In this document: positions 1-58,878 of the stretch, one piece after another | Layout: every line of letters begins with the position of its first letter | How positions within the stretch are numbered: position 1 is the stretch's first letter | Origin: Sphingobacteriales bacterium | GTDB taxonomy: Bacteria > Bacteroidota > Bacteroidia > Chitinophagales > Chitinophagaceae | Assembly (NCBI GenBank): GCA_024642285.1 | Contig: JAHEBJ010000010.1 | Span: forward strand, 1-58,878 | Direction of reading: 5' to 3' | DNA length: 58,878 bases | Position numbers and translations under genes: made by a program | Notes under the pieces: model-generated | Databases searched by the model: none | What the model was told of the DNA's origin: nothing | Seen by the model: only the letters and a program-made list of their open reading frames with translations

Positions 1-303
1 GGCGGACAAAGACAACGTATTGCTATTGCACGTGCAATACTTGCTGATCCAAAAATTATTATTCTGGACGAAGCCACCTCAAACCTGGATACAGAAAGCG
101 AATCACTCATTCAGCAAAGTTTAAACGAGCTGATGAAGGGCCGTACTACTTTTGTAATTGCACACAGGCTGAGTACCATCCGTAAAGCCAGCCAGATACT
201 GGTAATTGAATCGGGCAGCATTGTGGAAAGTGGAAACCACGACGAGCTGATAGCGAAGCAGGGCAGATATTTTGAGCTGTTTACATACCAGTCGAGGATA
301 TAA
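1..303 (+). CDS. ABC exporter ATP-binding domain, C-terminal fragment
   Basis: The window opens inside this gene, so only the last 100 codons are visible; frame 1 runs open to TAA at 301-303. The fragment starts in the ABC signature ([12 protein letters not shown]), continues with Walker B ([12 protein letters not shown]) and the H-loop ([10 protein letters not shown]), and ends shortly after the usual GxIVExGxHxEL stretch. This pattern is typical of MsbA-like half transporters with a fused membrane domain, which would lie off the left edge. It couples ATP hydrolysis to export at the inner membrane; the substrate cannot be told from this piece. Confidence 0.9.
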
Positions 304-376
304 ATGCTGCAACTGGTAGTTTTTATTCGAGTGTTGTCTTTGAATAACTTTATCTTTAAAGCCCAACCAATAACTA

Positions 377-1105
377 ATGAATCTGATTATTGTTATACCT
401 TGTTTTAATGAAGCCAACCGGTTAGACAAACAAAAATTCATTGATTTCATAAACAACACTGCGGATGTGGGATTGGTTTTTGTAGATGATGGATCAACCG
501 ATGAAACTTTTCAAATACTTACAAAACTGTCCGGCGAATTCACCAATCAGATGCATGTGGTGCGTTGCGAAAGCAATAAAGGGAAGGCTGGCGCAGTTAA
601 GGCAGGCTTTCAGTTTGTATTCGATAGTTTATCATGCAATAAAATTGCTTATCTCGATGCTGACCTTTCAACAAGCCTGGAAGAATGCCGGGAAATTTCA
701 AAACTTGTCAATGGTGAAATTCAGTTTGTTTTCGGATCGAGGATATTAAAGATAGACAACACGATAAAAAGAAAATGGTACCGTTATGTTTTCGGACGGG
801 TTGTAGCAACATTTATTTCAAGGTCATTGGGGCTGCCGGTTTATGATACACAATGCGGCTGCAAAATTTTTGAAATTTCATTAGCGAAAAAAATATTTAC
901 AGATAATTTTATTTCCAGGTGGTTGTTTGATGTGGAACTGTTTCATAGAATGATACGCATTTTCGGGCGGGGAAATATGCCTGTTTACACAAAGGAAATT
1001 CCGTTAAATGCGTGGATAGATGCAAAAGATTCAAGAGTTAAATTCACTTATTTTTTTAAACTTTGGCTCGACCTCTATGCCATAAATTCGTTTTATAATA
1101 AATGA
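377..1105 (+). CDS. GT2 family glycosyltransferase (dolichyl-phosphate sugar synthase-like)
   Basis: A 242-residue GT-A fold enzyme. The N-terminus IIVIPCFNEANRL and the VFVDDGSTDET segment form the nucleotide-sugar site, and the metal-binding DxD is at residues 94-96 (LDADLS). There is no long C-terminal membrane domain, which fits the soluble or peripheral polyprenyl-phosphate sugar synthases. Its stop overlaps the next gene's start (ATGA at 1102-1105), so the two are probably co-transcribed and translationally coupled. The next gene is an ArnT-like enzyme that uses polyprenyl-phosphate sugars, so this one may make that donor. The pairing is inference; the family call is firm. Confidence 0.88.
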   Translation: MNLIIVIPCFNEANRLDKQKFIDFINNTADVGLVFVDDGSTDETFQILTKLSGEFTNQMHVVRCESNKGKAGAVKAGFQFVFDSLSCNKIAYLDADLSTSLEECREISKLVNGEIQFVFGSRILKIDNTIKRKWYRYVFGRVVATFISRSLGLPVYDTQCGCKIFEISLAKKIFTDNFISRWLFDVELFHRMIRIFGRGNMPVYTKEIPLNAWIDAKDSRVKFTYFFKLWLDLYAINSFYNK

Positions 1106-2523
1106 TCTCATCATTAAAAAAATACTTTTCGGGTAAATCAGATAAGTATGCATATTGGCTTACTGTTATTATTTTTATCCGTGCCTGGTTAAATGCAGCG
1201 GTGCCGCTTATGGATAAGACTGAAGCCAGGTATGCCGAGATTGCACGTATCATGTCGGAAACAGGAAACTGGATAGTTCCGCAAATTGATTATGGTGTGC
1301 CATTTTGGGCAAAGCCGCCATTGTCAACCTGGGTTTCGGCTGCAGGCATTTTTTTATTTGGAGCAAATGAATTTGTGGTACGCCTCCCCTATTTAATTGT
1401 GTCAATTATTATGGCGTTTGCAATAGGGAAGTATGCGGCAAAAAGCAAAGTTTCTTTTTTTCTTCCTGGCCTAATCCTTTTTACCGTACCGGAATTTTTT
1501 CTTCATGCCGGCGTTGTATCTACTGATGTGATGCTGGCATTTAGTGTTGGTGTCGTTATGTTGTCATTTTGGGAATTTCTCGACAATGATAACAATAAAA
1601 AAGCCGGATTATTATTTTTTGCAGGTATGGGAATTGGTTTATTGGCCAAAGGACCAATAGTAGGAATACTTACATTGCCTCCGCTTTTTATCTGGTGCAT
1701 ACGGTTTAAAATTCCACTGAAAAAACTTTTTAAAATTCCCTGGATAATCGGTCCGCTCGTTATGTTGTTGATTGCTGTACCATGGTATTACCTGATGGAA
1801 CTGAGATCGCCGGGCTTTAATGACTACTTTATAGTGGGAGAACATTTCAAACGATTTTTTGATTCGGGCTGGGCGGGTGATAAATATGGATTTCCCAAGC
1901 AGCAGCCATTGGGCATGATTTGGGTGTTCCTAGTAATTACAACTGTGCCGTGGATTGCCATTGTTGCAGTAAAAGGATTTCAGCATTTCAAAAACATACT
2001 TTCAGACAGGTGGCGATTATTTTTGTGGCTATGGCTTTTGTGGACACCATTATTTTTCAGCACATCAAAAAGTCTTATCCATCCGTACATTCTGCCGGTT
2101 ATGATTCCGATTGTTTTATTGGTGGTACATGAATGGGGAAATATCAGGCATAGAAAAAGAATTCTGGCCATCGGTCTTTTTATTCCAATGGCGATGTTTG
2201 TGATTTTATTATCGGGACTTGCAAAACCTTTCTTTAAAGACAATACAGATAAGTATTTTTTAGAAGATCCGTTTATTGCTGCAAATCCTGTCTATTCATT
2301 GGATGAAAAAAGTTATTCAAGCCAGTTTTATTCCAAAGGAAAGATAAAACAGATTAACAATCTACAACTCGATTCTTTGTTGAAGACAAAACAACAATTT
2401 TCGGTGTTTATTAAAAAAGACAGATGGGCCGGCTTGCCGGCTTTGGAGACAAAAGAGATTATCAACATAACAGAAAACAAACTAAAAGGAGTATTAGTGC
2501 CTGCGTACAGCAAATTCAGATAA
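1102..2523 (+). CDS. ArnT/PMT-like GT39 family membrane glycosyltransferase
   Basis: A 473-residue polytopic inner-membrane protein. The early segment DKTEARYAEIARIM followed by PFWAKPPLSTW is the conserved first periplasmic loop of ArnT/protein-mannosyltransferase-like enzymes, where the acidic residue is catalytic. About ten hydrophobic helices follow, then a soluble C-terminal tail after about residue 380. Such enzymes move a sugar from undecaprenyl phosphate to lipid A or another acceptor on the periplasmic face. It overlaps the upstream GT2 gene by four bases and is followed by a strong hairpin at 2553-2580. The acceptor is unknown. Confidence 0.88.
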   Translation: MISSLKKYFSGKSDKYAYWLTVIIFIRAWLNAAVPLMDKTEARYAEIARIMSETGNWIVPQIDYGVPFWAKPPLSTWVSAAGIFLFGANEFVVRLPYLIVSIIMAFAIGKYAAKSKVSFFLPGLILFTVPEFFLHAGVVSTDVMLAFSVGVVMLSFWEFLDNDNNKKAGLLFFAGMGIGLLAKGPIVGILTLPPLFIWCIRFKIPLKKLFKIPWIIGPLVMLLIAVPWYYLMELRSPGFNDYFIVGEHFKRFFDSGWAGDKYGFPKQQPLGMIWVFLVITTVPWIAIVAVKGFQHFKNILSDRWRLFLWLWLLWTPLFFSTSKSLIHPYILPVMIPIVLLVVHEWGNIRHRKRILAIGLFIPMAMFVILLSGLAKPFFKDNTDKYFLEDPFIAANPVYSLDEKSYSSQFYSKGKIKQINNLQLDSLLKTKQQFSVFIKKDRWAGLPALETKEIINITENKLKGVLVPAYSKFR

Positions 2524-2552
2524 ATAATCGTTTTAGAAATTTAAACAATAAA

Positions 2553-2580
2553 AAAAGGTCAACATTCATGTTGACCTTTT
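2553..2580. terminator. Bidirectional intrinsic terminator
   Basis: A perfect 12-bp stem (2553-2564 with 2569-2580) with loop TTCA, A-rich on the left and T-rich on the right. It would end the GT39 transcript. It also lies just beyond the tRNA-Asn fragment, so it may have been the original terminator of the tRNA gene before the 2.9 kb insertion. Confidence 0.8.
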
Positions 2581-2624
2581 GCTCCCCCTGTTGGACTTGA
2601 ACCAACGACCCTCTGATTAACAGT
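2581..2624 (-). repeat. Truncated tRNA-Asn 3' part (direct repeat, att-like)
   Basis: These 44 bases match 5438-5481 exactly, in the same orientation; the match extends four more T residues to the left. On the minus strand it runs from the anticodon loop through the T-arm to the discriminator base. The D-arm and 5' acceptor strand are absent, so it cannot fold as a tRNA. A tRNA 3' portion duplicated at the far end of an inserted segment is the classic footprint of tyrosine-recombinase integration. Confidence 0.9.
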
Positions 2625-2679
2625 GATGAAATTGACACAAAACAGCGCAAAGAGAATAATAAGCAAATTCGTATAAAAA

Positions 2680-5241
2680 TCAGTTTTTCAAAATCTTAAT
2701 AGAAGATATCTGGTTGTTCCACTCCGGCGGTGCAATCCAGGCTCCTTCAATGATTATTGATTTTTCTTCAAAATGAAAATCGTAAAATACCTGCAGTTTA
2801 TATCCTTTGTTAACATGAATTGAACTGATATGATCGTTCCAGTGTTCGCCTACCCAATAGATATCATCAACTACTTCAAAGCTTTCGCCGTTAAAATCGG
2901 AACCATCAAACAATACCGCAACAGGCGTACTTTTCCCTTCTTTATTTGTTATGGAATAAATTTCTTTACGGCGGGGTTCGGAATAATTTATTACGATCTT
3001 TTTATTTTTCAGATCTACCAGTAGCTTTTGGCCATTTTCTTCGCTGCGTAAAAAAACATTCCATTCGTCTCTGCCGGTTTCAGTATAATTAGTTTCTCTT
3101 CCTGTGAACCTGCTGTTCCAGTCCTTCCATCGTTTACCTTCTATATTGCCGTTGGTATTAACGAGTATGCCTTTCTCCGTACCATCAACTGATTCATAGA
3201 CCACGGTTTGTAATAGAAAACCTGTTGCACTGTCAGCGTTGTTTTTTTTATGAAAAAAAGAAGATTCAGTACCCAGTTGAGGCCATGTGGTATAATTTTT
3301 TTGAGTGCCGGTAGCGGACTTGTATATTTCTGGATATTTGACCAACTCTTCTTCAGTGAAATACTTTTGTAGTATAATTTTAAATTCCTTTGAGCTGCGG
3401 ATAAAGTCAAAATCAGAATCATCCGCTATCGTATTTAAGGCCAATGCTTTCTTTTTTATCGCCAGTTCGAAATTGAACAGCGCTTCAGTCTTGTTTTGTT
3501 TTGCGCTGTATAAACTGGCAAGGTTATAATAAACAAACGAGGCATTTGGGTCAATTTCTAAAATCTTTTTGGAGCACTGCAGGGATTTATCATATTCCTT
3601 CAGATAATAGTAAACAACACCAAGACCCCAATAAGCATTTTTAAAATCTGGTTTCAGTGCTATGGCCGCCTGGGAATATTTTATAGCGTCATCGAATTCC
3701 TGCAGTTGCCAGAAAATTGTCGCCGTTTCAAGACAGGCATATGCATTCTTAGGCATCAGTTCAATATATTTTCTGAAATTAAGTTTTGCTTTTTCCAGGT
3801 AGCCTTTAAACTGATATCTTTTTGCCAGGTAATAGTTAGTATATGGGGCATTGGGCTCAAGTGATGCCGAAAGTTCAAGGCAGGAAATGCCATCGTCGTT
3901 ATCGAGCGTAAGTGATTTCAGGAACAGGATACGGGCTACAAGATTCCGGTATAAAAAATGTTTTTCTCCTAACAAACCGGCTGCTATCTCCAATTCGTTT
4001 ACAGCTTTTTTCAGGTCGGCAGAATCCACGGATTTAAAATTTCTCAGGGATTGGTTGTTTTCTCTGAGCATGGGTAAAAGTATGGCCGCAGCTTTCTCCT
4101 GCATGGCAGCGCTGAGGTTTCGCCTGAGCCCCAAAGCAATTTCACTTGTACTGTCTTTTTTTGTATAAAGTAAATAGTTACGATGGGCCAACAGCGTTTC
4201 TTTTTTTTCTATCAAGCTGTCGCAAATGCGGTACAATTTCTTTTGGGTACTGTCCAGTTGCTGTAACAATGAGGTGGTGGTGCCTTTAACATCTGCTTTG
4301 GCCAGAAAAACCAGGTTCTTGTTTCTCTCGGTTTTATAAGCCGCCAGCAAATCCTGATTTACAGTAGCGATTTTTTTTTCGGGATCCTCAATCTTTACAA
4401 TTGGATATTGTTGATTTGGGGCAGCCAATTTAGGAATATTGTCTTCAAGATATCGTTGTATTTCTTTTAGGTTGATTTCATTGTTATTGTCGGCATCAGC
4501 CATACCATAAAATCCTTCCATTAAAACGTAGGAAAAGAGACCTCTTCCGCCACCCCACTGTTCGCTTTCCAGCGAAAATTGATCGGATTTGCAGGAATAG
4601 ATCTTCACAGGTGCCGTCATGTTTTGCAAGGCCAGCGTTGTTATGCGTCCACCTTCGGTGCCGCCACTAAGGGGTTTGTCCAGGCCATTTGCATGGCAGG
4701 CATCAATAATTAAAATTACTTCGCAACCCTTTGCCGCCAATGGGTCAACAAAACGTGAGTTGAGATCTGAAGTCGAAATAAAATCGCCACTGAAAATATT
4801 TTGAAAATAATTCTGTTTGGGTGCGGCATATAGTAACAGTAAAGCCTGGTCCTTTAAAATATTGGCATCGTAGTCTCCATGGCCTGCAAAGAAGAATATG
4901 ACTCTATCTCCTTTTTTGAGATCATTAAGAATAATATCACTGATGGCATTACCAACATTTTGAAGCGTAGCTTTTTCGTTCACGAATAATTTCACATGAC
5001 TGCTGTCCAGGCCCATTCCATCCTTGCTCAGCATATAATTGGCGAAGACTTCGGCATCTTTGTGTGCAAAATTTAAGGGTGTCACTTCTTTATATTCAGA
5101 AACTCCGATGACCACAGCATAAGTAACGCTTGTGTTTGTAGATGAATCAGCAGTAAGGATAGCTCCACGGTTGTTTACAACCTGGGCATAATTCAATATG
5201 GGTAAAAACCAAAGGAATGATAAAATCAAAGACTTGAACAT
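2680..5241 (-). CDS. Secreted caspase-family protease with EF-hand, TPR and beta/gamma-crystallin domains
   Basis: I place the start at 5241 (MFKSLILS), which gives a clean signal peptide ending near NYAQ; the frame stays open 12 codons upstream to 5277. Residues here are counted from 5277. The caspase (C14) domain spans about 53-260, with catalytic His133 in FAGHGD and Cys194 in IDACH, both intact. A canonical 12-residue EF-hand loop follows at 261-272 (DADNNNEINLKE). Three to four TPR repeats occupy about 475-612. The last 80 residues look like a beta/gamma-crystallin domain with two calcium-clamp motifs, NDHISS and NNQISS. It probably cleaves proteins after Arg/Lys outside the cytoplasm, with calcium as a plausible activator. 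Both calcium roles and the substrate are inference. It is alone in a tRNA-flanked segment. Confidence 0.85.
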   Translation of the reverse strand: MFKSLILSFLWFLPILNYAQVVNNRGAILTADSSTNTSVTYAVVIGVSEYKEVTPLNFAHKDAEVFANYMLSKDGMGLDSSHVKLFVNEKATLQNVGNAISDIILNDLKKGDRVIFFFAGHGDYDANILKDQALLLLYAAPKQNYFQNIFSGDFISTSDLNSRFVDPLAAKGCEVILIIDACHANGLDKPLSGGTEGGRITTLALQNMTAPVKIYSCKSDQFSLESEQWGGGRGLFSYVLMEGFYGMADADNNNEINLKEIQRYLEDNIPKLAAPNQQYPIVKIEDPEKKIATVNQDLLAAYKTERNKNLVFLAKADVKGTTTSLLQQLDSTQKKLYRICDSLIEKKETLLAHRNYLLYTKKDSTSEIALGLRRNLSAAMQEKAAAILLPMLRENNQSLRNFKSVDSADLKKAVNELEIAAGLLGEKHFLYRNLVARILFLKSLTLDNDDGISCLELSASLEPNAPYTNYYLAKRYQFKGYLEKAKLNFRKYIELMPKNAYACLETATIFWQLQEFDDAIKYSQAAIALKPDFKNAYWGLGVVYYYLKEYDKSLQCSKKILEIDPNASFVYYNLASLYSAKQNKTEALFNFELAIKKKALALNTIADDSDFDFIRSSKEFKIILQKYFTEEELVKYPEIYKSATGTQKNYTTWPQLGTESSFFHKKNNADSATGFLLQTVVYESVDGTEKGILVNTNGNIEGKRWKDWNSRFTGRETNYTETGRDEWNVFLRSEENGQKLLVDLKNKKIVINYSEPRRKEIYSITNKEGKSTPVAVLFDGSDFNGESFEVVDDIYWVGEHWNDHISSIHVNKGYKLQVFYDFHFEEKSIIIEGAWIAPPEWNNQISSIKILKN

Positions 5242-5402
5242 ATCTGACTTTTCGAAAATAATGACCAGGCTGGTCAATGTATTAGATGGTATTCTGTGTA
5301 GTAATATAGTAAAAAAAGCGGGATGTTGTGTAGCCGGAAAAGACAGGGATTGGCAAACAAACTATGAGATCATTGAAATTCGGAGCAATCATAGGTGTAA
5401 AT

Positions 5403-5437
5403 AAAAAAGGATTTCGTTTACCGAAATCCTTTTTTTT
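5403..5437 (-). terminator. Intrinsic terminator downstream of tRNA-Asn
   Basis: Inverted repeat 5403-5416 with 5422-5435 around a five-base loop, A-rich on the left and T-rich on the right. It sits immediately after the 3' end of the minus-strand tRNA-Asn gene. It mirrors the hairpin at 2553-2580, which occupies the same position next to the tRNA fragment. Confidence 0.75.
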
Positions 5438-5438
5438 G

Positions 5439-5512
5439 CTCCCCCTGTTGGACTTGAACCAACGACCCTCTGATTAACAGTCAGATGCTCTAACCAACTG
5501 AGCTAAGGAGGA
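5439..5512 (-). tRNA. tRNA-Asn (anticodon GTT)
   Basis: The minus strand reads TCCTCCTTAGCTCAGTTGGT at its 5' end, with a normal D-arm, a seven-base anticodon loop TGTTAAT (anticodon GTT at 5478-5476), and a T-arm containing GGTTCAAGTCC. The acceptor pairs TCCTCCT with AGGGGGA (one U-G pair), discriminator G. CCA is not encoded. Its 3' part is duplicated at 2581-2624. Confidence 0.97.
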
Positions 5513-5613
5513 ATGTACCCTTATTTGGGGTTGCAAAAATAGGGCTTTTTACCTTTTACAAAAAAATAATAACTATTTAATTAAAAGGTATTTTAAAGAA
5601 AGACGACGTGATG

Positions 5614-5643
5614 TAAAAAGCCCCTTCAAAACGAAGGGGCTTT
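5614..5643 (-). terminator. Intrinsic terminator after the small 60-codon gene
   Basis: Perfect 11-bp stem (5617-5627 with 5633-5643), loop AAAAC, GC-rich core. On the minus strand it is followed by TTTTTAC. It lies 65 bases beyond the stop of the small gene at 5708-5890, which supports that gene being a separate transcript. Confidence 0.8.
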
Positions 5644-5707
5644 GGTTGAGAGGCAACTGTAGATCAATGAAAAAGAATTGGCTATACTTTCTATTGAATG
5701 ATACTGA

Positions 5708-5890
5708 TCAGGCTGCGTACCTTCTGTGCATCATTGTGTTACTTTTTCTTTGGATATTCCAAAGGTCGGCTGTGGTTAGTGTTTTAACAGGATTTACTGC
5801 CAGGCCTAAAGTTTCTTTTACTACAGTGGTTAACTTGTTTGTTTGCTCATTACTCATTTTTGCGAAGTTGATTTGTGATTGCTTTTTCAT
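5708..5890 (-). CDS. Small protein of unknown function (60 aa)
   Basis: I do not recognise this protein with certainty. It is basic, begins MKKQSQINFAK and ends with an Arg-rich tail (IQRKSNTMMHRRYAA); it has no cysteine, signal peptide or membrane segment. Support for it being real is contextual: it has a good Bacteroidota-type promoter about 90 bases upstream, a strong terminator downstream, and is isolated between the tRNA and a flavoprotein gene. The opposite-strand reading frame (5646-6020) is richer in Phe/Leu and looks like a shadow. My recollection is that similar short proteins with a DLWNIQR-like stretch occur in related genomes, but I cannot confirm that here. A peptide precursor is possible, but nothing shows it. 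Confidence 0.55.
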   Translation of the reverse strand: MKKQSQINFAKMSNEQTNKLTTVVKETLGLAVNPVKTLTTADLWNIQRKSNTMMHRRYAA

Positions 5891-6217
5891 GACTTTTAGT
5901 TTTTTATGTTTTAATATTTGTTTCTTTTTTTGTTTAGTAAATCTGGCTTTTTATCGCTTTGCTTACTTTGATAACACAAAGATAAGGGGAAGTACAGTAC
6001 TATGCAATATAAAGTACTAAGCATGTTTTAGTAATAGGCAGTAATTATTACCGATTGTAAGCTTCAAACCCGCTCTGGTATTGATTTTTATTTTTTATTA
6101 GGAAATTTTATGCCCAAAATAGCTTTGTGATGAACGGTAAATAGATGGGATGAATGACTTGAAAAAAGAAGCAAAAAACTGTTTTTGGGCAAATTTGCGA
6201 ATAAGAAAGATGGAAAA
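5891..6217. other. Intergenic region, 327 bp
   Basis: AT-rich stretch with no credible coding frame. It contains the promoter of the small gene (5978-6007) and an AT-rich leader. Beyond about 6010 I see nothing recognisable apart from the 3' border of the flavoprotein gene. Confidence 0.6.
5978..6007 (-). promoter_or_regulatory. Bacteroidota-type promoter of the small gene
   Basis: On the minus strand TTG (6007-6005) is separated by 19 bases from TATCTTTG (5985-5978), matching the Bacteroidota housekeeping sigma pattern TTG-N19-TAnnTTTG. Transcription would start near 5970, giving an untranslated leader of about 80 bases before the ATG at 5890. Confidence 0.6.
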
Positions 6218-7489
6218 TTACTTAATCTCCAGGTCGCTGAGCTTTCTATTGTGCAATCGGCCTAGTTTCATAAGACTGATCATTGGGCCAAGCACAAAGT
6301 TTAAAAAGCCACGGCTGTATCCCCGGTAAACGGCTTCGCCTGAGAAAATGCGGGTAAGGTGCCGCTGCATGTGAGGGCCGATAAATCGCCCGAAAGCAGT
6401 ATCCATTCGGTCTTGCCCTACTTTAAATAAAGTAAAAAGGCTGCCACTATACCAGGTATTTACCAGCTTCTGCCATATCTTAAGCTCATACAATTGCTCC
6501 TTCTGGTATTTTGTAAATGCAATATCGGTTCCTTCGCTAATTGCATCGGCGGCCCGGAAAGCTCCTTTTATAGCAAGAAACAATCCGGATGAAAAGATCG
6601 GATCCAGAAATCCACCGGCATCACCAGTTAAAAGCCAATTAGAACCATACATTTTTTGAGAGATCAGTTGGTAATTATCATACTGGGCTACACCTGTTTG
6701 CCGTACCGCGTTTTGAGTGAACTTTAATAAAGTTTCATCCGATTTCAGATAATTGTCATATTGTTCCTCCTTATTATTACCAAAGCTCTTTAAATGATTG
6801 GGATTAACAACAATACCCACAGAGATTCGGTCGGGCAACGGAATACGCCAGGCCCAGCCTTTTTCTAATCTGTGCAAATGAATATTGTAAGGCTCTATTT
6901 TTTCAGCATCCGATAGATGAGCAAAAACTGCAACATCTTTTCTATCTCCTTTTTTAGTTTCAATATCCAACAGTCTAGATATTGTTCTCGATCTTCCGCT
7001 GGCATCAACGATCAGGTCAGGTTGCCCGTTGAAAAAATTATCAGTTGAACTAAGTGTATCGTCGCTTAATTTTAGTTCATCTCCGTTGCCGGTTTTTTCA
7101 ATTTTAGCTGGTTGGTTAAAAAATGTCACACCTTCACGAACAGCCAGATCAAAAATGGTTTTGTCAAATTTTGTTCGGGGAACATTGTATGCATAATGGG
7201 GTAATCCGCCGCCGCCAAAACTAAATGGCGAAGTGGCTTCTTCATCTTTATTTACCCAAACCGAAGCACCGGGTTTATAGGAGCTGTACGATTTAACTTC
7301 ATCCTCTACTCCTAATTTTTGCAAATAAGGGATAATAGCCGGTACAAGCGATTCGCCAACGATTATCTCCGGTCTTTTTTCAATATGAAAAACGCCAACT
7401 CTCATTCCCTTACGGCTTAAAAGCGTGGCCAAAGTGCAGCCAGACGGCCCTCCTCCAATAATTGCAACAGTTTTGATACTTCTCTTCAT
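6218..7489 (-). CDS. FAD-dependent oxidoreductase, halogenase/geranylgeranyl reductase-like
   Basis: The open frame extends to 7570, but the dinucleotide-binding strand begins right after the ATG at 7489 (MKRSIKTVAIIGGGPSG), so I start there (423 aa). The N-terminal GGGPSG is the FAD site; VGESLVP follows; GWAWRIPL matches the WxWxIP signature of flavin-dependent halogenases; and GDAGGFLDP is the second FAD motif. A YKPGASVWV segment sits where phenolic halogenases carry KxGA. Family members halogenate, hydroxylate or reduce; the reaction cannot be fixed from sequence. It is separated from the pigment genes by one unrelated gene, so its part in pigment tailoring is a guess. Confidence 0.82.
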   Translation of the reverse strand: MKRSIKTVAIIGGGPSGCTLATLLSRKGMRVGVFHIEKRPEIIVGESLVPAIIPYLQKLGVEDEVKSYSSYKPGASVWVNKDEEATSPFSFGGGGLPHYAYNVPRTKFDKTIFDLAVREGVTFFNQPAKIEKTGNGDELKLSDDTLSSTDNFFNGQPDLIVDASGRSRTISRLLDIETKKGDRKDVAVFAHLSDAEKIEPYNIHLHRLEKGWAWRIPLPDRISVGIVVNPNHLKSFGNNKEEQYDNYLKSDETLLKFTQNAVRQTGVAQYDNYQLISQKMYGSNWLLTGDAGGFLDPIFSSGLFLAIKGAFRAADAISEGTDIAFTKYQKEQLYELKIWQKLVNTWYSGSLFTLFKVGQDRMDTAFGRFIGPHMQRHLTRIFSGEAVYRGYSRGFLNFVLGPMISLMKLGRLHNRKLSDLEIK

Positions 7490-7561
7490 AAATTTTAAAA
7501 TGCAAAAGTAACAAATTATAAATGCAGAAAACATGATATAGACCTGTTTGTTCTTAAACTG

Positions 7562-7598
7562 AAAAGCCATCCGGATTTTATATCGGGATGGCTTTTTG
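7562..7598 (-). terminator. Intrinsic terminator of the coiled-coil gene
   Basis: Perfect 11-bp stem (7562-7572 with 7586-7596) with flanking A and T tracts. It lies between the end of the 7648-8613 gene and the start of the flavoprotein gene, so these two minus-strand genes are separately transcribed. Confidence 0.75.
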
Positions 7599-7647
7599 TG
7601 TTGCGGCTTAACGCAACTATTTGAATAAATAAACCAAGACTAAATCA

Positions 7648-8613
7648 TTAACTGAATAAACCGCCTTTCTTTAATTCACGGCTGCTTTGACCAATTAAAA
7701 AACCGTTCTGATAAATTTGAACTGTATAACTGCCCTGAACAAAATCAGCACCTGGAGAAAAAGCAAACTCTACGTTTTTCTTTTTGGCTGTTTCCAGGTC
7801 AACCGGAACCTTGGCTGTGTAAGAAAGGTCGCCGTTTGTTCTTGTACTGAATGTTTCCGGGCCGGTGCTGATGGCTTTTCCATCGGGGCCAATAACCAAA
7901 ACATACAGATCGGTTGACCCTGTTTCAATAATTCGGTTATCTACAACAAAGCTTACCAAAAGTTTATCAACACGTTTTGCCGTTGTTGAAACTTTTTCTT
8001 TACCTGATTTTTTTACATTTATCGGTGTAATTGAAATGTTGGACGCATGTAGTGTTGACGCAATATCAACTTTCTTTTCCAACTCCTGCTTAACTGCAGT
8101 AGTTGCGGTTAAGTTTTGAGTTAAAGATTCTTTTTCCTGCTTTAAAACGAGGTTGTCATTGCTCAGCAATTGATTTTCCTGCGTTAACCGGGCAACATCT
8201 TCTTCCATAGATGAAATTTTCTGATTAAGCGAAGCGATAAGTGTTTTTGCCCTCGATAATTCAGAAGCAGTGGCGTTCTTTTTGTTCAGAATACTGCGTA
8301 TCTCCGATTTTACCTTTGCAATTTCATTGTTCTTTTCGGCTAACTCAGTTTGTAATCCGGTGTTGATCGTCGACATAGAGTCAAGCCTGGCAAGCGAGGC
8401 GTCAAAACTTGTTTGCACGTCACTTTTTTCAGCAGAAACCTTTGCAATCTGGGTTTCCTGCTGTTGAATTGTTTGCGAACTGTCGTTCATCGCATAGATC
8501 AGATAACCTGATACAGCGATCAATCCTGCCGCCAAAACCCCGATAATGATGTTTTTGTAATTTTTACCAGCTTTTACATTTGCTGCCGGTGTTGGAAAAT
8601 TTGTTTCAGACAT
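7648..8613 (-). CDS. Membrane-anchored coiled-coil protein of unknown function
   Basis: A 321-residue protein I do not recognise. A short hydrophilic N-terminus is followed by one membrane helix at about residues 23-42, then a long heptad-rich coiled coil from about 50 to 190, and a C-terminal beta-rich domain (about 205-321) that includes an IETGSTDLYVLVIGPDG stretch. The topology suggests a cytoplasmic tip with the coiled coil and beta domain in the periplasm. It has its own terminator and is divergent from the pigment genes. It may be a structural or scaffold protein; no catalytic motif is visible. Confidence 0.75.
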   Translation of the reverse strand: MSETNFPTPAANVKAGKNYKNIIIGVLAAGLIAVSGYLIYAMNDSSQTIQQQETQIAKVSAEKSDVQTSFDASLARLDSMSTINTGLQTELAEKNNEIAKVKSEIRSILNKKNATASELSRAKTLIASLNQKISSMEEDVARLTQENQLLSNDNLVLKQEKESLTQNLTATTAVKQELEKKVDIASTLHASNISITPINVKKSGKEKVSTTAKRVDKLLVSFVVDNRIIETGSTDLYVLVIGPDGKAISTGPETFSTRTNGDLSYTAKVPVDLETAKKKNVEFAFSPGADFVQGSYTVQIYQNGFLIGQSSRELKKGGLFS

Positions 8614-8728
8614 TGTATATTGATTTTAAAGTTTAAAATAGTTTTTCTGATCTGGGGTACCTAAAATCCAAAACCATGCCATAACTATTTTTTGTTCAAA
8701 ACTTTGTTGATCGAATGCAGTTGTTAAA

Positions 8729-8760
8729 AGGCTCAAAACTATGTGTTAAGCGTTGAGCCT
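8729..8760. promoter_or_regulatory. Inverted repeat ahead of the pigment operon
   Basis: AGGCTCAA (8729-8736) pairs perfectly with TTGAGCCT (8753-8760) across a 16-base spacer, 70 bases before the likely start of the first pigment gene and in the divergent intergenic space. It could be an operator or a leader hairpin. No sequence proof of function. Confidence 0.35.
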
Positions 8761-8829
8761 AACCTTTTTAAGGGCCGGGCCACAAAACATCTGTTATCCA
8801 AAACTTCTTTAAAACAGTTATCTTCATCA

Positions 8830-10506
8830 ATGCAAATGATTCAGGAATTTGATACCATAATAATCGGATCTGGTGCAGGAGGGCTGTCGGCGGCACTCTG
8901 TCTGGCAAGGGCCGGACAAAGGGTTGCTGTAGTTGAACAGCACTATGTTCCCGGAGGCTGGTGCCATAGTTTTTATTTAGACGGGCACCGGTTTAGCCCT
9001 GGTGTGCATTATATAGGAGCCGTTGATAAAGGCGAATCGGCCAGTAATTTATATGAGGGATTGGGTATTGCCAATGAACTTGTTTTTTTCAGGATGAACC
9101 CAGATGCTTATGAGCATTGCTGGATAGGAGAAGAGCGTATTGATATGCCGGCTACAATCGACCGGTTATATGATGCCCTTTCACAACGCTTTCCAAAAGA
9201 AAAAAAAGGGTTAAAAAAATACCTGTCTCTTATTAAAAAGGTTAGTGCACAAATTCATCTCATTCCTCAAATGAATGGCTTTTGGGATAATATTACAATT
9301 CCCTACCGTACCAGGCATTTGGGTAAGTATGGCCTTTTTAGTTTAAGGCGGGTTATTGGTTGGCATATTAAAGATCCTTTGTTAAAAAAAGTCCTCAATA
9401 TTCAATGCGGCGATCATGGGCTCCCCCCATCCAAGGCAAGTTTTCCATTGCATTGTGCGCTTATGGATCATTATTTTAATGGCGGGTTTTATCCAAGCGG
9501 TGGCGGCGCTGCAATTGTAAAAGCCATGACTAATGCCATTAAAAAATACGGCGGCGAAATACATACAGGCAAAGCGGTAAAAAAGATCATAACTGAAAAA
9601 GGGAAAAAATTACGGGCAGTTGGTATAGAATTACAAAACGGAGAAATAATAATGGGGGAAAGAATCATTTCCAATGCAGACCCTGAAACCACTTACAAAC
9701 TGATTGGCCATGAAAACCTCAGCAATAAATTACTAAAAAAACTATCCAGCACACGTTACTCTGTAACCTCATTAATGTTTTTTATTACTGTGGATATGGA
9801 TATCAGGGATGCCGGGCTCGATTCGGGCAATATCTGGTTCATGCCGGATAAAGATATGGACGAGTTACATGATGACCTGACCAAACTTGATATTTTGGAA
9901 AAAGATGAATTTGCTTCACTATTTATAAGCTGCTCTTCCTTAAAAGACCCGTTAAGCTATAACGGGAAGCAACACACCATTGAGGTAGTAACTTTTATTG
10001 ACTACGATTCTTTTAAAGCATATAATGCTGATAGAAATGCAAATGATGAAAAATACAATAAGATAAAAGAGCGGCTTTGCCAGAAATTATTAAATACCCT
10101 CGAAAGAATTATGCCCCGGGTTCATCAGCATATTGTTCACCTCCAAATGGGTACGCCACTAACAAATGAACATTATATTAACTCTACAAAAGGAAATGTA
10201 TATGGCACTGAAAAAGGATTTTGGCAAACCGGCCCCTTCTCCTTTACCAGTAAAAGTGAAGTGGACGATTTATTCATGTGCGGTTCCAGCATTATGAGCC
10301 ATGGCGTGGTAGGGGCAAGTTATTCGGGTGTAAAAACAGCTGCCTGTATTTTGGGTTGTACCGAAGCTGATTTACTCAAGACTGACGGCACTCAGCATGT
10401 AAGGGTTTATGATGCCGAAGATGATTCGCAATGGCCCGAATGGATAAATCAGAAAATTGCAGATAAAAAACAACGAACAGAAAACCGGCTTACTAAAGCA
10501 GGCTAA
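8830..10506 (+). CDS. CrtI/retinol saturase-like FAD oxidoreductase
   Basis: The open frame starts at 8743, but the FAD-binding strand IIIGSGAGGLSAAL lies just after the ATGs at 8830 and 8836, so 8830 is preferred (558 aa). The N-terminal GSGAGG plus VVEQHYVPGGWCHSF is the phytoene desaturase/retinol saturase signature. The C-terminal GVVGASYSGVKTAACIL is the conserved FAD-closing motif of the same family. Such enzymes desaturate, saturate or isomerise conjugated polyenes. It is the first gene of the rightward pigment run and has a paralogue at 15633, so it probably acts on the polyene chain or a lipid precursor; the exact reaction is unknown. Confidence 0.85.
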   Translation: MQMIQEFDTIIIGSGAGGLSAALCLARAGQRVAVVEQHYVPGGWCHSFYLDGHRFSPGVHYIGAVDKGESASNLYEGLGIANELVFFRMNPDAYEHCWIGEERIDMPATIDRLYDALSQRFPKEKKGLKKYLSLIKKVSAQIHLIPQMNGFWDNITIPYRTRHLGKYGLFSLRRVIGWHIKDPLLKKVLNIQCGDHGLPPSKASFPLHCALMDHYFNGGFYPSGGGAAIVKAMTNAIKKYGGEIHTGKAVKKIITEKGKKLRAVGIELQNGEIIMGERIISNADPETTYKLIGHENLSNKLLKKLSSTRYSVTSLMFFITVDMDIRDAGLDSGNIWFMPDKDMDELHDDLTKLDILEKDEFASLFISCSSLKDPLSYNGKQHTIEVVTFIDYDSFKAYNADRNANDEKYNKIKERLCQKLLNTLERIMPRVHQHIVHLQMGTPLTNEHYINSTKGNVYGTEKGFWQTGPFSFTSKSEVDDLFMCGSSIMSHGVVGASYSGVKTAACILGCTEADLLKTDGTQHVRVYDAEDDSQWPEWINQKIADKKQRTENRLTKAG

Positions 10507-10584
10507 AGGCGTAAAATTTAATTCTGTTTATTGTTTTAATTTTACTGCTATTATTTTTTCAATTAATGACAAACAGCAAGAATA

Positions 10585-11781
10585 ATGAAAGGTTCCGGTT
10601 TCCAGGAGGAGAAAGATGATGAATTGAGAGCCTGTGTTATTATTCCTACATATAACAATGCGGCAACAGTTGGAGCAGTAATTGAAGATGTAGCCCGTTA
10701 CACCGATCATATTATTGTAGTAAACGATGGCTCAACGGATGAAACTGATGACATTGTAAAAAACTTTCTTTCGGTACAATATATCAGTTATCCAAAAAAT
10801 GTTGGCAAGGGGTGGGCATTACAAAAAGCTTTCATGTGGGCTGTTGAAAAAGGGTACGATTATGCAATAACGATTGATTCCGACGGACAACATTTTGCAA
10901 AAGACCTGCCGTTGTTTTTTGAAAAGGTAAAGGAGTATCCCAACGCTATTATCATTGGAGCAAGAAATATGAACCAGGATTCGGTGCCGGGCGGCAGCAG
11001 TTTTGGAAATAAATTTTCTAATTTTTGGTTTAAGGTTGAAACAGGGAAGAGCAGTTCTGATACACAATCCGGCTATCGCCTTTATCCTCTGCAAGCGTTA
11101 AAAAATATGCGTTTCGTTACCCGTAAATATGAATTTGAAATTGAAGTACTGGTACGTGCCGCCTGGAAAGGTATTGACGTAACATCAGTGCCTGTAACAG
11201 TCTATTACGCACCTGGCAATGAAAGGGTTTCGCATTTCAGACCATTCAAGGATTTTTTCCGAATTAGTATTTTAAATACGGTTTTAGTGCTGATCGCTTT
11301 TTTATATATCAAGCCAAGAGATTTTATAAGAACACTATTCAACCGAAAGAAATTTAAGAAGCTGCTGGATGATCATCTTTTTAGTCCGCATCATTCGGCA
11401 CAACTAAAAGCCATTTCTGTGGCTTTCGGAATTTTTATGGGAATCATTCCTATCTGGGGATTTCAATTAGTGACTGCTATTTTTTTATCGGTATTGTTTA
11501 AACTGAACAAGCCTTTGGTGATTGTTGCTGCCAATATCAGTATACCGCCTATGATACCGCTGATTATTTTTTTGAGTTATAAAATGGGTGCTTACTGGAT
11601 GGGAGAAAATGCAACACAGTTTATTTTCAGCAAATCAATCACACTCGATTCCATTAAGAATAACCTGGCTCAATATATTTACGGAAGTATCACGCTGGCC
11701 ATAGTTGCTGCCGTAGCGTTCGGGTTACTTACCTTTATTTTTTTAAAATTGATTGAAAAGGAACGCACGCCTGTTTTATAA
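10585..11781 (+). CDS. GT2 glycosyltransferase fused to DUF2062 membrane domain
   Basis: 398 residues. The N-terminal 230 residues form a GT-A domain: VIIPTYNNAATV, VVNDGSTDET and a metal-binding DSD in TIDSDGQH. A hydrophobic segment (about 231-247) and then a DUF2062 domain follow (about 255-395), containing the family's GIFMGIIPIWGFQ motif and two or three membrane helices. Proteins of this two-domain design recur in flexirubin and aryl polyene clusters. It lies six bases before the long stretch of the MMPL gene, so it is in the operon. It may glycosylate a lipid or carrier; no evidence says the pigment itself is glycosylated. Confidence 0.85.
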   Translation: MKGSGFQEEKDDELRACVIIPTYNNAATVGAVIEDVARYTDHIIVVNDGSTDETDDIVKNFLSVQYISYPKNVGKGWALQKAFMWAVEKGYDYAITIDSDGQHFAKDLPLFFEKVKEYPNAIIIGARNMNQDSVPGGSSFGNKFSNFWFKVETGKSSSDTQSGYRLYPLQALKNMRFVTRKYEFEIEVLVRAAWKGIDVTSVPVTVYYAPGNERVSHFRPFKDFFRISILNTVLVLIAFLYIKPRDFIRTLFNRKKFKKLLDDHLFSPHHSAQLKAISVAFGIFMGIIPIWGFQLVTAIFLSVLFKLNKPLVIVAANISIPPMIPLIIFLSYKMGAYWMGENATQFIFSKSITLDSIKNNLAQYIYGSITLAIVAAVAFGLLTFIFLKLIEKERTPVL

Positions 11782-11793
11782 GTTTACTTGCAC

Positions 11794-14700
11794 ATGAAAA
11801 AAATACTGCTGCATATTTATGGGTATTTCCAAAAGCGCCGGGCAGCTTTGTATATTGTATTTGGACTAATTTTTTTGGCCTCAGCCTGGTTTGCGTGGCA
11901 GGTAAAGTTTGAAGAAGACATTTCCAGAATATTACCAAAGGATAAGAAGATTGAAAAACTGAATGAGATTTTTCAAAATTCAAAATTCATAGATAAGTTA
12001 GCGGTAACTGTATCACTAAAAGATACAACAGCTGCCCCCGAGCCAGATAGTCTGATTGCTTATGTTGATGAACTGGCTGAAAATATTGAACTGAAACTGG
12101 CACCCTACATTAGCAAATTGAATGTAAAAGTTGATGACGGACTGGGATTAGAATTATTTGAAACTATTAGTGATCACTTACCCGTTTATCTCAATGAAAA
12201 AGATTACACCGAAATTGACTCCCTGATTCAGCCTGCAAAAGTTAAGGAAACGCTGGAGCAGAATTTCCGGACACTTACATCACCATCCGGCTTTGCTTTA
12301 AAGACCATGATCAGCAAAGACCCTGTAGGCATAACTTTCCTGGGTTTAAAAAAATTGCAACAATTACAATACGACGAAAATTTTGAGCTACACGATAATT
12401 ATATTCTTACAAAGGACAAAAAGCACCTGATGCTTTTTATCACACCAAAGTATCCGCCAAATAACACAGGAAAAAATGCTTTACTTTTAAAAGGGCTGGA
12501 TAGTTTGGTAAACAATAACAACAGTATAGTTACAGCAACTTATTTTGGTGCAACAGCTGTATCGGTGGGTAACGCTTTACAATTGCGTAAAGATTCTTTG
12601 CTCACACAAGGTATAACAATTCTTTTCATCATTGTTTTTTTAGGATTTTATTTCCGCAGGAAAAGAGCACCGTTCATTATTCTGGTACCGGTGGTTTTTG
12701 GAGCATTATTTTCGCTGGCCCTTATTTATTTTTTAAAGGGAAGTATTTCGGTGATTGCTTTGGGTACAGGTTCGGTAGTGCTGGGAATTGCTGTAAATTA
12801 TTCGCTGCATGTATTTAATCATTACCGGCACACCAGGAATATAGAACAACTGATAAGTGACCTTGCCATTCCTATGACGGTGGGCAGCTTTACCACCATC
12901 GGTGGTTTTTTATGTCTGCAGTTTGTTGAATCGGAAATGTTGAAAGACCTGGGACTGTTTGCAGCATTCAGTTTGATAGGAGCCTCTCTTTGCTCACTGA
13001 TCTTTCTTCCGCATTTTATTGCATCTAAAAAAGAACAGGCTGCTCACAAGGGTGAAGAGTTTTCCTGGATAGATAAGATAGCTTCTTTGAAACCCGAGAT
13101 CAATAAGTATTTGGTGTTGCTTATTTTGGCGCTAACCATCTTCTTTGCCTTTTGGGTAAGAAAGGCGGGCTTTGAATCTGATTTGCAGAACATGAATTTC
13201 ATGAGCAGCAAATTAAAAGCCTCCGAGAAGAAACTGAACCAGATCAATCAGTTTGCTTTACAGTCTGTTTATTTAGTAACCGAAGGAAGAACACTGGATG
13301 ATGCATTGGTGAACAACGAAAAGCTCGTTATTGAGATTGAAAAATTACAGGAAAAAAATGTAGTGAAAAAATACTCGGGTGTTTCCTCTCTCATCATTTC
13401 AGATTCGTTGCAGCGGATAAGAATTGAACATTGGAATAAATACTGGACACCAGAGAAGAAGCAAGCATTGATGGCTACCTTGGTAAAAGAAGGGGTTGCA
13501 CTAAAGTTCAATGCATCGGCATTCACTAATTTTAAAATGATGCTGGACAAGGCCTACGAGCTGGTTGATAAAGATTTGATGGCTGATGTGCGTAAAAATT
13601 TCCTGGATGATTATATCACTGAAAAACCGGGTAAGACAACCGTAGTTACTTTGGTAAAAACTGTTCCAGAAAAAAGACAGGAGGTTTACAACACATTCGA
13701 AAATGAAACGAATGTCACAGTTCTTGATAAGCAATACCTCACTAAACGATTTGTGGAGATCATCAATTCAGATTTCAGCCGAATCGCTATTATGACATCC
13801 ATGCTGGTGTTTTTTGTTTTGCTGCTCGTTTACGGAAGAATAGAGCTGGCGCTGGTTTCCTTCATTCCCATGGCCATAAGCTGGGTGTGGATTCTTGGTA
13901 TCATGGGTTTGTTTGGCATACAGTTTAATATCATCAATATTATCATTTCGGCATTGATATTTGGTTTGGGGGATGATTACAGTCTCTTCATTATGGACGG
14001 GTTATTGCAGGAGTACAAAACCGGAAAAAAGAATTTGTCTTCTTTTAAGTCCTCCATCATTTTATCTGCGGTTACAACAATTGCCGGGTTAGGAGTACTG
14101 ATCTTTGCACAGCATCCCGCCCTGCGGTCCATCGCTTTAATTTCAATCATCGGTATTCTTTGCGTGGTGGTTATGGCGCAGATATTGATTCCATTTTTAT
14201 TTTCGGTGCTGATAAGAAACCGTGTTAAAAGAAATCGCTTCCCATGGACAGCCTGGGGATTCATCAAATCATCTTTTGCGTTTTCTTATTTTATAGGATG
14301 GAGTGTTGCGTTCACCATCATCGCTTATATTTTTTCAATCTTTAATATAAAAGAGAGAGGCAAGTTGCTTTATCATAGAATTATTGCAAGGGTGTGCAGG
14401 CGTTTGGTGTATATCATGATTAATGTAAAAAAGAAGATCATTAATTTGCCCGATGAAAAATTTAAAACGCCCGCCATCATCATCGCCAATCACCAGTCTT
14501 CACTGGACATACTGCCGCTGATCATGCTGCATCCGAAGCTTATCATGTTTACGAACAACCGGATATGGAACTCTCCATTGTTTGGTAAAGTCATCCGCAT
14601 GGCAGATTATTTTCCAACAGAACAAATAGAAAATGACTTGAGCCTGGTTGAAGACAGAATTAAGAATGGTTATTCAGTAATTATTTTTCCTGAAGGAACA

Positions 14701-15633
14701 AGGGCTGAAGATGGTGTAATAAAGCGGTTTCATAAAGGTGCTTTTTATCTGGCTGAAAAATTGAATGTTGATATTTTGCCGATAATGATTCACGGAACCA
14801 ATTATACCTTAACCAAAAAAGATCAGCTTTTAAAAGACGGTCAGCTTACGGTTAAAATATTACCAAGAATAAAACCCGATGATAAAACCTATGGAGATGA
14901 TTATGCCGCCAGAGCAAAGGGTATAGGACGCTATTTCCGGTCTGAATTTGAAATGCTGAGGGCAGAGATTGAGCAACCAAAATATTTCCGTAAGCAGCTT
15001 ATCTATAATTATCTCTACAAAGGCCCGGTGCTGGAATGGTATATGCGGATAAAAACCCGGCTCGAAAAAAATTACAGGCCTTTCAATAGTATTGTTCCTA
15101 AACAGGGAAAGATACTGGACATTGGCTGTGGTTACGGTTTTATGCCGTATATGTTATCTTTTGTTGCTAAAGAAAGGCAGATCACGGGCATTGATTATGA
15201 TGAGGAAAAAATTGATACGGCCAAACACTGTTTCAGCAAAACCAATAACATTAATTTTGTACACAGTGATGTGATGGGTTTTGAGTTTGAAAAATATGAT
15301 TGCATCATCATGGCAGATATGTTGCACTACCTGCAACCAGACGAACAAAAACTTGTTATAGAAAAATGTATCAGTAATCTTAATAGCGGTGGTATGGTTA
15401 TTATCAGAGATGGAGATAAAGACAAGGAAGCGATGCATAAAAAAACAAAGCTCACAGAATTTTTATCAACCAAAGTTGTAAATTTTAATAAGACAAAAGA
15501 AACGGGATTAAGTTTTTTATCGGGCAATATGATAAGGACTTTGGCAGCGGCAGGCCGTTTGAGCTGTGAGGAAATGGCCGATTCAAAACTTACATCTAAC
15601 ACGATATTTATTTTAAAAGCAGGAGCAGATTAA
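11794..15633 (+). CDS. Trifunctional MMPL transporter/lysophospholipid acyltransferase/SAM methyltransferase
   Basis: A 1279-residue fusion; I start at the ATG at 11794 rather than a TTG six bases earlier. Residues 1-840 form an RND/MMPL exporter: one helix near 15-35, a periplasmic domain, five helices, a second periplasmic domain near 465-660, and more helices. A PlsC-type acyltransferase follows, with HQSSLD near residue 900 and FPEGTR near 966. The last 180 residues form a class I methyltransferase with ILDIGCGYG near 1110. This trio is a known flexirubin-cluster architecture. It may couple ester or methyl tailoring of the pigment with its export across the inner membrane. The stop overlaps the next start (TAATG). 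All motifs look intact. Confidence 0.92.
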   Translation: MKKILLHIYGYFQKRRAALYIVFGLIFLASAWFAWQVKFEEDISRILPKDKKIEKLNEIFQNSKFIDKLAVTVSLKDTTAAPEPDSLIAYVDELAENIELKLAPYISKLNVKVDDGLGLELFETISDHLPVYLNEKDYTEIDSLIQPAKVKETLEQNFRTLTSPSGFALKTMISKDPVGITFLGLKKLQQLQYDENFELHDNYILTKDKKHLMLFITPKYPPNNTGKNALLLKGLDSLVNNNNSIVTATYFGATAVSVGNALQLRKDSLLTQGITILFIIVFLGFYFRRKRAPFIILVPVVFGALFSLALIYFLKGSISVIALGTGSVVLGIAVNYSLHVFNHYRHTRNIEQLISDLAIPMTVGSFTTIGGFLCLQFVESEMLKDLGLFAAFSLIGASLCSLIFLPHFIASKKEQAAHKGEEFSWIDKIASLKPEINKYLVLLILALTIFFAFWVRKAGFESDLQNMNFMSSKLKASEKKLNQINQFALQSVYLVTEGRTLDDALVNNEKLVIEIEKLQEKNVVKKYSGVSSLIISDSLQRIRIEHWNKYWTPEKKQALMATLVKEGVALKFNASAFTNFKMMLDKAYELVDKDLMADVRKNFLDDYITEKPGKTTVVTLVKTVPEKRQEVYNTFENETNVTVLDKQYLTKRFVEIINSDFSRIAIMTSMLVFFVLLLVYGRIELALVSFIPMAISWVWILGIMGLFGIQFNIINIIISALIFGLGDDYSLFIMDGLLQEYKTGKKNLSSFKSSIILSAVTTIAGLGVLIFAQHPALRSIALISIIGILCVVVMAQILIPFLFSVLIRNRVKRNRFPWTAWGFIKSSFAFSYFIGWSVAFTIIAYIFSIFNIKERGKLLYHRIIARVCRRLVYIMINVKKKIINLPDEKFKTPAIIIANHQSSLDILPLIMLHPKLIMFTNNRIWNSPLFGKVIRMADYFPTEQIENDLSLVEDRIKNGYSVIIFPEGTRAEDGVIKRFHKGAFYLAEKLNVDILPIMIHGTNYTLTKKDQLLKDGQLTVKILPRIKPDDKTYGDDYAARAKGIGRYFRSEFEMLRAEIEQPKYFRKQLIYNYLYKGPVLEWYMRIKTRLEKNYRPFNSIVPKQGKILDIGCGYGFMPYMLSFVAKERQITGIDYDEEKIDTAKHCFSKTNNINFVHSDVMGFEFEKYDCIIMADMLHYLQPDEQKLVIEKCISNLNSGGMVIIRDGDKDKEAMHKKTKLTEFLSTKVVNFNKTKETGLSFLSGNMIRTLAAAGRLSCEEMADSKLTSNTIFILKAGAD

Positions 15634-17147
15634 TGGCAAAAGATTTTGACATAGTGGTTATCGGCAGCGGCATGGGCGGACTCGTATGTGCTGACATACT
15701 GAGCCGGGAAGGTTATAAAGTTTGTGTGTTGGAAAAAAACAAACAGGTTGGCGGCAGCCTGCAAACCTATGTACGTGATAAAGTTATTTTTGATTCGGGT
15801 GTGCATTACCTGGGCGGATTGGGCGAAGGACAAAACCTTTATCAGGTTTTTAAATACCTGGGACTAATGGACAAACTGAAGTTGCAGAAAATGGATGAAG
15901 ATGTTTTTGATAAGATCATTATTGAGAATGATGATACAGAATATGTGTACGCACAGGGTTACGAAAATTTCATTCGGCAATTGTTGAAAGATTTTCCTAA
16001 TGAAGAAAAAGCGCTTCGGCTGTATTGCGATAAGATAAAAGAAGTATGCAGCAAATTTCCTTTGTACAATTTGAGGAGCGGCGGCGATATCAATGAAAAA
16101 ACGCCCGTGCTTGAAATTGATGCACAGTCCTATATTGAATCAATAACTACAGATAAAAAACTGCAGGCAGTACTTGCTGGTAACAATACGCTGTATGCCG
16201 GCAAAGGTGGCATGACGCCGCTTTACGTGCATGCAATGATCCTCAACAGCTATATCGAAAGTTCCTGGAAATGTATAGACGGCGGTTCGGCCATTGGTAA
16301 ATATATGGTGCAGAATATCCGTAAGCATGGCGGCGATATACGCCGAAACACCGAAGTGAAAAGAATCGTAGTGGAAGAAGGTAAGGTAAGTTCAGTTGAA
16401 TTGAAGGACGGTTCATTCGTAGCCGCAAAATATTTTATCAGTAATATGCACCCGGTACGCACACTGGCAATGACGGAAACGACCATCATTAAACCGGCTT
16501 ACCGCAGCCGTGTTAAAGAACTGGAGAACACTGTATCTTCTTTTATAGTAAACATTGTTTTTAATAAGAATGCATTCCCTTACTTAAAACACAACTACTA
16601 TTATCATAAAGAAGGACAGGTATGGAATATGACGGAATACACTGAAAAGAACTGGCCGCTGGGTTATGCTCTATTCTTTTCTGCTTCATCAAAGTCGGAC
16701 GTTTATGCCGAGTCAATGACGATACTGGCTTACATGAAATTTGATGAAGTGAAACAATGGGCAGACACATTTAATACCGTTTCAGATGAAGAAGACAGGG
16801 GCGGAAATTATGAAGCATTCAAAAAACGAAAAGCAGAATTGCTGATAGATCTGGTGGAAGAGAAATTTCCGGGGCTGAAAAAAGCCATTAAATCTTATTA
16901 CACGGCAACGCCTTTATCTTACCGTGATTATATCGGCAACGATGACGGGTCTATGTATGGCATTGCCAAAGATTACCGCAATCCGTTGAAAACTTTTATC
17001 TCTCCCCGAACAAAAATTCCTAATCTTTATTTAACAGGGCAAAACTTAAATTTACATGGCGTGCTTGGCGCCGCCATGAGCGGAGTAGTTACTTGCGTGG
17101 CATTTATGGGAAACGAAAGCGTAGTTGAAAAAATACGAAATGCTTAA
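15633..17147 (+). CDS. CrtI-like FAD oxidoreductase (second copy)
   Basis: 504 residues. The N-terminus carries VVIGSGMGGLVCADIL and VLEKNKQVGGSLQTY, the FAD-binding start of phytoene desaturase/retinol saturase proteins; the C-terminus has NLHGVLGAAMSGVVTC, the matching closing motif. It starts inside the TAATG overlap with the trifunctional gene and overlaps the next gene by eight bases, so it is firmly in the operon. It is paralogous in type to the gene at 8830, but the two diverge clearly. It probably changes oxidation level or geometry of a polyene or resorcinol intermediate; substrate unknown. Confidence 0.86.
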   Translation: MAKDFDIVVIGSGMGGLVCADILSREGYKVCVLEKNKQVGGSLQTYVRDKVIFDSGVHYLGGLGEGQNLYQVFKYLGLMDKLKLQKMDEDVFDKIIIENDDTEYVYAQGYENFIRQLLKDFPNEEKALRLYCDKIKEVCSKFPLYNLRSGGDINEKTPVLEIDAQSYIESITTDKKLQAVLAGNNTLYAGKGGMTPLYVHAMILNSYIESSWKCIDGGSAIGKYMVQNIRKHGGDIRRNTEVKRIVVEEGKVSSVELKDGSFVAAKYFISNMHPVRTLAMTETTIIKPAYRSRVKELENTVSSFIVNIVFNKNAFPYLKHNYYYHKEGQVWNMTEYTEKNWPLGYALFFSASSKSDVYAESMTILAYMKFDEVKQWADTFNTVSDEEDRGGNYEAFKKRKAELLIDLVEEKFPGLKKAIKSYYTATPLSYRDYIGNDDGSMYGIAKDYRNPLKTFISPRTKIPNLYLTGQNLNLHGVLGAAMSGVVTCVAFMGNESVVEKIRNA

Positions 17148-18810
17148 AAGGAAAAAATTCTGGAAACGGGTTGGCTATATATTCGGCAGCATTTTGTTGT
17201 TGCTGCTGATTGGCATTATCTATATTGTGCAGGTTTCGAAAGTTAATCCGCCAAAGGTTAAAGACGTGAGCAGCCTGCAGTTGCAGCGTACTGATCATGG
17301 CAATGGATTTTTTACTCTCAACAATAGTTGGTTCCGCCACAGCAACAGCGGGCTCTATGAAATGTATGTTGAAGGTGCTCCTTTTGAAATGGGGGTCATC
17401 AACGGAAAACTAAGTGAAGAACTGGTTGTAAGGCAGGAAGATCATTTTGCTGAACAGATCAGCAAGATGATTCCATCAAATTTTCAGCGAAATTATTTAA
17501 AATACATGATTGGTTTTTTTAACCGCAATCTTGATAAAAATGTAAAAGAAGAATATCTCGAAGAAATTTACGGCGTTTCAGAATCTGCTTCTCCCAAATA
17601 CAAATACCTCGGCACAAACTACCAGCGCATTTTAAATTACCATGCGGCACATGATATTGGCCATGCCGTTCAAAATCTTGCACTCGTTGGTTGCACTTCA
17701 TTTGGCACATGGGGTGCCATGTCGCAGGACAGCACGATGATCATTGGCCGCAATTTTGATTTTTATGTAGGCGATAAATTTGCCGAAGACAAGATCATTG
17801 CATTCTTCAACCCAAAACAGGGGCACAAGTTTATGACCGTTACCTGGGGCGGATTTGTTGGTGCTGTTTCCGGTATGAACGACCAGGGATTATCTGTCAC
17901 CATCAATGCGGCAAAGACAGACCTGCCAACGGGATCAGCCACACCCGTGTCAATTGTTACAAGAGAAATTCTGCAATACGCAAAAAATATTGAGGAAGCA
18001 ATTGCCATTGCAAAGTCGAGAAAGATGTTCGTTTCTGAATCTTTCCTGGTAGCATCTGCCAATGATAACAAAGCCGTGATCATTGAAAAAACACCTGATG
18101 CACTGGATGTGTATGACCCCAACAAAAATTTTATTGTTTGTGCAAATCATTTTCAAAGCCCTTCACTTTCAAAAATAAAAATGAATATTGAGCAGGAAAA
18201 TGAAAGTGCATCCATGTACCGCTACAAAAGACTTACACAATTGCTGGATGCGAATGGGAAGAACACCGTACAGAAGACGATAAATATTTTACGTGATCAG
18301 AAAGGATTGAATGGAGCCAATATCGGCATGGGCAACGAAAAAGCCATTAACCAGTTGATTGCTCATCACTCGATTGTTTTTGAACCGAAAAAACTGATTG
18401 TTTGGGTCTCCACTTCGCCATGGCAATTGGGCGGATATGTAGCTTATAATCTGAATAAAATTTTTGCATTGCATGGTTTAACAGATAATCATGAAATTGC
18501 CGACAGCAGTTTAACAATCGCCCCCGATTCTTTTTTATTATCTCGGAGCTATAAAAACTTTATTGTTTTTCGTACATTGAAGCAGCATATCATGGATGGC
18601 GGCAAAGTAAATGTTGACAGTTTGATAGCCAGCAATCCGGAGTTTTATAATGCTTATATTATGGCAGGAGATTATCTGTACAAACAAAAGAAATATGATG
18701 CCGCTTTGCGTTATTATCAGGTTGCCTTATCAAAGGTTATAGCAACAAAGAAAGAAGAAGATTATATTAAGGAACAGATCAAAAAAATAAGTAAAAAACA
18801 AGCCCCATGA
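17140..18810 (+). CDS. C45-family Ntn-hydrolase (acyl-CoA:6-APA acyltransferase-like), membrane anchored
   Basis: I start at the ATG at 17140, which overlaps the previous gene by eight bases; a TTG at 17125 is less likely. The 556-residue product has one membrane helix near the N-terminus (about residues 12-32), then a C45/acid-ceramidase-like domain. The likely nucleophile is Cys185 in LVGCTSFGTWG, followed by IGRNFDFYVG. In the classic family the precursor is cut just before this Cys, exposing it. The last 80 residues look TPR-like. Such enzymes hydrolyse or form amide and ester bonds with acyl chains. In this setting it could release or transfer the polyene acyl group in the periplasm; this is inference. 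Confidence 0.82.
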   Translation: MLKRKKFWKRVGYIFGSILLLLLIGIIYIVQVSKVNPPKVKDVSSLQLQRTDHGNGFFTLNNSWFRHSNSGLYEMYVEGAPFEMGVINGKLSEELVVRQEDHFAEQISKMIPSNFQRNYLKYMIGFFNRNLDKNVKEEYLEEIYGVSESASPKYKYLGTNYQRILNYHAAHDIGHAVQNLALVGCTSFGTWGAMSQDSTMIIGRNFDFYVGDKFAEDKIIAFFNPKQGHKFMTVTWGGFVGAVSGMNDQGLSVTINAAKTDLPTGSATPVSIVTREILQYAKNIEEAIAIAKSRKMFVSESFLVASANDNKAVIIEKTPDALDVYDPNKNFIVCANHFQSPSLSKIKMNIEQENESASMYRYKRLTQLLDANGKNTVQKTINILRDQKGLNGANIGMGNEKAINQLIAHHSIVFEPKKLIVWVSTSPWQLGGYVAYNLNKIFALHGLTDNHEIADSSLTIAPDSFLLSRSYKNFIVFRTLKQHIMDGGKVNVDSLIASNPEFYNAYIMAGDYLYKQKKYDAALRYYQVALSKVIATKKEEDYIKEQIKKISKKQAP

Positions 18811-19181
18811 TTTTTGGTATTGGTACCGATTTGGTTGATGTGGAAAGGCTGGCAGAAAAGATGGAAAAGAAAACAGGTTTTAAAGAACTGGTTTTTTCTG
18901 CCGATGAAATAATTTATTGCGAAGCCCGTACTTTTAAATATGAACATTATGCAGCCCGCTTTGCTGCCAAAGAATCTTTTTTAAAAGCCATTGGTACAGG
19001 CTGGAGCAAAGGAACTGCTTTTAATGAAATTGAAGTGGTTAATGATAAACAGGGAAAACCCGAATTGCATTTTTCAGGAATAACTGAAAAAACGATTGAA
19101 GCGTTGAAGCCGGGAAAAATATTTATTTCCCTTTCGCATACAAAAACAATGGCTTCGGCAATTGTAATTATTGAAAACTGA
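18807..19181 (+). CDS. 4'-phosphopantetheinyl transferase, AcpS type
   Basis: 124 residues, normal for AcpS. The N-terminus GIGTDLVDVERL carries the metal-binding Asp8, and RFAAKESFLKA supplies Glu56 and Lys60. It moves phosphopantetheine from CoA to the conserved Ser of acyl carrier proteins. It starts with an ATGA overlap with the previous gene, and three ACP genes are in the same cluster, so it probably activates those. I leave the symbol blank because another AcpS probably exists elsewhere for fatty acid synthesis; this one may be pathway-specific. Confidence 0.92.
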   Translation: MIFGIGTDLVDVERLAEKMEKKTGFKELVFSADEIIYCEARTFKYEHYAARFAAKESFLKAIGTGWSKGTAFNEIEVVNDKQGKPELHFSGITEKTIEALKPGKIFISLSHTKTMASAIVIIEN

Positions 19182-19194
19182 AGAAAAGAAAATT

Positions 19195-20478
19195 ATGGCA
19201 TCAATATTTCCAACTAAAGAAGAGATCAAAACCATACAGGGGCAGCAGCTGCAAAAGTTAATGACCTACCTGAATGAATATTCACCTTTTTATAAAGAGC
19301 TGTTTACAAAATCCCGTTTTAATGTTGCCGGTATAAAGTCGGTTGACGAACTGGATGTGATTCCAACAACAAACAAAGAAGATCTGCAACAACGCAACAA
19401 TGATTTTCTATGTGTGCCAATCAATAAGATCATTGAGTACAGCTCCACTTCCGGAACTTTAGGAACGCCGGTTACCATTGCCCTTACCGAAAATGATTTG
19501 AACAGGCTTACAACCAACGAATACAATTCTTTTGTTTGTGCCGACGGAAAGGCCGATGATATTTACCAGTTGATGTTAACACTCGACAGACAGTTTATGG
19601 CGGGCATGGCGTATTATGCAGGCATCCGTAAAATGGGAGCAGGAATCATTCGGCTGGGTCCGGGCGTTCCCTCGCTGCAATGGGAAACCATATTTAAATT
19701 AAAGCCGACTGCTATTGTTGCTGTGCCTTCTTTTATTTTAAAACTGATTGCCTATGCAAATGAATATAAGATTGACATTAACAGTTCGTCAGTAAAGAAA
19801 GCCATCTGTATCGGCGAAAATATCCGCAATGCTGATTTTAGTTTGAATATTTTAGGGAAGAAAATTACCGAAAGCTGGGACATCAAATTATTTTCTACCT
19901 ATGCTTCTACTGAAATGCAAACTGCATTTACCGAATGTACAGCCTGCCATGGAGGTCACCTGCAACCGGACCTGTTAATAGTTGAATTGCTAGATGAAGC
20001 AAATAGACCTGTGCAGGCCGGCGAACCGGGGGAAGTAACCATTACAACTTTGGGCGTGGAAGGCATGCCGCTGCTCCGTTACAAGACAGGCGATATATGT
20101 ATATATGACGACAGCCCGTGCAGCTGCGGAAGAAACAGCCTGCGCCTTTCGCCATTGCTTGGCCGAAAAAAGCAGATGATCAAATTCAAAGGAACCACCT
20201 TGTATCCGCCAGCTTTGTTCGACCTCTTAAATGAAATGGAAGAGATTATTGATTTTGTGGCGGAAGTGTACAATAATGAAGTGGGTCTTGATGAAGTGTT
20301 GTTACATCTCCATGTTGCTGATCAAACAAAAGAAATAGACCGTAAACTAAGGGCTAATTTACAAGCCCGGTTAAGGGTAAGCCCCAAAGTACAGTATCAT
20401 TCCAAGGAAGAAATGCAGAAAATTCAGTTTCCCGAAACAGGAAGAAAAGCGGTGCGGTTTATTGACAGGAGGAATTAG
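19195..20478 (+). CDS. Adenylate-forming aryl-acid ligase (phenylacetate-CoA ligase-like)
   Basis: 427 residues from the ATG at 19195; the open frame extends to a TTG at 19171 that I reject. The P-loop YSSTSGTLGTPV, the A5-like STYASTEMQ, and LLRYKTGDICIYD are the adenylation motifs; CSCGR and KFKGTTLYPPALFD are typical of the PaaK branch. Given the ammonia-lyase in the same operon, the likely substrate is 4-coumarate, activated as an adenylate and loaded onto an ACP or CoA as starter for polyene extension. Substrate choice is inference; the family call is firm. Confidence 0.88.
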   Translation: MASIFPTKEEIKTIQGQQLQKLMTYLNEYSPFYKELFTKSRFNVAGIKSVDELDVIPTTNKEDLQQRNNDFLCVPINKIIEYSSTSGTLGTPVTIALTENDLNRLTTNEYNSFVCADGKADDIYQLMLTLDRQFMAGMAYYAGIRKMGAGIIRLGPGVPSLQWETIFKLKPTAIVAVPSFILKLIAYANEYKIDINSSSVKKAICIGENIRNADFSLNILGKKITESWDIKLFSTYASTEMQTAFTECTACHGGHLQPDLLIVELLDEANRPVQAGEPGEVTITTLGVEGMPLLRYKTGDICIYDDSPCSCGRNSLRLSPLLGRKKQMIKFKGTTLYPPALFDLLNEMEEIIDFVAEVYNNEVGLDEVLLHLHVADQTKEIDRKLRANLQARLRVSPKVQYHSKEEMQKIQFPETGRKAVRFIDRRN

Positions 20479-20562
20479 GGTCCTGATTTTTATCATGAAG
20501 GAATTTTTTCATTAGCCCGTTAAATTCACTATTATTGTTGCAGAAAAAATCTAGCCAAAATT

Positions 20563-22269
20563 ATGCAACAGAATTATGATGTGGTAATCCTCGGTGGCGG
20601 CCTTGCCGGCCTTACACTTTCCTTGCAACTAAAAAATGCAAAACCTGATATATCAATTTTGGTTTTGGAAAGACGTGAAAGCGAAGCTGCTACTGCTGCA
20701 CATAAAGTTGGCGAATCAACCGTAGAACTAGGTACACATTATTTAAGAGAAGTGCTCGACCTCAAAGGTTATTTAGAAACACATGAACTTCCTAAACACG
20801 GACTTCGTTTTTTCTTTCCATCAAAAACTAAAGAAGATATTACAAGCAGAGTAGAACTTGGCCCCAGGTTTCGGCTTCCGGTGCCCAGCCACCAGGTTGA
20901 CAGAGGTACATTGGAGAATCACTTACTCAAACTTTCCCGGGAAAAAGGGAATGAAATATTGTTGGGTTCAAAGGTTTCGAATGTGGAAATTTTACCCGAA
21001 AGTCTTCATGAAATAAGTTTTATTAAAGACGGAGAAGAACAAAAAGTTAATTGTAAATGGATTGCAGATGCATCGGGCAGGGCAAGTATCTTAAAAAGAA
21101 AATTACAGTTTCAGAAACCTATGGAGCACCACAGCAATGCAGTTTGGTGGCGGCTTAAGGGCGTTATTGATGTGGATACCTGGACGGATAAAAAAGACTG
21201 GCAATCGTTTCTGGAGCCTGGTCTGCGTTATTTAAGCACTGTGCATTTTATGGATACAGGATATTGGCTTTGGGTCATTCCGCTGGGCTCAAAGAACACA
21301 AGTATTGGTATAGTGGCAGATCCGGCAGTGCATCCTTTTGAAACTTTCAACACCTATGATAAAGCTGTTGAGTGGATGAAAGTAAATGAACCTCTTCCTT
21401 ACAAAATGCTTGAACCATTGGGACAGGGCGATGGACTGATGGATTTTAAAATATTGAAACACTATGCCCATCACTCAAATAAATTGTATTCAAAAGATAG
21501 ATGGGGTGTTACCGGAGAATCGGGAGCTTTTTTGGATCCACTCTATTCGCCGGGTACCGATTTTATAGCAATGAATAATTCATGGCTGAGCGATTTGATA
21601 CTGCGTGATCTTGGTAGTGAGGATATTGAAATACGGGCCAGCGTTTTTGAACAGAGCCATCTTGCATTGGTGGATAGCTGGATTCCGGTTTACCAGAATA
21701 AATATTTGTTGATGGGCAACACCCAGATTATGGTTATTAAAATTTTCTGGGACTGGGCAACTTACTGGGCAGTGCCTGCACATTTGTTTGCCAACAAAGC
21801 ATTTGTAAACCTGCGTATTTTAAAAGATCTGTTTGCAAAAGAAGATTTTCTTGGCCGTAAATTTGGACGCCTGAATAATATTATGCAGGATTTGTTTTTA
21901 GAATGGCTGCCATTCGAGAAGGAAACATTTTCGAACCGGTATATCGATCCCTTTGATCTTGCTTTTTTAAGAAAATTCCAGGAAGAGATAGAAGTTCAAA
22001 GAGCTCCTGCGGAATTGATTGAGCAGATTGCTATCAATATGAACATGCTGGAACAGATAGCTGTAGCCATTTTCAGGAAAGTAAGTACACAGGTGAATGG
22101 AACAGCTGTCGACATAAAAGTAAATCCCTACACAATTAATCTTGGTAAAAAAGAAAATGTTGTTGTGCTGGATACTGAGAGTGAAGCGGCGATTTCTCCG
22201 GGCGACATGATCACTAAAGATGTTGATGTGATGTGGTTTTATCCAGAGAAGGAAATGGAAACGGCATAA
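20563..22269 (+). CDS. FAD-dependent halogenase/monooxygenase-like protein
   Basis: 568 residues, longer than the other two members in this window because of a C-terminal extension after about residue 420. The FAD motif is VVILGGGLAGLTLSL; VGESTVELG is the conserved GES segment; GYWLWVIPLG carries WxWxIP; and GESGAFLDPLYSPG closes the FAD site. A LPKHGLRFFF segment stands where KxGx occurs in phenolic halogenases. This makes a flavin-dependent ring-modifying enzyme likely; halogenation versus hydroxylation cannot be settled. It is the last rightward gene before a strong bidirectional terminator, with the TAL transcript starting further on. Confidence 0.82.
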   Translation: MQQNYDVVILGGGLAGLTLSLQLKNAKPDISILVLERRESEAATAAHKVGESTVELGTHYLREVLDLKGYLETHELPKHGLRFFFPSKTKEDITSRVELGPRFRLPVPSHQVDRGTLENHLLKLSREKGNEILLGSKVSNVEILPESLHEISFIKDGEEQKVNCKWIADASGRASILKRKLQFQKPMEHHSNAVWWRLKGVIDVDTWTDKKDWQSFLEPGLRYLSTVHFMDTGYWLWVIPLGSKNTSIGIVADPAVHPFETFNTYDKAVEWMKVNEPLPYKMLEPLGQGDGLMDFKILKHYAHHSNKLYSKDRWGVTGESGAFLDPLYSPGTDFIAMNNSWLSDLILRDLGSEDIEIRASVFEQSHLALVDSWIPVYQNKYLLMGNTQIMVIKIFWDWATYWAVPAHLFANKAFVNLRILKDLFAKEDFLGRKFGRLNNIMQDLFLEWLPFEKETFSNRYIDPFDLAFLRKFQEEIEVQRAPAELIEQIAINMNMLEQIAVAIFRKVSTQVNGTAVDIKVNPYTINLGKKENVVVLDTESEAAISPGDMITKDVDVMWFYPEKEMETA

Positions 22270-22272
22270 AAT

Positions 22273-22306
22273 AAAAAAACCGGAGTTTTAAATCTCCGGT
22301 TTTTTT
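22273..22306. terminator. Bidirectional intrinsic terminator
   Basis: 13-bp stem (22273-22285 with 22294-22306) around an eight-base loop, core CCGGAG/CTCCGG with A and T tracts on either side. It lies between convergent genes (20563-22269 rightward, 22382-22966 leftward) and can stop both. Confidence 0.9.
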
Positions 22307-22381
22307 ATTATTAAACTGGTCAATTAACCCTTGTAAGAAACGGCTTATAATCGCCTTTTTCGAAAATTTATGTTAGGACAA

Positions 22382-22966
22382 TTACTTTAAGCTTTTCCCT
22401 AACTGTTTACCAGCTTTGGCATAAGCCTCAGAAATTCTTTGTCCGGTATCAAAGTCGTAGCCAAATGCAGTGCTCCCAGGCACATTGCTAATCGTAAATG
22501 TGGCTGCTTTATTAGATTTATTAGAGGTTTCCACAATCCACACCTCTGCATCTATTTCAGCGTTTTTACGCATGACTCCTACGTTAAAGCCAGGTTCTAT
22601 TGATGTAGTTTTGAATATTAATGTGTATTTGGCATCAGCGTTAACTTTCATATTGCTGTTATCAGTAAAAAGTTCGATAAACTTAGGCTCGAATCTCGAT
22701 TTTCTGTCGTTAACCCAGCTTGCTGCCCAGGCATCGCCCTTGCCGGCTTCCTTTTTATTATACTCAGCAGTTTTATCTTTAATATATTCCTGCTCATCCT
22801 TGTATTTACCTACACTCATATTTTCGTAGGTAAATTCAATATTTATAGCCGATTCAGATTTTAGGATGTTTTTGTCACCACTTGTATTTTTAAGCTTTTG
22901 TGCACCGGCAGTCAAAGAAAGCAGGGTAATTGCTAAAACAGCGGGTATTATTTTAAAGATTTTCAT
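22382..22966 (-). CDS. Secreted protein of unknown function
   Basis: 194 residues with a clear signal peptide (MKIFKIIPAVLAITLLSLTA, cleavage near AGA/Q). The mature part is Lys-rich and alternates strands and charged helices; IDAEVWIVETSNKSNKAATF looks like an edge strand pair, followed by a C-terminal helix. I do not recognise the family. It is the only leftward gene inside the rightward pigment run, sitting between the terminator and the ammonia-lyase gene, so it is transcribed alone. Its general layout resembles the secreted protein at 28370, though I cannot show homology by eye. Confidence 0.75.
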   Translation of the reverse strand: MKIFKIIPAVLAITLLSLTAGAQKLKNTSGDKNILKSESAINIEFTYENMSVGKYKDEQEYIKDKTAEYNKKEAGKGDAWAASWVNDRKSRFEPKFIELFTDNSNMKVNADAKYTLIFKTTSIEPGFNVGVMRKNAEIDAEVWIVETSNKSNKAATFTISNVPGSTAFGYDFDTGQRISEAYAKAGKQLGKSLK

Positions 22967-23161
22967 ATGTTTTGTTTTTAAGTTTATAAGTATCTAAAAG
23001 TATAAAAAAATAAGCTAACAAAAAATACCCAACATCCGCAAAATTTGCCGGCAAACCATTTGTATCTTTATTAGTAACGGGTAAAAATTAAAGTTTGAAT
23101 TCTTTATTCTATTTTTACCTCTTTGGTTACCAAAAATATCAGTTAAGTAAATATTCGGATC

Positions 23162-24727
23162 ATGGTTAATGTTGGCGGCGGAGCCCTTTCTTTAGATAAA
23201 GTCTCTGAAATATTGTTTAATAATACGGGAATTGAACTGGACAAAGACGCAGTTGAGAAGGTGGACACCAGTTTTCAGTTTTTACAGCAATTTTCTTCCA
23301 ATAAGCTCATTTATGGTATTAATACCGGTTTTGGGCCAATGGCTCAGTATAAAGTGAGCCAGGAGAATCTGTTACAATTACAATATAATCTTATTCGTAG
23401 TCACAGTTCTGGTGGGGGTAATATGATGTCGCCCCTATCGGTTAAGGCGGTTATGATTGCCCGGCTTAACAGCCTTATGCAGGCTTATTCAGGTGTTCAT
23501 ACCGAAACGGTTGAGTTGCTTAAAGAACTCATAAATAAAAATGTTTACCCTTGTATTTTTGAACACGGCGGAGTTGGCGCAAGCGGCGACCTTGTTCAAT
23601 TGGCACATCTTGCATTGGTTTTAATTGGCGAAGGTGAAGTGATTTACGAGGATAAGCTGCAACCAACCGCGGAGGTATTTAAAAAACTTAAGATTGTGCC
23701 GCTTTCTATTCATATCAGGGAAGGACTGGCCATTTTAAATGGAACTTCCGCCATGACAGGAATTGGAATGGTAAATATCATTCAGGCTCAAAAATTACTG
23801 GAATGGTCGGTGATGTTATCTGCCATGATCAACGAAGTGGTAGAAGCTTTTGATGATCATTACAGTTACGAGCTGAACATCGTTAAACATCATAAAGGGC
23901 AAAATAAAGTAGCTGCCATGCTGCGTGATATTTTACAAGACAGTAAGATGATCCGCAACCGATCGGAACATTTATACAATCCTGATAAACTTAATCAGGA
24001 AGTTTTTGAAGATAAGGTGCAGGAATATTATTCGCTGCGTTGTGTAACGCAGGTACTTGGTCCTATTTACGATACCATTTGCAGTGCCGAGAAAGTAGTT
24101 GTTGACGAACTGAATTCGGTAAACGACAATCCCATCATTGATGTAGCGAATAAGAATATTTTTCATGGCGGAAATTTTCATGGCGATTATGTTTCGCTGG
24201 AAATGGACAAACTAAAAATTGCTGTTACCAAATTATCTATGCTTTCAGAAAGGCAGTTAAATTATTTGCTGAATGAAAAGCTGAATAAAAAATTCCCGCC
24301 TTTTGTGAATCTGGGGGTGCTTGGTTTTAATTTTGGAATGCAGGGTATGCAGTTTACAGCCACATCAACTGTTGCAGAGAATCAAACGCTTTCGTTCCCT
24401 ATGTATGTACACAGTATTCCAAACAATAACGATAACCAGGATATTGTAAGCATGGGATGCAATGCAGCCATCATGACGAAGAAAGTAATTGACAATTCTT
24501 TTGAAGTGCTCGCCATACAGATGATGACCGTTTTACAGGCAATTGATTATATTGGATGTGTGCCGCGGCTGTCAACAAAAACTTTACAGGTTTATAAAAC
24601 CATCAGAGATCTGTTTCCGAAATTTGTTGGCGATCAACCCAAGTACAAAGACTTAAACAGGATCAAAACCTATTTTGAGAATTCGGGATTATTAATTGCG
24701 TTTAAAAACGGTAATTCAACCCAATAA
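23162..24727 (+). CDS. Aromatic amino acid ammonia-lyase (probable tyrosine ammonia-lyase)
   Basis: 521 residues of the HAL/PAL/TAL family. The catalytic Tyr51 is in YGINTGFGPMAQY, and Ala140-Ser141-Gly142 (GGVGASGD) forms the MIO prosthetic group by self-cyclisation. The substrate-selectivity pair is Ser80-His81 (NLIRSHSSG), the residues expected of histidine ammonia-lyases. However, from memory the characterised Flavobacterium johnsoniae tyrosine ammonia-lyase has the same IRSHSSG segment, and this protein resembles it along its length. The expected reaction is L-tyrosine to 4-coumarate plus ammonia, giving the aryl starter unit. No Hut genes are nearby, which argues against histidine degradation. 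It opens the second rightward transcript. Confidence 0.9.
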   Translation: MVNVGGGALSLDKVSEILFNNTGIELDKDAVEKVDTSFQFLQQFSSNKLIYGINTGFGPMAQYKVSQENLLQLQYNLIRSHSSGGGNMMSPLSVKAVMIARLNSLMQAYSGVHTETVELLKELINKNVYPCIFEHGGVGASGDLVQLAHLALVLIGEGEVIYEDKLQPTAEVFKKLKIVPLSIHIREGLAILNGTSAMTGIGMVNIIQAQKLLEWSVMLSAMINEVVEAFDDHYSYELNIVKHHKGQNKVAAMLRDILQDSKMIRNRSEHLYNPDKLNQEVFEDKVQEYYSLRCVTQVLGPIYDTICSAEKVVVDELNSVNDNPIIDVANKNIFHGGNFHGDYVSLEMDKLKIAVTKLSMLSERQLNYLLNEKLNKKFPPFVNLGVLGFNFGMQGMQFTATSTVAENQTLSFPMYVHSIPNNNDNQDIVSMGCNAAIMTKKVIDNSFEVLAIQMMTVLQAIDYIGCVPRLSTKTLQVYKTIRDLFPKFVGDQPKYKDLNRIKTYFENSGLLIAFKNGNSTQ

Positions 24728-24743
24728 AATCAGCATAAGATAA

Positions 24744-25472
24744 ATGAAGTTTGCATTAGTTACAGGAGGATCAAGAGGAATAGGCAGAGCCGTTTGTATT
24801 AAAATGGCGGAGATGGGTTATAATGTATTGATCAATTACAAATCGAATGAAGAAGAAGCTAAGAATACTTTAGCCATGGTGAAGGAAAGAGGAACGGATG
24901 GAGAGATCATTCAGTTTGATGTATCGGACAAAGAAGAGATAAAAAGCAAACTCGGTGGCTGGATGGAAGCCAATGAGGATAAGGTTATTGAGGTATTGGT
25001 TAACAATGCCGGCATACGGCAAGATGGACTAATGATGTGGATGAAAGATGAGCAATGGGAAGACGTGATAAAAACCAACCTCGACAGTTTTTTTTATGTA
25101 ACCCGTTTGGTGGTTAACAGCATGCTGATGAAAAAATATGGCCGCATCATTAATATGGTTTCGCTGTCGGGATTGAAAGGTTTACCCGGGCAAACAAATT
25201 ACAGTGCTGCAAAAGCGGGTGTGATTGGTGCAACTAAAGCACTGGCTCAGGAAATTGGCCGCAAGGGAATTACTGTAAATGCTGTAGCGCCCGGTTTTAT
25301 TAAAACAGATATGACTGAAGAACTTAACGAAGCTGAATTAAAAAACATGGTGCCACTGAAACGTTTTGGTTTGCCTGAAGAAGTAGCACATGCCGTTGCA
25401 TTTTTAGCATCAAAAGAAGCAGCATATATAACCGGCGAAGTGATTTCGGTAAACGGGGGATTGTATTCTTAA
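24744..25472 (+). CDS. 3-oxoacyl-ACP reductase, FabG type
   Basis: 242-residue short-chain dehydrogenase. TGGSRGIGRAV binds NADPH, NNAG is at 87-90, and the catalytic triad is Ser140, Tyr153 and Lys157 (YSAAK). The C-terminus EVISVNGGLYS is typical of FabG. It would reduce the beta-keto group after each polyene extension. It starts 17 bases after the ammonia-lyase gene; the 92 bases that follow contain a simple repeat. I give no symbol because the primary fabG is usually elsewhere. Confidence 0.93.
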   Translation: MKFALVTGGSRGIGRAVCIKMAEMGYNVLINYKSNEEEAKNTLAMVKERGTDGEIIQFDVSDKEEIKSKLGGWMEANEDKVIEVLVNNAGIRQDGLMMWMKDEQWEDVIKTNLDSFFYVTRLVVNSMLMKKYGRIINMVSLSGLKGLPGQTNYSAAKAGVIGATKALAQEIGRKGITVNAVAPGFIKTDMTEELNEAELKNMVPLKRFGLPEEVAHAVAFLASKEAAYITGEVISVNGGLYS

Positions 25473-25564
25473 TAAAAGGCAAAAGTATAAAGTCAAAAGC
25501 AAAAAGTACTAAACGGCAATCTTTCACTTTTTGGTTTTCACTTTTCACTTTTCACTTAAAGCAA
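25473..25564. repeat. Low-complexity intergenic repeat
   Basis: The 92-bp gap between FabG and the ketosynthase is built from AAAAGT/AAAAGC units on the left and TTTTCACTTTTCACTTTT units on the right, a loose inverted repeat. Similar AAAGTGAAAAG tracts are common between genes in Bacteroidota. It is one of the few sizeable gaps in the operon. Confidence 0.6.
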
Positions 25565-26785
25565 ATGAACAGAGTAGTTATAACAGGCATGGGTATTTAT
25601 TCCTGCATCGGAAAAAATCTTGATGAGGTAAGGGAGTCTTTGTACAAAGGGAAATCGGGTATCATTCTGGATCCGGTGCGTAAAGAATATGGTTACCGCT
25701 CTGGACTAACAGGCTTTGTTGATAAGCCTGAACTGAAAGGCAAACTGGATAGAAGAGCCCGTATCATGCTGCCCGAGCAGGGAGAGTATGCATACCTGGC
25801 CACTGTGGAAGCACTGGAAAACGCAGGTATCGATGAAGGCTACATCAGTGAACATGAAATTGGAATTTTATATGGCAACGATAGCTCTGGTAAAGCTGTA
25901 ATAGAAGCTAACGATATCATCAAGGAGAAAAAAGACACTACGCTGGTAGGTTCGGGTGCGGTTTTTCAAACCATGAACTCAACCGTAACCATGAATCTGG
26001 CTACCATCTTTAAGCTGCGTGGTGTAAATTTTACAATCAGTGCGGCTTGTGCCAGCGGTTCACATGCTATCGGACTGGGTTATCATTTTATTAAATCGGG
26101 TTTGCAGGACATGATCATCTGCGGCGGCGCACAGGAGATTAACCATTTGAGCATGGGAACTTTTGATGCTTTGTCTGCTTTTTCCATAAGGGAAAGCGAT
26201 CCTGCCAAAGCGTCCCGCCCATTCGATAGAGACAGGGACGGCCTTATACCAAGTGGCGGATCCGCAACAGTAATTTTAGAAACACTGGAATCGGCACAAA
26301 AAAGAGGCGCAAAAATTTTAGGCGAAGTAATAGGTTATGGATTTTCATCAAATGGAGGACATATTTCCAATCCTACAGTTGACGGCCCGGTTAGGTCTTT
26401 ACATATGGCGATGAAAGACGCCGGGGTACAGGCAAAAGAAATAGATTATATAAATGCGCATGCCACGTCAACCCCGGCTGGCGACAGCAGCGAAGCAAGG
26501 GCAATTGATGAAGTTTTTGGTGCTCACTTGCCGTTGGTAAGTTCAACAAAATCGATGACAGGCCACGAATGCTGGATGGCAGGAGCAAGCGAGATCGTGT
26601 ATTCTGTACTCATGATGCAGAATTCATTTGTGGCTCCTAATATAAATTTCGAGAACCCCGATGAAGATTCTGCTAAACTGAATATAGCAAAAAGCACCAC
26701 CGAAAAAGATATAGTTGTATTTTTGTCTAACTCCTTTGGATTTGGAGGAACTAACTCATCACTTATAATAAGAAAACTGATTTAA
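25565..26785 (+). CDS. Beta-ketoacyl-ACP synthase, FabF type
   Basis: 406 residues with an intact Cys-His-His triad: Cys162 in ISAACASGSH, His in INAHATSTPAGD, and His in SMTGHECWMAG. It catalyses decarboxylative condensation of malonyl-ACP with the growing chain. It sits between the reductase and an ACP, the core of an aryl polyene elongation module, and is likely the main elongating ketosynthase. The second-His motif is ATSTPAGD rather than GTGTxxxD, a mild departure from FabF. Confidence 0.92.
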   Translation: MNRVVITGMGIYSCIGKNLDEVRESLYKGKSGIILDPVRKEYGYRSGLTGFVDKPELKGKLDRRARIMLPEQGEYAYLATVEALENAGIDEGYISEHEIGILYGNDSSGKAVIEANDIIKEKKDTTLVGSGAVFQTMNSTVTMNLATIFKLRGVNFTISAACASGSHAIGLGYHFIKSGLQDMIICGGAQEINHLSMGTFDALSAFSIRESDPAKASRPFDRDRDGLIPSGGSATVILETLESAQKRGAKILGEVIGYGFSSNGGHISNPTVDGPVRSLHMAMKDAGVQAKEIDYINAHATSTPAGDSSEARAIDEVFGAHLPLVSSTKSMTGHECWMAGASEIVYSVLMMQNSFVAPNINFENPDEDSAKLNIAKSTTEKDIVVFLSNSFGFGGTNSSLIIRKLI

Positions 26786-26795
26786 TGTACTGCTT

Positions 26796-27053
26796 ATGAC
26801 AAACGAAGAAATTATAGCGAAGATTCACGATTTCATGATTGAAGAGTTTGAGGTGGAATCTGAAAAATTAATTCCCGAGGCCAATTTAAAAGATACACTT
26901 GGATTAGATAGCCTTGATTATATTGATCTGGTTGTGGTTATTGAAAGTAATTTTAAATTTAAGGTAAAACCAGAAGACTTTACTGATATCGCCAGCTTAC
27001 AGGATTTTTATGATTATGTGATCTCCCGGGTAAATTCAAAAGAATTGGCATAA
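26796..27053 (+). CDS. Acyl carrier protein (polyene type)
   Basis: 85 residues, helical and acidic. Ser39 in LGLDSLDYID is the phosphopantetheine site. Its sequence differs clearly from the other two ACPs in the cluster (33579 and 41646), which resemble each other, so it may serve a different chain. Its stop overlaps the start of the acyltransferase gene (TAATG), indicating tight coupling. Confidence 0.93.
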   Translation: MTNEEIIAKIHDFMIEEFEVESEKLIPEANLKDTLGLDSLDYIDLVVVIESNFKFKVKPEDFTDIASLQDFYDYVISRVNSKELA

Positions 27054-27931
27054 TGTCTGCCTGGCATGGTAAATCCAGAGGCACTCCACTTGGATACAGG
27101 ATTTTTGTATGGGTGTTAAAAACTTTCGGGATTTTACCGGCCTATTTCCTGCTGAGGATTGTTGTTCTGTACTATTTCTGTTTTTCTTTTAAGGCATCCC
27201 GTCAGATTTATCTGCTGTACCGCAATAAACTTAAATACGGCCGGTTTACCTCCCTCATCAAATTATACAACAATTATTTTTTGCTCGGGCAAAGCATTAT
27301 CGATAAGGTTGTGCTAATGTCGGGTATAAAAAATAAATTCAGTTTTCATTTTGACGGAGAAGAGAATCTTTTGAAAATTGCCGACATGAAAAAAGGCGGC
27401 ATACTGCTAAGCGCCCATATTGGCAATTGGGATGTAGCCGGTCATTTGTTTACCCGCCTGCAAACACCTATTAATATTGTATTGTATGATGCAGAACATG
27501 AAAACATAAAAAAGTATCTTGACGGAGTTACCGGTAAGCGGAATATGAATATCATTGTTATTAAAGATGACCTGAGCCATATTTATGCCATCAGCGATGC
27601 ATTTGCAAAGAATGAGCTGGTTTGCATGCACGCCGATAGATTTTTGCCCGGCAATAAAACCATTAGATCTGAATTTTTAGAACAGTCCGCAAAATTCCCA
27701 TTGGGCCCTTTTTTATTGGCAGCCACTTTTAAAGTGCCTGTTTCTTACGTATTTGCCTGCAAGGAGAGTAAATTGCACTATCATCTTTTTGCCAGTGAGA
27801 TAAAAGACTATAGTAAATTTGGTAAAGATGAGATGATGAATAATATGTTACGTGACTACGCCGCCGAAATGGAACTGAAGCTGAAAAGATATCCCGAACA
27901 GTGGTTTAACTATTTTAATTTTTGGGAGTAA
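27053..27931 (+). CDS. LpxL/HtrB-like lysophospholipid acyltransferase
   Basis: 292 residues. A hydrophobic N-terminus (about 20-48) would anchor it to the inner membrane. The catalytic HxxxxD is HIGNWD in LLSAHIGNWDVAG, and the later CMHADRF and FPLGPFLLA segments match the LpxL family. These enzymes transfer an acyl group from ACP to a hydroxyl. In aryl polyene clusters the corresponding protein is thought to attach the polyene acyl chain to its acceptor; in flexirubin that would be the dialkylresorcinol hydroxyl. The acceptor is inference. Confidence 0.88.
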   Translation: MSAWHGKSRGTPLGYRIFVWVLKTFGILPAYFLLRIVVLYYFCFSFKASRQIYLLYRNKLKYGRFTSLIKLYNNYFLLGQSIIDKVVLMSGIKNKFSFHFDGEENLLKIADMKKGGILLSAHIGNWDVAGHLFTRLQTPINIVLYDAEHENIKKYLDGVTGKRNMNIIVIKDDLSHIYAISDAFAKNELVCMHADRFLPGNKTIRSEFLEQSAKFPLGPFLLAATFKVPVSYVFACKESKLHYHLFASEIKDYSKFGKDEMMNNMLRDYAAEMELKLKRYPEQWFNYFNFWE

Positions 27932-27938
27932 ATAAAAG

Positions 27939-28367
27939 ATGATAACATCAATTAATATTAAGGACCTGATACCGCAAAAACCGCCCTTTGTTATGGTGGA
28001 TAAGTTGCTTAATTTTAATGAAACTACAACTACCACAGAATTAACAGTAAGGGTGGATAATATTTTTGTAGAAAATGGAATATTTAGAGAACCAGGTCTT
28101 TTAGAAAATATCGCTCAGACAGCAGCAGCAAGAGCGGGTTATATTTCTAATAAAGAGAATAAACCGGTACAGGTTGGTTATATTGGAGCGGTTAATAGTT
28201 TGCAGATTTTTTCGTTGCCTGAAACCGGCGATGAACTGACTACAGAAATAACAATAGAGAATCAGATTTTTGATGTAACCATAATATCCGGAAAGATCAC
28301 TTGCAAGAATGAAATAATCGCTCAATGCAAGATGAAAATATTTGTTAATCAAAATAAAAACTCCTGA
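27939..28367 (+). CDS. Hotdog-fold dehydratase (ApeP-like), lacking the FabZ His
   Basis: 142-residue single hotdog domain. The first segment LIPQKPPFVMVDKL matches the FabZ/FabA N-terminal strand. Where FabZ has the catalytic GHFP His, this protein reads NGIFREPG with no His, while the partner acid is kept in LLENIAQTAA (FabZ EAMAQ). It is therefore half of a canonical active site. The second dehydratase at 38217 keeps the opposite half. In FabZ-type dimers each active site takes His from one subunit and Glu from the other, so a heterodimer is likely. It should form trans double bonds in the polyene. Confidence 0.82.
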   Translation: MITSINIKDLIPQKPPFVMVDKLLNFNETTTTTELTVRVDNIFVENGIFREPGLLENIAQTAAARAGYISNKENKPVQVGYIGAVNSLQIFSLPETGDELTTEITIENQIFDVTIISGKITCKNEIIAQCKMKIFVNQNKNS

Positions 28368-28369
28368 TC

Positions 28370-29032
28370 ATGAAATGGACAAAGAAACTAAACTGGCTGA
28401 TGACTGTAGCTTTTGTATTAGGCATCAGCACCCAATCTTTTTCGCAATCAATAAAAGATTTTTTTAACAACAACTCTATCCAGTTAACATACCTGGGAAT
28501 CGATTATTACAAAAACAAGCTGATCAACGATCCCGGTTCAAATGAAAATGATATTAAGAACCGGCTGTATGCAAGCATGAATGATGTAGTGGTTAACGAA
28601 ATGGATAAAAATTATAAAATTGGCAGTGCTTTTAACCGAAGCGGAAATATAAGTGTAGATATAGCCGCTGTTACAGCACGTAACGAAAAGATAAAAGCCA
28701 ATGATATAAACTCGTCCAATGAAGCCGATTTCAACCGCCTTTCAGAAGCTGATATAGCGGCTGAAGTAAAAGCAATTGGGATTAAGAGTAGTGATGGCGT
28801 TGGCCTTGTTTTTATTATGGAAGGTATGAAAAAAGAAGAAAAGAAAAGCTATGGAGCAGTATGGGTTACCCTGGTTGATTTGAAAACAAAAAAAGTATTA
28901 ATGACCGAACGCATGGAGCAGGAAGCGGCGGGATTCGGCTTTCGTAATTTTTGGGTATCAATTGTTAAAAAATCATTGGTTGAAATAGATAAGAAAAAAT
29001 ATAAAGCCTGGAAAAACCAGTATAGTGGATGA
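28370..29032 (+). CDS. Secreted protein of unknown function in the pigment operon
   Basis: 220 residues with a signal peptide (hydrophobic core LMTVAFVLGIS, cleavage near SFS/Q). The mature part has a likely beta-alpha sandwich with strands such as VGLVFIMEGM and GAVWVTLVDLKTKKVL, and a Lys-rich C-terminal helix. I do not recognise the family. It begins two bases after the dehydratase stop and ends in an ATGA overlap with the thioesterase, so it belongs to the operon and probably works in the periplasm. Confidence 0.8.
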   Translation: MKWTKKLNWLMTVAFVLGISTQSFSQSIKDFFNNNSIQLTYLGIDYYKNKLINDPGSNENDIKNRLYASMNDVVVNEMDKNYKIGSAFNRSGNISVDIAAVTARNEKIKANDINSSNEADFNRLSEADIAAEVKAIGIKSSDGVGLVFIMEGMKKEEKKSYGAVWVTLVDLKTKKVLMTERMEQEAAGFGFRNFWVSIVKKSLVEIDKKKYKAWKNQYSG

Positions 29033-29469
29033 TTTGTAAGCGTATGAAAAAAGAGCTGAGCAGCAGAACAGAAATTTTAGTAAGGTTTAATGAAGCGGAC
29101 CCATTAGGGATTGTATGGCATGGTCATTATATCCGGTATTTTGAGGACGGACGTGAAGACTTTGGAAACACACACGGGCTTTGCTACCTGGATGTTTATA
29201 AACATGGCTATGTTATACCTGTAGTAAGTGTGCAGTGCGACTTCAAAAGGTCGCTACGTTATGGCGACAGGGTAATCGTAGAATCAAAATACATTCCCAC
29301 CGATTCTGCTAAAATGAAATTTACCTATCGGTTATTTAAATCATCAACCGGTGAGCTGGTGGCAACCGGTTCTTCCGTGCAGGTTTTTTTAAGCAAGGAA
29401 GATTCAGTTCTTCAGCTGGCTAACCCGCCATTTTTTGAAGACTGGAAAAAGAAACACGATTTGGCTTAA
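29029..29469 (+). CDS. Acyl-CoA/ACP thioesterase, 4HBT hotdog family
   Basis: 146 residues from the ATG that overlaps the upstream stop; an internal ATG at 29044 is also possible. RFNEADPLGIVWHGHYIRYF is the 4-hydroxybenzoyl-CoA thioesterase signature with the catalytic Asp. It would hydrolyse a thioester, either to release product or to edit stalled chains. In aryl polyene systems a thioesterase of this class (ApeK type) is reported to bind ACPs; the same may apply here. Confidence 0.88.
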   Translation: MICKRMKKELSSRTEILVRFNEADPLGIVWHGHYIRYFEDGREDFGNTHGLCYLDVYKHGYVIPVVSVQCDFKRSLRYGDRVIVESKYIPTDSAKMKFTYRLFKSSTGELVATGSSVQVFLSKEDSVLQLANPPFFEDWKKKHDLA

Positions 29470-30626
29470 TGAGTAAAAGAATAATGACAGATATTTTTAT
29501 TAGTTCAGATAATATTTTATCGCCGATAGGTTTAAACACTGCCGTTAATTTTGAACGGCTTAAGCAGGATAATTCGGGAATAAAGAAGCAGGAGAATAAA
29601 GAAATGAGTGAGCAACCATTTTATGCTGCCCTTTTTGAAAATGATTTTTCTGAAAATGGACTTCCGGATATTTTTACAAGATTTGAGAAGCTGCTCGTCG
29701 CATCCGTTGAAGATGCTTTTTCAAAAACCAATGTAAAAGCAACAGATAAAAAAACGGTCCTTATCATTTCCACAACCAAAGGAAATATCAGTTTGCTTGA
29801 AACAGAAATACTTTCTGATGAATTAAATAAGAGAATCTCTTTGAATACTTCTGCCAAACTTGTTGCTGATCATTTTGGATTTGTAAATCAACCAATAATT
29901 ATTTCAAATGCATGTATATCCGGTATGCTGGCTATTTTAACAGGTATGAGGCTGATTCAATCCGGTCAGTACGATCATGCAGTTGTTACCGGCGCCGATC
30001 TTATCAGTAAATTTGTTCTCTCAGGTTTTCAGTCTTTCCAGGCCGTCAGCCCATCGGTTTGCAAACCATTTGATGCTGCAAGGGATGGAATAAATTTAGG
30101 TGAAGGTGCAGGTACTGTTGTGCTTACGTCAAACAAAGAATATTCATCAGGAATAAAAGTTAGCGGAGGTTCGGTAAGTAACGATGCCAATCATATATCG
30201 GGTCCGTCCCGTACCGGCGAAGAATTGAACATCGCCATTGGCAAAGCTATGAAGATGGCGCAAGTTACTTCAGGCGATATCGGATTCATTTCGGCCCATG
30301 GTACCGCTACTTTATTTAACGACGAGATGGAAGCTAAAGCCATTAATTTGGCTGGGCTGCAATCTGCACCGGTAAACAGTTTAAAAGGTTACTACGGCCA
30401 TACATTAGGAGCAGCGGGATTAATTGAATCAATAATTTCTATACAATCGCTTAAAGAGAATACAATAATGCCAACACCTGGTTTTGAGAGCATGGGTGTT
30501 ACACAACCGGTAAATGTATCTACAACAGTAATTCAAACTCCTTTGCAACACTGTTTAAAAACAGCTTCGGGCTTTGGTGGTTGTAATGCCGCTTTGGTTT
30601 TCAGTAAACAACAAAATCAGCAATAA
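29469..30626 (+). CDS. Beta-ketoacyl-ACP synthase (third type)
   Basis: 385 residues starting in a TAATG overlap. The triad is present: Cys149 in IISNACISGML, His in ISAHGTATLFND, and His in YYGHTLGAAG. The N-terminal 100 residues are divergent, with little of the usual VVVTGxG start. It is closer to the aryl polyene-specific ketosynthases than to FabF. It may condense the first unit onto the aryl starter or act with a chain-length factor; the step is not determinable here. Confidence 0.87.
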   Translation: MSKRIMTDIFISSDNILSPIGLNTAVNFERLKQDNSGIKKQENKEMSEQPFYAALFENDFSENGLPDIFTRFEKLLVASVEDAFSKTNVKATDKKTVLIISTTKGNISLLETEILSDELNKRISLNTSAKLVADHFGFVNQPIIISNACISGMLAILTGMRLIQSGQYDHAVVTGADLISKFVLSGFQSFQAVSPSVCKPFDAARDGINLGEGAGTVVLTSNKEYSSGIKVSGGSVSNDANHISGPSRTGEELNIAIGKAMKMAQVTSGDIGFISAHGTATLFNDEMEAKAINLAGLQSAPVNSLKGYYGHTLGAAGLIESIISIQSLKENTIMPTPGFESMGVTQPVNVSTTVIQTPLQHCLKTASGFGGCNAALVFSKQQNQQ

Positions 30627-30632
30627 ATATTT

Positions 30633-31703
30633 ATGAAATTTTTCTCAAAAAACAAGAAATCAGCTATTGAAGCAAAAGATGCCGCACAATGGATAGCGTT
30701 TGGGCCCGTAATTTTTCAAGTAGCCCGTGTGCTGAGAAATAAAGGAATTCTAAAACTGATTGAAGACAGCGGGACGTCTGGCATTACCAATGAAGCAATT
30801 GCTGAGAAACTCAACATGTCGCATTACGGCGTTCGTGTTTTATTGGAAAGCGGCCTGGGCCTTGGTTTAGTTTTAGTAAATGATAAAAAATATACATTGG
30901 GTAAAGTCGGATATTTTATTTTGCACGACCCATTAACCATTACCAATATGGATTTCATTCACGATGTAAACTATAAAGGTCTTTTTTATCTGGACGAAAG
31001 TATAGAAAAAGGAACAGCAGCTGGATTGAAAGAGTGGGGCGATTGGCCAACTATTTACGAGGGCCTTTCTCATCTTCCGGCGCATGTGCAAAAAAGCTGG
31101 TTCAGTTTTGATCACTTTTTTTCTGATGATGCTTTCCCCAAAGTATTACCCATGGTATACAATGGCGGTGTTAAAAAATTACTCGACATTGGCGGCAATA
31201 CGGGCAAATGGGCCATCGCCTCAACAAAGTTTGATCCGGATGTGCATATCACCATTATGGATTTACCTGGACAATTGAATGTAGCCATGAAAAGAATTGA
31301 AGAACTGGGCTTGACTGACCGGGTTGATTTTAACCCGGTGAATATCCTGGATGAAACAGTTCAATTCCCGAAAGGATTTGATGTGATATGGATGAGCCAG
31401 TTTCTGGATTGTTTTTCAGAAGCACAGATCGTTTCTATTTTAAAAAGATGTTACGATGCGCTGGATGAGAACGGAACTGTAATTATTCTGGAACCCTACT
31501 GGGACAGGCAGAAGTTTGAAACTGCAGCTTTTTGCCTGCAGCAAACATCTATTTACTTTACCGCTTTGGCAAATGGGAACAGCCAGATGTATAGCGCCGA
31601 AGTGTTTATGAAATGTGTTACTGACTCAGGTTTTGATATTATTGAGGAAACGGATCATATCGGCCTCAGCCAGACTTTAATAAAATGTAAAAAACGAAAA
31701 TAA
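30633..31703 (+). CDS. O-methyltransferase (class I SAM, with N-terminal winged helix)
   Basis: 356 residues. Residues 10-100 form a dimerisation/winged-helix domain (NEAIAEKLNMSHYGVRVLL), and the SAM site is in KLLDIGGNTGKWA near residue 180. The layout fits the small-molecule O-methyltransferase family PF00891. Flexirubins often carry methyl groups on the ring, so methylation of the aryl end is a reasonable guess. The catalytic His of plant-like OMTs is not obvious to me, so C-methylation cannot be excluded. It begins six bases after the ketosynthase gene. Confidence 0.86.
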   Translation: MKFFSKNKKSAIEAKDAAQWIAFGPVIFQVARVLRNKGILKLIEDSGTSGITNEAIAEKLNMSHYGVRVLLESGLGLGLVLVNDKKYTLGKVGYFILHDPLTITNMDFIHDVNYKGLFYLDESIEKGTAAGLKEWGDWPTIYEGLSHLPAHVQKSWFSFDHFFSDDAFPKVLPMVYNGGVKKLLDIGGNTGKWAIASTKFDPDVHITIMDLPGQLNVAMKRIEELGLTDRVDFNPVNILDETVQFPKGFDVIWMSQFLDCFSEAQIVSILKRCYDALDENGTVIILEPYWDRQKFETAAFCLQQTSIYFTALANGNSQMYSAEVFMKCVTDSGFDIIEETDHIGLSQTLIKCKKRK

Positions 31704-31709
31704 CTATTG

Positions 31710-32951
31710 ATGAAAACAGAGCAGGTTGATGTGCTGGTAATTGGTGCAGGTCCCTCGGGAACTGTTGCAGCATCCATCATTAATAAAGCAGGGTATAAAG
31801 TTAAAATTGTGGAGAAGATGAAATTTCCACGATTTGTAATTGGCGAAAGTTTATTGCCTCGTTGTATGGAAGCTTTGGAGGAAGCCGGTTTTCTGGACGC
31901 TGTTAAGGCGCATGGATTCCAGGAAAAGTACGGAGCCAAGTTTGTAAAGAACGGGAAGATATGTGACTATTTTTTCGGTGATCAGTTTACTGCAGGCTGG
32001 ACCTGGACCTGGCAGGTACAGCGTGCCGACTTTGATAAAATTCTGGCCGATGAGTTAGAAAAAATGGGTGTACCCGTTTGCTACGAAACCTCGGTAACCG
32101 ATATAAAATTCAATGACACCGATTCGGTAACTACCATTGTAGATAGTGATGGCAATCAATCTCAGATAGAAGCGAAATTTATTATAGATGGCAGTGGCTA
32201 CGGCCGGGTGATACCTCGTTTGTTTAATATGGACAAACCATCAAATCTGCCGCCACGCAAAGCTTTGTTTACTCATGTAACAGATACCAAAAGAACTATG
32301 GATGATGAGCCCAACCGAATTACCATCATTGTTCATCAATATGGGATATGGATCTGGGTTATTCCGTTCTCCAATGGTACAACCTCCGTTGGCTTTGTAG
32401 GTGAACCTGAATTTTTTAAATCAGCCGGGGGTAATCCCGAACAACAATTGAGAGCCTTACTGGCGACAGAACCATATCTGGCTGACAGAATGAAAGATAT
32501 AGAGTTTGTTTTTGAACCAAAAGTTCTTGAATCTTATTCGGTAAGTACGACTAAATTTTATGGTGATGGGTTCGTGTTAACAGGCAACGTAACGGAGTTT
32601 TTAGATCCGGTATTTTCGTCAGGCGTTACACTTGCCACTGTGTCAAGTCAAATCGCAGCACGTTTGGTCATTCAAAAATTAAAGGGCGAACAACCAGACT
32701 GGGAAAAAGATTATACCGAAGTGATGATGCAGGGCGTGGAAACTTTCCGCTCTTACGTATTGGCCTGGTACGAGGGAACGCTGGATACTATTTTCTTCGC
32801 CGATAACCAGGTATCCGAAATTAAAAGCATGATCTGTTCAGTTTTGGCCGGTTATGTTTGGGATACCAACAATCCCTATGTGAAAGATCATAAAACTGCT
32901 TTACACAAATTAGCCAAGCTTATCAATTTCAGAGACTCAATAAAAAGCTAA
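31710..32951 (+). CDS. Flavin-dependent halogenase-like oxidoreductase
   Basis: 413 residues from the ATG at 31710, not the TTG three bases earlier. The FAD motif is VLVIGAGPSGTVAA, then VIGESLLP, and GIWIWVIPF carries the halogenase WxWxIP. HGFQEKYGAKFV places a Lys exactly in the GFxxKxGAxF pattern that I associate with phenol and pyrrole halogenases. GNVTEFLDPVFSSG closes the FAD site. Of the three such proteins in the window this one has the best halogenase features, and chlorinated flexirubins are known. A flavin reductase partner is not visible here. Confidence 0.84.
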   Translation: MKTEQVDVLVIGAGPSGTVAASIINKAGYKVKIVEKMKFPRFVIGESLLPRCMEALEEAGFLDAVKAHGFQEKYGAKFVKNGKICDYFFGDQFTAGWTWTWQVQRADFDKILADELEKMGVPVCYETSVTDIKFNDTDSVTTIVDSDGNQSQIEAKFIIDGSGYGRVIPRLFNMDKPSNLPPRKALFTHVTDTKRTMDDEPNRITIIVHQYGIWIWVIPFSNGTTSVGFVGEPEFFKSAGGNPEQQLRALLATEPYLADRMKDIEFVFEPKVLESYSVSTTKFYGDGFVLTGNVTEFLDPVFSSGVTLATVSSQIAARLVIQKLKGEQPDWEKDYTEVMMQGVETFRSYVLAWYEGTLDTIFFADNQVSEIKSMICSVLAGYVWDTNNPYVKDHKTALHKLAKLINFRDSIKS

Positions 32952-32959
32952 ATCAAGTA

Positions 32960-33586
32960 TTGTCTAACGATTTATACATAACGGCCAGCTCCTCAATTAA
33001 CACAAATATTGTGAGTAAAAATGAATTGCTGGTTTTTGAGAATAAGGAGCCAGACCTTTCCCAATTTCTGCTTTCAGTATACCGTCACCTCGATACTCAA
33101 TATCCAAAATTTCATAAGATGGATAACCTTAGTAAACTGGGTTGGCTGGCTAATGAAGTTTTACTGAAGGATAGTTTTGATACGGCTAAATACAAACCGG
33201 AAGACATCGGAATTGTGTTGTCTAATGCCAACAGCAGTCTGGATAACGATATAAAATACATGGAAACGGTAAAAGAAATTGCCAGTCCTGCACTGTTTGT
33301 TTACACCCTGCCTAATATCGTTATTGGTGAGATCAGTATCAGGCATAAGTTTAAAGGCGAGAATGCTTTTTTTATAAATGAGGATTTCGATGCTGCATTT
33401 ATTCAGCAATACGTAGGCAACCTGATGCACAATGAAGTGCTGCAATGCTGTATATGTGGTTGGGTTGAAGCGTTGGGAGAGAATTATAAAGCGGTTTTAT
33501 TTTTAATAGAGAAAGATAAAAGCAGTAATTCCGTTATTTTTACAAAAGAAAATCTTAATAAAATATATCAGATAGAAAATGGATAA
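32960..33586 (+). CDS. Truncated ketosynthase-like protein without active-site residues
   Basis: 208 residues, about half a ketosynthase. The only plausible start is TTG at 32960, nine bases after the previous stop; the first in-frame ATG is about 50 codons in. IGIVLSNANSSLDND and ALFVYTLPNIVIGEI resemble the ketosynthase N-terminal half, but the Cys position reads AFFINEDFDAAF and no His motifs follow. It is not a recent pseudogene: no internal stops, and overlap with the following ACP is neat. It may be a structural or chain-length partner. Confidence 0.72.
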   Translation: MSNDLYITASSSINTNIVSKNELLVFENKEPDLSQFLLSVYRHLDTQYPKFHKMDNLSKLGWLANEVLLKDSFDTAKYKPEDIGIVLSNANSSLDNDIKYMETVKEIASPALFVYTLPNIVIGEISIRHKFKGENAFFINEDFDAAFIQQYVGNLMHNEVLQCCICGWVEALGENYKAVLFLIEKDKSSNSVIFTKENLNKIYQIENG

Positions 33587-33842
33587 ATTAATGTCGGATC
33601 TGAAAACACAGATCATTGCCCAGTTGAATTTACAGGATACAAAACCGGAAGATATAGGAGATGACCAGCCTTTGTTTGTTGAAGGACTTGGTCTGGATTC
33701 GATTGATGCGCTGGAGCTGATTGTTTTATTACAACAGCACTATAAGATAAAGCTTTCCAATGCCGAAGACGGTCCCAAGGTTTTTCGTACCGTACGTACC
33801 ATGGCTGAATATATTACTGCTCATCAAGCCCAGAATGCATAA
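33579..33842 (+). CDS. Acyl carrier protein (module A)
   Basis: 87 residues; Ser41 in GLGLDSIDALEL takes phosphopantetheine. It strongly resembles the ACP at 41646: both carry PEDI, PLF.EGLGLDSID, ELIVLL and a late TM..YI..H pattern. Order ACP, ketosynthase, chain-length factor is repeated in both places. It overlaps the previous gene by eight bases. Confidence 0.93.
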   Translation: MDKLMSDLKTQIIAQLNLQDTKPEDIGDDQPLFVEGLGLDSIDALELIVLLQQHYKIKLSNAEDGPKVFRTVRTMAEYITAHQAQNA

Positions 33843-33844
33843 AT

Positions 33845-35044
33845 ATGAACGCACCCGTTTTTGTTGCCGGCACAGGTATCATATCGGCGATTGGCAATAA
33901 TGTCGCCGAATGCCTTGATGCCCTGGAAAATTGCCGTGCAGGAATGGATGCCATGTATTTGCTGAACTCTGTTCATAAAGACAGATTGCCTGTTGCAGAA
34001 GTTAAATTGAGTAATGAGGAACTGGCAAAACTTGCCGGTCTTCCAAAAACAAAAAGCCGTACCGCTTTATTAAGTTTGATAGCTGCGAAAGAAGCGCTGG
34101 CAAATGCAGGAATAGATAATCTCAAGTCATTGCGATGTGGTTTTATTTCTGCCAACTCGGTTGGCGGTATGGATAAGACCGAAAATTTTTTCGCAGATTT
34201 TATTGCAGATAATAATAAAGGCCGGTTGCGTAATATTATCAATCACGAATGTGGCAGTGTAACAGAACTGGTTGCCGATGCGTTGCGCATTAAAGATTAT
34301 ATCACTACCATCAGCACTGCTTGTTCGTCTTCAGCCAATTCAATTTTTTTTGGCGCCAGGCTGATAAGAAATAATATGCTTGACGTAGTTATTGCCGGCG
34401 GAACAGATTCGCTTACAAAATTTACATTAAATGGTTTTAATACATTGATGATAGTTGACGAACAGTTTTGTCAGCCTTTTGATGAAAACCGCCGGGGCTT
34501 AAATCTTGGTGAGGGAGCTGGTTATGTGGTATTGGTATCCGAAAAGATTGCGTCAACTTTAAAGAGCAAGCCCAATATTATCTTAAGTGGTTATTGTAAC
34601 GCTAATGATGCATATCACCAAACAGCTTCATCGCCTGACGGTACAGGTTCTTATCTGGCTATGAGTGGTGCATTAAAGAAAAGTGGATTGCAACCATCAG
34701 ATATAGATTATATCAATCTGCATGGTACAGGTACACAGAACAATGATATTGCCGAAGGAACGGCCATTAAAAGATTGTTCGATGGGCATTATCCAAAAAT
34801 GAGTTCAACAAAAACTTTTACAGGGCATACATTGGGTGCCAGCGGTGGAATAGAAGCTGTGTTTTCTGTGTTGGCTTTGCAACATGGAATTATTTTTCCT
34901 AACCTGCGGTTGCAAACGCCCATGGTAGATCTGCCATTTGTACCTGAAAGGAAAGTTGTAAAAAATATAGAAGTTAAACATGTGCTTTCAAACTCTTTTG
35001 GATTTGGAGGAAATTGTTCGTCATTAATTTTTTCGAAAATATGA
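33845..35044 (+). CDS. Beta-ketoacyl-ACP synthase (module A)
   Basis: 399 residues, two bases after the ACP stop. The triad is complete: Cys160 in ISTACSSSANS, His in NLHGTGTQND-like context (HGTGTQNND), and His in TFTGHTLGASGG. It is paralogous to the ketosynthase at 40443, sharing TACSSSAN and GLNLGEGA blocks. With the Cys-less protein at 35172 it probably forms a KS-CLF pair. A 127-base gap containing a palindromic repeat separates the two. Confidence 0.92.
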   Translation: MNAPVFVAGTGIISAIGNNVAECLDALENCRAGMDAMYLLNSVHKDRLPVAEVKLSNEELAKLAGLPKTKSRTALLSLIAAKEALANAGIDNLKSLRCGFISANSVGGMDKTENFFADFIADNNKGRLRNIINHECGSVTELVADALRIKDYITTISTACSSSANSIFFGARLIRNNMLDVVIAGGTDSLTKFTLNGFNTLMIVDEQFCQPFDENRRGLNLGEGAGYVVLVSEKIASTLKSKPNIILSGYCNANDAYHQTASSPDGTGSYLAMSGALKKSGLQPSDIDYINLHGTGTQNNDIAEGTAIKRLFDGHYPKMSSTKTFTGHTLGASGGIEAVFSVLALQHGIIFPNLRLQTPMVDLPFVPERKVVKNIEVKHVLSNSFGFGGNCSSLIFSKI

Positions 35045-35059
35045 ATACATCGAATTCTA

Positions 35060-35134
35060 TTTGCCACAAAGACACGAAGACGCAAAGAAAAGCGAAGCTT
35101 TTTTCAGTTCGTGCCTTTGAGCCTTCGTGGCAAA
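35060..35134. repeat. Imperfect palindromic intergenic element
   Basis: TTTGCCACAAAGACACGAAG on the left faces CCTTCGTGGCAAA on the right; the outer eight bases (35060-35067 with 35127-35134) pair perfectly and the inner arms partly. Elements with CACAAAGACACGAAG cores are widespread between genes in many bacterial genomes. It sits between the module A ketosynthase and its chain-length factor. Confidence 0.65.
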
Positions 35135-35171
35135 TGAAGTTTTTTTGCGAAGCAATAAAAATAAAAGCTTA

Positions 35172-36230
35172 ATGTATATAAGAGCATTAGGAAACATCTC
35201 ATCGCAAAAAACCTTTGGCCATCAGCCATTGGATGGAGCGCCTGTTGCTTATACCGGAAACCGCCTTACCTGCATTGAACCCGATTACAAAGAGTTTATT
35301 GATCCCAAGCAGATACGCCGCATGAGCCGTATCATTCGCATGGGCGTGGCCGCAGCCATGGAATGTTTACAAGAAGCAGATGTAAAAGTACCCGATGCGA
35401 TTGTTACCGGCACTGCCTATGGTTGCCTGGAGGACACCAATTCTTTTTTGAGCAAGATGGTGGAGTTTAATGAGGAGTTACTTACACCAACATCATTTAT
35501 TCAATCAACCCATAATACCATTGGCGCACAAATTGGATTAATGCTGCAATGTAACAATTACAACAATGCATTTGTGCATAGTGGTTTTTCTTTTGAAAGC
35601 GCTCTGCTTGATGGTATGATGCTGTTAAAGGAAAATGACGCGACGAATGTTTTAGTTGGCGCCATTGATGAGATTACCAATACCAGCCATACTATTTTAA
35701 ACCGGCTGGGTATGTATAAGCAGGGTGAAATTTCAAACCTGGATATTTATAAATCCAAAACTAAGGGAACCATCGCCGGTGAAGGCGCAACATTCTTTTT
35801 ACTGGCCAATGAACCCTCTGCAACTGACTACGCAGAACTGGATGGGTTACACACTTTTTACAAGCCTGGTAGCCTTGCTGAAATTGAAAAACAGATAGGT
35901 TCTTTTTTAGAAAAACAGAATATCAGCATTAACGATATTGACCTCATCATCATCGGTAAAAACGGCGACGCCGGCGCAGATGAACAATATGAATTGCTGT
36001 ATAAGACAATTTTTGCAGGAAAAGAAAGCATTAACTATAAATATTTATGTGGCGAATACCCTACTGCTGCTGCATTTGCGATGTGGCTGGCTGCAACGAT
36101 CGTAAAGACGGGGAGTGTTCCGCCAACAATTGAATACAAAGGTTCAAAGGAAAAAAGTATCAAAAAAGTATTGGTTTATAATCATTACCAGGGCATACAT
36201 CATTCTTTATCTTTGCTCTCGGCATGTTAA
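35172..36230 (+). CDS. Chain-length-factor-like ketosynthase homologue (module A)
   Basis: 352 residues from the ATG at 35172; the frame opens at a GTG at 35127 that lies in the repeat, which I reject. The fold is ketosynthase-like (IIRMGVAAAMECL, then TPTSFIQSTHNTIGAQIG), but the Cys site reads AFVHSGFSFESALLDG with no Cys, and the HGT and GHT His motifs are absent. Such proteins pair with an active ketosynthase and set chain length (ApeC type). Its closest relative here is the protein at 39403. Confidence 0.85.
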   Translation: MYIRALGNISSQKTFGHQPLDGAPVAYTGNRLTCIEPDYKEFIDPKQIRRMSRIIRMGVAAAMECLQEADVKVPDAIVTGTAYGCLEDTNSFLSKMVEFNEELLTPTSFIQSTHNTIGAQIGLMLQCNNYNNAFVHSGFSFESALLDGMMLLKENDATNVLVGAIDEITNTSHTILNRLGMYKQGEISNLDIYKSKTKGTIAGEGATFFLLANEPSATDYAELDGLHTFYKPGSLAEIEKQIGSFLEKQNISINDIDLIIIGKNGDAGADEQYELLYKTIFAGKESINYKYLCGEYPTAAAFAMWLAATIVKTGSVPPTIEYKGSKEKSIKKVLVYNHYQGIHHSLSLLSAC

Positions 36231-36997
36231 ACTTCCGTAACACAAATATCTTTTTTATTTTACTGGCGGCTGTATTAGGCGGCATACATATTCTAAATGG
36301 CCTGCCCTGGTTTTTTTATTGCCTGTTGCTTATTGCCTATTCTTTAATAATCTTTTGGGGTTGTATTAATGTTAGTTCCAATTTCTTTTTACCTGTTGTT
36401 TGCAAAGCCCTAACTGATAAGAAAGAAATTGCCATCAGCTTTGATGATGGTCCGGCGGCCAATTATTCTTCAGATATTTTAGACCTGCTTAAAAAAGAAA
36501 ATGTACCGGCATGTTTTTTCTGCATTGGCAACCGCATTGCCGGAAATGAAGAGCTCTTTAAAAGAATACATAACGAAGGGCACCTTATCGGAAACCACAG
36601 TTATTCTCATCATACTATGTTTGATCTGTTCTCAGCAGAAAAAATGAAGAAAGATATGAAAATGATGGATGCCGAAATGGAAAGAGTGATTGGGATCAAG
36701 CCAAAATTGTTCAGGCCGCCCTATGGTGTTACTAATCCAAATTTAAAAAGAGCGGTCATAAAAGGTGGATATACACCAGTTGGCTGGAGTGTAAGATCTT
36801 TGGATACGGTAGCGAAGGATAAGCAGAAACTACTGAGTAAGATTGACGCAGGAATAAAACCTGGCGCAGTTTTCCTTTTTCACGACACTTGTAAGATTAC
36901 CTTGAATGTGTTACCCGAATTTATAAAAGAAGTTAAAAAAAGGGGATACAATATTATCCCGTTGGATAAATTGTTAGCTTTGAAGGTTTATGACTAG
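36224..36997 (+). CDS. Polysaccharide deacetylase-like protein (CE4/NodB), membrane anchored
   Basis: 257 residues. Two hydrophobic helices at about 8-22 and 27-45 anchor it to the inner membrane. The NodB motifs are intact: AISFDDGP (metal Asp), HSYSHH (metal His pair) and RPPYG. It would be a metal-dependent deacetylase acting outside the cytoplasm. Its presence in the operon is normal for aryl polyene/flexirubin clusters, but its substrate there is unknown. It overlaps both neighbours by seven to eight bases. Confidence 0.86.
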   Translation: MLNFRNTNIFFILLAAVLGGIHILNGLPWFFYCLLLIAYSLIIFWGCINVSSNFFLPVVCKALTDKKEIAISFDDGPAANYSSDILDLLKKENVPACFFCIGNRIAGNEELFKRIHNEGHLIGNHSYSHHTMFDLFSAEKMKKDMKMMDAEMERVIGIKPKLFRPPYGVTNPNLKRAVIKGGYTPVGWSVRSLDTVAKDKQKLLSKIDAGIKPGAVFLFHDTCKITLNVLPEFIKEVKKRGYNIIPLDKLLALKVYD

Positions 36998-37625
36998 ATT
37001 TTTACTTACTATACTGATACTGGCTGTAGGTTTTACCAGCTTTGCACAATACCCGGGCTTCAGCCCGGTGGCCGACCTGGGCAAATTTAAAACAGAATTT
37101 GCGTCAGCCACTCAAAAAACAGCTTCTATAAAATCTGATTTTACGCAGGAGAAAAACCTCAGCATGCTTTCAGAGAAAATTATTTCCAAAGGTAATTTCT
37201 GGTTTAAAAAAGACAACCGGGTGCGGATGGAATATACCACGCCGTTTAAATACCTGATGATCCTGAACAAGGATAAAGTGTATGTTAAAGACGGAGTGAA
37301 GGAAAGCAGGGTTTCAACCAGATCAAACAAAATGTTTCAACAGATCAATAAGATTATGATTGACTGCATGCAGGGAACCATGTTAAGCAATACAGATTTT
37401 AAGACCAGAATTTTTGAGAACAAGAACAGTGCCTTTGTTGAGTTGACACCGGTTGCAAAAGGCATGAAAGAAATGTTTAAGTCCATCAATGTGGTGGTAG
37501 ATAAAAAGGATTTTTCTGTGCTGAGTATTCAGATGCAGGAACTTTCCGGCGATAATACCATCATGCGTTTTACCAATAAAGAACTGAATGCTTCCATCCC
37601 GGATAATTTATTTGATATTAAGTAG
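36990..37625 (+). CDS. LolA-like periplasmic lipoprotein carrier
   Basis: 211 residues with a signal peptide ending near GFTSFA/Q. The mature part fits LolA: IKSDFTQEKNLSML, then GNFWFKKDNRVRMEY, and LMILNKDKVYVKDG, repeats of strands that form the half-barrel. LolA proteins carry hydrophobic cargo through the periplasm. In aryl polyene clusters a LolA-like protein is constant and probably carries the pigment lipid to the outer membrane. It overlaps the following lipoprotein gene by 38 bases, unusually long. Confidence 0.87.
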   Translation: MTRFLLTILILAVGFTSFAQYPGFSPVADLGKFKTEFASATQKTASIKSDFTQEKNLSMLSEKIISKGNFWFKKDNRVRMEYTTPFKYLMILNKDKVYVKDGVKESRVSTRSNKMFQQINKIMIDCMQGTMLSNTDFKTRIFENKNSAFVELTPVAKGMKEMFKSINVVVDKKDFSVLSIQMQELSGDNTIMRFTNKELNASIPDNLFDIK

Positions 37626-38220
37626 CGGCCTGTTTATATTGTTAAGCTGCTCACCGATGCATAAACAAATGCAATCGGCAACAGCAGATGTAAATCTGCT
37701 GCAAAAATTTAAGCCCGACTTTAACGTGGCATTGTACAGCGCCACGGTTGATGTGGTAGGTAATCATTTAAGCGGATTACTTCTCATCAAAAAAATGCCC
37801 GACAACAGTACCCGTATGGTTTTCAGCAACGAAATGGGTTTTACTTTTTTTGATTTTGAATTTGCGAAAGATGGCAGTTTTAAAGTTTATTCGATCATTA
37901 AAAAAATGAAGAAAAAGTCGGTGATAAAAACACTGCAACATGATTTTGAACTAATCTTGATGAATAAACTGGATAACGGCAAAGCTGTTCTAAAAACAGA
38001 TAACGAACTACTTTATTTTATCTTTCCACAAAACAAGGGATACAATTATTATATTACCAATGCCGATGGTGCTGAACTGATTCGTATGGAACGGGCATCG
38101 AACAAAAAACCGATTGTAGAAGCCGTTATGAAAAATTACAGCAACGGTATTCCGGATACCATCAGCATATCGCACAAAACATTTGAATTTAATATTGGAC
38201 TTAAAAGAATAGAGCGATGA
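37588..38220 (+). CDS. Putative lipoprotein of unknown function
   Basis: 210 residues. The N-terminus has a hydrophobic stretch ending in a lipobox (FILLSC), so Cys21 is probably lipidated. The mature part is beta-rich with Lys-rich strands, for example VDVVGNHLSGLLLIKKMP. It could be the LolB-like outer-membrane partner of the LolA-like protein just upstream; the fold and position fit, but I see no diagnostic motif. The start lies inside the LolA gene; a downstream TTG near 37610 is an alternative. Confidence 0.78.
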   Translation: MLPSRIIYLILSSGLFILLSCSPMHKQMQSATADVNLLQKFKPDFNVALYSATVDVVGNHLSGLLLIKKMPDNSTRMVFSNEMGFTFFDFEFAKDGSFKVYSIIKKMKKKSVIKTLQHDFELILMNKLDNGKAVLKTDNELLYFIFPQNKGYNYYITNADGAELIRMERASNKKPIVEAVMKNYSNGIPDTISISHKTFEFNIGLKRIER

Positions 38221-38591
38221 TCTTACTGAATGATTTTTTTACCATCAGCGATAAAGTTTCATCTGAAACAGAAATTTGGGCGGAGCTGTTCATTAACGCC
38301 GATCATAAAATATTCGAAGGACATTTTCCCAAACAGCCGGTTGTGCCGGGTGTTTGTATGATGCAGATGATCAAGGAGATTTATGAAGAAGTAACAGGCA
38401 ATCCTACTAATCTTGTTCAGGCTGCCGAGTTAAAATTTCTTGCAGTTATCAATCCGCTGGAGAATAACCTGGTACATGCTTCTATAAAGATTGCTGCAGA
38501 AGAAAATGGAATGATCAATATTAACGCTTCAATATTTAAAGACGACCTGGTGCATTTTAAATGTAAAGCAAAGTTTCAGTTGATTATTTAA
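38217..38591 (+). CDS. Hotdog-fold dehydratase (ApeI-like), with His but Gln for Glu
   Basis: 124-residue hotdog protein, last of the rightward run. FEGHFPKQPVVPGVCMMQ aligns with FabZ GHFPxxPxxPGVxxxE: the catalytic His is present, but at the Glu position (His+14) there is Gln. The other dehydratase in the operon (27939) has lost the His but kept the Glu. Together they would rebuild one complete active site at a heterodimer interface. The stop overlaps the stop of the convergent transporter gene by eight bases. Confidence 0.84.
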   Translation: MILLNDFFTISDKVSSETEIWAELFINADHKIFEGHFPKQPVVPGVCMMQMIKEIYEEVTGNPTNLVQAAELKFLAVINPLENNLVHASIKIAAEENGMININASIFKDDLVHFKCKAKFQLII

Positions 38592-39366
38592 CCGCTTTAA
38601 ATCTGTAAGAAGCTCCAACTGAGTAAAAATTATCCGGCGCATTTTTATTTAACCCAAACCCGGCAGAGGCATCAAATTTAAAATTGTCATTGAGTAAATA
38701 GCCGACGCCGAAATCAATAGAGTTTTGTGGCGTACGCTTTTGCCAGGCAAAACCATAGAATTCTATAAAGACCTGCCAGCTATCATTTATATTGAAACTT
38801 GGAATAAAAGTATAGAGATACGCAGGCTGTGATTGAAAGCTTGCCCACTCCATTCCTACATTATAACCAATTGAAAAATTTCGGGAGATAGTATTTGACA
38901 TGGCAAGTCGGAAATTTGCTCCGTCAATTGTATCCCGACTGGCTTTGAAAATTTTAATTCGGTTGAACCGGTAATGTGCGACCAGTGATGTTTTTGGAAT
39001 GATACCTTTTTCATTCAAAAAATTTAATTTTCCTCCCATTTGAAAATTATTGACGCCGGCAAGAGAATGGCTTCCGTTAACCGCAGTCTCTTTAATGGAA
39101 ACGATATCAATAACTGTTCTGAATTCGAATCGTTTGCCGATACCGTATTTTATTAAAGTTGAGGGATGTTGAATAATAACGTCTTTATGTGTGTTTGTTA
39201 TTTTATCTGATTGCCTTAAAAATCCGAACTCAGTTTGTAACCATTTTTTAGGAACTGTTCCTGCACTGTTTGAATTACCCGGCCGGTCGGTATCAACAGG
39301 GCCGGTTTGAGCAAATGATAAATTGCAGGCAAAAAGAAGAACAATAAATAATTGCATTCGAAACAT
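38584..39366 (-). CDS. Outer-membrane transporter-like beta-barrel protein
   Basis: 260 residues with a signal peptide ending near CNLSFA/Q. The start of the mature protein, DTDRPGNSNS, and the alternating amphipathic strands with GxGxRFEFR resemble the PF13557 family (outer-membrane transporters linked to phenol degradation). The C-terminus ends in an aromatic strand, GASYRFKAVK, common in barrel proteins. It is the last leftward gene; its product could help the pigment enter or stay in the outer membrane. Function is inferred. Confidence 0.75.
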   Translation of the reverse strand: MFRMQLFIVLLFACNLSFAQTGPVDTDRPGNSNSAGTVPKKWLQTEFGFLRQSDKITNTHKDVIIQHPSTLIKYGIGKRFEFRTVIDIVSIKETAVNGSHSLAGVNNFQMGGKLNFLNEKGIIPKTSLVAHYRFNRIKIFKASRDTIDGANFRLAMSNTISRNFSIGYNVGMEWASFQSQPAYLYTFIPSFNINDSWQVFIEFYGFAWQKRTPQNSIDFGVGYLLNDNFKFDASAGFGLNKNAPDNFYSVGASYRFKAVK

Positions 39367-39402
39367 AGGGATAAATTTAAAGAGCAGTTCTATACAGTCG
39401 GT

Positions 39403-40443
39403 TTATCTTTTAACCAATATAAAACTATGCTGATACCCTTTAAAATTATTGTAAATCAAAACAGTTTTGTATTCTTTTTTAACAGATTTTGTTTTGAACA
39501 TCTGTTCAGGAATGTGTTGAGTTTTTAAAATCTCACAGGCGTACCATAGTCCGATACCCGATGCGGTTGCAAATTCGCCGCAAAGATGTTTGAAACGAAC
39601 CACAGGATTGTTGTTATCAAGTAAAGACTCAGCCGCTGCATAAAATGGCAGAGTTCGTTTGTCGCCATTTTCGCCAGAGATTAAAAGATCGATTTCCTCT
39701 CCGGCTGCTAAATTATGTTCAACGAATAATTGCAACTGTTGTTTTACCAACTCAACATCATCAGTATGTAAATTCTTAACTGCATTTATGGCGGCAATGG
39801 CGTTTTCTTTTTTCCCGTCAATCAAAAACATAGCTGCACCTTCGCCGGGCAAACAGCCGATGCTATCAGATTTATAAAGTGATTTGTTAGAGATATCTTC
39901 TTTTTTATAAGCGCCGTTCAGCGTTTCAATATTGTAGTGGAATGAAGATATTTCATCAACGCCTCCCAATAAATAACTGTTATCCGGAAAAGCATTGAGT
40001 TGCATCAAAGCATCAATCACAGCATTTTCAAAAGCCAGCCCCTGATGAATATGAGTGATATTGTATCCTTTGTTCTTGCTGATCATTCCTATCTGACCGG
40101 CAATTACATTGCCGGTACTTTGTACAAAATTTCCGGGTGTAAGCTGCCCTTCGTCATAGTCAACAATCTGAATTAAAAACTTTACACACTCATCCAGTCC
40201 CGCATTTGCCGAACCAATGATAAAACCATTTACCGGATTTTCGTTATCCAGTAATGGCAATGCTGTTCCAACTCCCATTCGAATTGACTTACCCATACGA
40301 CGTAAAACGCCGGGCGGTATCATATCGTACGACGGTTCAACGGCCAGCAATTTTTTATCAACCGGGTCATTAATTTTTTCAAGATCATTTTCTAAAGGAT
40401 CATGCTGCGCCGATATGCAATATTTTTTATGAATATACAGCAT
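39403..40443 (-). CDS. Chain-length-factor-like ketosynthase homologue (module B)
   Basis: 347 residues. I start at the ATG overlapping the ketosynthase stop (TGATG at 40445-40441), not at the upstream 40473. SIRMGVGTALPLL, TPGNFVQSTGNVIAGQIG and THIHQGLAFENAVID match the module A protein at 35172; again no active-site Cys or His motifs. It should pair with the ketosynthase at 40443 as a chain-length factor. Order and coupling equal those of module A, but on the other strand. Confidence 0.85.
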   Translation of the reverse strand: MLYIHKKYCISAQHDPLENDLEKINDPVDKKLLAVEPSYDMIPPGVLRRMGKSIRMGVGTALPLLDNENPVNGFIIGSANAGLDECVKFLIQIVDYDEGQLTPGNFVQSTGNVIAGQIGMISKNKGYNITHIHQGLAFENAVIDALMQLNAFPDNSYLLGGVDEISSFHYNIETLNGAYKKEDISNKSLYKSDSIGCLPGEGAAMFLIDGKKENAIAAINAVKNLHTDDVELVKQQLQLFVEHNLAAGEEIDLLISGENGDKRTLPFYAAAESLLDNNNPVVRFKHLCGEFATASGIGLWYACEILKTQHIPEQMFKTKSVKKEYKTVLIYNNFKGYQHSFILVKR

Positions 40444-41633
40444 CAGGCTCTTGAAAAAATTAAGGATGAACAATTGCCGCCAAATCCAAATGAATTACTC
40501 ATTACATGATTCACAGCCATTTTTTTGTATTGCTGCAACGGTATTAATCCGGTTGATGGAATTGCATTTTTAAAATGCAGGTTGGGATATACTTCCTGGT
40601 TCATCAAACTTAATATACTGTACACCGCTTCAATAGCCCCTGCAGCCCCTAATGTATGTCCAACATTTGCTTTAGTTGATGCAAATGCAGGAGGCTTATC
40701 AAATAAACGGATCATTGCCCTGCTTTCCACTTCGTCGTTATTTTCAGTGGCTGTGCCGTGTGCATTTATAAAATCAATTTTATCTGCAGATAAATTCGCA
40801 ATTTTCAATGCGTGCTGCATGGAAAGAAATGGACCGTCGCCTTCATCACTCAATGACGATGGATGAAAGGCATCATTGTTATTGCTATAGCCCGTTAATT
40901 CGGCATAGACTTTTCTGCCCATTATATCTTCTTCTTTTTCCAAAACTAAAAATGCAGCGCCTTCACCAAGGTTAAGTCCTTTTCTGCCGGCATCAAAAGG
41001 TGTGCAGTTATCTTCCGATAAAATATGCAGTGCATTAAAACCATTAATGGTAAATTTTGCAAGACTATCTGTTCCGCCAACGATTGCACGTTTAGCAAAA
41101 CCATTTTTCATCAGCATAGCTCCGTACATAACTGCGTTGGCTGATGAGGAGCAGGCTGTGTTAATGGTATTGATAATGCCATTCATCTTATAATGTTTCT
41201 GCATGAAAAGAATAACAGAAGCACAATCATAAGATGATGTGTACTCCGAACCGGCTTCTTTTGAGTTGGCATCTTTGTACAGTTCATCTGTTAAACACAT
41301 ACCGCCAACAGTGTTTGCCCCAATCAATGCGGTGTGGAAGTTGCTTATTTCATCAGCCTGAAGTCCGGCGTTGTTTACCGCCTCATTAAATGCGTGCATC
41401 GCCAGCATGGTGGTTCGGGTAAAACCTGGCGTTGTGATCTGTAATTTGTTTTTAAGCTCGCTATCGCTTAGCTGTACCTGGCCAAAGGGTAGTTTTCCGG
41501 CAAATTTTGAAGGAAAAAGATCGAGCTCGTATTTAACGCCGCAAATTCCATCTTTGAGTGCAAGATGATTTTCGGCTACAGAATTTCCTATAGCACTTAT
41601 TACGCCCATGCCGGTTATGAAAATCCTGCTCAA
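40443..41633 (-). CDS. Beta-ketoacyl-ACP synthase (module B)
   Basis: 396 residues with VFITGMGVISAIGNS-like start (FITGMGVISAIGN). The triad is intact: Cys161 in NTACSSSANAV, His in INAHGTATENND, His in ANVGHTLGAAGA. It is the paralogue of the ketosynthase at 33845. Located between its ACP and chain-length factor, in the run that also encodes DarA and DarB, it may build a fatty or polyene chain used for the resorcinol half. That split of labour is inference. Confidence 0.93.
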   Translation of the reverse strand: MSRIFITGMGVISAIGNSVAENHLALKDGICGVKYELDLFPSKFAGKLPFGQVQLSDSELKNKLQITTPGFTRTTMLAMHAFNEAVNNAGLQADEISNFHTALIGANTVGGMCLTDELYKDANSKEAGSEYTSSYDCASVILFMQKHYKMNGIINTINTACSSSANAVMYGAMLMKNGFAKRAIVGGTDSLAKFTINGFNALHILSEDNCTPFDAGRKGLNLGEGAAFLVLEKEEDIMGRKVYAELTGYSNNNDAFHPSSLSDEGDGPFLSMQHALKIANLSADKIDFINAHGTATENNDEVESRAMIRLFDKPPAFASTKANVGHTLGAAGAIEAVYSILSLMNQEVYPNLHFKNAIPSTGLIPLQQYKKMAVNHVMSNSFGFGGNCSSLIFSRA

Positions 41634-41645
41634 AGAAAAATATTT

Positions 41646-41909
41646 TTATTTAGTACGATGTTGCTCAATATAGGCAACCATAGTGTTAATATCCGTTAAA
41701 ACCTTGCGACCTTCCTTAGGATCTTTAATATCGATACCGTATTCCCGGCCCAACAGAACGATCAATTCGATGGAATCGATTGAGTCTAGTCCGAGTCCTT
41801 CGCCAAACAAGGGATCGTCATCTTTTATGTCTTCGGGTTTAACCGAAATTAAGTTTAAGAATTCAATAATCTGTTTCTTAAGCTGTAGTTTTAATTCTGC
41901 TGTTTCCAT
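41646..41909 (-). CDS. Acyl carrier protein (module B)
   Basis: 87 residues; Ser43 in GLGLDSIDSIEL is the phosphopantetheine site. It is clearly paralogous to the ACP at 33579. It lies 12 bases upstream of its ketosynthase and 10 bases downstream of the ABC permease gene, so all are one transcript. Confidence 0.93.
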   Translation of the reverse strand: METAELKLQLKKQIIEFLNLISVKPEDIKDDDPLFGEGLGLDSIDSIELIVLLGREYGIDIKDPKEGRKVLTDINTMVAYIEQHRTK

Positions 41910-41919
41910 ATTTATAAAT

Positions 41920-43203
41920 TCAAATCAGATTTTTTCTTTTTAACCCGAACAATGTAATTAACTGTATTGCAATTGTGATACCCAATAAAGGTATAATATT
42001 TAAGACAACATCCTTCAGTTTACCCCCTTCTAAAAATAAACCATAGTAAGCCTCCAGGCACCAGTGCAATGGAGACATCTTCATTACAAACTGAAATGAC
42101 TCCGGCATGGCAAAACTCGGTACCAGCAAACCTCCTACAGCTGCCATCAAAACAATTGACACTGCGCCAATACCATTGGCCTGCTCCTGTGTTTTTGCAA
42201 ATACGCCAATCATAATGGCATAACTAACGGCGCACCATCCGCAAATGAGTGTAACAATTGCTACTCCGCTAAGGTCGGCAGGTAAATTAAGTTTTGGTAA
42301 TCCCATTGATGGGAACAACCAGATCCCGATTGAAAAAACTACAGCGGCCTGAATACAGGTAACAAAAAGATAGGAAAGCTGTTTTGAAATAAGGGCCACT
42401 AAATAATTTGTTGGCAATGTTTTCAGGCGGATAAAACTACCGTTTATTTTTTCCCTTACTACACTTCCTCCTAAAGAGATTACCACAAAGAACATGGCAA
42501 ACACAGTCCATGCGGGTACATTATGCTGCGATGCATTTGGAATATTGCGGCTGCCATCTCTTGAAACCGGAATTTCGTTGATAGCAACCTGGCTCCGCAT
42601 CAGATCATTCTCCAGCGAATCAGGCAGATCAGTTTCATTCAAAGAAAAATAAAGACTTTTTAAAACTTCCTTATTCTGCACCATCTGCAAAGAGCTTTTT
42701 AGTGCTCCCTGTATGGAATGACGGAATGATTCCTGCAAAACAGGATGATATAATAAAGTAATAGGCTGAATGCTGCTGCTGTCCTTGGTTACAAGACTGT
42801 CTGATGGAACTCCAAAATCCTTCAATGCTTTTTTTGCAATCTGATCGGCACTTGATTTTATTTTTTGCGTAAAATCTGCCGGAATGATGATGGCAATAAC
42901 TGCATCTTTTGCATGCATACGGTCGGCGATTTCTTTATCGGTTACATCAGACGTTACCTGCCTGAGATCGAACATGCCTACTTTGGTAATCGCCGTTTGC
43001 ATTTGTTTGCCGGCATCACCTGTATCCCTGTTGCAGATAAGCATGGGAATGGTATTTGTGTTCAGCATTTCAAAAGTGCTGTTTTGTACGGCTGTAATTA
43101 CTACAGCTAAAACAATGGGCATAACAAACATAAATACCAACCCCAGTTTGTCACGTGTTAAAATGCGTACGTCTTTTAATATAGTGCTCCAGAGTTTAAA
43201 CAT
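41920..43203 (-). CDS. ABC-2 type transporter permease
   Basis: 427 residues. One N-terminal helix (about 24-41), a long extracytoplasmic domain (about 42-240) containing many Ser/Asp-rich segments, then five helices to the C-terminus. This is the layout of ABC-2 permeases of the YhgE/DrrB kind with a large outer loop. Its start overlaps the end of the ATPase gene by one base, so the pair forms one exporter. Cargo is probably a pigment or precursor lipid, by context only. Confidence 0.9.
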   Translation of the reverse strand: MFKLWSTILKDVRILTRDKLGLVFMFVMPIVLAVVITAVQNSTFEMLNTNTIPMLICNRDTGDAGKQMQTAITKVGMFDLRQVTSDVTDKEIADRMHAKDAVIAIIIPADFTQKIKSSADQIAKKALKDFGVPSDSLVTKDSSSIQPITLLYHPVLQESFRHSIQGALKSSLQMVQNKEVLKSLYFSLNETDLPDSLENDLMRSQVAINEIPVSRDGSRNIPNASQHNVPAWTVFAMFFVVISLGGSVVREKINGSFIRLKTLPTNYLVALISKQLSYLFVTCIQAAVVFSIGIWLFPSMGLPKLNLPADLSGVAIVTLICGWCAVSYAIMIGVFAKTQEQANGIGAVSIVLMAAVGGLLVPSFAMPESFQFVMKMSPLHWCLEAYYGLFLEGGKLKDVVLNIIPLLGITIAIQLITLFGLKRKNLI

Positions 43204-43961
43204 TATGAGTCTCTGAATGATTTGCCGGTTAAATTAATAAAGAGCCCTTCCAGTCCATCTTCTTTATGATCCTGTTTTAGTTTTTGCAAGGTATCATGAG
43301 CAATAATCTTTCCATCATCTATCAGTGCTACTTTGTTACACAGTTCTTCTGCTTCGCTGAGCTGATGCGACGTATAAATTAATGTAGTTCCACCAACATT
43401 TAATTTTTTAAGGTAGCTGATGATGGCATGCCTTGTATGCACATCAACACCAACCGTTGGTTCATCTAAAAATAAAATGCGTGGATTGTGAATAACACCG
43501 ATAGCCAGATTCACCCTGCGTTTCATACCGCCGGAAAATTGCTGTACCTGTTTGTTGCGTACATCTGTAAGACCAAGCACTTCAAGTAATTCTTCGGTTT
43601 TATTTTTTATTTCGATTTTGTTGAGGCCGGACCAGGCGCCGAAGAAAGCCAGATTTTCAACCGGGCTCAGTTCCTGATAAAACGAAAAATCCTGCGGCAC
43701 AAAACCAAATAAGCTGTTAATTGATTTTTTGTGATGGGCAATTTCATGACCTAGTAACTGAATGCTGCCTTGCTGATAGATAAGCAGTCCGGTCATACAA
43801 TTCATCAATGTGGTTTTGCCGGCACCATTAGGGCCAAACAAACCAAAGCGCTCGCCTTCCTGCACCGTTAAGTTTAAATTACTGAAGCAGGACGATGGCT
43901 GTCCTTTATAAGTAAATCCAAGATCATTTATGTTTACTGCGGCACTGCTCATGAATTCCAT
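43203..43961 (-). CDS. ABC transporter ATP-binding protein
   Basis: 252 residues with all motifs: Walker A GPNGAGKTTLMN, Q-loop GFVPQDF, signature FSGGMKRRVNL, Walker B ILFLDEPTVGVD and H-loop YTSHQLSEAEE. It powers the permease at 41920. ATG at 43961 overlaps the upstream BtrH-like gene by 13 bases; an ATG three codons on (43952) is also possible. The late C-terminus matches drug-exporter ATPases of the DrrA type. Confidence 0.94.
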   Translation of the reverse strand: MEFMSSAAVNINDLGFTYKGQPSSCFSNLNLTVQEGERFGLFGPNGAGKTTLMNCMTGLLIYQQGSIQLLGHEIAHHKKSINSLFGFVPQDFSFYQELSPVENLAFFGAWSGLNKIEIKNKTEELLEVLGLTDVRNKQVQQFSGGMKRRVNLAIGVIHNPRILFLDEPTVGVDVHTRHAIISYLKKLNVGGTTLIYTSHQLSEAEELCNKVALIDDGKIIAHDTLQKLKQDHKEDGLEGLFINLTGKSFRDS

Positions 43962-44965
43962 TTTATTTTGCCCAATGCCTGAAATGCCTTTTTTTCTATT
44001 TCCGAAATCTCAATAAGATAATCTCCCATTACATCATAATCGGCCTGGCTGCCAATGCGGCCTTTGTAAATACCTGCAGCTTGCACCGCAGCGTTACGCC
44101 ATTTATCACCAGCTTCGGTAAATATTTTTGAAATATCCAGTAGTTCGTCCTTGGGTATATAATCGTGTGATTGTTGCAGGAATGCGGCATATATATACCT
44201 GAATCCGCCGCCGCCTGTGCCGATCTCTTCCTGCATACGTACGAGTTGCGCCAAATACAAACCTGCTTTTTGCGGACCCAGTTTATCTTTCCACTTTTTT
44301 ATTTTTTTTCCCGTACCTGCTATTCCTTTTACACCCGCAATGCTGCCGGGAATACGAATCATGTGATTTACATTTCTTTTAATTCCCTTTTCAATCGCCT
44401 TCCGCATCTGATCGTCCGTTACTATCTTTTTTTCCTTCGGGTAATAGATTTGACCTCGTGGTGCAAAGGCTCCTTTGGCAAAACGTACTCTTTCCAATTC
44501 ATATTCCGATAATGATGTGGCCGTTTCCATTACCGGATCGCTGATAAGATAGCGCCCATCTTCTTTGCCAAAAACGATCATGTTATGTGCATTGAAATGG
44601 AAACGGTATTCTTTTGGAAAATAAGTAAGATAATAAACACCAACCTGGCAACCAACGGGTTGCCCATTGATCAAACATTCGTCTAAATATTTTTTACCTG
44701 CTTCTTTTGATGAAAACTTTTTTCTGAAAACCGGTATGTTCAGTGCGTTGCAAGTTCTCTTGAAAATAAGGCCAGGCATGGTTCTGAAAGCGATAGCAGG
44801 TCCGTTATTAATTTTAAGAAAGGGAAGCTGCACATAAAATAATCCTGAGCCGATGCCAAAGGCAAGGGGTTCTGTCAGTTTTTCGGCGCCGGCCGATTGT
44901 AAAAGATTTGTGGTAACACCGTTTTCGCAATGTGCCGCCTGCAGGTGTTTAAATTCAGTTGTCAT
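43949..44965 (-). CDS. BtrH-like acyltransferase/Cys peptidase-fold protein
   Basis: 338 residues. The N-terminal half matches the BtrH N-terminal domain: Cys13 in AAHCENGVTTNLL, and later FNAHNMIVFG and YLISDPVMET supply His and Asp for a cysteine-peptidase-like triad. BtrH moves an acyl group from an ACP to an amine in butirosin synthesis. Proteins of this type recur in aryl polyene/flexirubin clusters. Here it may transfer an ACP-bound acyl chain; the acceptor is unknown. The second half (about 190-338) is helical. It overlaps both neighbours. Confidence 0.82.
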   Translation of the reverse strand: MTTEFKHLQAAHCENGVTTNLLQSAGAEKLTEPLAFGIGSGLFYVQLPFLKINNGPAIAFRTMPGLIFKRTCNALNIPVFRKKFSSKEAGKKYLDECLINGQPVGCQVGVYYLTYFPKEYRFHFNAHNMIVFGKEDGRYLISDPVMETATSLSEYELERVRFAKGAFAPRGQIYYPKEKKIVTDDQMRKAIEKGIKRNVNHMIRIPGSIAGVKGIAGTGKKIKKWKDKLGPQKAGLYLAQLVRMQEEIGTGGGGFRYIYAAFLQQSHDYIPKDELLDISKIFTEAGDKWRNAAVQAAGIYKGRIGSQADYDVMGDYLIEISEIEKKAFQALGKIKWNS

Positions 44966-45362
44966 GCATGTTCATGGTTTTTAATTCCTCCACACTTACA
45001 TTAAATGCATCGGCGTATTGCTGTAATTTTTTGTCGGATAATTTTTTAAAGGCAGTGGGCTTTATATGTTGTTTGATGGTCCATTTCCAGAAACCGGTAT
45101 AAGCAGCAACAATGCCTATATCCATCAACCGCAGCTCCATAAAATATAAAATAGGACTGGCTTCGTTATTCAACACTTTTTGCTTTGCATCAGCAATCCG
45201 ATGTTCTATATCGTTCCATGCCAGATTTAGAGCGGTTGATTTAACTTCCCAGCCGGTGCTCAGTTCGCTGCTGTAGTTTCCATCCTTATCAACAGCGTAC
45301 ACAACTTCCTTGGTAAGCTTGTTGAGTGCGCCATCATCTTGTGGGATTTCTTCTTTTTTCAT
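44955..45362 (-). CDS. Conserved small protein of the dialkylresorcinol region, unknown function
   Basis: 135 residues, no signal peptide. The N-terminal 45 residues are polar, then helix-rich with a moderately hydrophobic LRLMDIGIVAAYTGFWKW segment. I do not recognise a domain. A protein of this size next to DarB and the BtrH-like gene is something I recall from related clusters, but I cannot verify it. Overlap with the BtrH-like start by 11 bases shows tight coupling. Confidence 0.75.
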   Translation of the reverse strand: MKKEEIPQDDGALNKLTKEVVYAVDKDGNYSSELSTGWEVKSTALNLAWNDIEHRIADAKQKVLNNEASPILYFMELRLMDIGIVAAYTGFWKWTIKQHIKPTAFKKLSDKKLQQYADAFNVSVEELKTMNMHDN

Positions 45363-45395
45363 TTGAACAAGCTTTTAGCTAAGGCAATTTGCTTC

Positions 45396-46553
45396 TCAGC
45401 AAACCGTAAGCAAACTATACATATAAGAGAACCTTGCGCTTTCGGGCACCAGTAAAAAAATCTTATCGCCTTTTTTAAGTTTGCCGCTGTGAAATAATTC
45501 ATCTACCATAAAATAAACCGACGCTGCGCCTACATTACCTACTTCGCTGAGGTTAACAAACCATTTGTCGTACATGATACCAGTTTCGTTTGCAATCAGT
45601 TGCTGGTAAATTTTGTCTTTAAAAAACTGGCTGGACATATGTGGCAGAAAATAATCGATCTCCTCGGATTTAACGCCATGCTTTTTTAAAGAAGCTGACA
45701 CGCCATATCCGCCGTATAACACAATGTTTTTACTTAATAGTTTTACATCCTGCTTAATGCTTAAAATTGATTGAGCAGTCAGCTCCTCGGGACTATAATC
45801 CTGGTAACCTTTTAAGGAACCATCTTTTAGTTTTTCACTTCCCTGATACATGCATGGCTCCAGTTCGTTGGCGTATGAAAACCCTTCTATCCATTCAACT
45901 TTAAGACTTATTCCGGTTTCATTCTTTTTATTGGAGATTTGAAATGCAGCTGCACCATCCGACAACATCCATCTTAAAAATTCTTTTTCAAAACCGATAT
46001 AGGGATCATCAACAAGTTCCTTTAGTCTTTTCGCTTCGTCTTCAAAATTGGCAGAAACTAGTGATACAGAAAACCGCTCCGATCCAGTAGCGACAGCCTG
46101 TTGTACTTCTCCAGCTTTGGTTGACAGGTACGCATATTTAAACGCATGCATACCGGCGCAGCAAACGCCAGATGGCGAAACTACTTCAAACGCTTTTGTT
46201 TCGGGTAGGTGGCCGTGCACCATTACGCCATGCGATGGCATCATTTGATCGGGTGTAGATGTTCCGGTGCTTAAGAGTTCGATATTCTTAATGTCATCCG
46301 GGTTGTTTTTAAACAAAGCTTTAACGGCTTCAGCCGTCATCTCCGCATTTGTGTGCGTTGACTTGCCATCTTTACTGAGTGCATAAAACCTGTTTTTTAT
46401 TCCGTTATTCCTGAGCACTATCGCTTTCGACCTCGACGGTGCGTCATTAATATAACCCAGGTAATCTTCCATCTCATCATTAGAAACGGGGTCGTTAGGG
46501 AAAAAAGAAGAAGTGTTTGTAATGTAAACCTCGTTAAAACTCATTTCTGCCAT
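45396..46553 (-). CDS. darB: Beta-ketoacyl synthase III family dialkylresorcinol synthase DarB
   Basis: 385 residues of the KAS III fold. Catalytic residues: Cys132 in SGVCCAGMHAF, His in DYFLPHMSSQF, Asn in LSEVGNVGAAS. DarB joins a beta-ketoacyl thioester with a second unsaturated acyl thioester, giving the cyclohexanedione that becomes a 2,5-dialkylresorcinol. It directly follows DarA with two bases between them, the pair being diagnostic of flexirubin clusters. Assignment rests on the DarA neighbour and fold. Confidence 0.87.
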   Translation of the reverse strand: MAEMSFNEVYITNTSSFFPNDPVSNDEMEDYLGYINDAPSRSKAIVLRNNGIKNRFYALSKDGKSTHTNAEMTAEAVKALFKNNPDDIKNIELLSTGTSTPDQMMPSHGVMVHGHLPETKAFEVVSPSGVCCAGMHAFKYAYLSTKAGEVQQAVATGSERFSVSLVSANFEDEAKRLKELVDDPYIGFEKEFLRWMLSDGAAAFQISNKKNETGISLKVEWIEGFSYANELEPCMYQGSEKLKDGSLKGYQDYSPEELTAQSILSIKQDVKLLSKNIVLYGGYGVSASLKKHGVKSEEIDYFLPHMSSQFFKDKIYQQLIANETGIMYDKWFVNLSEVGNVGAASVYFMVDELFHSGKLKKGDKIFLLVPESARFSYMYSLLTVC

Positions 46554-46555
46554 AA

Positions 46556-47458
46556 TTAATTTACTCCTGAATAAAGTTGTTTCTGTTTTTTAATACGTGC
46601 CGATAAAAAGGGTTTGAAGAAAATTGCATCTACAGTAAGTATTATCGGCGCAGCTATAAACAGTGCAATTAAAAGATAATATTTGAATGCAACAAGCCAG
46701 GGGCCTCTTTTTTTCTTTTTTACAATAATGTTGGCCCATATCGCAAAAATCTTACTGGCCTTCGATTCAATAAACATTAAATTATACTTTACTTCGATGG
46801 CTTTTTGTTGAATCAATTCATCTTGTAATCCATCATAGATTCCACTTTGCAGGTACTTTTGCAAAGTTGCGCCGTATAAAGCGGTATTTGCAATATCTGT
46901 ATCTGCCACACCCGGTTTTGGAAAGATGCCCAGCCAGCGACCTTTTTTGCCTTTAAACATCCAGTAAAAAATGGTGATGAAGCTGATTAAGTTGTGATGT
47001 TTGTCAAATAATGCAATACTGCCAACCAGTTTTGCTTCTGAATCTTTCAGTATTTTTTTGATGCGCTGCATAGCGCTGATCCACATATTTCTGGCACCGG
47101 TTATGGTAACAACCGGCGTATCTTTTAAAACAGCTTTTACAGCCGGATCTTGTAAAATAGAATTAGTAGGAATGCCCGGCGAAAGGAACCATGCCTGGTA
47201 ACCGAGTATGACCAGATCGTATTTATTTTCTTTTAGTTGAAACGGTTTCAATTCGGTTGGTGCGCTTAACACACAATCAGGCATCACGCTGAAAAAAGCT
47301 TTACCATTCCATGGAAATGGATAATCATTGGCAACGTGCACTCTTACTTTCTCTACAGAATTGCCAGCTTCTATTAAAGGTGCTGTAAAATTGTTGAGGA
47401 TATCTTCCAACTGCCCCGACTGCGTATAATAAATAACCAGAATTTTCTTACCCATCAA
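46556..47458 (-). CDS. darA: Dialkylresorcinol condensing enzyme DarA
   Basis: 300 residues. The N-terminal KKILVIYYTQSGQLEDIL is flavodoxin-like and typical of DarA proteins in Bacteroidota, followed by DYPFPWNGKAFFSVMPD; GYQAWFLSPGIPTNS and VTITGARNMWISAMQ are further conserved stretches. A hydrophobic helix (about 255-280) near the C-terminus suggests membrane association. In the Dar pathway DarA acts with DarB on the resorcinol ring, probably at aromatisation. ATG at 47458 or 47455. It follows a small secreted-protein gene by seven bases. Confidence 0.85.
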   Translation of the reverse strand: MMGKKILVIYYTQSGQLEDILNNFTAPLIEAGNSVEKVRVHVANDYPFPWNGKAFFSVMPDCVLSAPTELKPFQLKENKYDLVILGYQAWFLSPGIPTNSILQDPAVKAVLKDTPVVTITGARNMWISAMQRIKKILKDSEAKLVGSIALFDKHHNLISFITIFYWMFKGKKGRWLGIFPKPGVADTDIANTALYGATLQKYLQSGIYDGLQDELIQQKAIEVKYNLMFIESKASKIFAIWANIIVKKKKRGPWLVAFKYYLLIALFIAAPIILTVDAIFFKPFLSARIKKQKQLYSGVN

Positions 47459-47465
47459 TGTAAAG

Positions 47466-47948
47466 TTAAGGCCGGAGCGATTTTAAAACACTTGATTTTT
47501 TGCTGTAGTCATTTATCGCCTGTTGTACCACAGGTGAAAGGTTTTTAAAATTGGTTTGAATCAACAAACTATCACTCTCAATATTGCTATTATATTTAAC
47601 CATTTTTGGAGCATGCTCCTGGATAATGAGCCGAAGGAATGCAAATTCACTATTACCGGTGTTCTTTTTTATCGATGCTTCCAGTTTGGCCCTGCCGGCA
47701 TTAAAAAGGTTCAACTTCTCTTTGGCTTTTGCTACCAGGCCCGCTTTCTTCATGAGTAAAGCACCTTCGAAAGCTTCTTTATCAGTAAACGTCGCCGTTG
47801 AAACAATTGCTAGCTGACGATTTATTTCTTTCATGTCATCTGAAGCCATTGCATTGTAAAAAGCCGATTTATCAAATCCGGCTTTTTGTGAACTGGCCTG
47901 AACGGCAATTACAGAAAACAATAATAACAGGTTTAAAAAAAGCTTCAT
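47466..47948 (-). CDS. Small secreted protein heading the leftward pigment run
   Basis: 160 residues with a signal peptide (LFLNLLLLFSVIAVQA, cleavage near ASS/Q). The rest is helical, rich in Lys and Ala, for example KKAGLVAKAKEKLNLF. I do not recognise it. It lies seven bases ahead of darA, so it is the first gene of the leftward run. It probably works in the periplasm; no enzyme motif is seen. Confidence 0.78.
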   Translation of the reverse strand: MKLFLNLLLLFSVIAVQASSQKAGFDKSAFYNAMASDDMKEINRQLAIVSTATFTDKEAFEGALLMKKAGLVAKAKEKLNLFNAGRAKLEASIKKNTGNSEFAFLRLIIQEHAPKMVKYNSNIESDSLLIQTNFKNLSPVVQQAINDYSKKSSVLKSLRP

Positions 47949-47973
47949 ACTTTATCCATTTCTTTTGCAACAG

Positions 47974-47981
47974 CAAATATA
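47974..47981 (-). promoter_or_regulatory. Possible -7 element for the leftward pigment run
   Basis: The minus strand reads TATATTTG, matching TAnnTTTG, 26 bases before the ATG at 47948. No TTG lies at the expected distance upstream, so the match is partial. Confidence 0.35.
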
Positions 47982-48303
47982 AAGATTTATGAATCCTTAT
48001 ATATAATATCATATGTCGGAAACAGGAATATTATGATTTCATTATGTGATGAAGATTTACAGGATTATCGGAACAGATAAAAGTAAAATTTCGAGGTAGA
48101 TTTACTAAAATAATAGCACAATAAAATAAATCTGTCAGGTTTTAATTCAAAACACAATAAAACGTGACGGTTAAACGATTTATAGAAGTGAATTTTTTCA
48201 GGCATTATTACAAAGAAAAACCAACTATGAAAACTAATATAAGCGTATTGCTGAGTCTGCAATCAGCAATTTTTAAAATCAACATCGCATAATGTATTGT
48301 TTT

Positions 48304-48334
48304 GGTCAGATACTTTCATTGAAAGTATCTGACC
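48304..48334. repeat. Perfect 14-bp inverted repeat (hairpin or operator)
   Basis: GGTCAGATACTTTC faces GAAAGTATCTGACC with a three-base spacer ATT. It extends a little further with imperfect pairs. There is no T-run, so it is a poor terminator; it may be an operator or RNA hairpin between the PAP2-like terminator and the leftward pigment promoter. Confidence 0.6.
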
Positions 48335-48404
48335 GAACAAAAGACTTTGCAGTGAAAACTATATTTCCTCTACAGTTTTAAAGTTTTTATTGTTAGGCAC
48401 GACA

Positions 48405-48440
48405 GGAAAAAAAGAGGCTCTGCTTTCTGCAGGGCCTTTT
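48405..48440 (-). terminator. Intrinsic terminator of the rpoN operon
   Basis: On the minus strand AGGCCCTGC pairs with GCAGAGCCT (one mismatch) and is followed by CTTTTTTT. It lies just after the stop of the 48444-49121 gene. Confidence 0.7.
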
Positions 48441-48443
48441 GTA

Positions 48444-49121
48444 TTACATGATAATAAGGGCCGCTGCAAACTGGCACAAAAAGCCAACGAGTAACCCCAT
48501 ATAAATTTCTTTTTGAGTATGATCGCTGATCAGCAATCTTGAGGTGCATACTATGCCGGTTATTAAAAAGCCCAAACTAAGTGGCCATGTCATGAGCATA
48601 GTATTGCCGCTCATAATAATAATAAGAATCCCCAACAAGCCACCACAACCAATGGCATGCATACTTATCTTGTAGTATATATTGGCAATTAATGCAACCG
48701 ATGTAGTTAAAAAAACGCCGGTCATAAATGCAGTGAGTACAGGATTTACTTCGGGTTGGAATTTGTAGAATACCCTTGCCATCCAGAAGTAAAATATCAT
48801 ACTACTCAGGTAAGGGCCAATACGGTCCTGTTGGGTTCGCAGAAAAACCGATTTAATAAAACCCAACCCTTTCATGATGAGTATTGCAAACACCGGAAAA
48901 AAAATAGTATTGAGAGCTGTAGCCATCAGCAATTTTAATTTGGTATAATCGCTGAAGCCCGAAAAAAAGGAGGGGTGATAGAAAATGAGAAATGCAACTA
49001 AATAAAACGGGATGAACAGCGGATGAAAAACCACAGAAAAGAGATAGGCAAAAAACCGCAATACTGGATTTTGTGTTTGTCCTAAACCCGGTTGTTCATT
49101 ATTTTGTATGGTTGCTGTCAT
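48444..49121 (-). CDS. PAP2-superfamily-like integral membrane protein
   Basis: 225 residues with six predicted membrane helices. RTQQDRIGPYL and ISMHAIGCGG sit at positions that echo the PAP2 phosphatase motifs, with the second holding a His, but the full KX6RP motif is not present. It may be a lipid phosphatase relative or an inactive membrane protein. It shares one base with the sigma-54 gene and is read after it. Confidence 0.72.
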   Translation of the reverse strand: MTATIQNNEQPGLGQTQNPVLRFFAYLFSVVFHPLFIPFYLVAFLIFYHPSFFSGFSDYTKLKLLMATALNTIFFPVFAILIMKGLGFIKSVFLRTQQDRIGPYLSSMIFYFWMARVFYKFQPEVNPVLTAFMTGVFLTTSVALIANIYYKISMHAIGCGGLLGILIIIMSGNTMLMTWPLSLGFLITGIVCTSRLLISDHTQKEIYMGLLVGFLCQFAAALIIM

Positions 49122-50608
49122 TATAATTCTTTTCTCAGCCGGGCTACAGAAATATTCAACTGCTCCCTGTATTTAGCTACTGTTCTGCGTGCAATATTAT
49201 AACCTTTTTCCTGCAGCAGCTCGGTTAATTTTTCATCGCTGAAGGGATGCCTTTTGTCTTCTGCTTCAATGATGTCACTCAGTATTTTTTTTACTTCCCG
49301 GGTACTTACTTCCTCTCCACTGTCTGTTGATAAACTTTCACTAAAGAAAAATTTGAGACGGTATGTGCCGAACTCGGTCTGAACGAATTTGCTGTTGGCT
49401 ACCCGGCTTACTGTTGAAATATCGAGGTTGGTTGCTTCGGCAATATATTTTAATATCATCGGCCGCAGATCGGTTTCATCTCCACTCACAAAAAAATCGT
49501 GCTGATAGTTCATGATTGCTTCCATTGTGCCAAGCAATGTGTTTTGCCTTTGTTTAATTGCATCAATAAACCATTTGGCCGAGTCAATTTTTTGTTTGAT
49601 GAACATAACCGCTTCCTTTTGCCGCTTATCTTTTTTGCTTCCCCGGTCATAGTCTTTCAGCATATCACGATATCCTTCGCTGATACGGAGGTCGGGTGCA
49701 TTTTTATTGTTAAGTGTCAGTTCAAGTTTTCCTGCATTGTTGTAAATAAAAAAATCAGGTACAACATAGGATTCGGCCTTACTGGCGCCGCCTACACTTC
49801 CGGCTGGTTTAGGATTAAGCCTTACTACCTGGTTAATGATCTCCCTTAAATCATCATCGGTCAGATCAAGTCCACGCTGAATTTTTTCGTAATGTTTTTT
49901 TGTAAACTCATCAAAGTATTTTTCAAGAACTTTGATTGCCATTTTCACTTTCTTTCCTTCGTTAAGTTTGCGTTCCAGTTGAAGCAGTAAACATTCCTGC
50001 AGGTCACGTGCAGCAATGCCGGGCGGATCAAATTGCTGTATCTGCAAAACGAGTTTTGCAATTTCTTCTTCGGTGGTTTCTATGTTCTGCCTGAAAGCGA
50101 GGTCATCAACAATTGCAGAAAACTCTCGGCGCAGGTATCCATCATCATCTAAATTGCCAATTATTTGCAATGCTACTTTTTTCTCATGGTCGGTCAAAGT
50201 CAGCATACCCAGTTGTTCCAACATGATCTCATTGAAACCCCGTTCCACTTTTATGGGGATCACCCTGTTTTCATCAATTTCGGGATAATTGGTGTCTTTT
50301 AGTTTATAGTCTCCTATTTCATCATCGCCTTCTTCTACATATTCACTGATGTCTATATTATCATATTCTTCTGCACTGCCATCCATTTCAGTCTCTTCAG
50401 CATCATTGTCAGCAAATTCATCTTTTATCTCGTCGTATTCGGTTTCATGACCATCTTCCACTTCTTCGAGAGCAGGATTCTCTTCAATTTCTTCTTTGAT
50501 ACGCTGTTCTAACAATCCGGTAGGCACCTGCAGCAGTTTCATTAACTGAATTTGCTGGGGCGATAATTTTTGTAGTTGCTTTTGGTATAGTCCCTGACTT
50601 AAAGCCAT
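49121..50608 (-). CDS. rpoN: RNA polymerase sigma-54 factor
   Basis: 495 residues. Region I is Gln-rich (LSPQQIQLMKLLQVP), an acidic region II spans about 40-105, the core-binding and helix-turn-helix region follows (SVVSRVANSKF-like: STVSRVANSKF), and the RpoN box ARRTVAKYRE is at 473-482. It directs transcription from -24/-12 promoters with enhancer-binding activators. No such promoter was sought in detail here. All regions are present and uninterrupted. Confidence 0.97.
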   Translation of the reverse strand: MALSQGLYQKQLQKLSPQQIQLMKLLQVPTGLLEQRIKEEIEENPALEEVEDGHETEYDEIKDEFADNDAEETEMDGSAEEYDNIDISEYVEEGDDEIGDYKLKDTNYPEIDENRVIPIKVERGFNEIMLEQLGMLTLTDHEKKVALQIIGNLDDDGYLRREFSAIVDDLAFRQNIETTEEEIAKLVLQIQQFDPPGIAARDLQECLLLQLERKLNEGKKVKMAIKVLEKYFDEFTKKHYEKIQRGLDLTDDDLREIINQVVRLNPKPAGSVGGASKAESYVVPDFFIYNNAGKLELTLNNKNAPDLRISEGYRDMLKDYDRGSKKDKRQKEAVMFIKQKIDSAKWFIDAIKQRQNTLLGTMEAIMNYQHDFFVSGDETDLRPMILKYIAEATNLDISTVSRVANSKFVQTEFGTYRLKFFFSESLSTDSGEEVSTREVKKILSDIIEAEDKRHPFSDEKLTELLQEKGYNIARRTVAKYREQLNISVARLRKEL

Positions 50609-50684
50609 AGTTTATTAATCCGTTGATGTAAATTTTAATTTAAAATGTCAACTCTTTACTTGATAACAACGTAAATTTACAGAG

Positions 50685-51092
50685 ATGAAGTTTGTGAATT
50701 TGTATAAAAATGGTAAAATTTTGATTTTCTGCATGATTTTTGTGGCAAAGGGAGCTTTTTGCCAAAATTATGCCGAAAAATCACTCTCAGATTTTGATCT
50801 GTTCCAGGTAAAAGCGGGTGAATTATCCATGGTCAGTTACGCTGACTATTTTCAGTATACCAGGCAGGAAAAAGAAAATGAAGCAGGGCTGCGGCTTATT
50901 GAAAACTTAAACAGGCTATCTTATCCCTGTTTAACAATTCCTGCCGATCATTACACTCAAAATTTTGGATTCTTTTGTAAAAAAGAATTACAGATTGAGA
51001 AAGCTACAAAAATTCCACTGCGATTCAGGCTCGGATCTCTGCAATACAATGATTATTTGGAAGGGAAGCCAAATGCTTTAAAACCACAATAA
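50685..51092 (+). CDS. Small secreted protein of unknown function
   Basis: 135 residues. A signal peptide with core [14 protein letters not shown] ends near CQ. The mature part contains a Cys ([10 protein letters not shown]) and another (FFCKKELQ), perhaps a disulfide. I do not recognise a family. It is divergent from rpoN across a 76-base gap and convergent with the aminotransferase gene, so it stands alone. Confidence 0.72.
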
Positions 51093-51108
51093 ACAGGAAG
51101 TTGCTTTG

Positions 51109-52326
51109 TTAAGCATTCGCTTTTTGTTCGCTCAAAACTTTTTTAACCACAGCAACCATCTGTTCACATTTTGTTTTCAATTGCTCATCTGTCCAGGTTA
51201 AGCCAATGGCGGTAGAGATGCAACGGCTCATAACGGCATCACTGGCGCTAAAATGTTTCGTTGCATGATGCATGACCGCAGCCTTTAGTTCGGGATGAAG
51301 CGCATTCAGTGTTATTGAGTTTTTAAGATGATCCCATTTGCTGATATAATGCCAGTTGTTTACATACCAGTAAAAATTCCCTGCTAGAATATTCTGCGTT
51401 TTTAATTCTGCTACAACAGCCTTGGTTGATTCTTCGGTTGGCAGGAACCAGCTCAGGAAAGAACAACTATCACCACTTTCATCAGGGATTCTTCTAAAAG
51501 AAACTTCAGGAATAGTTGATAGCGCATTTTTTAAAGCCGTGTGATTGTTTTTCTGGATAGCTAAAAAATTGTCCAGTTTTTTTATCTGCGCCAAACCTAC
51601 AGCAGCATGCAATTCGCTGATGCGGAAATTATAACCAACAAAAGGATGCAGATCTGCACCACGGTCGGCGCCTTTATGGTCGTGACCATGATCGCTGTAT
51701 CCATCGCTTTTAATATACACATCTTCACGGTTAGTCATCACTACGCCACCTTCGGCACAGGTAATTGTTTTTACAAAATCAAAACTGAAGGTTCCGGCAT
51801 CGCCGATGGTGCCCAGTTTTCTTCCTTTATAAGTTCCACCAATACTTTGGCAGGCATCTTCCAGTAAAATTAAATTGTGCTCTTTGCAAATGGCCTGCAG
51901 CGCATCCATATCGGCCATGCTGCCGCACATATGTACGGGCATAACACATTTTGTTTTTGCTGTAATAGCATTTTTTACTGCAGCCGGACTCAATGTTAAC
52001 GTATCATCTACATCCACAAATACAGGAACAGCACCAACGCTCAACACCGCTTCAAAACTTGCAACAAAAGTAAAAGAGGGTAAAATTATTTCGTCGCCGT
52101 AACCAATACCCAAAGCGCTCATAGCAGTTGTAAGCGCTGCAGTGCCGCTGCTTACCAATTGTGCGTGTTTGCAGCCGAAGGTTTCGCAAATGGCTTCTTC
52201 CAGCTCTTTAGCTTTCCAGATACCCTTGCGTGGGCCATCAAAACCATAGCGCATTAATATGCCTGTTTCCAGTACATCATTAACTTGTTTTCTTTCTTCG
52301 GGTCCAAAAAATTCAAAGCCAGGCAT
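51109..52326 (-). CDS. DegT/DnrJ/EryC1 family PLP aminotransferase
   Basis: 405 residues. Lys186 in SFDFVKTITCAEGG holds PLP; LLEDACQSIGG carries the Asp (157) that contacts the pyridine nitrogen; LVSSGTAALTTAM is the phosphate-binding loop. These enzymes make amino sugars for surface glycans, or act on related cyclitols. No sugar gene cluster is adjacent, so the substrate is open. Confidence 0.92.
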   Translation of the reverse strand: MPGFEFFGPEERKQVNDVLETGILMRYGFDGPRKGIWKAKELEEAICETFGCKHAQLVSSGTAALTTAMSALGIGYGDEIILPSFTFVASFEAVLSVGAVPVFVDVDDTLTLSPAAVKNAITAKTKCVMPVHMCGSMADMDALQAICKEHNLILLEDACQSIGGTYKGRKLGTIGDAGTFSFDFVKTITCAEGGVVMTNREDVYIKSDGYSDHGHDHKGADRGADLHPFVGYNFRISELHAAVGLAQIKKLDNFLAIQKNNHTALKNALSTIPEVSFRRIPDESGDSCSFLSWFLPTEESTKAVVAELKTQNILAGNFYWYVNNWHYISKWDHLKNSITLNALHPELKAAVMHHATKHFSASDAVMSRCISTAIGLTWTDEQLKTKCEQMVAVVKKVLSEQKANA

Positions 52327-52411
52327 ATATATTAATTAAGAATTAAAAATGTAGAAATATGAATTGCAAAGGTAGATAAATTGCTGTTGTATTAATTGGA
52401 GTTGCTTACAG

Positions 52412-53623
52412 TTATTTGATCCAGTTCATTGCAGGTTGCTTCGCAGGTTCTTTAAAATAATTTAACCGAAGACTATCACTCCAGCCATTTTGATTTTTTT
52501 CAAATGTTTTACTGCTGAAAAAAGCCATGCCCTGAATATTAGGTGTTTTCCTGAGCGCCTCTATCATGCGAGGCAATTGAGTTGTATCCTTCCACGCAGC
52601 ATTACTGTTTGCACGGTAAATGCCCAAGCCGATATAGCAGTTACGGCCGTAAGTATGTTTGCTCCACCAGTCAAGTAAAATTTCATAAGGCGCCACTTTG
52701 TGACCAAACTCCCAATATAATTGGGGAGCTACATAATCAATCCAGCCTTTGCGTAACCATAATAAAATATCGGCGTAAAGATCATCATAGTTTGTTTGAG
52801 CTCCGTTCGTTTTACTTCCATTTACTGAATCTTTATCTTCATTACGCCATACTCCAAATGGGCTTATACCAAACTGGCATTTTGGATTTTCTTTTTTTAT
52901 AACGGCACTTAACATACTGATAATAGAATCGGTATTACTTCTTCGCCAGTCATCTTTCTTCATACCCTTGCCGTATAGGTTGTAGGTTTTGTAGTCAGGA
53001 AATTCCTTACCCGGAATTTTATAAGGATAAAAATAATCGTCGAAATGAATGGCATCAATGGGGTATCGGTTCACCACATCTTTTACAACATTAGTTAAAT
53101 AAGCCTGAGCTTCTTTATTGCCCGGATCGAAATATCTTTTATCGCCGTAGGTTAAAAACCATTCCGGATGAATGCGGGTTATATGATTAGGAGCAATAGA
53201 AGAGCGGCCAATATTGAATACTGCCCGGTATGGGTTCATCCAGGCATGAAACTCCATACCTCTTTTATGCGTTTCGGCGATCATAAATTCCAATGGATCG
53301 TAATAGGGAGATGGTGGCTTTCCCTGCGTGCCGGTTAAAAACTCACTCCATGGTTCGTATTGCGATGGATAAAATGCATCTGTTACCGGCCTCACCTGTA
53401 CGATCATTGCATTCATACCATTTCGCTGGTGCATGTCCAGCAATTTTATAAACTCCTGCTTTTGCAATTCGGAATTAAAATTGCCTCTGGTAGGCCAGTC
53501 GATGTTATCAACTGTGGCTACCCAAACGCCACGAAACTCGGGCCGGGTTTGGGCTGAAGCATTTATAGAAAATAAGGAATAAGAAATAAGGAATAAGCAA
53601 GTGAAGAAAAATTTCATGTACAT
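52412..53623 (-). CDS. GHL10 (DUF187-like) family secreted glycoside hydrolase
   Basis: 403 residues with a signal peptide ending near INASA/Q. EFRGVWVATVDNIDWPTR and AMIVQVRPVTDAFYPS are the GHL10 hallmark, with FHAWMNPYRAVFN and AIHFDDYFYPY further along; the TIM-barrel acidic residues are kept. The family cleaves peptidoglycan-related or other glycans. An ATG two codons downstream is an equal start. The MarR gene ends seven bases upstream, so they may be co-transcribed. Confidence 0.92.
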   Translation of the reverse strand: MYMKFFFTCLFLISYSLFSINASAQTRPEFRGVWVATVDNIDWPTRGNFNSELQKQEFIKLLDMHQRNGMNAMIVQVRPVTDAFYPSQYEPWSEFLTGTQGKPPSPYYDPLEFMIAETHKRGMEFHAWMNPYRAVFNIGRSSIAPNHITRIHPEWFLTYGDKRYFDPGNKEAQAYLTNVVKDVVNRYPIDAIHFDDYFYPYKIPGKEFPDYKTYNLYGKGMKKDDWRRSNTDSIISMLSAVIKKENPKCQFGISPFGVWRNEDKDSVNGSKTNGAQTNYDDLYADILLWLRKGWIDYVAPQLYWEFGHKVAPYEILLDWWSKHTYGRNCYIGLGIYRANSNAAWKDTTQLPRMIEALRKTPNIQGMAFFSSKTFEKNQNGWSDSLRLNYFKEPAKQPAMNWIK

Positions 53624-53629
53624 TTTTAG

Positions 53630-54082
53630 TTAGGCCGAAATTCGGATTTTATCTAGTAATTTATTTAATGTCTTTGCTTCGGTTTCGGAAAGATTGCCCA
53701 AAATAGCATCCATATCTTTTTCTTGTTGATCTATTTTTTCAAGCAGCTTAGCTCCTTTGGGACTTAAACTAACGTCAACCAGCCGTTTATCATCTTTACA
53801 AATTGTTTTTTTTGCAAGAGTTTTTATAACAAGGCGGTCAACAATGCGGCTGGTATCACTCATTTTGTCCAACATGCGTTCACGTATCTGTAATGTGGAA
53901 ATGGGCTTACCGGCACCTCTTAAAATGCGGAGAATATTATATTGCTGTGCGGTAATACCTTCAGCATCAAAAACCTTCTTCATCTTTTCATTCATCCAGT
54001 TGTAGGTATAAATAATATTGATGGTGCCTTTTTGATACTCGTTGCGGAAGGAGCGCTGATTTATGTCTTTTTCTAAACTCAT
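53630..54082 (-). CDS. MarR family transcriptional regulator
   Basis: 150 residues with a winged helix-turn-helix: ITAQQYNILRILRGAGKP, then RERMLDKMSDTSRIVDRLV as recognition helix region, and DKRLVDVSLSPKGAKLL as wing. Usually a dimeric repressor responding to small aromatic or stress ligands. It is embedded between the AI-2E-type permease (stop two bases upstream) and the GHL10 gene, and probably controls its own operon. Confidence 0.93.
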   Translation of the reverse strand: MSLEKDINQRSFRNEYQKGTINIIYTYNWMNEKMKKVFDAEGITAQQYNILRILRGAGKPISTLQIRERMLDKMSDTSRIVDRLVIKTLAKKTICKDDKRLVDVSLSPKGAKLLEKIDQQEKDMDAILGNLSETEAKTLNKLLDKIRISA

Positions 54083-54084
54083 AC

Positions 54085-55146
54085 TTAATTACTATCCGGA
54101 TAACCTTCTGTCGTGAGAGACTTATACCTGCGGCCCAGAGGTCTTCCAAATTCGTTGATATATATTTTTACTAAAATAATAAAATAACTGATGAGCAAGG
54201 GTCCGAATATAACGCCCCAAAATCCAAACAAGCTGATTCCTATAATCACTCCAAAAATTGTTATTAATGGATGAACATCCATAAACTTCTTTAGCAATGT
54301 TAATCTCACCACATAATCAATATTTGTAATCAACACAAGTGAATAAATCAACAATCCAATTGCATGACCTGTTTGATCTGTTGCGAATAAATAGGCGGTA
54401 ACAGGAACCCATATCACTGCTGTGCCAACAATTGGAACCATAGAAAAAATCCCCGTCAAAAATCCCCAAAGGGCATAATCTTCAACACCAAAAATCCAAT
54501 AACCAAGGGTGGCAATAATACCCTGAACAATGGCCAGTACCGGTATGCCTATTGCATTTGCCCTGATCATCATTTTTGTTTCTTTACCCAGCAAGTCAAC
54601 ATTCTCTTCTTTTAGGGGAATAAAACCATCAAGAAATTTTTCTGTTTTACGCCCGTTGATCAATAAAAAATACAACAGGAAAAACATAATTGCAAAATTA
54701 CTAAGAATAGCAGCCGAACTGTTTATTATAGATGGCACGATATGCGCAGCCTGCTTTTGAAAATTTACTATGTTCTCATCACTAAGGAGCTGAAAACCGG
54801 TGACTGAATAAATTTTTTCGCCAACCAGTTTAGCGTCGGCAATTATTTCTGCCTGGTTATTGAGCAGGACAGCAAGTTTTGCCGATAACAACCTTATAGA
54901 AAAATAAACCGGTAAAGCAATTACAACGAGACTGCCTGCGATAAACATCAGAGACGTAAGGGTTTTATTCCAACGTTTCTTTATGGTCAGGTAGAAATAA
55001 GTTTCTCTTAATAGTATGTATAAAGTGATAGCGCCCAAAAAGCCAGGTAAAAAAATAAACAACTGATTTACCAGCAAGAGTGCCAATAACACTATCAGCA
55101 GCAGTAATATCAATTGCCTGAGGCGGTTGTTGAAAATATCCGGCAT
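54085..55146 (-). CDS. AI-2E family transporter (PerM-like)
   Basis: 353 residues with about eight helices in the AI-2E pattern: helices near the N-terminus, a cytoplasmic or periplasmic segment rich in charged residues, then DYALWGFLTGIFSMVPIVG, the family's conserved stretch. The C-terminus VIIGISLFGFWGVIFGPLL is also typical. Members export small molecules or act in ion/envelope stress; the name from autoinducer 2 need not apply. Confidence 0.93.
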   Translation of the reverse strand: MPDIFNNRLRQLILLLLIVLLALLLVNQLFIFLPGFLGAITLYILLRETYFYLTIKKRWNKTLTSLMFIAGSLVVIALPVYFSIRLLSAKLAVLLNNQAEIIADAKLVGEKIYSVTGFQLLSDENIVNFQKQAAHIVPSIINSSAAILSNFAIMFFLLYFLLINGRKTEKFLDGFIPLKEENVDLLGKETKMMIRANAIGIPVLAIVQGIIATLGYWIFGVEDYALWGFLTGIFSMVPIVGTAVIWVPVTAYLFATDQTGHAIGLLIYSLVLITNIDYVVRLTLLKKFMDVHPLITIFGVIIGISLFGFWGVIFGPLLISYFIILVKIYINEFGRPLGRRYKSLTTEGYPDSN

Positions 55147-55187
55147 GCCGTAAAATTAAGTAATCGCCAATAAACAAAGGATTAAAA

Positions 55188-56219
55188 TTACTCTTGCCAA
55201 ACAGATACACCCTCACTGCAGTTGGCGCAAATGTCGATGTTCTTCCTGCTTTTAACTAATTCGCTGCGGAATTGTTTGTAATTGTCGTTATGCCAGATCT
55301 CTTTAAAACTTTGGGTTTTTAAATTGCCCAATTGGTGGGTTGCGTCTTTATCAAAACAGCAAGGCACTACCAGGCCGTCCCAGGTAATTACATTGGCGTG
55401 TTGCATTTTCCAACAACGGTTAGCCAGTTTATTCTTTGCTGTATAAGTGCCATCAGCATTTTTTTTGTAACGGCTAAATTTATCGATGGTGGGTATCAGG
55501 TTATTGGGATCGGTTTTGTAATTGTAAACCTGTGCAGTTTTAAAACGCACTTCATCCACGCCTACTTCTTTGGCGAGGCGTTTAATATCTTCTACCTGGT
55601 GCTCGTTTGGTTTAACCACCAGAAATTGAAAAAACACGAAGGGTGTTTTGCTTTTTAATTCTTTTTTCCATTTCATAATATTTTTAGCGCCTTCCAGAAC
55701 TTTTTCAAGACTGCCGCCCACACGGTACTGTTGGTAAACATCCTGTGTGGTACCGTCAATGGAAATGATCAACCGGTCCAGACCACTTTCCACTGTTTTT
55801 TTTGCCGCTTCATCATTTAGGTAATGTGCGTTGGTTGAAGTAGCGGTGTATATTTTTTTATCGCTGGCATATTTTACCATCTCCAGAAAATCGGGATTTA
55901 AATAAGGTTCGCCCTGGAAATAAAAAATGAGGTACAGTAACTCTTTATGAATTTCATCAATGGTTTGTTTGAAAAAATCGTTTTGCAGCATTCCTGTTGC
56001 CCGGCTGAACTGCCTCAACCCACTCGGGCACTCGGGGCAACGAAGGTTGCAGCTGGTGGTAGGTTCAAAAGAAATGGAAACAGGATAACCCCATTGTATA
56101 GGCCTGTTCAACAAACGACTTGCATAAAAACTGCTTAATACTTTTACGCCATTAATAAAACGGAGAAAACTGAGTTTGCTCAACAAATTCCAGCTATCAT
56201 TCCAATTGAATTGGGGCAT
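55188..56219 (-). CDS. Radical SAM/SPASM domain protein
   Basis: 343 residues. The CxxxCxxC cluster is Cys57, Cys61 and Cys64 (CNLRCPEC). The C-terminal SPASM domain supplies more Cys (NRCWKMQHANVITWDG, VVPCCFDKD and ICANCSEG), for one or two additional Fe-S clusters. YFQGEPYLN and STNAHYL support a radical SAM fold. Such proteins modify peptides or sugars, but no peptide precursor is next to it. It is followed by the AI-2E gene on the same strand. Confidence 0.93.
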   Translation of the reverse strand: MPQFNWNDSWNLLSKLSFLRFINGVKVLSSFYASRLLNRPIQWGYPVSISFEPTTSCNLRCPECPSGLRQFSRATGMLQNDFFKQTIDEIHKELLYLIFYFQGEPYLNPDFLEMVKYASDKKIYTATSTNAHYLNDEAAKKTVESGLDRLIISIDGTTQDVYQQYRVGGSLEKVLEGAKNIMKWKKELKSKTPFVFFQFLVVKPNEHQVEDIKRLAKEVGVDEVRFKTAQVYNYKTDPNNLIPTIDKFSRYKKNADGTYTAKNKLANRCWKMQHANVITWDGLVVPCCFDKDATHQLGNLKTQSFKEIWHNDNYKQFRSELVKSRKNIDICANCSEGVSVWQE

Positions 56220-56291
56220 TTAACAAAGGTAAGCTGATTGAAACTTAATAAGGAACTACAATATGCTATAAATGGAGAAAAATCGGGGTAC

Positions 56292-57185
56292 TTATTTTTG
56301 AAGGTCAGAAGAAACCAGTTCTTCAGTCTTGATCCCCTCCGGATTATCAATCTTAAACTGCGTTTGAGAAAAAAGTAAAGTATTGTTCTCAAATTTATCA
56401 TAGTTGTGAAAGATTACATTCAGTGTGATAAAGTTCATCACATAGGCCTGTGTTTCGGCAGGCAGGTAACTTTTAATATCCCAAAAATCCGGATCAGTCT
56501 TACCGGTTTTTTTCATTGCTTCCCAAACATTACCAACGCCGCAGTTGTAACTCGCAACCATCAACAGCAAGTCGTTGTCGAGGTTTCTGCTTCGGTCTTT
56601 TAAATAACGGGCCGCAACATAAGTTGACTTATTAAAATTTTTACGGTCATCCCTGGCCGGGCCGGTTTTAATTGCTGTTTTGGCGGTTGTTGTTTTCTTT
56701 ACCTGTTTTGATCTGGATTGTTTGGGAACATACTTTAATCCATACTCCCTTGCCACTTCATCCATAATCTGCCAATAGCCAACAGCACCTGCCTTCGATA
56801 CGGCATTTCCGTTGAAGGCGCTTTCGAGCGCCAGCAAAACCTTAAGTTCGTGTGGTAAATTGTATCTAGTTAAAACTGCACTTACTTTTGGAAAATACTT
56901 TTTGCTTCGGTTGTAGGTGCGTATTAAATAGGCTCTTCGGTTGGTGGCAAATTTTTCAATGTATTGCAGCGATTGTTCTTCGTTCCCTGTCAATACATCA
57001 GGAAAAGTTATATTTGCCTCAAGTGTAATTGAACCTGATCTGTTTTTATCAACGGCGGCAAGTAATGTTTTCTTGGAGGTATCGGTATAGGAATAAGCCT
57101 TAGTAAAAGCACTAATAAGTACCGAAAAAAAAAGTATCCAAAAAAATTTGGATACTGTAAAATGCTTTGAAATTTGTTTGATCAT
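56292..57185 (-). CDS. Membrane-bound lytic murein transglycosylase (Slt/MltD-like)
   Basis: 297 residues with a signal peptide or anchor (FFWILFFSVLISAFT). The SLT domain has catalytic Glu121 in LLALESAFNGNAVS, then AGAVGYWQIMDEVA and LLMVASYNCGVGNVWEA. It cuts the peptidoglycan glycan strand between MurNAc and GlcNAc with anhydro bond formation. No LysM repeats are seen at the C-terminus, so it is shorter than MltD. It is divergent from the M1 peptidase gene. Confidence 0.93.
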   Translation of the reverse strand: MIKQISKHFTVSKFFWILFFSVLISAFTKAYSYTDTSKKTLLAAVDKNRSGSITLEANITFPDVLTGNEEQSLQYIEKFATNRRAYLIRTYNRSKKYFPKVSAVLTRYNLPHELKVLLALESAFNGNAVSKAGAVGYWQIMDEVAREYGLKYVPKQSRSKQVKKTTTAKTAIKTGPARDDRKNFNKSTYVAARYLKDRSRNLDNDLLLMVASYNCGVGNVWEAMKKTGKTDPDFWDIKSYLPAETQAYVMNFITLNVIFHNYDKFENNTLLFSQTQFKIDNPEGIKTEELVSSDLQK

Positions 57186-57264
57186 GCCTGATTAATTTTC
57201 AAGAGGTACGCCATTAAATACGGGCAAATTAGTAAACGGAACAAGCTTAATTTTATTGCCCATA

Positions 57265-57294
57265 TTGGGTCGCTTATTTGGAATAATAAATTTG
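57265..57294 (+). promoter_or_regulatory. Possible promoter of the M1 aminopeptidase gene
   Basis: TTG at 57265-57267, 19 bases, then TAAATTTG at 57287-57294, a full match to the Bacteroidota pattern. The ATG at 57299 lies only five bases after the -7 element, which would give a leaderless mRNA. Confidence 0.4.
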
Positions 57295-57298
57295 TTTT

Positions 57299-58878
57299 AT
57301 GCGATTATTTTTTGCTTTGTTGATATTGGCCAGCACGGGCTTATCAGCGCAAAACAGCCAGGGAGTTGTAACTCCGGCAGATGAAATTTCAGAAATTGAA
57401 AAAAGGGCGCACCTGCCAATCATCAATGGCATCGAAAATATCGTTAGCAATGCGGTATCTAATAATTATGATGTGAAATATTACCGCTGCGAATGGGAGG
57501 TAGATCCTTCTGTAAGGTATATAAAAGGAAAGGTTACCATGTATTACCTGGTTACCATTGCTACCAGCACACTTCAGTTAGATTTAATGAATCCGCTTAT
57601 TGTTGACAGTGTTAAGCAACGGAATATGCTGCTTACCCGTCAACACAACAACAATGTTGTAACGATTAATTTCCCTGCATCTGTAAATGCAGGTGTGTTA
57701 GATTCCATAAGTATTTTTTATAAAGGCGTTCCGCCAAATACAGGCTTTGGTTCTTTTATTAATACAACCCATGCAGGTACGCCTGTAATATGGAGCCTGA
57801 GTGAGCCGTATGGCAGCCGCGACTGGTGGCCCTGCAAAAACGGATTGGATGACAAGGCAGATTCGATTGATATCATTATTACCTCATTGCCGCAGTATAA
57901 AGCTGCATCCAATGGATTATTGCAAAACGAAGTTCTTGTAAACGGCGGCAGTCAAAAATCTACCTACTGGAAGCACCGGTATCCAATTGCTTCTTACCTT
58001 GTTTGTTTTGCTGTGACCAATTACGCTGTGTTTAATAACAGTGTTGTGTTAGGAACTACCACATTGCCAATGCAAACTTTTTGCTATCCGGAAAGTCTGG
58101 CCTCTTTTCAGGCAGGTACACAAAACGTGCTGGATGCCCTGAAATTATTTCATACCAATTTTGGCGACTATCCATTCATTAAAGAAAAGTATGGACATAC
58201 TCAGTTTAGCTGGGGCGGAGGAATGGAACACCAGACCAATTCATTTATTGTTTCGGTTGGCGAAAGCCTGGTGGCACATGAGCTGGCACATCAGTGGTTT
58301 GGCGACAATGTTACTTGTGGCTCCTGGGAAGATATCTGGTTGAATGAAGGTTTTGCCACTTTTATGGCAGCTTTCTATATGGAGAACAAATATCCTGCAA
58401 GTACAAATAGTAACAGAAAATCTATTATCGATAATATTACTTCTTCTATTGGGGGGTCGGTTTGGGTTGATGATACAACAAGCGTGGGCCGAATTTTTTC
58501 GGGACGGTTGAGTTATAACAAGGGCTCTTACCTGTTGAACATGTTGCGTTGGAAACTGGGCGATGTCGCTTTTTTTTCCGCATTACGCAATTATCAGAAA
58601 GATCCCAAACTGGCATACGGTTATGCTGTTACCAATGATCTTAAGAAACACCTGGAACAAACCAGCGGACAAGACCTTACCGAATTTTTTAAAGACTGGT
58701 TTAAAGGCGAAGGCTACCCATCCTATAATGTGGAGTGGAGTCCAATCGGTTCAAAAAAAGTATGGATAAAAATGAACCAGACAACATCACATCCTTCGGT
58801 CGATTTTTTTGAAATGCCTGTGGCACTTAAATTTAAGAATGCTACACAGGAAAAAACTATTGTGATCGATAATAAAGC
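57299..58878 (+). CDS. M1 family metallo-aminopeptidase, N-terminal part (cut by window end)
   Basis: The frame is open from ATG at 57299 to the last base; no stop is reached, so about 526 codons are visible and the C-terminus is outside the window. The start is a signal peptide (MRLFFALLILASTGLSA/Q). The exopeptidase motif WGGGMEHQTN and the zinc site HELAH at residues 327-331, with Glu350 18 residues on (WLNEGFA), are the M1 signature. It removes N-terminal residues from peptides in the periplasm. Confidence 0.94.
   Translation, partial: MRLFFALLILASTGLSAQNSQGVVTPADEISEIEKRAHLPIINGIENIVSNAVSNNYDVKYYRCEWEVDPSVRYIKGKVTMYYLVTIATSTLQLDLMNPLIVDSVKQRNMLLTRQHNNNVVTINFPASVNAGVLDSISIFYKGVPPNTGFGSFINTTHAGTPVIWSLSEPYGSRDWWPCKNGLDDKADSIDIIITSLPQYKAASNGLLQNEVLVNGGSQKSTYWKHRYPIASYLVCFAVTNYAVFNNSVVLGTTTLPMQTFCYPESLASFQAGTQNVLDALKLFHTNFGDYPFIKEKYGHTQFSWGGGMEHQTNSFIVSVGESLVAHELAHQWFGDNVTCGSWEDIWLNEGFATFMAAFYMENKYPASTNSNRKSIIDNITSSIGGSVWVDDTTSVGRIFSGRLSYNKGSYLLNMLRWKLGDVAFFSALRNYQKDPKLAYGYAVTNDLKKHLEQTSGQDLTEFFKDWFKGEGYPSYNVEWSPIGSKKVWIKMNQTTSHPSVDFFEMPVALKFKNATQEKTIVIDNK

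What the first reader, a model, noticed from the sequence alone, without database searches (positions are those of the whole stretch)
2680..5241. Caspase-fold protease with EF-hand, TPR and beta/gamma-crystallin domains: a possible calcium-gated system
One secreted chain combines an intact C14 protease (His133, Cys194), a canonical EF-hand loop right after it (261-272), a TPR tract, and a C-terminal beta/gamma-crystallin domain with two N/D-N/D-x-x-S-S calcium clamps (NDHISS, NNQISS). I know each domain family, but not this combination. Two independent calcium-binding folds suggest calcium switches or stabilises the protease outside the cytoplasm. Placement in a tRNA-bounded insert fits accessory functions such as defence, killing or programmed lysis, though the signal peptide argues against a cytoplasmic phage sensor.
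Basis: partly seen in the sequence, partly recalled or inferred. Interest (0 to 1): 0.75.

Follow-up and report, generated by a model that had tools for sequence, protein, structure and literature searches.

The report
Exported caspase-like protease with calcium domains
A bacterium carries, in what looks like a single-gene insert at one of its tRNA genes, a gene for a caspase-like protein that is predicted to be exported and that has two different calcium-binding motifs, so it would likely act as a calcium-responsive protein-cutting enzyme outside the cytoplasm; only one other protein with the same set of domains was found.

Summary
The minus-strand gene 5241-2680 encodes 853 residues: likely signal peptide, caspase-fold C14 domain with His121/Cys182, an EF-hand loop (249-260), TPRs to about 640, a beta domain not in Pfam (about 674-765), and a C-terminal beta/gamma-crystallin domain with two calcium clamps. 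The EF-hand is not special to this chain: 108 of 112 loops located in listed homologues are EF-like. The rare part is the C-terminal extension: of 119 other listed homologues only one metagenomic protein (63% identical) has it. The extra beta domain recurs in proteins of the same order beside ricin-type, DUF7452 or MACPF domains, so the extension is most likely a binding tail.

The gene is the only cargo of a 2.86-kb stretch bounded by tRNA-Asn and a perfect 48-bp repeat of its 3' end; an empty site in three relatives supports insertion. The same tRNA bounds five 21-39-kb islands in four sister genomes, 5 of 5 with an integrase beside the detached repeat and two with defence genes; this insert has no integrase.

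Calcium gating is plausible but untested. New variant of a known kind: an EF-hand C14-TPR protein with a crystallin-type tail, carried as an accessory gene.

The parts
2680..5241 (-). CDS, 853 aa: likely signal peptide, C14 caspase domain with EF-hand, TPR, beta domain, beta/gamma-crystallin
5182..5241 (-). likely signal peptide (residues 1-20, ...NYAQ); most relatives printed share an AQ end
   Evidence: sequence by eye; no signal-peptide predictor was run
4396..5121 (-). Peptidase_C14 domain, residues 41-282 (His121 at 4879-4881, Cys182 at 4696-4698)
4462..4497 (-). EF-hand loop DADNNNEINLKE, residues 249-260, inside the C14 match
3322..3897 (-). TPR tract and TPR end-of-group domain, about residues 449-640
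2947..3222 (-). beta domain with the ETGRDEW signature, about residues 674-765, no Pfam match; recurs in other proteins of the order
2695..2916 (-). beta/gamma-crystallin domain, residues 776-849
2821..2838 (-). calcium clamp 1, NDHISS (802-807)
2701..2718 (-). calcium clamp 2, NNQISS (842-847)
5438..5512 (-). intact tRNA-Asn (GTT)
5434..5481 (+). 48-bp direct repeat, copy overlapping the 3' part of the intact tRNA-Asn (putative att site)
2577..2624 (+). 48-bp direct repeat, detached copy (putative att site); 100% identical
2547..2580 (-). hairpin-bearing sequence like that which follows the intact tRNA-Asn in L023, L031 and L032: likely the original downstream flank
5404..5435 (-). different hairpin plus T-run now following the intact tRNA, likely brought by the insert; weaker matches in L020, L034 and L043
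   Evidence: read by eye

Best explanation
The gene encodes a caspase-fold protein with an intact His/Cys pair that is predicted to be exported, is likely switched on or held in shape by calcium through an EF-hand in its own catalytic domain, and would be tethered to an extracellular or envelope partner by a C-terminal tail made of a small beta domain and a beta/gamma-crystallin domain. Shown: the domains, the catalytic residues, the EF loop and clamps, the family-wide conservation of the EF-hand, the rarity of the tail, and the tRNA-derived repeat on both sides. Inferred: export (signal-like N terminus); protease activity and preference for basic residues (C14 relatives); calcium response; tethering by the tail (from the company these domains keep elsewhere); insertion and an accessory role (repeat, relatives, sister islands). 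Proposed working: the chain crosses the inner membrane unfolded, folds where calcium is higher, binds calcium at the EF-hand and the crystallin clamps, docks by its tail, and the TPR solenoid presents substrates to the active site.
Against: No activity, calcium or localisation data. The window's EF loop has Asn, not Gly, at position 6, and 48 of the 108 EF-like loops do not meet the stricter form (Gly at 6, Asp/Asn at 5). In 36 of 91 C14-like ORFs of the fetched loci the EF regex failed. The model is poor just after the catalytic Cys (block pLDDT 55 and 68 for 181-200) and in the tail (about 27-52), so the tail's fold rests on sequence. Orthocaspases are described as calcium-independent, explained by their lack of p10 (PMC5756287, passages). 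No type IX sorting tail matched, so the protein may stay in the periplasm, out of reach of outside partners.
Confidence: 0.5

Rival explanations
1. A housekeeping envelope protease or scaffold of the common Bacteroidota C14-TPR family; calcium only stabilises it, as in many exported proteins, and the tail is a neutral addition.
For: The family without the tail is widespread; the EF-hand is conserved regardless of the tail; relatives often neighbour other C14 genes (a second family, in 19 of 58 loci; the one member scanned is C14 with a sub-cut-off DUF4384 match).
Against: The window copy lies alone between tRNA-derived repeats, and only 6 of 59 genomes searched among relatives (window's own included) have a match at E<=1e-30, the others at 36% identity or less, so it does not look like a core gene.
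Confidence: 0.25
2. An antiviral or antagonism effector: tRNA-Asn is an island site with defence genes and this is defence cargo, acting at the envelope against phage entry or rival cells.
For: Two sister islands at the same tRNA (G004, G008) carry type I restriction-modification genes; G004's also a GajB-like helicase, a reverse transcriptase fused to a HisKin-conflict domain and a Piwi protein (the proteins scanned were picked by eye, so this is no survey). A PADLOC caspase model matches (E 2.6e-16). The tail's beta domain co-occurs with MACPF in L155.
Against: The PADLOC match is to residues 40-243, the caspase domain only; no second gene in the insert; likely export removes it from cytoplasmic sensing; 0 of 112 ORFs of the five sister islands match the caspase-TPR profile; no match in 50,697 phage records.
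Confidence: 0.12
3. The crystallin domain works as a calcium-set lid or inhibitor of the protease, like inhibitor family I36, which shares this fold.
For: Inhibitor_I36 scores 24.5 bits (cut-off 21.1) on the same stretch.
Against: Other crystallin-domain proteins also hit I36 (L142, L147), so the match reflects the fold; the known I36 inhibitor acts on metalloproteases (recalled).
Confidence: 0.06
4. Artefact: a chimeric assembly across the 48-bp repeat, or a chance run-on of two genes.
For: The window is a contig of a 161-contig assembly and a 48-bp repeat can mislead assembly.
Against: P0003 has the same complete architecture at 63% identity, which excludes a run-on; G+C of the insert is 39.0% versus 39.1% for the window.
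Confidence: 0.03

Closest known systems
Bacteroidota 'caspase family protein' C14-TPR chains (P0004-P0112)
   Same: C14 with TPR, mostly with the EF loop, signal-like N terminus in those read; 57-25% identical
   Different: Of the 119 other listed homologues only P0003 has two clamps; those printed end in TPR-type sequence
P0003 (source label lgn, contig of 4.6 kb)
   Same: Whole architecture, 853 aa, 63% identical, both clamps
   Different: Context not available here; its beta domain has diverged (36.8%)
Metacaspases (Arabidopsis metacaspase 4 and 9, yeast Yca1)
   Same: Closest solved folds for about residues 39-294; the three metacaspase types are described as calcium-dependent, metacaspase 9 excepted, and as cutting after Arg/Lys (PMC5756287, passages)
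   Different: 16-19% identity; their p10 calcium site is described as an acidic 280-loop, not as an EF-hand, in the passages seen
Bacterial metacaspases (C14 with p10)
   Same: 1,121 bacterial sequences with p10; a p10 Asp proposed for calcium binding is conserved, except in a few Bacteroidetes ones (PMC6426788, passages)
   Different: That p10 position was not compared here; the EF loop is another site
Orthocaspases such as MaOC1
   Same: Prokaryotic C14; at the MaOC1 locus direct repeats flank the adjoining toxin-antitoxin pair (PMC7935541, passages)
   Different: Described as p10-less and calcium-independent (PMC5756287, passages); the MaOC1 repeats do not enclose the caspase gene
Microbial beta/gamma-crystallins (3hzb, Protein S 1prr, 2k1w)
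   Same: Crystallin-type match by sequence
   Different: Here the domain ends a protease chain
tRNA-Asn islands of the same genus
   Same: Same tRNA and same duplicated 3' end
   Different: 21-39 kb with a 406-430-aa tyrosine recombinase, versus 2.86 kb and none

Membership tests
Peptidase family C14 (caspase fold) | C14 profile match and caspase fold | tested here: met
Peptidase family C14 (caspase fold) | His/Cys catalytic pair | tested here: met
   His121 in GHG, Cys182 in DACH; columns H121 and C182 at least 90% conserved in the 59 rows
Metacaspase (calcium-dependent, Arg/Lys-specific) | Calcium-dependent activity and basic P1 | not testable with these tools
   Needs an assay
Metacaspase (calcium-dependent, Arg/Lys-specific) | p10 domain with acidic calcium loop | not tested
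   The C14 match (profile 3-223 of 233) and the model cover a p10-like part, but no p10 profile and no residue-level structural alignment was used
EF-hand | Helix-loop-helix with ligand-type residues at loop positions 1, 3, 5, 9, 12 (recalled) | tested here: met
   DADNNNEINLKE between helices 235-247 and 258-273
EF-hand | Gly at loop position 6 | tested here: not met
   Asn at 6 in the window; stricter form with Gly in 60 of 112 located loops. Calcium binding unproven
Beta/gamma-crystallin | PF00030 match with two clamps N/D-N/D-x-x-S/T-S (motif recalled) | tested here: met
   25.0 bits at cut-off 25 for the C-terminal piece, under it (23.0) for the whole chain; two clamps
Beta/gamma-crystallin | Greek-key fold in a model | tested here: inconclusive
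   Tail mostly under pLDDT 50 in the full model; 152 of 213 residues under 50 in the tail model
Integrative island at a tRNA gene | Direct repeat of the tRNA 3' end | tested here: met
   48 bp, 100%
Integrative island at a tRNA gene | Empty site in relatives | tested here: met
   Joined flanks align through L023 (206 bp, 82%), L031 (115 bp, 92%), L032 (112 bp, 94%), but only 30-56 bp lie beyond the repeat; three of 18 usable loci fit the left flank well, three modestly, and L020, L034, L043 fit the insert side modestly
Integrative island at a tRNA gene | Own integrase | tested here: not met
   No PF00589 match in the insert; G000 has three elsewhere (C15, C65, C81)
Known anti-phage caspase systems | Partner genes (sensor, gasdermin or CRISPR effector; recalled) | tested here: inconclusive
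   None inside the insert, whose only other ORF of 100 aa or more is a shadow frame; the rest of the genome was not searched for partners

The most novel reading that the evidence does not exclude
A calcium-gated caspase working outside the bacterial cytoplasm: an EF-hand built into the p10 side of the catalytic domain is the switch across a large Bacteroidota family, and this member adds a crystallin-type anchor and travels alone as a one-gene cassette in a tRNA attachment site that elsewhere holds defence islands.
Probability: 0.25. Interest if true: 0.65.

Novelty: new variant of a known kind. Interest (0 to 1): 0.46.

Why it matters
Orthocaspases are described as calcium-independent, unlike metacaspases (PMC5756287, passages), and calcium binding by bacterial metacaspases has been proposed from one p10 Asp that a few Bacteroidetes members lack (PMC6426788, passages). 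A large, likely exported Bacteroidota family with a conserved EF-hand in the catalytic domain makes it directly testable whether calcium controls caspase-fold enzymes in bacteria by a different site. The one-gene insert at a site that holds defence genes in sister genomes asks whether such enzymes are traded as accessory weapons or shields.

Tried and rejected
Structure of the tail alone (A3, 4 rows): pLDDT 41.4, not used further. Foldseek on the full model: the 50 rows shown are TPR-type proteins; the second look by VIA gave the caspase fold, and no crystallin is in its list, which says nothing because the tail is low-confidence. The third protein search, for short proteins with the tail, gave two crystallin proteins. 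Phages: no match; plasmids: 16 records, C14 part only in the 10 listed. Literature (open-access library): caspase + crystallin domain + bacteria + calcium + TPR, 296 papers with four of five terms, none of the 12 listed is about this combination by title; peptidase C14 + crystallin + Bacteroidetes, 0 papers; caspase + EF-hand + bacteria + orthocaspase, 1 paper; metacaspase + EF-hand + bacterial + calcium, 24 papers, 12 listed, one on prokaryotic caspase homologues. PMC3501461 has no 'EF-hand' or 'crystallin' in its main text (term search); PMC6426788 mentions an EF-hand motif in 7 archaeal proteins (passages). Neighbour survey of 58 loci explained nothing about the window copy. tRNAs in 39 loci of relatives and the window's own second copy: 6 have any, so a tRNA site is not a family habit; repeats were not tested there. 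The window's left flank without the repeat gave one weak hit in the 28 loci (L044, 39 bp), and neither the ArnT-like gene beside it nor, except in L022, the halogenase was found near the tRNA in the relatives' short loci, so gene order does not back the empty site. A Bacteroidota promoter regex (recalled consensus) upstream gave nothing. A loose regex for the TPR-end motif was too sloppy to use. Gene run-on: rejected because of P0003. L039 (G070) has a near-full tRNA match that ARAGORN did not call; L027 and L035 (G064, G030) are copies cut by contig ends; all three were left out of the count of detached copies.

Full report
What is there. The minus-strand ORF from ATG 5241 to stop 2680 encodes 853 residues. 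Pfam gives C14 at 41-282, TPRs within about 471-598 and a beta/gamma-crystallin at 776-849; NCBIfam adds a TPR end-of-group domain at 570-624. The catalytic pair is His121/Cys182, the EF loop is 249-260 and the clamps are 802-807 and 842-847. The N terminus (K, hydrophobic run, NYAQ) looks like a signal peptide by eye, as in relatives; no predictor was run.

The EF-hand is a family feature. Of 120 homologues scanned (one of them, P0002, is the window's own protein), 112 had a loop by the anchor used, which itself demands the first Asp; 108 of the 112 are EF-like, 60 meet a stricter form with Gly at position 6 (the window's does not), and 8 had no anchor. In 91 C14-like ORFs of the 80 fetched loci, 55 have the motif in the 100 residues from Cys+30; the other 36 have degenerate or no loops. 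Shuffled segments give 20 of 2320. So the EF-hand is common in this branch and not an addition specific to the window's protein.

The tail is what is rare. One search listed 120 of 143 proteins; besides the window's own, only P0003 (853 aa, 63%) has PF00030 in the listed annotation and two clamps. A search with residues 640-853 returned those two only, among 633 candidates of 0.55-1.75 times the chain's length. Identity between the two is 78.7% (1-300), 59.7% (301-640), 36.8% (641-765) and 62.5% (766-853). A search of 396 genomes of the order with the tail profile matched 16, the window's own included; outside the window each listed match covers the crystallin part or the beta-domain part, not both. 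I read eight of these loci and scanned six proteins. The beta domain, with an ETGRDEW-like signature, occurs three times in one exported-looking protein (L146), and in proteins with ricin-type lectin (L150), DUF7452 (L154) and MACPF (L155) domains; the crystallin domain is on a GH76 enzyme with a type IX sorting tail (L147). In the tail itself Pfam found crystallin-type and I36 hits and a weak syncollin hit. I infer a binding or anchoring role.

The insert. A 48-bp exact repeat lies at 2577-2624 and 5434-5481, the second overlapping tRNA-Asn 5438-5512; its 37-bp core has only these two copies in the assembly at up to 3 mismatches. Joining the window's flanks recreates a sequence that aligns without a break to the intact tRNA-Asn region of three relatives: L023 (206 bp, 82%), L031 (115 bp, 92%) and L032 (112 bp, 94%). 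Only 56 bp (L023) and 30 bp (L031, L032) of this lie beyond the repeat, chiefly the hairpin after the tRNA. As a check, of 20 loci with a called tRNA-Asn 18 have enough downstream sequence; L023, L031 and L032 fit the window's left flank (local scores 44-46, 0 of 300 shuffles reach them) much better than the insert side (16-22); L037, L040 and L041 fit the left flank modestly (25-30, 0 of 300); L020, L034 and L043 fit the insert side modestly (27-31, 0 of 300); the rest fit neither clearly. So the insertion is supported mainly by the perfect repeat and three relatives, and not by conserved gene order. The insert's G+C equals the window's (39.0 and 39.1%).

The site is used by islands. Of 59 genomes of the genus searched (the window's own included), 23 have the pattern. 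Five clearly detached copies lie in four sister genomes (G004, G006 twice, G008, G017), each on one contig with an intact tRNA-Asn at about 21.6, 30.8, 33.9, 36.3 or 39.2 kb; two further copies (G030, G064) are cut by contig ends. A tyrosine recombinase of 406-430 aa lies beside the detached copy in 5 of 5. I scanned with PADLOC eight proteins, picked by eye, from two islands: both have type I restriction-modification genes, and G004's has a GajB-like helicase; of seven proteins scanned with Pfam, two of G004's are a reverse transcriptase fused to a HisKin-conflict domain and a Piwi protein. None of 112 ORFs of 120 aa or more in the five islands matches the caspase-TPR profile (10 further ORFs in that search are from another contig of the window's genome). 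The window's insert has no integrase; the three PF00589 matches of its genome lie on other contigs. It may be a worn remnant, or a passenger moved by another element's integrase.

Spread. Among 59 genomes listed as the window's relatives, 6 (window's own included) match the protein at E<=1e-30, the others at 36% identity or less. The window's genome has a second exported-looking C14 protein on contig C58, 33% identical over 4-304. Equal contig lengths tie two genus members to records titled Chitinophagaceae bacterium.

How it likely works. The chain is probably exported, folds where calcium is plentiful, binds calcium at the EF-hand and the crystallin clamps, docks by its tail and cuts envelope or outside proteins, with the TPRs as scaffold. 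Only the anatomy is shown; activity, calcium response, place and target are inferred. A review says metacaspases depend on calcium while orthocaspases, lacking p10, do not (PMC5756287, passages). Bacterial metacaspases with p10 are known, and calcium binding by a p10 Asp has been proposed for them, a few Bacteroidetes ones excepted (PMC6426788, passages). This family has a p10-like part with an EF-hand, which makes calcium control a fair but unproven guess; the idea of calcium control in bacterial C14 enzymes is therefore not itself new. Against it stand the non-Gly loop position 6 and the absence of any data. Likely export speaks against a cytoplasmic phage sensor; the defence genes in sister islands keep an accessory or conflict role open.

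Verdict.

Noticed in passing
L052:12015-14570 (-) and L052:15948-18002 (-), G004 contig C6: In a 39-kb tRNA-Asn island: an 851-aa reverse transcriptase fused to a HisKin-conflict domain, and a 684-aa Piwi-domain protein, with type I restriction-modification genes and a GajB-like helicase in the same island.
   Followed up: partly
L155:1324-3183 (+): A likely exported protein, cut by the locus end, with the ETGRDEW-like domain, repeats and a MACPF domain.
   Followed up: partly
L146, L150, L154, L155: The ETGRDEW-like beta domain recurs, singly or in tandem; four of the six proteins scanned have it, and no Pfam family covered it over its cut-off there.
   Followed up: partly
window 6218-26785: Genes for a tryptophan-halogenase-like enzyme, two flavin oxidoreductases, an MMPL-acyltransferase-methyltransferase fusion of 1281 aa, an AMP-binding enzyme and a ketosynthase: looks like an aryl polyene or flexirubin pigment cluster (recalled).
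   Followed up: partly
window 5646-6020 (+): 124-aa ORF beside the tRNA-Asn with no Pfam match at E up to 1e-5; may not be a gene.
   Followed up: partly
L066, L103 and others: C14-TPR relatives often neighbour a second family (19 of 58 loci), of which the member scanned is a C14 protein, and an unknown family of which one member has 567 aa (15 of 58).
   Followed up: partly
L020-L047, sequence just after tRNA-Asn: The hairpin that follows tRNA-Asn differs widely between members of one genus, as if terminators there were often replaced.
   Followed up: partly
L039 (G070:C5:50914): tRNA-Asn with an altered 3' end that ARAGORN does not call.
   Followed up: no
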